Shown: positions 1-36,389 of the stretch, piece after piece
Position numbering within the stretch: the first letter of the stretch is position 1
How the letters are laid out: each line of letters opens with the position of its first letter
Source: Archaeoglobus sp. UBA230
GTDB taxonomy: Archaea > Halobacteriota > Archaeoglobi > Archaeoglobales > Archaeoglobaceae
Assembly: GCA_002507545.1 (NCBI GenBank)
Contig: DAVR01000047.1
Span: forward strand, 1-36,389
Length of the DNA: 36,389 bases
Direction of reading: 5' to 3'
Translations under genes and position numbers: made by a program
The notes under the pieces: model-generated
Told to the model about the DNA's origin: nothing
The model's input: only the letters and a program-made list of their open reading frames with translations
The model's database searches: none

Positions 1-60
1 AAAAATTTCAGGACTATACAAACTGCAAAAATTAAAAACTCTTTTAACAAAAAGTAACCG

Positions 61-1221
61 ATGGAAAAGAGCATTCAGGACTCCATCCATGGCGTGATAA
101 AGCTTGATGGGTGGATGGTAAAGATCATTGACACCCCTCAGTTTCAAAGATTAAGGAGAGTGAAACAGCTTGGTTTTGCTGATCTCGTCTATCCCGGAGC
201 CAACCACACGAGATTTGAGCACAGCCTCGGCGTGATGCACATCGCCAGAGTGTTAAAAGACAGGCTCGAACTTGATGATGTTGTTCTCGTTGCTGCATTG
301 CTGCATGACATCGGTCATGCTCCCTTTTCCCACAGCAGTGAGAGATTGCTGGAGGAATACGCTGGTTTCAAACACGAAAACATCTCAAGAGTTATTAAGG
401 GAGAGTTGAAGGATGTTCTGAACGAGCTTGGCTTCAGCATTTCCGAAATTGAGGGTATTGTGACCGGAAAGAGAACATCCGTTGTAAATGGAGAAATAGA
501 CGCGGACAGAATGGACTACCTTGTGAGGGATTCCCACTACACCGGTGTTGCTTATGGTGTTTTCGACATCTACCGCCTTATTGACAAAATAAAATTTGAA
601 GAGGCTGTTGTTATCCAGCAGGGAGGGATTAAGGCTGCTGAAAGCCTTCTCATATCTCGATTCCTTATGTATCCTACCGTCTACTTCCACCACGTTTGCA
701 GAATTGCAAGAAAGATGTATGAGAGAGCCATGGAAAGGATAATTCAGACCGGGTTTGATGCCTCGAATCTTCTTGAGATGGATGACATAGATGCGATGAT
801 GCTTATAAAGGAAAGAGAAAGGGAGTTTTATGGGAGAATCATCAACAGGAACCTGTTCAAAAGGGCTGTTTACGTGTCAAAGAGGGTTGTGAATTTCAGA
901 GAGGTTATGAGAGTGAACGAAAAAAGGGCTGAAACGGAGATCGCTGAGGAGGCTGGAGTGGATGAGAAGTATGTCATAGTGGACATCCCACCTGTTGAGG
1001 AAATGAGAGAGTCGGGTGTTATGGTTGAAACTGATGAAGGGTTGAAAACTCTCGATGAAGTTTCGCCGCTCGTCAAAGCTCTCAAAACAGCATCAATCGA
1101 AAACTGGAGGCTGGGAGTTTACACCACAAAAGAATACCTTGAAAGAGTGGGTAAGGCAGCGATGAACTATTTCGGGATCGAAAAGGTTGTTCAGAAATCC
1201 CTTGATGAAATATTCCCGTGA
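61..1221 (+). CDS. HD-domain phosphohydrolase (dNTPase/SAMHD1-like)
   Basis: Predicted metal-dependent phosphohydrolase of the HD superfamily, in the branch that includes dGTP triphosphohydrolases and SAMHD1. Visible metal ligands are His54 (in RFEHSLGV), the His82-Asp83 doublet (LLHDIGHAPFSH) and the downstream Asp in IDADRMDY (residues 146-153), followed by LVRDSHYTGV, which is typical of this branch. The likely substrates are deoxynucleoside triphosphates or another phosphomonoester; substrate cannot be read from sequence. The 386-residue length fits the family. The ATG has no Shine-Dalgarno sequence; an A/T-rich element near 27-39 could be its TATA box, suggesting a leaderless mRNA. The gene is complete and stands alone. 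Confidence 0.88.
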   Translation: MEKSIQDSIHGVIKLDGWMVKIIDTPQFQRLRRVKQLGFADLVYPGANHTRFEHSLGVMHIARVLKDRLELDDVVLVAALLHDIGHAPFSHSSERLLEEYAGFKHENISRVIKGELKDVLNELGFSISEIEGIVTGKRTSVVNGEIDADRMDYLVRDSHYTGVAYGVFDIYRLIDKIKFEEAVVIQQGGIKAAESLLISRFLMYPTVYFHHVCRIARKMYERAMERIIQTGFDASNLLEMDDIDAMMLIKEREREFYGRIINRNLFKRAVYVSKRVVNFREVMRVNEKRAETEIAEEAGVDEKYVIVDIPPVEEMRESGVMVETDEGLKTLDEVSPLVKALKTASIENWRLGVYTTKEYLERVGKAAMNYFGIEKVVQKSLDEIFP

Positions 1222-1276
1222 TTATTGATACCAATATTCTGGAAATTTTTATTTGTGACTAATTCCCACTAAACCC

Positions 1277-1957
1277 ATGATTGGGTTGATTGGTGGCATG
1301 AGCTGGGAATCAACCGTCGAATATTACAGAATAATGAATGAGCTCGTGAAAGAGAGACTTGGAGGCTGGCACTCTGCCGAGGTAATTCTCTATTCTGTGG
1401 ATTTTGATGAGATTGTCAGATTGCAGAAAGCTGGGGATTGGAAAAAGATGAGTGAAATTCTGGGTAGCATAGCTGTGAAGCTTGAAAATGCCGGAGCAAA
1501 AGCTGTGCTCATCTGCACAAACACAATGCACAAGATTGCTGATGATGTTCAGAGTAGAATAAGCATCCCGCTAATTAACATAATAGATGTAACAGCCGAA
1601 GTTCTGAAGAGAGATGGAGTTAAAAAAGCAGGACTTCTCGGCACAAAATTCACCATGGAGGATGGATTTTACCAGGAGAGGATGAAAAAGCACGGCATTG
1701 AGATAGTTGTCCCTGAGAGAGAAGATGACAGGAATGCCGTGCACAGCATTATCTTTGACGAACTCTGCCTGGGCATTTTCAGAGATGAATCAAAGAAAAA
1801 ATTGGAGGGGATAGTAGAGGAACTGAAGCAGAAAGGTGCAAAAGGAATAATCCTCGGTTGCACAGAACTCCCCTTGCTTCTGAAGGGAGATGGTCTATAT
1901 GATACAACAAGAATTCATGCTGAAGCTGCAGTGGAATTTTTACTGAGTAACATTTAA
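1277..1957 (+). CDS. Aspartate/glutamate racemase family protein
   Basis: Member of the PLP-independent Asp/Glu racemase superfamily, most like aspartate racemase, interconverting L- and D-amino acids with two cysteines as acid/base. Both catalytic cysteines are present: Cys80 in LICTNTMHK and Cys195 in LGCTELPLL, one in each half of a pseudo-symmetric 226-residue protein. The N-terminal [13 protein letters not shown] is characteristic of aspartate racemases. A T-rich element at about 1244-1253 lies about 27 bases upstream of the ATG and no Shine-Dalgarno sequence is visible, so translation is probably leaderless. The amino acid substrate is inferred from family only. Confidence 0.88.
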
Positions 1958-1962
1958 CTATA
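1953..1962 (+). promoter_or_regulatory. TATA box of the UPF0182 gene
   Basis: The element TTTAACTATA overlaps the stop codon of the racemase gene and is centred about 27 bases before the ATG at 1984. With no Shine-Dalgarno sequence in between, this predicts a leaderless transcript starting at or next to the ATG. Confidence 0.5.
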
Positions 1963-1983
1963 CATCTTCCATCTTATCTACCA

Positions 1984-4623
1984 ATGCAAGATTACACACC
2001 ACCCCCACCACCGTCTTATCGTCCGCCTGAGCTAAAAGCTCTCTACTTCATAGCCGGAATCATAGCTCTGGCAGTCATCGTTTCCCTTTCGGTGTATTAC
2101 TATACAGAATACATCTGGTTTGAGGCGATTGGATACGGAAACGTCTTTGTAACGTACATCACGTACTCAATAGGATTCTTTGCCCTCATCTTTGCGATAT
2201 TCATGGCTTTCCTGACCGCAACCAACATTGCCGTCAGAAAAGTTACAATGGAGTTTCTCGGAGAGCCCTTCAAGGTCCCCCATATCCTAAGCCTGATTAT
2301 CTCCCTCTTCGCCGCTCTATCAACCCAGAATCTCTGGAAAACTATGCTCTTCTACTTCAACGCCTCTGAATTCGGCATAAAAGACCCTATTTTCGGCATG
2401 GATGCATCCTTCTACACCTTCAAACTCCCGTTTTTGAAAGTTCTGCTTGGAGCGATGCTCGCAGCGGTGATCATATCAACAGCAATCGCAATATTCTCTT
2501 ATATATACGCTTTCAGGTGGGTCAAGAGCTTTGATGAATTCAAGGAGATTTTTCCCGGTAGCGGATTTGTGCACTTCTCCGTCATGGCCTTCCTGATACT
2601 CTCATTAACTGCAGGACTCATTTACATCTCAAGATACGAACTCGTCCACTCTCAACACGGCCTTTTAAGCGGTGCGGGGTATGTGGAAGTGAATATTCTC
2701 TCTCCATCCCTCGTTCTGATCTCCACACTCGCCCTGATTACAGGCTTGGTCTCCGCTTATCTCATAGTAAAGAAGGACTTCGAAATGTTGGGTTACGCTA
2801 TAGTCATCTTGGTCGTCATATCAATTCTCGCGACGGTTATTGTTCCCTTCGCAGTCCAGAAACTTCAGGTTGAGCCATCAGAACTTAGCTATGAGAGCAA
2901 ATACCTCGGATACAGCATAAACTACACCCTCCATGCATATGGGCTTCAGAATGTGAAATACCGATACTTTGAGTATAACCCTACTCTGAGCTACAAGGAT
3001 GTGGCTGAGGCAAAGGCAACGATAGATAACGTCAGAGTGTGGGATCACAGACCAATCAGAGATGTTTTCAGACAACTACAGCAGATTAGAACGTACTATT
3101 TCATCAATGACGTTGATGTGGACAGATACTGGATAAACGGAAGTTACGTGCAGCTCCTGATAGCTGCAAGAGAGCTTTCAACCGATTTACTACCTTCGAG
3201 GGCACAGACATGGCTCAACAAGCATCTGATCTACACCCACGGTTACGGAGTTGTGGCATCGCCGGTCAACACGGTATCCAAAGAGGGGTTACCAGACTTC
3301 GTTGTGTACGATATTCCGCCAAAGGGGGAGATCGAGATAAAAAGACCTGAAATCTACTATGGCGAAATGACCGACGATTACGTGGTTGTCAACACTCTAC
3401 AGGAAGAATTTGACTACCCGATGGGCGACGTCAACTTTTTCACGAAGTATGCAGGAGATGGTGGGGTTAAGCTCGATTATATGCGCAGAGCACTTTATGC
3501 ATTCAGATTCGGAGACGTGAATCTTATTCTCAGCAACTACATCACAGATGAGAGCAGGCTGATGATGCACCGGGATATTGTAGAGAGAGTTACCACGATT
3601 ATGCCATTCCTCCTTTACGACGATGATCCCTACGTTGCTGTGATAGACGGTCAGATATACTGGATAATAGATGCCTACTCTCTGCTTGACGGATTTCCGT
3701 ACTCAGCAGAAATTGGAAGATACAACTACATGCAAAACCCAGTTAAGGTTTTCGTCAATGCCTACAATGGAAGTGTGAAGTTTTACATTGTACAGGAAGA
3801 TGCCTATGTTAGAACGCTCGAAAATGCACTTCCGGGTCTTTTCACAAGAGATATGCCCCAAGAATTCAGAAAGCACATCAGGTATCCGAGAGACTACTTT
3901 AACGTTCAGGCTTACATCTACTCCACCTACCACATGAAGGATGTAACAGCATTCTACAACCGTGAGGATGTCTGGGCGATCCCGTCGGAGAAGTTCGAGG
4001 GAGACACCATACAGATGGAACCATATTACGCGACCTTAGCCCTCGAAGATGAGCCCGAGTTTGTGCTCATGATTCCTTTCACACCCAAGAACAGAGACAA
4101 CATGATTGCATGGATGGCTGCAAGATGTGATGAGAACTACGGAGAGCTTATAATCTACGAATTTCCAAAGGGCGAATTGATATACGGACCGATGCAGGTT
4201 GAAGCAAGAATAGACCAGGATTCTGAACTTTCAAAGCTCTTCACACTCTGGGATCAGGCTGGTTCAAGGGTTATCAGGGGTAATCTCCTTGTTATCCCAA
4301 TAAACAACTCTGTTCTTTACATTGAGCCTGTCTATCTCAGGGGCGAGTCGGCAAAAATACCCGAACTGAGGGGTGTTATCGCCGTCCATAACGATGAACT
4401 GAAGATGGGTTCAAATCTGTATGAGGCTCTCGAAATGCTCTTCGCTGGAAAGCCAGTAGAGAAGCCGACCACGGAGAAGCCAGTTGGAACTGCCGAGCAG
4501 AAGCTGGAATTGCTCAAGGACTACTATTCAAAGCTTACAGAGGCTGTGAAAGAGGGGGACTGGGCAACCTTTGGAGAGATGCTCAAAAAGATCGGAGAGG
4601 TTCTTGGATACAAAGAACAGTAA
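1984..4623 (+). CDS. UPF0182 (COG1615) large membrane protein
   Basis: An 879-residue protein of the uncharacterised UPF0182/COG1615 family. The N-terminal third (about 18-292) contains roughly seven hydrophobic segments. The first loop has the family-typical pattern of acidic and aromatic residues ([13 protein letters not shown]). The rest (about 293-830) is a large hydrophilic domain, probably extracytoplasmic. It ends with a Pro/Thr/Lys linker (KPTTEKP) and a short helical tail (about 840-879), an arrangement also seen in bacterial members. The N-terminus is proline-rich ([10 protein letters not shown]). No enzymatic motif is recognisable and the function is unknown. The downstream SPFH gene follows closely but has its own likely promoter. 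Confidence 0.9.
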
Positions 4624-4665
4624 GTTTTGTGGAAAAGCTTATTAGCTCTTTGTTACATTTTGTCT

Positions 4666-5412
4666 ATGGAGTGGTACTGGATAGGGCTGGCAATAGTTAT
4701 AATATTGTTTCTGCTGTCATCCATAAGAATAGTTAAAGAATACGAGAGAGGTGTTATTTTCAGACTTGGAAGGCTCGTAGGCGCGAGAGGGCCAGGGCTG
4801 TTTTTCATAATTCCGATTCTTGAAAACATAACTGTAGTTGATCTGAGAACCGTAACCTACGACGTGCCGTCTCAAGAAGTCGTCACAAGGGATAATGTGA
4901 CTGTAAAGGTCAACGCAGTTGTGTACTATAGAGTTGTAGACCCAACAAAGGCCATAACGGAGGTTTTCGACTATCAGTATGCTACAGCGCAGCTTGCTCA
5001 GACGACATTGAGGAGCATAATTGGTCAGGCTGAACTTGATGAAGTGCTCTCTGAAAGAGATAAGCTTAATGTAAAGCTGCAGCGGATCATAGATGAGGAA
5101 ACCAACCCGTGGGGCATAAAGGTAACAGCAGTTGAGATTAAAGACGTTGAGTTACCAGAGGAGATGCGGAGAATAATGGCGATGCAGGCTGAGGCAGAGA
5201 GAGAAAGGAGATCAAAGATAATCAGGGCTGAAGGAGAATATCAGGCTGCAATGAAGCTTAAAGAAGCTGCTGATGTTTTGGCTCAGAGTGAAGGGGCAAT
5301 TCTGCTGAGATACCTCCAGACGCTCAACGAAATTTCTACCGAACAGAATACCACAATTGTAATGCCAATTCCGGTTGAACTGTTAAAGTTCTTTGTCGAA
5401 AAGAAAAGCTAA
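4666..5412 (+). CDS. SPFH/stomatin-prohibitin family membrane protein
   Basis: Stomatin-like protein with one N-terminal membrane segment (about residues 3-22) followed by an SPFH/band 7 domain ([48 protein letters not shown]). A charged helical region ([20 protein letters not shown]) precedes the C-terminal tail. Such proteins form membrane-bound oligomeric rings, often partnered by an NfeD or ClpP-like protease; no NfeD gene is adjacent here. I place the start at the ATG at 4666. The frame is open back to a TTG at 4627, but that adds 13 unlikely residues. An A/T-rich element (about 4635-4645) lies 27 bases before the ATG, fitting a leaderless mRNA. The length is 248 residues. Confidence 0.9.
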
Positions 5413-5425
5413 AAAATCGCCCCAA

Positions 5426-5432
5426 TTTTTTT
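5426..5432 (+). terminator. Oligo-T run between SPFH and prs genes
   Basis: Seven consecutive T residues lie in the 25-base gap between the SPFH stop and the prs ATG. Archaeal transcription commonly terminates at such runs without a hairpin. It may be a full or partial terminator, or only part of an A/T-rich leader. Confidence 0.35.
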
Positions 5433-5437
5433 AATTC

Positions 5438-6256
5438 ATGAAAATTATTCCATGCCCATCTTCTCCGCTACTTGCGAGGAGAATTGCTGAGACTGCTGGG
5501 CTTGAAATGGGCAATGTGACTTTTAAAAAATTCCCGGATGGAGAGCTATATGTTAGGGTTGAAGACCTTGATGAGGGAATTATTGTCGGAAGCATACGCT
5601 CCAATGACGACATCATTGCGATAGCTCTGCTGCTTGATGCTGTTGAAAGGGCAAAGGTTGTCGTGCCGTACATGGGTTATGCGAGACAGGACAGAGCTTT
5701 TAACGAAGGAGAAGCTGTTAGTATAAGGGCGGTGGCAGAAATCCTCGAAAGAAAGGCTGAAGAAGTTATCACAGTGAATATACATAGTAAGCAGGCAGCT
5801 TCGCACTTTAAAAAGCTGAGGGATTTGGATGCGATGCCCAGCATCGGAGAACACTTTGCCGATCGGGAGATTATTATGATCTCTCCAGATAAGGGATCGA
5901 GAGAGAGAGTCAAGATTGCAGCTGAGCACGCGAACTGTGATTGGGACTACATGGAGAAGAGGAGGATTGACGCCACAACTGTTGAAATAACCCCAAAAAG
6001 CCTTGACGTCGAGAACAGGGACGTTGTCATAGTTGATGATATAATCTCAACTGGAGGCACGATGGTTGAGGCGACAAAGAAGCTCTACGAATTAGGAGCG
6101 AGGAGCGTTTCTGCTGCATGTGTCCATGCCGTTCTTGCTGATTATGCAGCGATCAAACTGTTCAATTCAGGGATAAAAGACATTCTCGCCACAGACACCA
6201 TCGAATGTGCCTTTAGTAGGATTAGCGTTGCAGAGCTTATTGCGGACAATATCTGA
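5438..6256 (+). CDS. prs: Ribose-phosphate pyrophosphokinase (PRPP synthetase)
   Basis: Makes 5-phosphoribosyl-1-pyrophosphate from ribose 5-phosphate and ATP for nucleotide, histidine and pterin synthesis. The diagnostic PRPP-binding loop is VVIVDDIISTGGTM near residue 200. Other family signatures are FPDGELYVRV near the N-terminus, MGYARQDRAFNEGE (ATP/metal region) and VNIHSKQA. At 272 residues it matches the short archaeal form rather than the roughly 315-residue bacterial enzyme. No Shine-Dalgarno sequence precedes the ATG. It lies just upstream of flavin-synthesis genes, which begin at their own TATA box. Confidence 0.95.
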   Translation: MKIIPCPSSPLLARRIAETAGLEMGNVTFKKFPDGELYVRVEDLDEGIIVGSIRSNDDIIAIALLLDAVERAKVVVPYMGYARQDRAFNEGEAVSIRAVAEILERKAEEVITVNIHSKQAASHFKKLRDLDAMPSIGEHFADREIIMISPDKGSRERVKIAAEHANCDWDYMEKRRIDATTVEITPKSLDVENRDVVIVDDIISTGGTMVEATKKLYELGARSVSAACVHAVLADYAAIKLFNSGIKDILATDTIECAFSRISVAELIADNI

Positions 6257-6261
6257 AAACA

Positions 6262-6269
6262 CTTTTATG
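6262..6269 (+). promoter_or_regulatory. TATA box of the ribL operon
   Basis: CTTTTATG is centred about 27 bases upstream of the ribL ATG at 6292, the spacing expected for a leaderless archaeal mRNA. It supports the ATG over the in-frame TTG at 6286 and implies that ribL starts a new transcript. Confidence 0.5.
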
Positions 6270-6291
6270 CCTACCTGAATTTGGATTGGAG

Positions 6292-6720
6292 ATGAAAAGA
6301 AGGGTCGTGGCTACAGGAACCTTTGACCTCATCCATCCGGGACACATAACCTTCCTGAGGGAAGCAAGAAAGTTGGGAGATGAGCTGATAGTCATAGTTG
6401 CAAGGGAGAAGAATGTCAGACATAAGCCAAAGCCCGTTGTGCCGGAAGAGCAGCGCAGGAAGGTCGTGGAAGCTATAAAATACGTTGATAGGGCAATTCT
6501 TGGCGATGAGAAAGATATTTTTAAGCCAATAATGGAGCTTAAGCCAGATGTTATAGTTTTGGGCCACGACCAGCATTTTGATGAGAACTGGCTTAAGGAG
6601 GAGTTGAAAAAGAGGAACCTAAGCTGTGAGGTTGTCAGGATAGAGGTAAAGGAAGACTGCCCTTATTGCAGTTCTCACAAAATTATTGAGAGGGTTTTGG
6701 AAAAATACGGAGGGAGATAA
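6292..6720 (+). CDS. ribL: FAD synthetase, archaeal RibL type
   Basis: Cytidylyltransferase-fold enzyme that adenylates FMN to FAD. The nucleotidyltransferase HxGH motif is at residues 15-18 (HPGH), in the context ATGTFDLIHPGH. The C-terminal SSHKII matches the (I/S)SST-type motif. The adjacent CPYC contains the paired cysteines known from the Methanocaldococcus RibL, which is air-sensitive. The ATG at 6292 is preferred over a TTG two codons upstream because of the TATA spacing. The length is 142 residues. Its stop codon overlaps the next ATG (TAATG), and riboflavin synthase lies two genes on, so the neighbourhood fits flavin cofactor synthesis. An older name for the family is glycerol-3-phosphate cytidylyltransferase. 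Confidence 0.92.
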   Translation: MKRRVVATGTFDLIHPGHITFLREARKLGDELIVIVAREKNVRHKPKPVVPEEQRRKVVEAIKYVDRAILGDEKDIFKPIMELKPDVIVLGHDQHFDENWLKEELKKRNLSCEVVRIEVKEDCPYCSSHKIIERVLEKYGGR

Positions 6721-7838
6721 TGCTGTTGATGATACCCGGCCCGGTTCAGCTGCATGAGAGAATAATCAGGGCAATGGCGAGACAGATGATAGGGCACAGA
6801 ACGGCAGATTTCAGCGCAATAATGGAGTTCTGCGTAAATGTGCTTAAGGATGTGTTTGGAACCGAGGGAGATATCTTCCTAATCTCTGGCTCGGGAACAG
6901 CAGGGATGGAGGCGGCAATAGCTTCCTTTAGCAAGGTTAAGAAGATGGTCACGCTTGAGAACGGGAAGTTTGGTGAAAGGCTTGGAGAAATTGCTTCACG
7001 CTATACAGAGGTTGAGAGGATTCAGGTTCCTTGGGGAGAATCAGTTGAGCTGGATGATGTCAGAGAAGCCTTTGAGAATGGCTGTGAGGCAATAGCCTTT
7101 GTCCACAATGAAACCTCAACTGGGATTCTCAATCCAGCCAAGGAGATTGCCAGAATCGCAAAGGAGTATGATGCACTTGTTATAATGGACGCCATAACTT
7201 CAGCCGGTGGGGACTATGTTAAGATGGACGAATGGGGCGTGGATGTTGCCATAGTCGGCAGTCAGAAGTGTCTCGGAGCTCCGCCCGGCTTGGCTGCGGT
7301 TGCAGTGGGTGAGAACGCATGGGATTACTACAACGAGAAGTGTCCCTACTATCTTGATCTCGCAGCATACATGAAGAAGCTCAAAGACATGCAGACCCCC
7401 TACACTCCTGCCGTCCCACTGTTCTTCGCCCTCGCTGAAGCTCTGAGAATAATAGAGGAAGAGGGTCTGGAGAATAGGATACACAGGCACCGCATTCTTA
7501 GCTCTGCAGTCAGAAAATGGGCGGTTGAAGCTGGACTGGAGCTGTTTCCCAACCTGAACAAGTATTCCAGTTACTCGAATACTGTAACCGCGATAAAGAT
7601 GCCCGATGGTGTCACCGACAGCGAGCTGAGAGGGACGTTGAGAAGGGAGTATGGAATTCTGATTAGCGGAGGTCAGGGAGAGCTCAAGGGCAGGATTTTC
7701 AGAATTGGAACAATGGGGAACGTTGGAAAGTTTGAGACCATCTCCACTCTTGCCGCCATCGAGGATGTGTTGATGAGGAAGAATGCTGTTAAGCCAGCAC
7801 TTCAATATGCCCAGATTTTGCTGAGGGATTTGCAATGA
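6720..7838 (+). CDS. Class V aminotransferase (serine-pyruvate/alanine-glyoxylate type)
   Basis: PLP-dependent fold-type I aminotransferase. The Schiff-base lysine is Lys183 in VGSQKCLGAPPG and the pyridine-binding aspartate is Asp157 in VIMDAITSAGG. The N-terminal MIPGPVQLHERI and GHRTADF, the SGSGTAGMEAA phosphate-binding region, and the C-terminal ISGGQGELKGRIFRIGTMG are typical of the alanine-glyoxylate/serine-pyruvate group. The length, 372 residues, is normal. It is translationally coupled on both sides: its ATG overlaps the ribL stop and its end overlaps the ribC start by ATGA. The donor and acceptor are not determined. In this lineage serine/glyoxylate, phosphoserine-like or alanine/glyoxylate transamination are all plausible. 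Confidence 0.9.
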   Translation: MLLMIPGPVQLHERIIRAMARQMIGHRTADFSAIMEFCVNVLKDVFGTEGDIFLISGSGTAGMEAAIASFSKVKKMVTLENGKFGERLGEIASRYTEVERIQVPWGESVELDDVREAFENGCEAIAFVHNETSTGILNPAKEIARIAKEYDALVIMDAITSAGGDYVKMDEWGVDVAIVGSQKCLGAPPGLAAVAVGENAWDYYNEKCPYYLDLAAYMKKLKDMQTPYTPAVPLFFALAEALRIIEEEGLENRIHRHRILSSAVRKWAVEAGLELFPNLNKYSSYSNTVTAIKMPDGVTDSELRGTLRREYGILISGGQGELKGRIFRIGTMGNVGKFETISTLAAIEDVLMRKNAVKPALQYAQILLRDLQ

Positions 7839-8296
7839 AAATTGGAATTGCTGACACAACCTTTTCGAGGATAAACATGGGAAAGATAGCCATTGATGAG
7901 CTGAAGAAGATAAGTAGCATCCCCTACGAGAGATATACAGTGCCGGGAATAAAGGATTTGCCAGTTGCTGCAAAAAAGCTGCTTGAGGAGAAAAACTGCG
8001 ATATCGTCATTACACTTGGATGGGTTGGGAGAACGCAGAAGGACATGTTCAGTTACATCGTTCTGAGTATGGGGCTCGTCATGGTGCAGTTGCTGACCAA
8101 CAAGCATGTCATAGATGTAACAATCCATGAGGATGAGGCAGAGACTGAGGACGAGCTTTTGATGGTTGCCGAAAACAGGGTGAGAGAGCACGTCAGGAAC
8201 GCTGTTGATTTGCTTGTTAATCCCAAGAGATTGCAGAAGCTTGCAGGTACTGGTCAGAGGCAGGGGTATCCGGATGTTGGACCGATTTTGAAATAG
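7835..8296 (+). CDS. ribC: Riboflavin synthase, archaeal type
   Basis: Catalyses dismutation of two 6,7-dimethyl-8-ribityllumazines to riboflavin. The 153-residue protein matches the archaeal pentameric enzyme, which is related to lumazine synthase and not to bacterial RibE. Signatures are MKIGIADTTFSRINMG, RYTVPGIKDLPVAAKKLL, VITLGWVGRTQKD, VLTNKHVIDVTIHEDEA-like text near residues 87-105, and NPKRLQKLAGTGQRQG at the C-terminus. The ATG overlaps the aminotransferase stop (ATGA). With ribL two genes upstream, the operon supplies both ends of the riboflavin-to-FAD route. Confidence 0.95.
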   Translation: MKIGIADTTFSRINMGKIAIDELKKISSIPYERYTVPGIKDLPVAAKKLLEEKNCDIVITLGWVGRTQKDMFSYIVLSMGLVMVQLLTNKHVIDVTIHEDEAETEDELLMVAENRVREHVRNAVDLLVNPKRLQKLAGTGQRQGYPDVGPILK

Positions 8297-8454
8297 ATTT
8301 TTTAGCATTTTAAGTTTTTCAATATTGAGGATTAAAACAGGACAGTATTCCAAAACGCTGCAACTGAGAATAATGATTAATAGTTTATGCTTGTTGATGC
8401 CAAAAGAGCACAGTTAGAAAACTATTTCATCTCCGATCGTCTAACTTAGCAACC

Positions 8455-10224
8455 GTGGAAAGAAAGGCGCCCCTCAGTTCACGATATATCATAATTCTCG
8501 CCGCGCTTGTTGGTGCAATATCGGGCTTAGGTGCCTTCATCTTCTACTTTTTACTCGATCTGTCCACGAAGTTCTTTCTTGTCGGTCTTGACAATTTCAA
8601 CCCGCCTTTGGCTGGTGGGGAAGCAGAGGTTGTAAAAATTGACTTCCACTTTGGTTTAATTCCTCTCCCCATCGTCGTCGCCCTTGGAGGTTTGCTTAGC
8701 GGGATGATCGTTTACACATTCGCACCTGAGGCAGAGGGACATGGAACAGATGCGGTAATTCGTGCCTTTCACAGGGCAAGAGGAGCTATAAGAGCAAGAG
8801 TTCCAGTCGTAAAAACGATTGCATCAGCAATAACCATAGGTAGCGGTGGGAGTGCGGGTAGAGAGGGGCCTATAGCCCAGATTGGTGCCGGTTTTGGATC
8901 TTTTGTTGCAGAAACGCTTAAGTTATCCGACAAAGACAGAAGGTTGCTCGTAATTTGTGGTGTAGCAGGAGGGATAGGGAGCATTTTCAGGAGTCCGTTT
9001 GGCGGAGCGATGTTCGGAATTGAAGTTCTCTACAGAAGAGACAATGAGGTAGAAGCAATAGTTCCTGCCTTTGTGTCTTCAATTGTAGCCTTCATAGTTT
9101 TTGACATTATTATGAGTTACTTCGCTGGCACTCCCTTTGGTGTTCTCCCCATTTTCAAAATTCCGCAGGTTACAATCCATTCCCCACTCGAATTTCCAAT
9201 CTACGCAATAGTTTCGGTACTTGCCACATTCTTCGGAATAATCTACATCAAGACATTTTACTCGGTTCACGGCCTCTTCAAAAAACTCAAACTCCAACCC
9301 TACTTCAAACCCGCAATCGGCGGATTTCTGACGGGCGTTATAGGCCTATTCATGCCGGGAGTTCTTGGAATGGGTTACGGTTACGTTCAGCTTGCAATTG
9401 ACGGTAAACTTGCCCTCACGGCTGTACTTTTTCTGATTATAGGAAAGATACTTGCAACGTCCTTTACAGTGAGTTCTGGTGGGAGTGGTGGAGTCTTTGC
9501 CCCCTCAATCGTCATTGGCAGCATGGTTGGAGCGTTTGTGGGATACCTTTTCAACTACATTTTCCCCCAAATCGTTGTTCAGCCAGAAGCCTTCGTGCTC
9601 GTGGGAATGTCGGCATTCATTGCGGCAGTGGCTAAAACTCCAATTGCTGCCATTCTGATGGTTCTTGAGATGTGTGGAGGGTATTCACTGTTACCCGCAT
9701 TGATGATCGCTGCCACCCTTTCCTACTATCTCAGTGGAGATTACTCCATATATTCTGAGCAGGTGACAAACAGAGCAGAGAGTCCAGCACACAGAATGGA
9801 GATGTCCATAGATGTTCTCCAGAACGTGAAAGTTAAGGATGCAATGGTTCCGGCAGAAAGGATTGTTGCAGTCAGCCCTTATCAAAAAGTAAGCGAAGTG
9901 CTTGAGCTGATTGAAAAAACCGGGCATATTGGCTTTCCAGTCGTCAGGAAGGGAAAACTTGTAGGGGTTGTAACTTTCGAAGATGTTGAGAGAGTTCCCA
10001 TCGAGGAGAGAGAGGCAAAGAGAGTTAGAGACATTATGACGAGGGATTTGATCGTAACTTATCCCGATGAGACCCTTGAGGATGCTCTGATCAAGCTTGT
10101 CGAGAAGGGGGTTGGAAGACTACCCGTTGTTGACCGCCAAGATGAAGGGAAACTTTTAGGTATGATAACGAGAAGTGATATAATGAAAGCTCACGCAAGA
10201 GAGGTTGCGAGGCTTGCCACATGA
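8455..10224 (+). CDS. ClC-family chloride channel/antiporter with CBS pair
   Basis: Integral membrane anion protein of the ClC family. The helical core spans about residues 10-430. It contains GSGGSAGREGP with gating Glu137, and SSGGSGGVFAPS (about 340-351), the GxFxP anion-pathway motif. The position equivalent to the proton glutamate of E. coli ClC appears to be Val191 (FGIEVLYRRD), a channel-like feature. Two cytoplasmic CBS domains (about 458-515 and 522-583) end the 589-residue protein and may sense adenine nucleotides. The start is a GTG without a Shine-Dalgarno sequence; a weak A/T element lies near 8419-8429. Its stop overlaps the next start (ATGA). GREGP rather than GREGT argues against a fluoride-specific ClC-F. 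Confidence 0.93.
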   Translation: MERKAPLSSRYIIILAALVGAISGLGAFIFYFLLDLSTKFFLVGLDNFNPPLAGGEAEVVKIDFHFGLIPLPIVVALGGLLSGMIVYTFAPEAEGHGTDAVIRAFHRARGAIRARVPVVKTIASAITIGSGGSAGREGPIAQIGAGFGSFVAETLKLSDKDRRLLVICGVAGGIGSIFRSPFGGAMFGIEVLYRRDNEVEAIVPAFVSSIVAFIVFDIIMSYFAGTPFGVLPIFKIPQVTIHSPLEFPIYAIVSVLATFFGIIYIKTFYSVHGLFKKLKLQPYFKPAIGGFLTGVIGLFMPGVLGMGYGYVQLAIDGKLALTAVLFLIIGKILATSFTVSSGGSGGVFAPSIVIGSMVGAFVGYLFNYIFPQIVVQPEAFVLVGMSAFIAAVAKTPIAAILMVLEMCGGYSLLPALMIAATLSYYLSGDYSIYSEQVTNRAESPAHRMEMSIDVLQNVKVKDAMVPAERIVAVSPYQKVSEVLELIEKTGHIGFPVVRKGKLVGVVTFEDVERVPIEEREAKRVRDIMTRDLIVTYPDETLEDALIKLVEKGVGRLPVVDRQDEGKLLGMITRSDIMKAHAREVARLAT

Positions 10225-11654
10225 AAATTCTCCTTATTACTGGCAAACTCGCCGAGGAAATAGTCAGAAAATACGGACAGGGAGCGGATGTAAAGGTTTG
10301 CGATATTGATATTGCTGCCTTCATCACACCAACACTTCTCGAAGATGTTGATCTGAGTAGTTACGACCTCGTTCTGGTTCCGGGGCTTACCTATAACTAC
10401 GACTGGGAGAGTTTTGAGAAAAAGAGAGGTGTTAAAGTTAGACTTGGCCCAATCCACGCCTACGACCTGCAGCACGTCCTTAGGGTAGCTGACAAAGTGG
10501 AGTTTTCTCATCAAATCCCTGCTTGCAGACTTATCGAGTCTGTTAAGGCGGATGAGGTTATCAGGGAAGTTGATGCCTTTGAAGAGAAACACCTTTTCAA
10601 GATTGGAGACGTTGCGATTGGTGGAGAAAGCAGAATGAAGGTTGTGGCAGAGATTGCCAGCTTTAAAGATTTTGACGACTTGGAAAGGAAAATTGAGTAC
10701 TACACTGAAAGCGGGGCGGATATAATAGACATTGGGGTTCCACTTGAATTCGACTCCGAGTGGCTCTCCAAGGTTTTGAAGGTTGCCGTAGAGGTTTCGG
10801 ATTTACCATTGAGCGTGGACACGTTCAGCAAGAAAGCCATCGAGATTGGGGTTAAACACGGAGTTGACATGGTAATGAGCATTTCGAGAGAGAACTTAGA
10901 CGCTTTAGATGTTATAGAAAATCAGGCGGTTGTCGTGGTTGACAGGAACGTTGAAGGATTGACTAAGCTTCTTAACACAGTTAAAAAGAGAACTGAGAAA
11001 GCGATTGCTGATCCAGTCCTCGATCCGCCGCTGAGAGTTGCAGAGTCCATCGTAAGATATACGCAGTTCAGGGAGCTTGACCCTGAAACCCCAGTGCTCT
11101 TCGGTGCGGGAAATGTGACAGAACTTAGTGATGCCGATTCCATTGGTATAAACGCCATTCTTGCCTTTATTGCTGAGGAAATAGGATGTAATTTGCTCTT
11201 CACCACTGAAGCAAGTCCTAAAACCACAGGGAGTGTTAGAGAACTTAAAATAGCTTCCTACTTAGCCAAAGCAGCTAAAATAAGAGATTCGCCCCCAAAA
11301 GATGCGGGAGTGAGTTTACTTGTCCTGAAAGAAAAAGTTAGATACGAGGAGGAAAGAATTAATCTGAACAACGTTGTTGAGGCTGAAGAGAGCAGAGAGT
11401 TTATCCGTGACCCATTAGGAGACTTCATCATTCAAGTTGTTGATGGAAAAATTGTTTGCAGGCACGACAGTATGACCATCATTGGCAAAAAGGCGAAGGA
11501 GGTTGTTGATACTGCAATAAGGCATAACCTGCTCTCGAGGTTGGATCACGCTGCCTACCTCGGCAGGGAGTTGATGAAGGCGGAAATTGCAGCTCTTCTC
11601 AGAAAGAGCTATATTCAGGACAGAGACCTTAACTTTGGCTATTACCAGAAATAA
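10221..11654 (+). CDS. Dihydropteroate synthase-related protein (archaeal)
   Basis: A 477-residue archaeal protein with a central TIM-barrel region resembling dihydropteroate synthase (about residues 120-370; for example ESGADIIDIGVPLEFDSEW, LPLSVDTFSKKAIEIGV and ATTE/PKTTGSVRE-like segments). It is flanked by an N-terminal domain (1-110, MKILLITGKLAEEIVRKY) and a C-terminal domain (about 380-477) that I cannot assign. It belongs to the TIGR00284-type family, found in archaea lacking bacterial DHPS and proposed to act in pterin (tetrahydromethanopterin) metabolism; the actual reaction is uncertain. The start ATG overlaps the ClC stop codon (ATGA), so the two are co-translated despite having no obvious functional link. 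Confidence 0.8.
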   Translation: MKILLITGKLAEEIVRKYGQGADVKVCDIDIAAFITPTLLEDVDLSSYDLVLVPGLTYNYDWESFEKKRGVKVRLGPIHAYDLQHVLRVADKVEFSHQIPACRLIESVKADEVIREVDAFEEKHLFKIGDVAIGGESRMKVVAEIASFKDFDDLERKIEYYTESGADIIDIGVPLEFDSEWLSKVLKVAVEVSDLPLSVDTFSKKAIEIGVKHGVDMVMSISRENLDALDVIENQAVVVVDRNVEGLTKLLNTVKKRTEKAIADPVLDPPLRVAESIVRYTQFRELDPETPVLFGAGNVTELSDADSIGINAILAFIAEEIGCNLLFTTEASPKTTGSVRELKIASYLAKAAKIRDSPPKDAGVSLLVLKEKVRYEEERINLNNVVEAEESREFIRDPLGDFIIQVVDGKIVCRHDSMTIIGKKAKEVVDTAIRHNLLSRLDHAAYLGRELMKAEIAALLRKSYIQDRDLNFGYYQK

Positions 11655-11723
11655 AGAGTCTTGAAGTTTTGTAAAGGATTAAAAGCTCTATTCACTCCTG
11701 GCTGATTCACTTAACAAAAAGTT

Positions 11724-11733
11724 TCGTTATATA
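11724..11733 (+). promoter_or_regulatory. TATA box for the secreted coiled-coil/lipoprotein pair
   Basis: GTTATATATT is a near-consensus archaeal TATA box. The predicted transcription start is about 11755, giving a short leader that contains the Shine-Dalgarno sequence GAGGTGGTG (11756-11764) four bases before the ATG at 11768. Confidence 0.6.
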
Positions 11734-11767
11734 TTCGGAGAGGTAAGAATTGGATGAGGTGGTGAAA

Positions 11768-12892
11768 ATGAAAAGGCTAATTGGGAGGTTAATTGGTGTG
11801 GTATTGGTGCTAATGGCACTGGTGGTGATGACAGCTTCAGCGGCTCACAACGGGAAACCAGAGGAGGCAGGAGTAACTGTTGCTACAGATACTACTACCA
11901 TCACCGCTACTGTTACAATGGGTCAGCACGGTGCATGGAAACCAGCAGTAGAAAAGCCCGCTGACGTAGGTGAGAAATACTCAAAGGCCAGAGAATGGTT
12001 TGAAGAGACGAAGAAAAAGATTCAGGAAGTGAAACAGCAAGCTCAGGAGAAGAGATTCGAGGCGTGGAAGAAACACCTTCTTGCGTGGGTGGAAATGGGC
12101 AAAAGGTGGGTCGAAAGAGTTGAGTTGAGAGTTGAGAACCTTAATCTCGGAAACGAGAGCAAGGAGAGGTTGATGAACAAGCTTCAAGAGATAGAAAATA
12201 GACTCACCGAGATTGAGAGCGAAATTGAGGCAGCTCAAAACTACACGGAACTCAGAGATATTGCAAAGGAGATAAGGGGGATGTGGGGAGAGCTAAAGCA
12301 GGAGATGAGATACGCAGTTCATGGATATGTTATAGAAAAGTACCAGGAAATTCTTGAAAGGCTGAAACAGGTCAGGGACAGGCTTGAGGCTGTCGGACTC
12401 GATGTCAGTGAACTGAATGAGATAATAGATGAGATAGAGCAGGCAGTTGCAGAACTTGAAGACAGTGTGGGAACGCCCGAATTTGCTGAGAAAGTTAGAG
12501 AGATTAACGGGTTATTCAGGGAGGCATTTGGAATTGTGAAGGAACTGGCAAGAGAGGAGAGGGCTGAACAATACACGGGTTTCGTCTATGCCCATGTGGA
12601 GGGGTCCTTTGAGCTGAACGGAAACTTCAGCTTAGTGCAGATCAAAGGGGAGGGCAATGTCACGATTCCGGAAGATGCCATTGTTACTAAGGTCAACACT
12701 TCCGGAGTCAAGATGATAGTTGCAAGGGGTAACTTCACAGCGAGCGGAGAAGGAGAATTCAGAATCCTTGCACATGGCAGTGGTGAGCTTGTGCTTAGCG
12801 GAGAGGGTTATTACAGAGTTAAGCAAACGCCTACAGGGCCAATGACAGATGAGATTGAATTTGAAGGAGAAAAGACTGTAACCTTCGGGTGA
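11768..12892 (+). CDS. Secreted coiled-coil protein of unknown function
   Basis: I do not recognise the family. A signal peptide is clear: MKRLIGRLIG, a hydrophobic stretch, then a TASA|AHN cleavage site around residue 26. The mature protein starts with a Thr/Ala-rich segment. A long charged helical region (about 65-260) follows, rich in Glu/Lys/Arg with heptad-like spacing and predicted to be coiled coil. The C-terminus (about 265-374) is a Gly/Val/Thr-rich, beta-like domain with repeated short strands (ASGEGEFRILAHGSGEL, LSGEGYYRV). The ATG at 11768 is chosen over the open TTG at 11750 because of GAGGTGGTG just upstream. The following lipoprotein starts 10 bases after the stop, so they are probably one operon. 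Confidence 0.75.
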   Translation: MKRLIGRLIGVVLVLMALVVMTASAAHNGKPEEAGVTVATDTTTITATVTMGQHGAWKPAVEKPADVGEKYSKAREWFEETKKKIQEVKQQAQEKRFEAWKKHLLAWVEMGKRWVERVELRVENLNLGNESKERLMNKLQEIENRLTEIESEIEAAQNYTELRDIAKEIRGMWGELKQEMRYAVHGYVIEKYQEILERLKQVRDRLEAVGLDVSELNEIIDEIEQAVAELEDSVGTPEFAEKVREINGLFREAFGIVKELAREERAEQYTGFVYAHVEGSFELNGNFSLVQIKGEGNVTIPEDAIVTKVNTSGVKMIVARGNFTASGEGEFRILAHGSGELVLSGEGYYRVKQTPTGPMTDEIEFEGEKTVTFG

Positions 12893-12902
12893 GGGATGAA
12901 CT

Positions 12903-13127
12903 ATGAAGAAAAGATACCTTCTGATGCTGTTAATTGGGCTTGCAATAATCTTCGCAGGATGTCAGGGTAAAAAGACAGAGGAGAGGGAAATTGCTCCCTC
13001 ACCAACACCGACGCCAACAAGTACAGTTAACGAAATAGTTCAGGAGAACGTTGATCAGGAGCTTCAGGAGCTTGAACAGCTGTTAAAGGAACTCGAAAGC
13101 TTAGATGACGTGAATTTGGAAGTTTAG
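12903..13127 (+). CDS. Small lipoprotein
   Basis: A 74-residue exported lipoprotein. MKKRYLLMLLIGLAIIFAGC ends in a lipobox with Cys20 as the predicted lipidated residue. A Pro/Thr linker (SPTPTPTST) and an acidic helix rich in Glu/Leu (QELQELEQLLKELESL) follow and could form a coiled coil. No homologous family is recognised. A Shine-Dalgarno-like GGTGAGGGATGA spans the stop of the preceding gene, so it is probably translated with the upstream secreted coiled-coil protein. An obvious guess is that it anchors that protein through helix pairing; this is inference only. Confidence 0.75.
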   Translation: MKKRYLLMLLIGLAIIFAGCQGKKTEEREIAPSPTPTPTSTVNEIVQENVDQELQELEQLLKELESLDDVNLEV

Positions 13128-13141
13128 TTTTTTATTTTTGT
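13125..13141 (+). terminator. T-rich terminator after the small lipoprotein gene
   Basis: The stop codon is followed at once by T-runs (six, five and three T residues, broken by single bases). This pattern is typical of archaeal intrinsic termination. The next gene has about 90 bases of its own upstream DNA. Confidence 0.5.
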
Positions 13142-13217
13142 TTGTGGTTAAATATCGTAGTTTAGCCTTAAGAGGAAAACCAAAAAACTGATATTCCATC
13201 CTTAACATTCGTTGTCA

Positions 13218-13976
13218 ATGAAAAACTACCTTATAATAACTTTATTGCTCGCAATTCTCCACATACCGGGATGTCTCGCGCCTGAAGAGGAGAGCTTTAC
13301 ACACAGCATAGACTACTCTATTTCTCTAACCCTTGGAGAACTTGTGGGTGAAGAGATTAGACCATCGTCAAAAATTGCCGAGCTGGAAAATGTCACTTTA
13401 TTAGTTCCCCTGCCTGCGATTGATGGTAAACCCGTCGAGCTAAGGGACATGACGATCCCAGAAGGCTGGATGGTAGAGGTTGTTGAAACACCCTACGGAG
13501 TAATGCTGAAGCTGAGCGGTGAAAAAGTTAAAACTTGGAAAATGTCACCCATGCCAATCCCCGTTGAAGTAGGTAAAACTCCGACAGTAACACCCACCAT
13601 GGTGAAAAGGGCAGTTAAATACGAATTTGAGCTGAGACTTGAACTTGAAAGGGAGATTAACACCCTTGATCCGCTCAGCGGGGAGTACGTTCTCCAACCC
13701 AAGTATGATCTGAAGAGGGTAAACTGCTCTGAGGAGTATCTAAAGCACTACAGGTATGTGAGATGCTACGATTACAGCACTATGGTGTTTTACAGCTCTT
13801 ATCCAAAGCTCAACACCAGCATATACGTTTCGCTTGAGGGTAGGAATGAGTGGTTCCAGATGGGCTGGACGGGGAATGAGTTTTACGACCACATTTTAGC
13901 ATTTATAACCAGCAAGGGATGGGAGGAGATAAAGGGAAGGCTGGAAACTGGGAAGGGCAGATACCTGTCTAAGTAA
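13218..13976 (+). CDS. Predicted lipoprotein of unknown function
   Basis: A 252-residue exported protein starting MKNYLIITLLLAILHIPGC, with lipobox Cys19. The mature part is predicted to be beta-rich (alternating hydrophobic residues; KYEFELRLELEREI). It has a Pro/Thr-rich middle (PMPIPVEVGKTPTVTPT, about 115-132) and a Cys pair about 15 residues apart (VNC...VRC, near 180-195) that could form a disulfide. No family is recognised. The ATG at 13218 is preferred to the TTG at 13212. No Shine-Dalgarno sequence is present, so translation may be leaderless. It converges on the minus-strand cyclo-ligase-like gene with one base between the stops. Confidence 0.7.
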   Translation: MKNYLIITLLLAILHIPGCLAPEEESFTHSIDYSISLTLGELVGEEIRPSSKIAELENVTLLVPLPAIDGKPVELRDMTIPEGWMVEVVETPYGVMLKLSGEKVKTWKMSPMPIPVEVGKTPTVTPTMVKRAVKYEFELRLELEREINTLDPLSGEYVLQPKYDLKRVNCSEEYLKHYRYVRCYDYSTMVFYSSYPKLNTSIYVSLEGRNEWFQMGWTGNEFYDHILAFITSKGWEEIKGRLETGKGRYLSK

Positions 13977-13977
13977 A

Positions 13978-14697
13978 TTAATCTCTTATTCTTAAGTTGC
14001 CCGCCAACTCTTTCAGAACCGGAATCTCCTCAAGCTTTTGTTGATCAAGCAAATTCCAGTAGATACCATCAGGTCTCTCCCCTCTACTGGCTCTGATTGT
14101 CCTTTTTGGCGTTATAATGTAATCTACAGGAACATCATATGGCTCTTGAGGTAAACTCTCGTCAAGAACCTGAATTTCGTGGACAGTTGTTGCTATGGGC
14201 ACGTCTCTGTCTATAACCCCTAACTCAAGAAGAATTCCAAATTCAAGTTCTCCGTAACCCATACCCTTTCCAATTCTCTCCCCAAAGCTGTTTACGGCAA
14301 CGCTACCCTCAACGATGAGATCAATTACCATTTCTTTGATTTCTTCAAGGGTCAGTCTCTCACCAAGCTCAAAGGCACCCTTTATCGTCGAAGCTCTGCT
14401 AAAATCCGAAATCTTTTTTGGATTTAGGAGTAGAAATCCTTCTTTGATCCTGGGAGTTGGCATTATCAATAGCTTACCTGACTTCAACGCCTTTAGCCTC
14501 ACTGGCTTCTGCGGGCTGTCTGGGTTAATCTTGACTATTTCAGCATTCCTCCATTCCCTCAGCCGAGTTAAAAGGGATGAGGCACTTTCTGCACCGATAA
14601 AATTTGGAATGCGGTTGTGGGGTGGTAGTGGAAACCTCGCTACCCCTCTTTTGAGCATTTCATCCCAGATTCTCTTTCTTATCTCGTCCTTATTCAT
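13978..14697 (-). CDS. 5-formyltetrahydrofolate cyclo-ligase-like protein
   Basis: COG0212-family protein of 239 residues. The C-terminal half carries the family nucleotide/phosphate region (GKGMGYGELEFGILLELG) and the VHEIQVLDESLPQEPYDVPVDYIITPKR segment, close to the 5-formyl-THF cyclo-ligase pattern. The N-terminal part (RIWDEMLKRGVARFP) resembles the paralog group called 5-FCL-like, for which a link to thiamin metabolism has been proposed. Archaeoglobales use tetrahydromethanopterin rather than folate as the main C1 carrier, so the classical reaction may not be the true one. It is one base downstream of the HMG-CoA reductase stop on the same strand and is probably co-transcribed. Confidence 0.82.
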   Translation of the reverse strand: MNKDEIRKRIWDEMLKRGVARFPLPPHNRIPNFIGAESASSLLTRLREWRNAEIVKINPDSPQKPVRLKALKSGKLLIMPTPRIKEGFLLLNPKKISDFSRASTIKGAFELGERLTLEEIKEMVIDLIVEGSVAVNSFGERIGKGMGYGELEFGILLELGVIDRDVPIATTVHEIQVLDESLPQEPYDVPVDYIITPKRTIRASRGERPDGIYWNLLDQQKLEEIPVLKELAGNLRIRD

Positions 14698-14698
14698 T

Positions 14699-15952
14699 TT
14701 AGGACCTTAATCCCTCAAGCACCTCCTTCGCGTAGTCGAGCCTTATCTTCCCCTCCCTCACCATTACCTCAACAACCTTGTCAACCTCTTCTCCGCTTGC
14801 ACCTGCCATTATCGCAAGATTTCTCGCATGCAGTTCCATGTGACCCCTCTGAATTCCCTCAGTTGCCAAGGCTCGTAGTGCGGCAAAGTTCTGGGCTAAG
14901 CCAAGAGCGGCAGCCACCCTTGCCAGTTCTTCGGCGGTCTTTACCCCCAAAATCTTGAGAGAAATCTTTGCCAGCGGATTTACCTTAGTCGCACCGCCGA
15001 TGACGCCGACTGCCATCGGAACCTCTATGGTGCCAACGAGGTTACCCTTTCTGTCCACCTCATAGGTTGTGAGTGGTTTATATCCTCCAAGGGATGCGTA
15101 GCTGTGCGCACCAGCCTCAACAGCCCTGAAGTCGTTGCCTGTAGCAATCATCAAAGCAGAGATTCCGTTCATGATGCCTTTGTTGTGAGTGGCACATCTG
15201 TATGGATCGGCAGCGGCAAAGGCATAGGCGAGCATTATCCCTTCCACAACCTCTTCTCCACCAATAACATCCTTATCAAAAACAGCCTTCGCCCTTGCAA
15301 GTCTATATGATGCGAGATTGGAAATTATCCTCAGGTAAACTCTGCCACCCGTAATTCTCTCGACGAAGGGGGCAACCTTTTCACACATGGTGTTGACAGC
15401 ATTCGCTCCCATAGCATCCTTCACGTCCACCACAAGATGCACGATGAGCATCTTACCCATGATGGTATCTACAACCCTCACTTCGACATCCTTACAGCCT
15501 CCCCCAAGGTTCACGAGCATTGGGTCGCACTCATTCGCCTTCTCGATTATCTCATCTCTGTGCCTTAAAACCTCAAATTTCGCTGAAACTGGATCTGCAA
15601 GCTTTGTAACCTGTATCTGTCCGATCATCACAGAGCCGGTGTAGTCCGTTGTAAACCCCCCGCTCTCCCTCGCCATCCTCGCTGCATTGCTTGCAGCAGC
15701 CACAACACTCGGCTCTTCAATGACCATGGGAATGAGGTAATCCTTCCCGTCAATGAGGAAGTTTGTTGCAATTCCAAGGGGCATCTCGAAAGTTCCTATA
15801 ACGTTCTCGATCATCCTATCTGCTACATCCAAGGGTAAACCCTGATTGAGCACAGCTCTAATCTCATCATCACTCAATCCGGAAAACTCTGCGACCTTCT
15901 TAAGCCTCTCCTCAATGCTGAGCTTGTAAAATCCGGGAATGCGTGAGCTCAT
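14699..15952 (-). CDS. mvaA: Hydroxymethylglutaryl-CoA reductase, class II
   Basis: Reduces HMG-CoA to mevalonate, committing carbon to isoprenoid membrane lipids. The catalytic residues of the class are visible: Glu79/80 (MVIEEPSVVAAAS), Lys258 (THNKGIMNG), Asp274 (GNDFRAVEAGAHSYA) and His375 (GHMELHARNLA). The ENVIGTFEMPLGIATNF and DAMGANAVNTMCE segments and the 417-residue length place it with class II (bacterial Pseudomonas mevalonii-like) enzymes. Class II is known in Archaeoglobales and Thermoplasmatales and is thought to have been gained from bacteria. The ATG is probably leaderless; a TATA box lies 25 bases upstream. It leads a two-gene unit with the cyclo-ligase-like protein. Confidence 0.96.
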   Translation of the reverse strand: MSSRIPGFYKLSIEERLKKVAEFSGLSDDEIRAVLNQGLPLDVADRMIENVIGTFEMPLGIATNFLIDGKDYLIPMVIEEPSVVAAASNAARMARESGGFTTDYTGSVMIGQIQVTKLADPVSAKFEVLRHRDEIIEKANECDPMLVNLGGGCKDVEVRVVDTIMGKMLIVHLVVDVKDAMGANAVNTMCEKVAPFVERITGGRVYLRIISNLASYRLARAKAVFDKDVIGGEEVVEGIMLAYAFAAADPYRCATHNKGIMNGISALMIATGNDFRAVEAGAHSYASLGGYKPLTTYEVDRKGNLVGTIEVPMAVGVIGGATKVNPLAKISLKILGVKTAEELARVAAALGLAQNFAALRALATEGIQRGHMELHARNLAIMAGASGEEVDKVVEVMVREGKIRLDYAKEVLEGLRS

Positions 15953-15970
15953 GACCGCTATAATCTACCC

Positions 15971-15980
15971 TGATTTATAA
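15971..15980 (-). promoter_or_regulatory. TATA box of the HMG-CoA reductase gene
   Basis: On the minus strand the sequence reads TTATAAATCA, centred about 25 bases upstream of the mvaA ATG (15952). There is no Shine-Dalgarno sequence, so the mRNA is predicted to be leaderless. It sits in the short gap after the transcription factor S gene, giving mvaA its own promoter. Confidence 0.6.
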
Positions 15981-15989
15981 TGTCTTCGG

Positions 15990-16301
15990 TCAGTCGTATT
16001 CTCTCCAAGTTTTTCCGCACTTTGTGCAGCGGAAGAACCTCACCTCGCTCTCATCTGCTGCTCTCAACTGTCTCAACCACCAGAAGGCCTCGTTGTTACC
16101 GCATGCAGGGCAGATGGCTTTTGTTGTAGGCAGTGTTTTGAGATCCTCCCCCTCGATAACTGGCACTTCTTCCTTGTTCCTCTCAACCCTTATAACAATC
16201 TCCTCACCGCTATCTGCATCCTTCTCATAGCCACACTTTCTGCATACAAGCTTGTCGCCCTGATAAATCATCAGGCTTTTGCACTCAGGACAGAACTCCA
16301 C
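15990..16301 (-). CDS. tfs: Transcription factor S (TFIIS/RpoM-like)
   Basis: Archaeal transcript-cleavage factor that rescues backtracked RNA polymerase. From the chosen GTG start it is 103 residues, with an N-terminal zinc ribbon (Cys4, Cys7, Cys20, Cys23) and a C-terminal TFIIS-type ribbon (Cys64, Cys67, Cys92, Cys95). The acidic Asp83-Glu84 pair in RAADESEV is the element that enters the polymerase active site. The open frame extends to an ATG at 16319, but the GTG at 16301 has GGAGGGG just upstream and gives the family N-terminus (MEFCPECKSLM). It overlaps the Nudix gene by 17 bases, suggesting translational coupling. Confidence 0.9.
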   Translation of the reverse strand: MEFCPECKSLMIYQGDKLVCRKCGYEKDADSGEEIVIRVERNKEEVPVIEGEDLKTLPTTKAICPACGNNEAFWWLRQLRAADESEVRFFRCTKCGKTWREYD

Positions 16302-16692
16302 GCAGCATCCCCTCCGCATCCTTTATCATTTTCTCATGGTCAAAAGCGAGCTTGGGGAGCTTATCGAGGCTGAACAACGCCACCTCCTTTGCATCGCTCC
16401 CCGCTTTAAGTTCTCCACCTGCAGGTAGAACGACAAAACAAACAGACACAAAATGCCCCCTTGGGTCTCTATCGGGGTCGGAGTAGACTCCAACAAGTCC
16501 GTGTATTTTTCCCTTCAACCCGGTCTCCTCCTCAACTTCCCTGAGCACTGCATCTTCCACCCTCTCTCCGTACTCCACAATCCCACCGGGAAGGGCATAA
16601 TGGTCTTTGAAGGGTTCATTCATTCTCCTGATCAAAACTATCTTCCCTTCATAGGGAACTATCGCGTCAACTGTAAGAGTGATACACTTCAT
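16285..16692 (-). CDS. Nudix hydrolase (ADP-ribose pyrophosphatase-like)
   Basis: Predicted nucleoside-diphosphate-linked hydrolase of 135 residues. The complete Nudix box lies at about residues 37-59 (GIVEYGE...REVEEETGL, fitting Gx5Ex7REUxEExGU). The N-terminal strand pattern VDAIVPYEGKIVLIRRMNEPFKDHYALPGG resembles archaeal ADP-ribose pyrophosphatases; substrate is inferred. I use the ATG at 16692, which overlaps the PHP gene stop by ATGA, instead of a start 18 codons upstream inside that gene. It is part of a TrmB-PHP-Nudix-TFS run on the minus strand. Confidence 0.9.
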   Translation of the reverse strand: MKCITLTVDAIVPYEGKIVLIRRMNEPFKDHYALPGGIVEYGERVEDAVLREVEEETGLKGKIHGLVGVYSDPDRDPRGHFVSVCFVVLPAGGELKAGSDAKEVALFSLDKLPKLAFDHEKMIKDAEGMLRGVLS

Positions 16693-17324
16693 GGAGAGAA
16701 AAGTTTCGCTCTCGTCATATATCTTTTGGCCTTCTCGACACTCCAACCCACATCTCCAATCTTCGAGAGATCGTGAGCATCACTTCCTATGGAGTATATC
16801 AGCTTTCTATCTCTGCAAAGTTCAAGAAAAGAGTCCGATGGGGACCTGTGAGATGAATTAAGCTCAATTGCAATTCCAAGCTGTTCAGCCATGTCAACGA
16901 GTTTCCTGTCCATTTCCGGGATGTTATCATCGAAGCCAAAAAGTTTTGAGAAGGGATGACCAATGACATCAATCTCGTTCTTTTCTATGCATCTCAGAAT
17001 CCTCTCATAGTAATTTCTCCCGTAAACGAACTCATGGATGGAAGCGATAACGAATTCAAAGTCAAAATCTGGAAGTATTATCTCCCCAGCACCGTCAATA
17101 CTGCACTCAATTCCACTGTATATTTTTACACCGTAAAGTGAGGATGCATTGTCAATTTCAATCTGCCTTTGTTTGGCTTTAGCCTCTGTAAGACCGAAGT
17201 ATAACTCTACCGAGTGATCTACAACAGCTACAGCTTTCAGTCCAAGTTCCTTCGCCTTTCTCGCAATATCATCAATCGTCGCGCTACCATCCGAATAGGT
17301 GGAGTGAACATGCATATCCAGCAT
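16689..17324 (-). CDS. PHP-domain metal-dependent phosphoesterase
   Basis: PHP-family protein of 211 residues. The metal-binding motifs appear in order: DMHVHSTYSDG at the N-terminus, VVDHS, GIECSID, ASIHEF, IGHPFSKLFG and a C-terminal GSDAHD. This full set predicts an active trinuclear-metal phosphoesterase, similar to histidinol-phosphatase or nucleotide 3',5'-bisphosphatase relatives; the substrate is unknown. The ATG at 17324 is preferred over a GTG two codons earlier because GGTG lies close upstream. It starts 20 bases after the TrmB-family gene, and its stop overlaps the Nudix start. Confidence 0.88.
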   Translation of the reverse strand: MLDMHVHSTYSDGSATIDDIARKAKELGLKAVAVVDHSVELYFGLTEAKAKQRQIEIDNASSLYGVKIYSGIECSIDGAGEIILPDFDFEFVIASIHEFVYGRNYYERILRCIEKNEIDVIGHPFSKLFGFDDNIPEMDRKLVDMAEQLGIAIELNSSHRSPSDSFLELCRDRKLIYSIGSDAHDLSKIGDVGWSVEKAKRYMTRAKLFSP

Positions 17325-17344
17325 TTTCACACCACTACTCAGAT

Positions 17345-18037
17345 TTACTCAGATTTCATAAAGTTGATTACCGGAATTATCACCATCTTGGAGAACTCAA
17401 TAACCGCCGAGCTTTCGCTTACTATTGCTATCTGCGTTCCGTCAAGAAAGATTGACATCGTCTTCTCGTTGTCAAAGATGAAAAGACCATGACAGAAGTT
17501 TTTAAAGCTCTTTGCTACCTCCTCTTTTTTCCTGAACTCGTATGATTCTGCAGTTTCTATGATGCTTGCGTTTGATGAAATCAGGATGAGTTTACATTTT
17601 GCCTTCCTTAGGATTTCAGCCACAGAGTCAGGGATGTAAGACAACACACCGACTATTTCCTTCCTTGCATCCTCAACAAATTCCCTGATCTTCTCAAGAA
17701 CCATTTCTCCTCTGTAAACCCTGATAATATCAACTTCTTCGGCCTCTATTTTCGGTAGTTCCCTCTTTAAATACTCAATGTTTTCATTAACTCTGCGAGA
17801 AAGGGCAAAGATGACATCTCTGGCACTCAAAGCCTTGAATTTTCTCGGCTTTCCAAAAGACTCTACAAGACCCTTTGATAGCAGAGAATCCATTACATCG
17901 TAAACAGACGTTCTTGGTATCCCGCTAAGCTCCGAAACCTCCTTGGCAGTTAAAGTTCCTTTTGATAGCAAAGCTACAAGGGCTTTCGCCTCGTAATCGC
18001 TGAGTCCAAAGCTTTTTAGCACATCAACTAACCCCAT
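17345..18037 (-). CDS. TrmB-family transcriptional regulator
   Basis: Predicted DNA-binding regulator of 230 residues. The N-terminal winged helix (about 5-75) is typical of TrmB: LSDYEAKALVALLSKGTLTA, then EVSELSGIPRTSVYDVMDSLLSKGLVE. The C-terminal half (about 95-225) resembles the TrmB effector region (EKIREFVEDARKEIVGVLSYI). The frame is open far upstream, but the ATG at 18037 starts the conserved domain and lies 26-27 bases from a TATA element, so the mRNA is probably leaderless. It is divergent from, and shares promoter DNA with, the COG1361/RND exporter operon, which makes control of that operon likely. The ligand is unknown. Confidence 0.9.
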   Translation of the reverse strand: MGLVDVLKSFGLSDYEAKALVALLSKGTLTAKEVSELSGIPRTSVYDVMDSLLSKGLVESFGKPRKFKALSARDVIFALSRRVNENIEYLKRELPKIEAEEVDIIRVYRGEMVLEKIREFVEDARKEIVGVLSYIPDSVAEILRKAKCKLILISSNASIIETAESYEFRKKEEVAKSFKNFCHGLFIFDNEKTMSIFLDGTQIAIVSESSAVIEFSKMVIIPVINFMKSE

Positions 18038-18059
18038 CGAAACCTTCTGAATCGTAAGG

Positions 18060-18067
18060 TATAAATA
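18060..18067. promoter_or_regulatory. Shared bidirectional TATA element (TrmB gene / exporter operon)
   Basis: TATAAATA on the plus strand (TATTTATA on the minus strand) is the only clear TATA-like element in the 65 bases between the two start codons. Its centre is 26-27 bases from the TrmB-family ATG at 18037, fitting a leaderless mRNA. On the other side it predicts a start near 18090, 13 bases before the ATG at 18103, leaving room for the Shine-Dalgarno sequence AGGTGAT. Divergent transcripts would compete for the same element. Confidence 0.5.
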
Positions 18068-18102
18068 ATGTTTCGTTTCCGCTACTACGACAGGTGATAA
18101 AA

Positions 18103-19914
18103 ATGCGAAAACTTGCCCTAACTCTTGCTGCCTTATTGCTGCTGACGGGAATTGCATCTGCGCTGGATTACGAAGAGAAGCCGGATATAGCTGTTTCTTT
18201 TTACGGCTCGAACTACTTCCAGCGAGGAGATGAGAAAAATCTGATTCTGACGATTTACAACGATGCAAAGAATGAAAAAATACAGTATGATGACCAGCTG
18301 GAGGCAGGATTCTTTGCAGGCAGAGAGGATATGCTGTTCACAGCCTACAACCTCGATGTGAAACTTTATGGTAACGATTACATTGAAGTCAAGACCCCTG
18401 AACAGAAAATTCCCGCTCTGCCCCCAATGCAACCTGTAACCCTGAATTTTGTCGTGAAAATCAGCGACGATGCAAGGCCGGGAGAATATGAGCTGAATTT
18501 GAAAGTAGAGTATTACATTACTAACGATCTCAAAAGTTTGACGCCATTTCCTTCCACTACAATTCCTGAGCAAGAGCAGTTAGAGATCAAAGGAGGAGTT
18601 CAGACTGGAAACGGGACGATAGTCTATGTATACGAGTATCAGACGCAATACTACGAGTTGGAATACACCAAGAAGACAAAAACGATTCCGATAAAGCTCT
18701 ACATAGATGAAAAGCCTGTAACCCTTGAGGTCGTGGAGGTAAAATCCGAAGATTTGATAGGGAAAGGAAAGGGCAAGATAATTGTCGAGGTAAAAAATAA
18801 TGGAGACAAAACCGCAAAAAGCGCATACCTCGTTCTCGATACGCCGTCAGGTATAGAGGCTCAGGGGCTAAGCCTTCAGTCGCAGAATGTGCCGAGTATG
18901 CCAGTAAGCGGAGCGATGTCAGGCATGCCGGGAATGACTTCAATACCTTCAGGTATGACTGGAATGCCAAGTACGGGAACGACAACAGCACTCTCAACTG
19001 CAAAGGCTGCTTACTATGTCGGGGATATCAAACCCGGAGAAACTGCTGTCGCGACCTTTTACCTGAAAATAGAGACGGAAGACGGTGGGTCTTACCCATT
19101 ACATATAAAGGCTGTATATCTGGACGAATATGGAAGGCTGACGGAGAGTGAGAGCACGACCTTTGGCATAGTCGTCAAAGATGCTCCACATATCACGGTG
19201 AAAAACGTCGAAAGCAGAGTTTACGTGAACGCAAAAGGAGAAGTGAGAGTGACGCTTGTCAGCGATACAGATTTGAGTGACGCGAGTGTTAGAATTTCTG
19301 CATATTCTCCGCTTTCCGTTCTGAGTTCCAAATACTACATTGGCGACATCAAGTCTGGAAAGGAGTTTACAGCTATTTTCAAGCTCAAGGCATCGAGTGA
19401 AGCTGAGGCTGTTACGTATCCCGCAGAACTTACGGTCGCATTCAGAACCATGGACGAATACGTGGAACTCGACCCAGTTAGAATCGGTGTAAAAGTCAAT
19501 CCAAAGATGGAATTTGAAGTTCAGGGACAGCCAAGCATTGCCGCTGGAGAAGAGAAGATTTTAACCTTCAGAATCAAAAATATCGGAGAGTTCGAAGTTA
19601 AGGACGCAACGGCGAGGATAACCATTGTAGACCCATTCTCATCTTCTGACGACTCAGCATTCATCGGTGACCTCAAACCCGGAGAATCTGCGAATGCGAG
19701 CTTTAAGATAAGCGTTGACAGTGACGCCACACCCAAGCTTTACGCTCTGAACCTTGAGGTTAAATACAAAGACCCAGAAGGGGAGTGGGCCATTAGCGAG
19801 CCTGCGAAGGCTGTGATTAGTGTTGCACCAGCAAAGCCACCATATATGTTATATGGTATTGTAGGGCTGATACTGATTGCAGCGATAGTCGCTTACCTCA
19901 GACGGAGACAATGA
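18103..19914 (+). CDS. S-layer-like (COG1361) membrane-anchored surface protein
   Basis: A 603-residue exported protein with a signal peptide (cleavage after about GIASA, residue 20) and one C-terminal membrane anchor (about 580-597) followed by RRRQ. Three Ig-like/CARDB-type modules each carry a near-identical turn: YYVGDIKPGE (304-313), YYIGDIKSGK (411-420) and FIGDLKPGES (520-529). A Met/Gly/Pro/Ser-rich linker (about 264-291) has six Met. The ATG at 18103 has the Shine-Dalgarno sequence AGGTGAT; a GTG three codons earlier is less likely. COG1361 proteins often neighbour RND exporters in archaea; here the stop overlaps the exporter start (ATGA), so it is probably an external accessory subunit. 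Confidence 0.82.
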   Translation: MRKLALTLAALLLLTGIASALDYEEKPDIAVSFYGSNYFQRGDEKNLILTIYNDAKNEKIQYDDQLEAGFFAGREDMLFTAYNLDVKLYGNDYIEVKTPEQKIPALPPMQPVTLNFVVKISDDARPGEYELNLKVEYYITNDLKSLTPFPSTTIPEQEQLEIKGGVQTGNGTIVYVYEYQTQYYELEYTKKTKTIPIKLYIDEKPVTLEVVEVKSEDLIGKGKGKIIVEVKNNGDKTAKSAYLVLDTPSGIEAQGLSLQSQNVPSMPVSGAMSGMPGMTSIPSGMTGMPSTGTTTALSTAKAAYYVGDIKPGETAVATFYLKIETEDGGSYPLHIKAVYLDEYGRLTESESTTFGIVVKDAPHITVKNVESRVYVNAKGEVRVTLVSDTDLSDASVRISAYSPLSVLSSKYYIGDIKSGKEFTAIFKLKASSEAEAVTYPAELTVAFRTMDEYVELDPVRIGVKVNPKMEFEVQGQPSIAAGEEKILTFRIKNIGEFEVKDATARITIVDPFSSSDDSAFIGDLKPGESANASFKISVDSDATPKLYALNLEVKYKDPEGEWAISEPAKAVISVAPAKPPYMLYGIVGLILIAAIVAYLRRRQ

Positions 19915-22190
19915 CGTTCGCTGAACTGCTCGAAAAAATTGCACATTTTGTAGCAAAGAGACCCGGACTTGTCATTTCCCTAATTTCCATTGTTATCATA
20001 CTCTCCGCGATCTCCGCACAAAACATCACTTTGACTTCAGGAACAGAGTCTATGTTCAGTGAAAAAAATGTGATATACAAGCAATACAAGCTTTACCAGA
20101 AGGATTTTGGAGTTGGAGCTGAAGACTTGTTTATTCTCATTAAGGGAGACGATGTTGTAAGTCTTGAAGTGTATCAATATCTCCTCGATCTGCAGAAAAG
20201 AATTGAAAGCGTGGATGGTGTCAGCGGCACAGTTTCTCCTGCATCAATTGTAGCTAAGATTTACGGCTATCTACCCCCAGATGAGGCAAAAGTTAAGCAA
20301 GCAACTGGGCTTTACGCCTCCGATCTTGTTCCTAAGCCCACATTAGCCCTCATGATAGTGCACCTCGGAACGTCAGACAAAACCGAGCAGGAAGAGGTAG
20401 CGATTGAAGTTGAAAAGGTTATCAAGTTCTCAGAGCCACCAACAGGGCTGACTTTGCAGCTTACCGGTAGCCCTGCGCTCAGTTACCAGATTGAGAGGGA
20501 AATCGGAAAAAGCTTGGGCATAACAATGATGGCATCAATAATATTGATGATCCTTATCCTTTTTCTGACATTCAGTGGCGCTGTTAGAAAGAAATACACC
20601 GCGTTTATGCCTCTTCTAATCTCTGTGCTCTCCGTTCAGGTAGTTTACGGCCTAATGCCAGTTCTTGGAATCTCTCTCTCAGAGCACACAAACGGTGCTT
20701 TGCCTATGCTTATAGGACTGGGCATAGAGTACGGAGCACAGTTGCAGAACAGATACGAGGAAGAGAGGAGAGAAGGAAGAGGAGTAGACCAGTCCATAGT
20801 CATATCCGTTACAAGAACTGGATTGGCCATTGTGATGGCTCTCGTTACAACCGTTATCGGTTTTATGTCCATGCTTGCACCTGGGATACCAGCGATGGCT
20901 CAGTTCGGCATCGTCTCTTCTCTTGGTCTCATTGTTGCCTACTTCCTCACACTTACTTTACTGCCAGCCATATTGAAGACGATAGACCGCTGGAATGATA
21001 GAAAGCAGAGGCAGGATAGCATTGTATACAAAAAAGAGGTTGGAGGGGTGGTTGGGAAGGTAGGAATGCTCGAAAGGGTTCTTTCTACAGTCTCCGGACT
21101 AACAGCCTCCAGACCACTTGGAATTCTCGTTTTTGCATCTCTTATAGTCCTTTTTGGGCTATATGCCGCTCCGCAAATTGAGCTTGAAACGAACTACAAC
21201 AAATATGTTCCGCAGAACATGCCAGCAATCCAGAGATTTAACGAAATCGAGAGGGTTGTGGGTGGGCAGTCAACTTACACACTGGTTCTGGCAACCGACG
21301 AGATCAATGCTGAAACCCTAAGAAAGATTGATGAGATGACAAAATACATTGTATCAAAAGAGGAGCTTGTATACGACTACAGTTCCATAACCAAGCTAAT
21401 AGAGGGGGTAAGAAAGGCCTACGGTCTACATGGACTGCCAGAGAGTGATGCAGAACTTACCTATATCTTAAGCTCATTGCCAAAATCAGAGGTTGATAGA
21501 TACATTTCCGGAAATCTGGTCGCGATACATTTTTCTTCCAATGCAGATACTCAGGACGAGTTCATATCTCTCCACAAATCACTGGAGAAAGATGTTGAAT
21601 TTTACGGCTGGCATGGAGGATTCTACGTGACTGGAAGTCCCGTGATTTACGGTGAGATGGGCAGGCTGATGACCTCCGGTCAGACAACGATGACTGTGGT
21701 TGCATACATCTTCATTATCCTACTTCTGCTCGGAGTTTACAGGTCTTTGAGGAAAGCAGTTGTACCTTTAATAGCGATAACGTCCGTTATAGGAGTTATG
21801 AACACGATAATGTTTCTCACGGGCACCAAACAGACAATGATGTCCATCGCCTTGAACTCCATAACCCTTGGCCTTGGAATTGACTTTTCAATTCATGTGC
21901 TCGAAAGATATTTTGAAGAAAGGCAGAATTTCTCACCTGTTGCGGCAGTGAGGAGAACAATCGAGAGAACTGGAAAGGCAATAACAACCTCCGCACTTAC
22001 GATGGCAGGTGGTTTCGGCTCGCTAATGTTCTCCACCTTCCCGATAATGCAGAATTTCGGGTTTATAGCATTGATAGCGATTATATTCAGCCTAATTGCA
22101 GCATTAACCGTTGTTCCAGCATTCCTCATGCTCACAGAAGGACTTGACGTCAGAATTTCTAACATGATAAATAGCTCCAGAAGCACGTGA
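19911..22190 (+). CDS. RND superfamily exporter (HAE3/MMPL type)
   Basis: A 759-residue proton-driven transporter with the internal duplication of the RND superfamily. Each half has one membrane segment (about 18-36; about 395-412), a large external loop, then a five-helix block. The fourth-helix acidic motif is present in both halves, as GLGIEYGAQLQNRYEEE (about 269-285) and GLGIDFSIHVLERYFEE (about 654-670). Such proteins export hydrophobic molecules, drugs or lipids; the substrate is unknown. It overlaps the COG1361 gene by ATGA and is divergent from a TrmB regulator, which suggests regulated efflux or envelope-lipid transport. Confidence 0.92.
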   Translation: MTFAELLEKIAHFVAKRPGLVISLISIVIILSAISAQNITLTSGTESMFSEKNVIYKQYKLYQKDFGVGAEDLFILIKGDDVVSLEVYQYLLDLQKRIESVDGVSGTVSPASIVAKIYGYLPPDEAKVKQATGLYASDLVPKPTLALMIVHLGTSDKTEQEEVAIEVEKVIKFSEPPTGLTLQLTGSPALSYQIEREIGKSLGITMMASIILMILILFLTFSGAVRKKYTAFMPLLISVLSVQVVYGLMPVLGISLSEHTNGALPMLIGLGIEYGAQLQNRYEEERREGRGVDQSIVISVTRTGLAIVMALVTTVIGFMSMLAPGIPAMAQFGIVSSLGLIVAYFLTLTLLPAILKTIDRWNDRKQRQDSIVYKKEVGGVVGKVGMLERVLSTVSGLTASRPLGILVFASLIVLFGLYAAPQIELETNYNKYVPQNMPAIQRFNEIERVVGGQSTYTLVLATDEINAETLRKIDEMTKYIVSKEELVYDYSSITKLIEGVRKAYGLHGLPESDAELTYILSSLPKSEVDRYISGNLVAIHFSSNADTQDEFISLHKSLEKDVEFYGWHGGFYVTGSPVIYGEMGRLMTSGQTTMTVVAYIFIILLLLGVYRSLRKAVVPLIAITSVIGVMNTIMFLTGTKQTMMSIALNSITLGLGIDFSIHVLERYFEERQNFSPVAAVRRTIERTGKAITTSALTMAGGFGSLMFSTFPIMQNFGFIALIAIIFSLIAALTVVPAFLMLTEGLDVRISNMINSSRST

Positions 22191-22214
22191 GAGTTATACT
22201 GAGTATGAAGAAAA

Positions 22215-22224
22215 TTTAATATAT
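22215..22224 (+). promoter_or_regulatory. TATA box of the four-gene unknown operon
   Basis: TTTAATATAT is a strong archaeal TATA box centred 27 bases before the ATG at 22247, with no Shine-Dalgarno sequence between. A leaderless operon transcript is predicted. Confidence 0.65.
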
Positions 22225-22246
22225 GTAATCCCAAAACTTTTTCGCA

Positions 22247-22552
22247 ATGTTGAAAAAAATCTATTCAATTATGGGACATGGCGCATGTATAATAAAAGAT
22301 GGCCAAGTTTCAGAAGTTTATCTTTTAAGTGATGATGAAGTGGAACTAATTTCAAAATTCGCTCCGCTAACCTTATCCCTCCCCGAAGACTTTAAATTTG
22401 GTATATTTGAAGATGAAGATGGAAGAGTTGTGATTTTGAAGTATTCTGAAGGTTTTGTAGGTCTCCCCACGCAAAAGGAGAACGTGATGGAGCTGATCAA
22501 AGAAATCGAGGTGAAATTGTATGATCAAGTTTTATCTTCTCAAAATGGGTGA
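22247..22552 (+). CDS. Conserved-looking small protein, unknown (cluster gene A)
   Basis: I do not recognise this 101-residue soluble protein. It has no signal peptide or membrane segment. The pattern suggests beta strands (SIMGHGACIIKDGQVSEVYLL and FKFGIFEDEDGRVVILKYSEGFVGL) separated and followed by helices, a small alpha/beta fold. It is first in a tightly packed four-gene operon and probably leaderless, since the TATA box is 27 bases upstream. The last 32 bases overlap the next gene in a different frame. A resemblance to roadblock-type modules is possible but not demonstrable by eye. Confidence 0.7.
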   Translation: MLKKIYSIMGHGACIIKDGQVSEVYLLSDDEVELISKFAPLTLSLPEDFKFGIFEDEDGRVVILKYSEGFVGLPTQKENVMELIKEIEVKLYDQVLSSQNG

Positions 22553-22853
22553 CGAAATCCAAGAGCATGGAGAGGGAGCAGAAAAATACAAAGGTATTCT
22601 TCTAAAATTTGACGAAATGGGTTTAAAGAGAGCCGTAATTCTTCTTCAAAAAGATGCACTTTATTTTGAAAAAAGTGGTGTCTCGGTAATCGTTTGTGTG
22701 AGTAGAGAGAACATCGGTGCTGCAAAGATATTTTCGAAGAAGATAATGAGCAAATCCAAGAAGGTAGACCTCAGCTCACTTGAGGAAATTTTTGAATTTG
22801 CTGAAGAACTTGAGAGAATGAACCTGAATGGTATTGCAAAGTTTCTAAGGTGA
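22521..22853 (+). CDS. Small protein, unknown (cluster gene B)
   Basis: A 110-residue cytosolic-looking protein of unrecognised family. Strands around AVILLQKDALYFEKSGVSVIVCVSREN are followed by a helical C-terminus (EEIFEFAEELERMNLNGIAKFL). The ATG at 22521 has the Shine-Dalgarno sequence GAGGTG seven bases upstream, placed inside gene A, so the 32-base overlap looks real. A second ATG at 22545 is less well supported. The stop is four bases before the gene C start, so the operon is tightly coupled. Confidence 0.7.
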   Translation: MIKFYLLKMGDEIQEHGEGAEKYKGILLKFDEMGLKRAVILLQKDALYFEKSGVSVIVCVSRENIGAAKIFSKKIMSKSKKVDLSSLEEIFEFAEELERMNLNGIAKFLR

Positions 22854-22857
22854 GACG

Positions 22858-23367
22858 ATGCTGTACGAAGTTCTTGCAATCGTTTGCGGAGGATTTTTGG
22901 GGTTTGCAGCAACGTGGAAATTTGTCTCAACAAGCATTAAAGAGGAAAAAAAGAAGGAAGAGGAGATTAGAAGAGCAAAGATATCGTCAATTTCAACAGC
23001 CGTTGAAAAGAGAGTTTCTGAGAGTAAAATGACAAAGCCACCATCAGACCTGAGCGAATTTGTAGATTACCTCAGTGATAAATATATACTCGGAGAGATA
23101 ACCATTCTGACTCCTGAAGGTTTGCCAATTGTATCAAATAGCTCAACTTATGAGGAGGATGCGGCAGTGGCTCCTGAAATTATGAGAGTTGCCAGAAGAC
23201 TTCTCAACTCAGACAGAATAGTTCTCTCCGGTGAAGATAGCAGAATACTCGTCATGCAAGCAAACCCTGATATAATACTCCACGCAAAAATTGCGAGAGA
23301 TATATCCAAGAGAGAAATGGACAGAATTCGAGATGAGGTAAACATGGTGATGGAGGGGTTGTTATGA
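22858..23367 (+). CDS. Membrane-anchored roadblock/LC7-like protein (cluster gene C)
   Basis: 169 residues. The N-terminus has one hydrophobic helix (about 2-22) and a highly charged Lys/Glu stretch (EEKKKEEEIRR), fitting a single membrane anchor. The C-terminal part (about 58-169) reads ITILTPEGLPIVSNSS, a helix (VAPEIMRVARRLLN), then strands (RIVLSGEDSRILVMQANPDIILHAKIA) and a final helix. This order resembles the roadblock/LC7 (MglB-like) fold that regulates small GTPases or forms scaffolds; the match is by eye and needs a profile search. Its start follows gene B by four bases and its stop overlaps gene D (ATGA). Confidence 0.72.
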   Translation: MLYEVLAIVCGGFLGFAATWKFVSTSIKEEKKKEEEIRRAKISSISTAVEKRVSESKMTKPPSDLSEFVDYLSDKYILGEITILTPEGLPIVSNSSTYEEDAAVAPEIMRVARRLLNSDRIVLSGEDSRILVMQANPDIILHAKIARDISKREMDRIRDEVNMVMEGLL

Positions 23368-23987
23368 TACACGCTTTTTTAATTCTCCTGACCCTCACGA
23401 CCATGCAGGCCAACCCCGGAGATGTTTTAGATGTAACCGTAAACGAGTCTGCAGTTCTGAGTGTGAATGATAGTTGCGTTTATTTCATTGAGAGCATGAC
23501 GAATACCTTAGACGCTGATGCAGGAAGTCACGAGGTTAAGGTGGGGATAAATTGCTCTCCAGGTATCAAAGAGATAAAAGCCAGTGGAGAGACTCTGATG
23601 TTGATTAACGTTTCGGAAGCTAACAAAACGTACGTTTCAACCTACGCTGCTCAGATGGAAAGAAAAAACCTCGCCTTACAGAAAAAGATCGAAAAACTTG
23701 AAGAGAATCTGAATGAGATGAAGACAAAGTACGAGGAGAGTGAAAGGCAGAAAGCTTTGCTTAAAATTGATAACGAACTGCTTCAAAACCAGATAAAATC
23801 ACTCCTCGATGAACTGAACAAGAGTCAGAAGGAGTTGAAAGAGAAGAAGGGGACTTTAAGTATCCTCCAGAGCCAATTACAATCTCTGAGCAGACAAAGC
23901 CAGATATATAGACTGGTGACTTTCTTCATTCTGTCGCTCTTCGTTGGCTCCTATGCCGCCTTGCTATACATGTCCAAAAAAGAATAG
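23364..23987 (+). CDS. Type I membrane coiled-coil protein (cluster gene D)
   Basis: A 207-residue protein of unrecognised family. A short signal peptide (MIHAFLILLTLTTMQA) is followed by a small beta-like domain with two cysteines (about 20-90: DSCVYFIE, INCSPG). A long coiled coil comes next (about 95-180; QKKIEKLEENLNEMKTKYEE and heptads beyond), then a C-terminal membrane helix (about 183-202) ending KKE. The head and coiled coil are predicted to be outside the cell with only a tiny cytosolic tail. The ATG overlaps the gene C stop. Genes C and D would place one anchored protein on each side of the membrane. Confidence 0.75.
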   Translation: MIHAFLILLTLTTMQANPGDVLDVTVNESAVLSVNDSCVYFIESMTNTLDADAGSHEVKVGINCSPGIKEIKASGETLMLINVSEANKTYVSTYAAQMERKNLALQKKIEKLEENLNEMKTKYEESERQKALLKIDNELLQNQIKSLLDELNKSQKELKEKKGTLSILQSQLQSLSRQSQIYRLVTFFILSLFVGSYAALLYMSKKE

Positions 23988-23988
23988 A

Positions 23989-24501
23989 TTACGGCTTATA
24001 TTTTTCACTTGAATTTGCTGTGAAGTTCTTTCCGAAGCTTGCGTGCATGACGAATTTGTAGTTAAGATCAGGCTTTCCTTCAACAAATGCGTCACCATGT
24101 GTGACGGCAACGATCTCCCCCACGAAGAAAGTATGATCCCCCGTCTCGACTTCCTCAACAACTCTGCACTCGATGTTAGCCTGACATTCCCTGATTGATG
24201 GAACTCTGACTTTTTTGGACTTAATCAGGGACAAGCTGAGCTTTTTAATCTTGTCCTCCTTGGCTCCACTCAACGTTCCAGCAGTCCAGACGTCCTTGAG
24301 CAGTTCTATGGTTGGAACTGCAACGACGAACTCACCACAGTCCTTGATGAGACTGTGGGTGTATCTTGTGTGACCAATAGCCACTCCGAGCATTTGCGGT
24401 TCAAAGGAAACGGGAACAACCCAATCCGCGGTCATAACATTCGGCTTTTCTACTCCTGACACTATCAAATACGTTCTCAAAGGATACAGATACTCCAACA
24501 C
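23989..24501 (-). CDS. Flavin reductase-like (FMN-binding split-barrel) protein
   Basis: 170-residue protein of the flavin reductase/flavoredoxin family, which binds FMN in a split barrel and transfers electrons from NAD(P)H or other donors. Family features are VSGVEKPNVMTADWVVPVSFEPQML near the N-terminus (FMN phosphate and ring region), VAIGHTRYTHSLI, the GEFVVAVPT strand and the GDHTFFVGEIVAV motif. The GTG start at 24501 has a strong Shine-Dalgarno sequence (GGAGGTG) five bases upstream. It lies 12 bases downstream of the HTH regulator and is probably co-transcribed with it. The electron donor and acceptor are unknown. Confidence 0.85.
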   Translation of the reverse strand: MLEYLYPLRTYLIVSGVEKPNVMTADWVVPVSFEPQMLGVAIGHTRYTHSLIKDCGEFVVAVPTIELLKDVWTAGTLSGAKEDKIKKLSLSLIKSKKVRVPSIRECQANIECRVVEEVETGDHTFFVGEIVAVTHGDAFVEGKPDLNYKFVMHASFGKNFTANSSEKYKP

Positions 24502-24513
24502 ACTCCCACCTCC

Positions 24514-25446
24514 TCAGTTTTCCGAACTCTTCTCCCGGAGAAGGGATATGAAATCTTTTGGACTGCTTACCGAGTAAAGTTCCTCCCTCAGAACGAAAAT
24601 AACAGAGTCTACCCTCCTCTTGCAGTCCCTATCTGTAATATAGGCTGCTTTCGTTTCAAGAGCCTCCGAAATTTTTCCGAGTAATCTCGCTCTCTTCTCT
24701 ATCTCTCTGACCTGCTTTATACCCGTTAGAATCTGCCTTTCTTCAACTCTTGAAACCGCATCAAAGGGAGCTTGCTTAACGGGATAAACCGAGAGGCCAA
24801 TGAGCCTGAGCTGGTCGAGAATCTCTCCTTCTTTCCCCTCAAAACTTATATCCTCCTCCTCAATCTCATGATCCACGAAGTTGAGCAGATCAATCTGTTT
24901 TATCGCAAAAGTTCCCAGTATTTCTTCAATCTTCGCAGCTATCGGGAGTGAAGTATCAGTGCCCTCCTCATACTTCTTTATTGTTCTTCTCGAAACTCCC
25001 AGAAGCTTTGCCATCTCCCCGATACTTATTCCAAGCTTTTCTCTAACCTCCCTTATCTTCTCACTGTCCAGCTTCACGTAATATCCCCCGGGAGCAGAGT
25101 AAACATAGGGCGGAATGCCCTCAATAATGAAATCGTAAAAGGTGGCGAGATTTATGACAGGCAAGCCATAACGGGTGTATACTACCCCCCTTTCAAGGAA
25201 GTCGAACTTGAACCTCTCTCCTATTACCATCGGGCTCGCATCAAGTATCTTCGTCAATTTTTTCATCTCTTCTGCTGCTTCAGACTTCATGGAGTCAACA
25301 TTGTAAAGAACTTTGAGAATAAGAATAAGATCGTCCTTTCTTGCAACTATATCAAAACATCTTGGCTTAGTTTCAGCTAAGTCTGCAACATTGAAATCCG
25401 CCTTTAGCAGAATTTTTACAACTGATTCAAGCAGCGCTGCGTGCAT
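24514..25446 (-). CDS. HTH-type transcriptional regulator, archaeal conserved family
   Basis: 310-residue archaeal regulator of the family annotated as putative HTH-type transcriptional regulatory protein. A Cro/C1-type helix-turn-helix is at about 130-162 (IREVREKLGISIGEMAKLLG, then VSRRTIKKYEEG). The N-terminal domain (1-110) has a FDIVARKDDLILILKVLYN pattern that looks like a PD-(D/E)XK nuclease fold lacking its acidic active-site residue. The C-terminal region (about 200-305) is predicted to be alpha/beta and unassigned. The ATG lies 27 bases from a clear TATA box, so the mRNA is probably leaderless. The target genes are unknown. Confidence 0.85.
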   Translation of the reverse strand: MHAALLESVVKILLKADFNVADLAETKPRCFDIVARKDDLILILKVLYNVDSMKSEAAEEMKKLTKILDASPMVIGERFKFDFLERGVVYTRYGLPVINLATFYDFIIEGIPPYVYSAPGGYYVKLDSEKIREVREKLGISIGEMAKLLGVSRRTIKKYEEGTDTSLPIAAKIEEILGTFAIKQIDLLNFVDHEIEEEDISFEGKEGEILDQLRLIGLSVYPVKQAPFDAVSRVEERQILTGIKQVREIEKRARLLGKISEALETKAAYITDRDCKRRVDSVIFVLREELYSVSSPKDFISLLREKSSEN

Positions 25447-25467
25447 TTTTATTAGTGTATATGGATT

Positions 25468-25477
25468 ACTATATAAG
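25468..25477 (-). promoter_or_regulatory. TATA box of the HTH regulator gene
   Basis: The minus strand reads CTTATATAGT, centred 26-27 bases before the ATG at 25446, with no Shine-Dalgarno sequence. This gives the regulator and the flavin reductase-like gene a promoter separate from the polymerase-salvage unit upstream. Confidence 0.65.
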
Positions 25478-25489
25478 GCTTATGTCTTT

Positions 25490-25517
25490 AAAACCTCTCC
25501 ATCAAAACCTCTCCATC
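25490..25517. repeat. Perfect 14-bp tandem duplication across the phosphorylase stop codon
   Basis: AAAACCTCTCCATC occurs twice back to back (25490-25503 and 25504-25517). On the minus strand it covers the last codons (WMERF), the stop, and the first bases of the 3' region of the MTA/MTI phosphorylase gene. It is a simple short duplication with no other copies noticed in the window. Confidence 0.85.
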
Positions 25518-26224
25518 CACACCCTCTTTACTGCCTGCCCCACAACCCTGAGACATTCATCTGCATTTTCTTTTGCTTTCTTTACAATTTCTCTGTAATC
25601 CACAACCTCATTCTTAATCCCGTGGGCGTAATTGTCCATCGTGCAGATTACTGCATAACTTAATCCAAGCTCCTTAGCTATTGTCGCCTCGCTACCTGCT
25701 GTCATGCCCACACAATCGGCGAAGTTTTTTATCATAGCGATTTCAGCTTTTGTTTCCAGTCTCGGTCCCCTTGTCTGAAAGTAAACCCCACCGTCAATAA
25801 CCGGGAAGCTTGAAATTTCTCTCGCCGTCTCCACCAGCACCTTTCGGAGGTATTCATCGAATCCAGGAGTGATGTGGACAAGAGATTCGTTGTAGACTGT
25901 AACACCGCTGAATAAATCAATGTAATCGTCGGGTACTATTAGAGAAGGCAGGCTGTAATTTTCCTTAAGGCATCCCACCGAACCCATGCCTATAACATGG
26001 CTGACACCGAGAGATCTGAGGGCGTAGAAGTTTGCAGCATGATTGATTCTATGTGGAGGCTTGTTCTTCCTCTTTCCATGTCTCTGAATTATCGCCACGT
26101 CAATTCCGTCAATCCTGCCAATTTCAACCTCTGCAACTCCAAAAGGCGTTTCAATCTTCCTCTCCTCAACTTCGGAGAGCACATCTATTTCGAGAATGTG
26201 GGTTCCACCTATAATTCCGATCAT
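25502..26224 (-). CDS. mtnP: S-methyl-5'-thioadenosine/thioinosine phosphorylase (PNP family 2)
   Basis: Phosphorolyses methylthioadenosine (or methylthioinosine) to 5-methylthioribose 1-phosphate and a purine base, salvaging the by-product of polyamine and SAM chemistry. Type 2 purine nucleoside phosphorylase signatures are IGIIGGTHILE, QRHGKRKNKPPHRINHAANFYAL (phosphate-binding), GMGSVGCL, QTRGPRLETKAEI and GMTAGSEATIAKELGL. The MDNYAHG segment near the end is in the region that decides 6-amino against 6-oxo purines, but I cannot choose MTA or MTI with confidence. The ATG overlaps the phosphoribosyltransferase stop (ATGA), so base release and base reuse are co-encoded. The length, 240 residues, is normal. 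Confidence 0.88.
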   Translation of the reverse strand: MIGIIGGTHILEIDVLSEVEERKIETPFGVAEVEIGRIDGIDVAIIQRHGKRKNKPPHRINHAANFYALRSLGVSHVIGMGSVGCLKENYSLPSLIVPDDYIDLFSGVTVYNESLVHITPGFDEYLRKVLVETAREISSFPVIDGGVYFQTRGPRLETKAEIAMIKNFADCVGMTAGSEATIAKELGLSYAVICTMDNYAHGIKNEVVDYREIVKKAKENADECLRVVGQAVKRVWMERF

Positions 26225-26838
26225 TCACGCAGCCTCCAGTAAGTTCTCCCTCCTTCAAGTGTTTTTTCCACAACTCCTTTCAGTTCAAGAACCTTCAGGA
26301 TTTCCTCAAATCTCCCCGGAAACGTTACCTCAAGATTCAGTGGGTTAAGACCTTTCTCTGCGAGCTGCCTCTTCAGTTTCGACTGACTTACCTCTCTCTC
26401 CTCCCTGAGAATATCAATCAGGAGTTTGGAGACGTCCTCAACAAAATTCCACGGAAAAATTATCCATTTGTAGTCGCTCAAATAGTCTCCAAGATAATCC
26501 GGGATGAATTCAGACTTTTCGAGCATCAGAAGTGATGCCGTTCTGACCTCATCCGCATTGATGACCCTGAGAGCTTTTTTCATCGTTGCTCCGGTGTTGA
26601 CGAAATCGTCCACAAGCAGAACCCTCTTACCCTCAATAATTTTCTCATCTTTGCTAACGTCAACAGTATAAAGCTCTTCCACTGCAAGGTAATCGCTGAG
26701 AATGCTTCCGACAAAAAGACCGCCCTTAGCAAGTGCAACAACTGAAGTTGGTTTGTAATTGTCTCTAAGGATATCAAAGGCAACCCGTCTGCAGAGGCTG
26801 TCCACATAAGTCCAGCTGAGTATAACGTATTCCCCCAT
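26221..26838 (-). CDS. Purine phosphoribosyltransferase with winged-helix-like C-terminus
   Basis: Type I phosphoribosyltransferase of 205 residues. The PRPP-binding loop is RVLLVDDFVNTGATM (about 72-86), with VVALAKGGLFVG (about 33-44) as the pyrophosphate-binding loop. The last 65 residues (about 138-205; LLIDILREEREVSQSKLKRQ, then RFEEILKVLELKGVVEK and a GGRTYWRL wing) read like a winged helix, unusual for a plain salvage enzyme. It may salvage the base released by the adjacent mtnP product, sense PRPP as a regulator, or both. I use the ATG at 26838; a GTG three codons earlier (26847) is possible and would overlap the polymerase gene. Confidence 0.85.
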   Translation of the reverse strand: MGEYVILSWTYVDSLCRRVAFDILRDNYKPTSVVALAKGGLFVGSILSDYLAVEELYTVDVSKDEKIIEGKRVLLVDDFVNTGATMKKALRVINADEVRTASLLMLEKSEFIPDYLGDYLSDYKWIIFPWNFVEDVSKLLIDILREEREVSQSKLKRQLAEKGLNPLNLEVTFPGRFEEILKVLELKGVVEKTLEGGRTYWRLRE

Positions 26839-26839
26839 C

Positions 26840-28309
26840 TCACTCACCGTAGAACCTAAGCCTCACGACCTCTCCACCGGGTCTGTAAACGGCAACATTC
26901 CCCGGCATAGGGTTAAGGTTCACCTTTTTCTGAAATTCAGTCTGAGCCTGCCAAGTTGATGAGTTCACCATGAATACACCTCTGTAAAAACCAGTGCCGT
27001 AGGTGTGTATGTGCCCACAGTGCAGAATGTCGGGGACTTCATCAATGACCAGATAATCCTCCTTTTCAGGGGCAACAGGGCTTCTGCCACCATACATTGG
27101 GCTTAGATGTCTTCTCTTCAGCAGTTCCTCCATCACCTTTTGCGGCTCCTCATAACTCAGCCTTGGTATTTTGGCAACCATGTCGTCAATACTCCTACCG
27201 TGGTATATCAGCACCTTAATTCCCTCTATCTCGATGTATGCTGGATTGCCGACGTGGTAAACATTATTGGAGAAAAGCTTTCTGATTTCGCTTGGCAGTG
27301 CCGGCTGAGGTTCAGCCTGTCTCACAGCATCGTGGTTTCCGGGTGAGATTACAACCCGAATTCTTTTCGGTATGTCATCAATATGTGCCGCTGCACTCTC
27401 ATACTGCCCGTAAATGTCCATAATTGCAAGGTCTTTCTCCTGCTCCGGATAGACACCTATTCCATCAACTATATCTCCGGCAATAACAATATATTTCACA
27501 CTCTCAGCCAATTTTTGTCCTTTCTCACCACCAACTTCTCCATTCAGCCATTTGACGAACAGCTTCCATTCCTTCTCGAGAAACTCCTTGCTTCCAAAAT
27601 GTGTGTCTGAAATGAAAATTATGGAGAAATCCCTTTTCGTCTTCTCCCCGTTCCCGTTAACCGGGACATCAGGAAAAACTATTCTGTCGGCAATCAGCGT
27701 ATTACCCCTTAAAGTACCTGTAACGCCTACAACCTCATCACCAAGAAGTTCTGAGGCTATTTCAGCTGTCTTTCCACTTGCAACACAGTTTAAACTGCCC
27801 GTTGAATCTTCAAGCTGGACAACGTATCTGTCTCCCCTCTCCCAAACGTTCGTCACCATTCCAACAACGCTAACCTTCTCCATTTTCCTTTTTCCGACGT
27901 ATGCGATTGGAACGGGATGCATCCGGGTTCGCAATATCCTCGAAAGCTTTTCGAGTCGAGAATTGAAGTAGCAGACGAAGTCCTCGACCTTCCCCTCACA
28001 GACGGAAATGCCAGTTATGTCCCTGATAACCCTTAACCCATTATTTTCTTTTTTCTCTGATTTTTCTTTTTTTACCTCACGAACTTCTGGTTTTACACTT
28101 TTTCTTGCTTTAATTTTCTCTACCACAGCCTTAACATCTTCCTCTCCAATTATAAACTTGCCATCTGCCATTTTACAAACTTCAGATATTATCTCCTCGT
28201 AGAATTCCCCGAAGCTGCATATAAGCTCAGCAGCTTTTGGGTTTATGTTGTAACCACGAACGAGAAATTTCTTCGCCACTGTCGCCACATCGATATTTTT
28301 AATTACCAT
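26840..28309 (-). CDS. polB: DNA polymerase D small subunit (DP1)
   Basis: Proofreading subunit of the archaeal replicative polymerase PolD, with 3'-5' exonuclease activity in the Mre11-like phosphoesterase domain. All metal motifs are visible: ISDTHFGS, AGDIVDG, SPGNHDAV, IYHGRSIDD and HCGHIHTYG. An OB fold precedes it (VSVVGMVTNVWERGDRYVVQLED). The N-terminal helical region and a Lys/Glu-rich linker (about 90-110) are usual for DP1. The ATG at 28309 is chosen over the ATG at 28330 because GGAGGAGAGGG lies immediately upstream. The length is 489 residues. The large subunit is not in the window. The stop is next to the phosphoribosyltransferase start. Confidence 0.95.
   Translation of the reverse strand: MVIKNIDVATVAKKFLVRGYNINPKAAELICSFGEFYEEIISEVCKMADGKFIIGEEDVKAVVEKIKARKSVKPEVREVKKEKSEKKENNGLRVIRDITGISVCEGKVEDFVCYFNSRLEKLSRILRTRMHPVPIAYVGKRKMEKVSVVGMVTNVWERGDRYVVQLEDSTGSLNCVASGKTAEIASELLGDEVVGVTGTLRGNTLIADRIVFPDVPVNGNGEKTKRDFSIIFISDTHFGSKEFLEKEWKLFVKWLNGEVGGEKGQKLAESVKYIVIAGDIVDGIGVYPEQEKDLAIMDIYGQYESAAAHIDDIPKRIRVVISPGNHDAVRQAEPQPALPSEIRKLFSNNVYHVGNPAYIEIEGIKVLIYHGRSIDDMVAKIPRLSYEEPQKVMEELLKRRHLSPMYGGRSPVAPEKEDYLVIDEVPDILHCGHIHTYGTGFYRGVFMVNSSTWQAQTEFQKKVNLNPMPGNVAVYRPGGEVVRLRFYGE
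28294..28304 (+). promoter_or_regulatory. Likely TATA box of signal peptidase gene, inside polB
   Basis: ATTTTTAATTA lies about 29 bases upstream of the signal peptidase ATG (28329) and overlaps the first codons of polB on the opposite strand. No Shine-Dalgarno sequence precedes the peptidase ATG, so a leaderless mRNA is likely. Confidence 0.4.
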
Positions 28310-28328
28310 TCCCTCTCCTCCTCTTAGC

Positions 28329-28898
28329 ATGGATAGTGAATCGAAGTCTGTTCAGTTCATAAAAGATGTGGTCTCAACATTAATTATCGTTGCGGTCATA
28401 GTCGGTGGAGGAATTGCCATTACAGGCACATGGCCCTTTATGGTTGCGGTTGAGTCTGGTAGCATGGAGCCACATTTATATCCGGGCGATGTCGTGTTTC
28501 TTGTAAGCATTGCAAGGACGGGTGGAGTGGTTACTTGGGAGGAAGGAGTAAAGGAAGGATACCAGAGCTTTGGGAATTATGGTGATGTCATAGTCTATAA
28601 ACCGAATGGCTATGGAAAGCCGATTATTCACAGAGCGATAGCCTATGTGCACAAAGGGGAGCATATACCAGCCATTGTTAATGGCCAGCTGGTTTACACA
28701 AACCAGATAGCGGAGAATGACGGATACATAACTCAGGGAGACAATGTTAATACGAACAAACTCCCCGATCAGGCAGTTCCAGCAGCGTTTTCACCAATTG
28801 GAGAGAGAATTAAGCCTGTAAAGGAGGAATGGATAATAGGGGTTGCAAAGTTCAGAATCCCTCTCATCGGCTACATCCGCTTGCTGATTCCCATTTAG
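28329..28898 (+). CDS. Signal peptidase I, archaeal/ER type
   Basis: Membrane serine protease that removes signal peptides from exported proteins. Ser45 in VESGSMEPHLYPGDVV is the nucleophile. As in the archaeal/eukaryotic (S26B) type, the bacterial catalytic lysine is replaced by His101 (PIIHRAIA), with Asp138 in ITQGDNVNTN. An N-terminal membrane helix (about 13-33) anchors it, and the C-terminal RIPLIGYIRLLIPI may be a second short membrane segment. The length is 189 residues. The start codon is only 19 bases from that of polB on the other strand, and its stop overlaps the SepRS stop. It presumably processes the exported proteins encoded elsewhere in this window. Confidence 0.93.
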   Translation: MDSESKSVQFIKDVVSTLIIVAVIVGGGIAITGTWPFMVAVESGSMEPHLYPGDVVFLVSIARTGGVVTWEEGVKEGYQSFGNYGDVIVYKPNGYGKPIIHRAIAYVHKGEHIPAIVNGQLVYTNQIAENDGYITQGDNVNTNKLPDQAVPAAFSPIGERIKPVKEEWIIGVAKFRIPLIGYIRLLIPI

Positions 28899-30505
28899 TC
28901 TACCTCCGCTTTAACGGTAACAAAAACCGGACCGCGAACGTCAATTTTTCCTCTTTTCCAGAGTATGTATCTCCTCAGGTTGTCCTGAATGTAGAGGTTT
29001 ATGTCTGAGAGGTTCTCTACAACTCTAACCTTTACCATAACCTCCTTATCACCCGCAAATGCAGCCTCCTCAATTTTCCTCGCTGAGAGGTAAGAGATGG
29101 CATCAATATATCTTATTCCAGTCGTTACGCCTTCCTCAAAGTAACTCCTCCACCTTCTCGTTCTCGGTATCCCGTATATATCCCCATTGTAAACAACAAC
29201 TTCGTTGGCATAGGCAGGACCGCACAGCTTTGTGTTTTCCTCCTCTTCAACGACAAAAACTCTGACAGTTTTGTCAAACAAATCTCCTTCATATGCAAGG
29301 AACTTGCATGGACTTGGAGCTGAAGCATTTTTCTCCGCCGTTTCAGCAATACTTTTGGCGATTTTCAGACCAGTCACCGTCTGGGGGACACTCTTAAGCT
29401 TTATTCCCCTCGCTATGTCCGTATCACTCAGCCTGACCTCCCCATAAATCTGCGGATATACCATTTTTCTCACATCATCATATCCGTGAAGTATCATCGC
29501 CAATCTTTCAACGCCAAGACCAAGGTTCATGACGGGATACTGGATATCATACTCAGCAAGAGCGGTTGGAGAGTAAATACCGAAAGTAGCAATCTCTATC
29601 CAGCCATCACTATACTTCGTGCTTGAACCGACGAGTTTTGGGTGGAAAGCATAAACCTCTGTTTGAGTGTCGGGGATGTAATATTTGCTCCTCTTCTCAT
29701 CCTTTCTGAATTTGAACTTTTCAAACCCGAACTGTCTCAACAGGGCTTCGGCAACAGCTTTGCCGTCATCAACATCTACATCTTCGTCAACGAGAACACA
29801 GCTTGCAGAGAAGTAGCTGTAAAGCCTTGTCGCGTCCTCTCCCTGCTCCTTCCTGAAGCACCTGTCTATGCTGAACAGCTTTATTGGGAGGGGGAGCTTG
29901 TCGGCTATGTGGCTAAGAGTTATGAACCAACCTGTAGTCATGTGGCTTCTCAAAGTCAAATTGCTTGGCAATGGTTTGAGTTCTTTAAATTCCGGAAAAA
30001 CCTCATCAAGAATTCTAACCGCAGTTATATCATCAACATCGAGGGCTTCGGCGATCAAATAGCTCAAATCGTCACCATCAATTTCTCCCTTTTTGTAACG
30101 ATGGAAGATTTTCTTAATGTCCTCTGCTGCTTCTCCAACATTCTTCCCAGTTATCTTCTCAATTAAGCTGATTTTGCCAGCAGACATTCCTACATTAGGT
30201 TTTGGAAGTGACGCGAGGTAAAAACAGCGGTCGAGGACTGCAAGAGCTTCCTTACCGAACTGCTTCCTGACATGAACATCCTCGACGATGACAGGGTTAA
30301 CGACTTCGGAAAAGCCAATTGAAAGGTAAGCCCTTCTTAATCTTTCTATTGTTCTAAAAACGGGATGTTCGGCACCAAATTCAAAACCAATTCTGGGATA
30401 AACCTTATTTGGGTCTCTTGTTCCCAATATCTCCTTTCCTGTTTTCCATGCCTCCTCAAAGTCTCTCCGCGATAGTTCCCTGTATTTCTGGGGGTCGAAT
30501 CTCAT
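28895..30505 (-). CDS. sepS: O-phosphoserine--tRNA(Cys) ligase (SepRS)
   Basis: Charges tRNA(Cys) with O-phosphoserine, the first step of the indirect Cys-tRNA route completed by SepCysS. This class II synthetase is related to PheRS alpha. The N-terminal MRFDPQKYRELSRRDFEEAW is characteristic of SepRS. Class II motif 2 is FSIDRCFRKEQGEDATRL and motif 3 is NLGLGVERLAMILHG, with YSYFSASCVLVDED between them. The 536-residue length fits the Archaeoglobus enzyme. SepRS is limited to methanogens, Archaeoglobales and close relatives, which makes it a strong taxonomic marker. SepCysS is not in the window. The ATG has a TATA element 26 bases upstream and is probably leaderless. Confidence 0.96.
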   Translation of the reverse strand: MRFDPQKYRELSRRDFEEAWKTGKEILGTRDPNKVYPRIGFEFGAEHPVFRTIERLRRAYLSIGFSEVVNPVIVEDVHVRKQFGKEALAVLDRCFYLASLPKPNVGMSAGKISLIEKITGKNVGEAAEDIKKIFHRYKKGEIDGDDLSYLIAEALDVDDITAVRILDEVFPEFKELKPLPSNLTLRSHMTTGWFITLSHIADKLPLPIKLFSIDRCFRKEQGEDATRLYSYFSASCVLVDEDVDVDDGKAVAEALLRQFGFEKFKFRKDEKRSKYYIPDTQTEVYAFHPKLVGSSTKYSDGWIEIATFGIYSPTALAEYDIQYPVMNLGLGVERLAMILHGYDDVRKMVYPQIYGEVRLSDTDIARGIKLKSVPQTVTGLKIAKSIAETAEKNASAPSPCKFLAYEGDLFDKTVRVFVVEEEENTKLCGPAYANEVVVYNGDIYGIPRTRRWRSYFEEGVTTGIRYIDAISYLSARKIEEAAFAGDKEVMVKVRVVENLSDINLYIQDNLRRYILWKRGKIDVRGPVFVTVKAEVD

Positions 30506-30526
30506 ACTGGCTGAACAAACAAAAGG

Positions 30527-30536
30527 CTATTTATCT
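30527..30536. promoter_or_regulatory. Shared bidirectional TATA element (sepS / rnp4)
   Basis: GCTATTTATC (minus strand GATAAATAGC) lies midway in the 50-base gap. Its centre is about 26 bases from the SepRS ATG (30505) and about 25 from the Rnp4 GTG (30556). Neither gene has a Shine-Dalgarno sequence, so both could be leaderless transcripts from one element. Confidence 0.5.
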
Positions 30537-30555
30537 TTGTTGTCTACCCATTGAT

Positions 30556-30855
30556 GTGATAAAAAGAGATAAAAAGAGGGAAAGCAGAATCGCCAAGGAG
30601 AGAGTTGTTTACCTGATAAAAAGGGCTGAAGAATGGAAAAACAAAGACTACGAGCTTGCAAGGAGGTATGTTGAACTTGCAAAGAAAATAGCGATGAGAT
30701 ACAGGGTAAGGGTTCCGAGAGGTTTGAAAACAATTTATTGTAAAAAGTGTCTGTATCCCTACAAATCTGACAGATTCAGGGTAAGGGTAAGAAAGGGCAG
30801 GGTTATAGTCACCTGCCTGAACTGTGGCTTTGAGAGGAGGATTCCTGTCAGGTAG
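30556..30855 (+). CDS. rnp4: Ribonuclease P protein component 4 (Rpp21 homolog)
   Basis: Zinc-ribbon subunit of archaeal RNase P, which helps the RNA subunit trim tRNA 5' leaders. The protein has an N-terminal pair of basic helices (KRESRIAKERVVYLIKRAEE and YELARRYVELAKKIAMRYR) and a zinc site with two Cys pairs (YCKKC, CLNC). The open frame runs back to 30409, but that part overlaps sepS and is not protein-like for this family. I place the start at the GTG at 30556, giving 99 residues and a correct TATA distance. Pairing with sepS puts two tRNA-maturation functions back to back. Confidence 0.88.
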   Translation: MIKRDKKRESRIAKERVVYLIKRAEEWKNKDYELARRYVELAKKIAMRYRVRVPRGLKTIYCKKCLYPYKSDRFRVRVRKGRVIVTCLNCGFERRIPVR

Positions 30856-30911
30856 AAAAAATATCGGTTATTTTTAAAGTCAGAATAGAAAGAGTTTTAC
30901 ACAAAAACGTG

Positions 30912-31025
30912 TTATGGTTCAGAGTATTCTATAATCTTATCAAATTCTTCTTTTTTATAAATTAAGTAAATTACAAGGATTTTTGCAGCAAGTGATCTTA
31001 TAAGCACTTCATCAATTTTGAACAT
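30912..31025 (-). CDS. Short ORF, possible gene remnant
   Basis: A 37-codon frame starts at an ATG at 31025 and is open a further eight codons upstream to a stop. Its product is MFKIDEVLIRSLAAKILVIY, then LIYKKEEFDKIIEYSEP. The composition is protein-like (amphipathic, Lys/Glu/Ile-rich) rather than random, but no Shine-Dalgarno sequence or family is recognised. It may be a small gene or the 3' remnant of a larger, decayed one; the DNA upstream is broken by stops in all minus-strand frames. The rest of the 30856-31127 gap is AT-rich with nothing else identified. Confidence 0.3.
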   Translation of the reverse strand: MFKIDEVLIRSLAAKILVIYLIYKKEEFDKIIEYSEP

Positions 31026-31127
31026 ACAAGGATAGAGACCATGAAAAGTTCATCACTCTTCGTTATTTGCTTGCGAAGATTTTAATCTCCAAAAAAGTTA
31101 AACTCGGAAAAAACAAGTCAAACATCA

Positions 31128-31682
31128 CTACTTCTTAGGCACTCTGTCAAAATAAGGGCTCTTACCAAGAGCCGAAATCGGAATTCCCATCACCACATCT
31201 GCATCAATAATTCCAAGAATCTTTGCCGCGATTCCAATCCTGTACATTATTCTCGTATCCACCCCAATTATCCCGGAAAGCTTCACCGCCGAACCAAGGG
31301 CGATTCCGAGATCTATCATTCTGAAAGCACAGTTGGGACCGGTAAACTTCTTCCCTTTCCTTCCAGCCTTCTTGAATTCAGCACAGCTCTCGAATCCACA
31401 TGCCCCGCAGTTAACCCCTACGCTTTTTTCACCCTTCGCTCCAAGCAGCAAAACGGCCTGAGATTTTCTCACACTCTCGGCATCTCTTATAAAATCCTTA
31501 TCACCCTCTTCCGCCATCTCCTCCATTTTTGCAGCTATCTTACTCATTTCTTCGCCATCAACGTAAACAATCTCTATGACGTCTTCCCCCTTTGATTTTG
31601 GTGCTGTTCTCGCTGACTCAGCCATAAGATAAGCTGCAATCTTTATACCCTCATTTTTGAAATCCCTCTCATTCAGAATCAT
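31128..31682 (-). CDS. DUF2148 ferredoxin-domain protein
   Basis: 184-residue protein of the DUF2148 family, of unknown function. It begins MILNERDFKNEGIKIAAYLM, followed by AESARTAPKSKGED. A cysteine cluster in the middle (CGACGFESC, then NCAFR 25-30 residues on) fits a four-cysteine Fe-S site like those of the RnfB and CdhE N-terminal domains. A glycine-rich C-terminal region (LGIALGSAVKLSGIIGVDTRIMYR) follows. I use the ATG at 31682; the frame is open to a TTG at 31754, but the extra residues do not fit the family. An A/T-rich element near 31706-31712 could serve as the TATA box. It is divergent from the acyl-CoA ligase gene. Confidence 0.82.
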   Translation of the reverse strand: MILNERDFKNEGIKIAAYLMAESARTAPKSKGEDVIEIVYVDGEEMSKIAAKMEEMAEEGDKDFIRDAESVRKSQAVLLLGAKGEKSVGVNCGACGFESCAEFKKAGRKGKKFTGPNCAFRMIDLGIALGSAVKLSGIIGVDTRIMYRIGIAAKILGIIDADVVMGIPISALGKSPYFDRVPKK

Positions 31683-31873
31683 GGAATGAATAGCAATATC
31701 AGAGATAAGTAACTTTTGCTCTAAGACATGTGAAAAAAATTCCAAATCCCTCAATCCAAAAAGGACTTGCGTTTTGAGTATTTGTATCTACTGTTGCAAT
31801 TAAATTTAAATTTTGTTTCGTAGAGGGCGAAAAGTTTAAAATAAAGAAAAAAATAGTTTAAGATGGTGGGCAT
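31683..31873. other. AT-rich divergent intergenic region with palindrome
   Basis: This 191-base stretch separates the DUF2148 and acyl-CoA ligase genes. It holds the AT palindrome AATTTAAATT (within about 31799-31813), a possible operator, and a TATA-like GTTTAAAATA (31834-31843) that would start the ligase transcript near 31865. No gene is seen. Confidence 0.45.
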
Positions 31874-33649
31874 ATGGAGGTTCCTGAGTTTATCAAAAAT
31901 AGATACTGGCTTGAGAAGTCTTGGGTCGAGGGCTTGCCAGCAGATGTAGAAATTCCAGAAAAGCCCATTTATGAAGTTATAGATGAAGCATGCCAAAAAT
32001 ACGCAGAAAGGACGGCAATAATCTTCTACGGATTTGAAATAAAGTATGGCCAGCTTAAGGAATACATAGACAGGTTTGCCACCTCACTGTCGAATATGGG
32101 TGTGAAAAAGGGGGATGTTGTTGCCATCTATGCCCCCAATTGCCCGCAATTCGCCGTAGCCTACTATGCGGCAATGAAGGCAGGTGCGACAGTTACAGCC
32201 CTTTCTCCACTATTTGCTCCAAGAGAAGTTGAGTATCAGTTAAATGACAGTGGAAGCAAAATTCTCATAACTGTGGAGCAACTATATCCAAACTTCGCCA
32301 AAGTATGTGAAAATACAGATGTCAGAGAAGTTATAGTTGCAAACATTGCTGGAGGAGAGGCAAGGGTTGACGGGAAGTTCGTGGACTTCCGCGAAATGCT
32401 TGTATCCGAACCCGATCCTCCTGAGGTTAAATGGAACGTCAGAGAGGACGTTGCAGTTCTCCAGTATACAGGCGGTACAACAGGACTGCCGAAGGCTGCA
32501 ATGCTCACACACTACAATGTGGTGGCGAACCTCTATCAAATCATGCCGCTTACAGAGATAATAAGGAGGTGGCTCAAGTCACACAGGGTAATCAGGGAAG
32601 AGGGAGAGTACTTGGTCATAGACTTCGACGGGAAGGAATACAGAACATTTAAAGACTACTACGAGAAAGACTACAGCCCGAGATGCGCAATTCTGCCATG
32701 GTACCACATTTACGGGCAGACAGTTGATTTGAACAGCGGACTTGCCACAGGAGATATCTTGGTAGTTTTTGCACGGTTTGAGCCAGAAAAAATCCTTGAA
32801 GCTATTGAGAGATACAGAATAACCACCTTCATGGGGGCTCCGGCGATATTCGTTTACTACGTCAACAATCCAGAGTTGATGAAGAAGTATGACCTCACCT
32901 CACTGCTCTACGTGAACAATGGAGCCGGACCTATCCCACCAGAGATTGTGGAGAAGTGGGACGAACTTACGAAGGATGCAGGTAGAGGTATTCTCGTAGA
33001 GGGTTACGGACTGAGCGAGACTTCTCCCGTCACACATACAACCTTCGGCCCACCTTTCAGAAAGAGGAAGATCGGATCAGTGGGGCCGCCGATTCCCAAC
33101 ACCTATGCTGCTGTCATTGATCCAGAGACAATGGACTTCCTTGGTATAGGTGAAGAGGGAGAGATCGTTATCTCCGGCCCACAGGTCATGAAGGGCTACT
33201 GGAATCGCAAGGAGGAAACCGAAAAGGTGTTTTTCGAAGCAGGTGGAATGAGATGGCTAAGAACTGGAGATATAGGTAAGATGGATGAAGACGGTTACTT
33301 CTACATTGTTGACAGGCTGAAAGACATAATCAAGTACAAGGGACACAGTGTCTATCCAAGAGAAATTGAGGATGTGATGTATGAGCATCCAGCCATCAAG
33401 GAGGTTTGTGTGGTCGGAATTCCGGACGAGGTTGCAGGTGAGACTATTAAGGCTTTTGTGGTTCTCGATGAGAGGTATAAGGGCAAAATTACAGAACAGG
33501 ACATCATTGAGTGGTGTAAGGAAAGAATGGCCGCCTACAAATACCCAAGAATGGTGGAATTTAGGGATGAACTACCCAAATCAGCCGCAGGAAAGTATCT
33601 GCGTAGGGTTTTGAGAGACGAGGAGTTAAGAAAGAGAGGAGGTGATTGA
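31874..33649 (+). CDS. Acyl-CoA synthetase (AMP-forming)
   Basis: Activates a carboxylic acid to its CoA thioester through an acyl-adenylate. The adenylate-forming motifs are all present: YTGGTTGLPKAAMLTH (P-loop, about 198-213), PWYHIYG, GYGLSETSPV, RTGDIGKMDEDGYFYIVDRLKD and the C-terminal catalytic Lys in PKSAAGKYLRR. A charged segment of about 40 residues (about 228-268, RRWLKSHRVIREEGEYLVID onward) sits between the P-loop and PWYHIYG, longer than in typical fatty acyl-CoA ligases. The ATG at 31874 has GGTGGG upstream. The substrate is unknown; downstream thiolase and dehydratase genes suggest a short hydroxy- or fatty acid. The length is 591 residues. Confidence 0.93.
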   Translation: MEVPEFIKNRYWLEKSWVEGLPADVEIPEKPIYEVIDEACQKYAERTAIIFYGFEIKYGQLKEYIDRFATSLSNMGVKKGDVVAIYAPNCPQFAVAYYAAMKAGATVTALSPLFAPREVEYQLNDSGSKILITVEQLYPNFAKVCENTDVREVIVANIAGGEARVDGKFVDFREMLVSEPDPPEVKWNVREDVAVLQYTGGTTGLPKAAMLTHYNVVANLYQIMPLTEIIRRWLKSHRVIREEGEYLVIDFDGKEYRTFKDYYEKDYSPRCAILPWYHIYGQTVDLNSGLATGDILVVFARFEPEKILEAIERYRITTFMGAPAIFVYYVNNPELMKKYDLTSLLYVNNGAGPIPPEIVEKWDELTKDAGRGILVEGYGLSETSPVTHTTFGPPFRKRKIGSVGPPIPNTYAAVIDPETMDFLGIGEEGEIVISGPQVMKGYWNRKEETEKVFFEAGGMRWLRTGDIGKMDEDGYFYIVDRLKDIIKYKGHSVYPREIEDVMYEHPAIKEVCVVGIPDEVAGETIKAFVVLDERYKGKITEQDIIEWCKERMAAYKYPRMVEFRDELPKSAAGKYLRRVLRDEELRKRGGD

Positions 33650-34840
33650 GTGGAGGAAGTGTATATTGTGGAGTTTTTGAGGACTCCGTTTTCGAGAAGC
33701 AGGCCTAAGAAGCCTGAGAGAGACGTCTTCCACCAGATAAGGGGAGACGACCTTATGGCAATGGTTCTTGACAAGCTACCCGAAAGGGCAGGAATAGAGA
33801 AGAGAGATGTAGAGAGAATTCTTGTCGGATGTGCCTTCCCTGTTTCAGAGAACTGGGCGTATGGAGGTAAGGGGCCAGCACTTCTGGCGAAATATCCTGC
33901 AGAAACCTCCACGACCCACATAGACATGCAATGTGCCTCTTCATTAGTAACGACTGCCTACGCGTATCTCGAAATTGCTACTGGCAATGTTGATGTTGCT
34001 ATCGCGGGAGGCTACGAGCACATGACAAGAGTTCCTATGGGTGCAGATAACCCTCACATCACCCCGAATTTCAAGCTGGCACAGGAAGAATACAAAGAGT
34101 ATGACATGCAAACTGGCTTTATAATGGGTCTGACAGCAGAGAGGCTTTTTGAGGAAGCAGAATACCTCACAAAAGAGGATCTCGACAAATGGGGATTAAG
34201 AAGTCACCAGCTTGCCGCAAAGGCTCTGAAGGAAGGATACTTCAAGGGAGAGATAATGCCCGTCGAAGCACCACAGGCAGATGGTAGCGTGATTACTGTT
34301 GATTCTGACCAGTCTATAAGAATGGATACAAATCTTGAACAGATTGCCTCTCTCCCACCAGCTTTCAAGCCGGGTGGGGTTATCACCGCTGGCAACTCCT
34401 CACCGCTCAATGCGGGGGCGACAGGATTGTTGCTTGCCTCAAAGAAGAAGGTTCAAGAACTTGGACTGGAACCACTTGCAAAAATTGTTGCCTACGGTAC
34501 AGCAGGAGTTCCGCCCTATGTGATGGGCAAGGGGCCAGTGCCTGCAAGCAGAAAGGCTCTGGAAAAGGCTGGGCTGAAGGTCAGCGACATTGACTACTGG
34601 GAAATAAATGAGGCATTTGCGGTTGTCACACTCTACGCCATCCACGAGCTTGGAATTGAGCCTGAAAGGGTAAATATTAAGGGAGGAGCAATTGCTATCG
34701 GACACCCGCTTGCAGCAAGTGGTGCAAGACTGATCGGAACTCTGGCCAGAATCCTTCAAGAGAAGGGTGGAGATTACGGAGTCGCTACAGCTTGCGTTGG
34801 CGGGGGACAGGGTGCTGCTGTTGTGATAGAGAGAGTCTGA
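33650..34840 (+). CDS. Thiolase (acetyl-CoA acetyltransferase family)
   Basis: Claisen-type thiolase, cleaving 3-ketoacyl-CoA to acetyl-CoA plus a shortened acyl-CoA, or the reverse. The active site is complete: nucleophile Cys95 (MQCASSLV), NEAF at 320-323, His352 (AIGHPLAASGAR) and Cys382 (ACVGGGQGA). The length of 396 residues is typical of degradative/biosynthetic thiolases and not of the archaeal HMG-CoA-linked Zn-dependent type. The GTG at 33650 directly abuts the ligase stop and has a strong Shine-Dalgarno sequence (GGAGGTGA) inside that gene, so the two are translationally coupled. Confidence 0.94.
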   Translation: MEEVYIVEFLRTPFSRSRPKKPERDVFHQIRGDDLMAMVLDKLPERAGIEKRDVERILVGCAFPVSENWAYGGKGPALLAKYPAETSTTHIDMQCASSLVTTAYAYLEIATGNVDVAIAGGYEHMTRVPMGADNPHITPNFKLAQEEYKEYDMQTGFIMGLTAERLFEEAEYLTKEDLDKWGLRSHQLAAKALKEGYFKGEIMPVEAPQADGSVITVDSDQSIRMDTNLEQIASLPPAFKPGGVITAGNSSPLNAGATGLLLASKKKVQELGLEPLAKIVAYGTAGVPPYVMGKGPVPASRKALEKAGLKVSDIDYWEINEAFAVVTLYAIHELGIEPERVNIKGGAIAIGHPLAASGARLIGTLARILQEKGGDYGVATACVGGGQGAAVVIERV

Positions 34841-34845
34841 AATTG

Positions 34846-34855
34846 TTAAATATAA
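34846..34855 (+). promoter_or_regulatory. TATA box of the 4HB-CoA dehydratase-family gene
   Basis: TTAAATATAA begins five bases after the thiolase stop codon. It predicts a transcript start near 34877 with a short leader holding the Shine-Dalgarno sequence GAGGTGG (34877-34883). The gene may therefore be transcribed both with the cluster and independently. Confidence 0.5.
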
Positions 34856-34887
34856 CTTAATTCATAACTATTTTTTGAGGTGGAAAA

Positions 34888-36330
34888 ATGAGAACTTCTG
34901 AAGAATATAAGCAGGATTTATATAGGTTAAAACCAAATGTATACCTTCGGGGAAAGAAAGTTGGTAGAGAGAGTCCTGAACTCAGCGGCGGTATAAACAT
35001 AATCTCAAAAACTTTTGATTTGGTAGACGAGCCATATTTCAAAGACCTGTTAACCGCAAAATCCCACATCAGTGGCAAGAGAATCAACAGGTTTACGCAT
35101 CTACATCAATCGGCAGACGATCTGATGAAGAAACAGGAGATGACAAGAAAGATTTGCAGGTTGGTTGGAGGATGTATTCAACGCTGTATGGGATGTGATG
35201 CTATAAACGGTCTTTCAATCGCAACCTTTGCCGCTGACATGGAGCATGGCACCGACTACCACAAGCGGTTCATGGAATACGTAAAAGAGTTTCAGGAGAG
35301 AGACTTAGTGGCGGCATGTGCTCAGACGGATGTTAAGGGTGACAGAAGTAAGAGACCACACCAGCAGGATGACCCAGATATGTATGTCAGGGTAGTGGAG
35401 AAAAGAAGTGATGGTATAGTCGTGAGAGGTGCAAAGAACTGTATAACAATGGCTGCAGTAGCGGATGAGATAATTGTTGTCCCAACAAGAGCTATGATGC
35501 CTGAAGACAAGGATTACTGCGTAGCCTTTGCTGTTCCGGCAGATGCAGATGGAGTCAAGATAGTGGCAAGAACGTCAAGACTCAGGGCACCTGAACGTCT
35601 CAACATGCCTCAGGGTGAGTTGGGTGATGACGAGAATATGGTCATCTTTGATGATGTTTTCGTGCCATGGGACAGAGTATTCATTTGCGGTGAGAACAGA
35701 CACGCGACGCTCGCTGCCTACCTCTTTGCTCTCTTCCACAGACACAGCTACACCGGATGCAAACCGGCAACCACGGATGTAATTATGGGCTTCGGTGCCC
35801 TGATAGCCGAATACAATGGTGTTTACGGAAAACACAATATAAGGGAGAAACTCGTTGAACTTGCAGCTACTGCAGAACTTGTTTATGCTGCCGGAATAGC
35901 TTCTGCAGTCCACGGCACAAAAACCCCCGCCGGAACCTTCATGCCGAATGAGGTTTATGCCAACGTGGGGAGGCGACATGCAGGTTTGAACTTTTACAAG
36001 GAACTTGAGATACTTGCAGAACTTGCAGGCGGTTTGCCAGCAGCGCTACCCTTTGCGGAGGACTTCCTGAACTCTGAGATTGGACCGCTCATCAAGAAGT
36101 ATATAAAGCGCAGAAGTGATGTCCCGGCTGAGGATGTCTACCGATGCCTATACGGAATTTCGAACATTCTTTGTTCATCACTTGGAGGAGTGCAGGCTGT
36201 TGCAGGGGTGCACGGTGGCGGATCACCGGTTATGGAGGATATAGCAATCTGGAGAACTTATGATTTCGAAAAGAAAAAGGATATAGCCAAGTTCTTGGTA
36301 GGGATAACTGAAGAGATACCCAAGGACTGA
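34888..36330 (+). CDS. 4-hydroxybutyryl-CoA dehydratase/vinylacetyl-CoA isomerase family
   Basis: 480-residue flavoprotein of the 4-hydroxyphenylacetate 3-hydroxylase/4-hydroxybutyryl-CoA dehydratase family. The Clostridium dehydratase holds its [4Fe-4S] cluster with Cys99, Cys103, His292 and Cys299. The same spacing is present here as Cys96, Cys100 (GGCIQRCMGC), His284 and Cys291 (FHRHSYTGCK), including the Lys just after the last Cys. This argues for a radical dehydratase (4-hydroxybutyryl-CoA to crotonyl-CoA) rather than a hydroxylase. With the upstream ligase and thiolase, a route from 4-hydroxybutyrate or a related acid to acetyl-CoA is plausible. Archaeoglobales carry several paralogs, so the exact substrate is uncertain. 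Confidence 0.9.
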   Translation: MRTSEEYKQDLYRLKPNVYLRGKKVGRESPELSGGINIISKTFDLVDEPYFKDLLTAKSHISGKRINRFTHLHQSADDLMKKQEMTRKICRLVGGCIQRCMGCDAINGLSIATFAADMEHGTDYHKRFMEYVKEFQERDLVAACAQTDVKGDRSKRPHQQDDPDMYVRVVEKRSDGIVVRGAKNCITMAAVADEIIVVPTRAMMPEDKDYCVAFAVPADADGVKIVARTSRLRAPERLNMPQGELGDDENMVIFDDVFVPWDRVFICGENRHATLAAYLFALFHRHSYTGCKPATTDVIMGFGALIAEYNGVYGKHNIREKLVELAATAELVYAAGIASAVHGTKTPAGTFMPNEVYANVGRRHAGLNFYKELEILAELAGGLPAALPFAEDFLNSEIGPLIKKYIKRRSDVPAEDVYRCLYGISNILCSSLGGVQAVAGVHGGGSPVMEDIAIWRTYDFEKKKDIAKFLVGITEEIPKD

Positions 36331-36352
36331 ATTTTCAGTCTTTTTACTTTTT
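36331..36352 (+). terminator. T-rich terminator after the dehydratase gene
   Basis: The stop codon is followed by three T-runs (four, five and six T residues) within about 22 bases, a typical archaeal intrinsic termination pattern. The last bases of the window (to 36389) are AT-rich with no gene seen. Confidence 0.5.
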
Positions 36353-36389
36353 TGGGAAAAATAAAAAATATTCACATCAGAGGATGCTT

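Follow-up and report, generated by a model that had tools for sequence, protein, structure and literature searches.

A four-gene operon of Archaeoglobus sp. UBA230 encodes the proteins P1 to P4, one of which, P3, belongs to a family with a strong genomic link to the archaeal ATPase MinD. We favor the view that P1-P4 probably form a roadblock platform, tethered to the membrane, by which a MinD of the 1HYQ type is recruited or regulated. Neither gene order nor co-occurrence is proof of binding, and we infer a contact with MinD, the direction of control and the cargo. The operon lies in a contig that was analysed over its whole stretch of 36,389 nucleotides, here called the window. The genome to which the window belongs comprises 2.27 Mb in 50 contigs and is 99.9% complete.

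The four-gene operon and its predicted products

According to the open reading frame calls, the plus strand of the window carries P1 (22247-22552, 101 aa), P2 (22521-22853, 110 aa), P3 (22858-23367, 169 aa) and P4 (23364-23987, 207 aa). P1 and P2 overlap by 32 bases, P2 and P3 are separated by a gap of 4 bases, and P3 and P4 share a 4-base ATGA overlap. Direct reading of the sequence gives a BRE/TATA-like operon promoter on the same strand at 22208-22225, consisting of AAGAAAA immediately 5' of the TATA-like box TTTAATATATG (22215-22225). The box is 21 bases from the ATG of P1, whose transcript is probably leaderless. P2, P3 and P4 are preceded by the purine-rich ribosome-binding sites GAGGTGA, AAGGTGA and GGAGGGG, respectively, again by direct reading. 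ORF coordinates and direct reading agree with a first-pass annotation of this DNA, which had described four packed genes of these sizes and spacings behind one TATA box.

The same annotation had taken the four genes to be one unit, and the relatives bear this out. The order P1-P2-P3-P4 is kept in 13 relatives' loci (L021-L032 and L034), and because it recurs there the arrangement is not due to chance; the genes are co-conserved. The 4-base overlap of P3 and P4 is found in the window and in 13 of 13 complete relatives and, by coordinates, in four loci of genus g2 (L035-L038), which have P3-P4 and lack P1 and P2 in the stretch fetched. A TATA region resembling that of the window lies 5' of P1 in five same-genus loci (L021-L025), and the loci of other relatives have AT-rich counterparts. 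Relatives of P3 occur in 19 of the 59 genomes of the class (E<=0.01). Alignment A1 holds 18 of these 19 class P3 sequences, the interrupted one of L033 being excluded; in it the lowest identity with the window's P3 is 28%, so the genes have been retained across long divergence. The excluded locus (L033, genome G046) lies near a contig end and carries P1 and P2, with P3 divided between reading frames at L033:7776-8614. This sets the membrane part apart from the roadblock part and reflects either decay or a sequencing error.

Upstream neighbours vary among genera, so that the unit comprises the four genes P1-P4. It is very improbable that the operon serves the HAE3/MMPL transporter and the NPCBM/CARDB-domain protein encoded upstream of it. 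The transporter gene lies on the same strand, 56 bases from the operon, and in L022-L025, which are four of the five further loci of the genus, it likewise sits 5' of the operon (split in L024). However, the fifth of these loci (L021, genome G004) has an intact operon with a 131-aa transporter remnant upstream, and outside the genus (L026-L038) the window's transporter is unmatched beside P1-P4. We reject the transporter as part of the operon, P1-P4 being conserved without it. Elsewhere in the window, positions 28895-30505 hold a gene for O-phosphoseryl-tRNA synthetase (SepRS; Pfam), which is usual in this lineage.

P3 is composed of an N-terminal membrane helix, a charged linker and a C-terminal domain of approximately residues 62-169, as judged from alignments A1 and A7 and from hydropathy; at the family level this domain reads as a divergent roadblock-like one. 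The Pfam model Robl_LC7 weakly matched 7 of the 18 P3 members of the first set and, at E<=0.1, 13 of the 40 members of the enlarged family (best 3e-4). The window's own P3 has no Robl_LC7 match and stays below the gathering score, and against Pfam and NCBIfam models generally it gave chance-level matches, none over cut-off. The enlarged alignment A7 combines 15 of the 19 class P3 proteins with 25 of the 50 found outside the class. Its profile was searched against 177,635 PDB sequences, and the two best matches were roadblocks (E 0.008 and 0.047), the first of them being the Robl_LC7 protein 7f8f. The A1 profile gave three PDB matches, none a roadblock by name (best E 0.7), the single P3 sequence gave one (E 0.26), and a pattern scan of the genome's contigs with P3 returned zero relatives. 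Canonical roadblocks were represented by alignment A5, drawn from 12 of the 29 loci that carry one (28 of the 50 outside loci plus L034). In profile comparison with them, A7 aligned around the DG turn with a P value of 0.0016 and a probability of 16%, and the comparison with A1 was not significant (P 0.095). Hydropathy, the family-level Robl_LC7 matches and the A7 match to 7f8f together uphold the first description of P3 as membrane-anchored with a roadblock-like C-terminal half.

P1 and P2 had been described as cytosolic proteins without any fold. We keep the location and add a predicted fold for each, roadblock for P1 and roadblock/longin for P2, on the basis of AF2 models compared by Foldseek and VIA. 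The P1 model (14-sequence alignment, pLDDT 86.8) runs helix, two strands, helix, three strands, helix. This is the roadblock order and assigns the model to the fold of the roadblock/LC7 superfamily. The 50 best Foldseek matches of P1 (E 0.001-0.02) are mostly roadblock, Ragulator and dynein light chain structures with a few of longin type. In VIA the best matches of P1 are chains of Rag-containing complexes (Z 9.2), Rag C-terminal domains being among the matches, and the Asgard roadblock 7yh1_A follows with Z 9.1 over 96 residues (rmsd 3.0); chains of IclR and phytochrome likewise reach about Z 8. In the P2 model (15-sequence alignment, pLDDT 81.1) the first helix is missing and two extra C-terminal helices are predicted at low confidence. 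Ragulator/MglB and longin structures are tied for P2 in Foldseek and VIA: LAMTOR 5y3a_G reaches Z 8.9 (84 residues, 2.6 Å) versus Z 9.2 for the longin 4afi_A (81 residues, 2.2 Å).

For neither protein did a Foldseek match go past E 0.001. P1 had zero Pfam/NCBIfam matches at E<=1 and none to viral models at E<=0.001, and P2 had chance-level Pfam/NCBIfam matches, none over cut-off. Since Robl_LC7 in particular matched neither protein at E<=1, we treat P1 and P2 as relatives in fold and do not count them among the members of that Pfam family. No significant similarity came out of comparing the profiles A1, A3 and A4 with canonical roadblocks, or A3 with A1; A4, the alignment of P1, was made without the P1 of L034, which was found later. 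The evidence for the predicted folds of P1 and P2 is thus structural only.

N-terminally, P4 has a hydrophobic stretch; then come a small head containing two cysteines, a coiled coil, a C-terminal membrane helix and a short basic tail. Alignment and hydropathy agree on the Cys-containing head, the coiled coil and the C-terminal anchor, all of which had been proposed before. The head has at least two cysteines in the window's protein and in 13 of the 17 relatives, and zero in L035-L038. The further proposal that P4 is exported holds for the family better than for the protein from which it was made: of the 18 P4 proteins, 17 have an N-terminal stretch over the hydropathy cut-off and the window's own does not, so that export of the latter rests on its relatives. 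On these grounds P4 looks exported, and its coiled coil would lie outside the cell. Among Pfam/NCBIfam models, P4 matched those of coiled-coil type alone, and below cut-off.

Genomic linkage to MinD

Within the class, genome G016 (locus L034) has the genes for P1, P2, P3, P4, MinD, a 60-aa membrane protein, a roadblock and a DUF2226 protein in this order on one strand. From P1 to MinD these genes overlap or are at most 7 bases apart (gaps <=7 bases), and the roadblock is a canonical one (PF03259, 9.7e-15). In L035-L038, P3-P4 lead directly into MinD, which is followed by a 61-aa membrane protein. P3-P4 are thus physically joined to MinD in five class genomes, and all four genes are joined to it in one, G016. 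The linked ATPase is an archaeal MinD: the G016 protein scores 370.7 bits against NCBIfam minD_arch (cut-off 201.75), and the MinD of the window's genome matches PDB 1HYQ ('MinD-1') with 7e-144. We take 1HYQ to be the structure of A. fulgidus MinD, about 25 years old.

Upstream of P1 in G016, on the same strand, are two small ORFs (V4R-like by eye), a hydrogenase small subunit, a ferredoxin-like ORF (by eye), a hydrogenase large subunit and a 241-aa ORF. In the stretch from the V4R-like ORFs to DUF2226 (L034:6213-13889, contig C18), the hydrogenase large subunit ends with DPCLSCSTH and is without a C-terminal extension.

The genome of the window carries the corresponding parts on three contigs: P1-P4 (C20), MinD with a 62-aa protein (C46), and a canonical roadblock with a DUF2226/DUF4388-like gene (C19). 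Compared with G016, its roadblock is 42% identical, its small membrane protein 62% over 52 residues and its DUF2226 protein 27% over 93. In the same-genus genome G001, which is a single contig, MinD lies at about 0.63 Mb, P1-P4 at about 1.10 Mb and the canonical roadblock at about 1.36 Mb; these distances of hundreds of kilobases mean that the parts are truly unlinked there. The small protein 3' of MinD, with a membrane helix and a coil, measures 60-74 aa (in the window's genome L043:7462-7650, C46) and may be the membrane partner of MinD. In genus g11, the MinD neighbourhoods of four of the five genomes were gone through, and it is absent 3' of MinD there. The MinD neighbourhoods fetched for G036 (L123), G006 (L131), G049 (L132) and G053 (L129) are left out of the listing. 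The roadblock contig of the window's genome (L137:2859-5163, C19) has the canonical roadblock and the DUF2226/DUF4388-like gene near a Cache-like membrane protein on the opposite strand (by eye). In G020 (L124:5882-7813), the genes opposite MinD and the membrane protein include a 220-aa roadblock lookalike (by eye; no Pfam match).

P3 and MinD also occur together where their genes are apart. Among the 59 class genomes MinD was found at E<=1e-60 in 19 of the 19 with P3 and in 8 others, and 32 have neither (Fisher, 1.6e-9). In within-genus shuffles, a procedure that leaves in shared ancestry inside genera, 6 of 100000 reached the observed overlap (1 of 20000 in a separate run). P3 presence is mixed within the genera g2, g3 and g13, and there it tracks the presence of MinD. 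The genomes with MinD and without P3 are G005 (79% complete), G020, G030 (9% contamination) and five of genus g11. At E<=1e-100, a cut picked after viewing the list, G005 and G020 are left in this group and 2 of 100000 shuffles reach the overlap. Re-searching 17 P3-negative genomes with the profile returned no P3; the 54%-complete G007 gave one weak match to the membrane segment (E 0.031). The canonical roadblock, at a cut of E<=1e-20 picked once the E values had shown a gap from 1e-22 to 1e-11, has 18 genomes in common with P3, the exceptions being G004 and G005 with one mismatch each way (24 of 100000 shuffles). At 1e-8 it is also found in twelve genomes without P3 (35 of 100000).

The A1 profile of P3 matched 69 of 392 genomes of the phylum, in 26 of 136 genera; 19 of the matches are in the class and 50 outside. 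All 50 outside neighbourhoods were fetched, and in 45 of them MinD lies downstream of P3 on the same strand with 43-52% identity to the copy in the window's genome. In 43 of the 45, MinD is 77-436 bases from the edge of the profile match. The distance is 838 bases with one ORF between in L069, and 1203 bases with two ORFs between in L087. No MinD was found nearby in the other five neighbourhoods, which are four loci of family f11 and L110. Alignment A6, made from the P3 proteins of 20 of the 50 outside loci, matched A1 with 98.9% probability (E 2e-17). A relative of the small membrane protein lies 3' of MinD in 22 of the 45 loci (tblastn, E<=1e-3). Profiles of P1, P2 and P4, scored after unknown residues X had been stripped from the ORFs, gave no convincing relative within the stretches of these 50 neighbourhoods; therefore P3 alone is broadly tied to MinD. 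L087:577-7158 (G129, family f17) holds tandem P3-like proteins and a 157-aa protein that is P2-like by eye (no match to the P2 profile), then MinD, and this stretch adjoins a pilus ATPase and a T2SSF protein.

The linkage also bears on the partner of the roadblocks. They could form a complex that serves a small GTPase in the manner of MglA/MglB or Rag/Ragulator, with MinD as a mere neighbour, and the fold matches to MglB, LAMTOR and Rag C-terminal domains are in line with this; nevertheless, we regard it as improbable. The genome, which is 99.9% complete, was searched with the Roc model (PF08477): nothing exceeded the Pfam cut-off, and two weak matches fall in ORFs of 571 and 603 aa. The linkage to MinD in 45 of 50 outside loci also argues against a GTPase complex. 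Assignment to an MglA/MglB or Rag/Ragulator system was rejected, as the Roc search (PF08477 only) found no Ras-like GTPase over cut-off. We keep the earlier idea of a scaffold or polarity device and replace its small-GTPase partner, the linked NTPase being MinD in G016, in L035-L038 and in 45 of 50 outside loci.

A proposed platform, its candidate cargo and its possible inputs

If P1-P4 form a roadblock platform for MinD, P1 and P2 would form a pair, or would associate with the P3 domain, on the inner side of the membrane, and the surface made in this way would bind MinD and control its ATP cycle or its location. The basic, hydrophobic C-terminus of MinD could contact the membrane. P4, held by its C-terminal helix, could use the outside coiled coil to tie the platform to the cell envelope or to sense the envelope. 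As an outcome, a membrane-associated machine would be positioned or switched, with roadblocks in the role that MinE, PomX or MglB-type regulators fill elsewhere. Roadblocks have been predicted to regulate NTPases (PMC4316618). A bolder version, to which we give less than even credence, is that roadblocks take the place of MinE or of GTPases in running archaeal MinD: in the plasma membrane, a platform like Ragulator, with P4 as an outside coiled-coil arm and an envelope or hydrogenase-linked input, would set the location of MinD and its cargo.

The machine might be the type IV pilus or the archaellum, with P1-P4 as an accessory, MinD and roadblocks placing or switching it, and P4 touching the pilus base or the S-layer outside. 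This is a special case of the platform reading with the cargo named, and we hold it tentatively, with somewhat more doubt than belief. A PilB3-type secretion ATPase adjoins P3-MinD in 11 of the 14 loci of families f13 and f17 (domains checked in two). MinD (arCOG00589) and roadblock (arCOG02603) proteins are noted in archaeal T4P loci by Makarova et al. (PMC4858521), and MinD2 of H. volcanii affects motility (PMC11588486). However, secretion ATPases occur in 58 and PilB3_C in 57 of the 59 class genomes, with or without P3; being near-universal, their presence cannot decide the cargo. Archaellin matches occur in 15 of the 19 P3-bearing genomes and in 31 of the 40 that lack P3, and a dependence of P3 on the presence of archaella or T4P was looked for in the class genomes and not seen. 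In the window, two queries gave zero secretion-ATPase matches at E<=1e-5, and the fetched stretches of the other 36 outside loci have none near P3 at the same threshold.

Alternatively, P1-P4 could be a signal-relay scaffold in which a hydrogenase or a receptor gives the input and the roadblocks sense this redox or hydrogen signal and relay it to MinD. We consider this unlikely. In families f6 and f25, 17 of the 21 loci encode the large subunit of a NiFe hydrogenase close to P3-MinD, and G016 has it upstream of P1, with a single ORF between. All of these hydrogenase-bearing loci (f6, f25 and G016) also have a canonical roadblock and, by eye, a related small protein of V4R type. The Cache-like membrane protein (by eye) encoded opposite the canonical roadblock and its DUF2226/DUF4388-like neighbour in the window's genome would fit a receptor input. 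On the other hand, hydrogenase matches are absent from the window and from L035-L038, L043, L126-L128 and L130, the hydrogenase link is one of neighbourhood only, and the small V4R-like proteins are without a Pfam match. The hydrogenase-flanked P3-MinD loci are L072, L074, L077, L089-L094, L097-L099, L102, L106, L114, L115 and L117; in L085 a REC-MetOD2 response regulator lies near P3-MinD. Under the platform reading that we favor, both type IV pili and hydrogenase count as no more than candidates for a link.

Comparison with known systems

In the PomX/PomY/PomZ and MinE/MinD systems a dedicated activator controls a ParA/MinD ATPase, and to our knowledge these activators are not roadblocks. 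A roadblock-MinD platform, or a roadblock acting on a ParA/MinD ATPase, was not found in the open-licence literature searched, nor was a characterised complex to which P1-P4 would belong. The Ragulator/LAMTOR complex consists of several distinct roadblocks that one anchored subunit holds at the membrane. In P3, by contrast, the anchor is a transmembrane helix fused to the roadblock-like domain, and no Roc-type GTPase was found over cut-off (Roc model only). In Myxococcus MglA/MglB, roadblock-fold proteins regulate a polarity-setting NTPase. The likeness of our system to MglA/MglB (PMC4316618) consists in roadblock proteins, an NTPase and the theme of polarity. Our system differs in its linked NTPase, which is the ParA-type ATPase MinD, in the membrane fixation of P3 and in the absence of a Roc-type GTPase over cut-off.

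Closer in organism are two archaeal cases. In Haloferax, the archaeal MinD protein MinD2 likewise shares an operon with a protein of unknown function, HVO_0596 (PMC11588486). HVO_0596 is, however, encoded downstream of MinD2, and the words 'roadblock' and 'coiled' are absent from the text of that paper. The T4P-associated MinD/FleN (arCOG00589) and roadblock (arCOG02603) proteins belong to the same two classes as the proteins described here and are noted separately as T4P regulators or associates in PMC4858521; the pair of membrane roadblock and MinD and the P1-P4 operon are not met in the passages of its main text. According to a 2024 paper (PMC11588486), H. volcanii was until then the one species in which the functions of archaeal MinD had been investigated. 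A conserved gene set travelling with a 1HYQ-type MinD makes it testable whether roadblocks regulate a ParA/MinD ATPase, and the answer also matters for the question of how archaeal cells position their surface machines or signalling complexes. If the bolder version is true, polarity would here be set by roadblocks that act on a ParA/MinD ATPase, and the solved MinD-1 would gain partners. Regulation of such an ATPase by roadblocks would extend the theme of roadblocks and NTPases beyond Ras-like GTPases.
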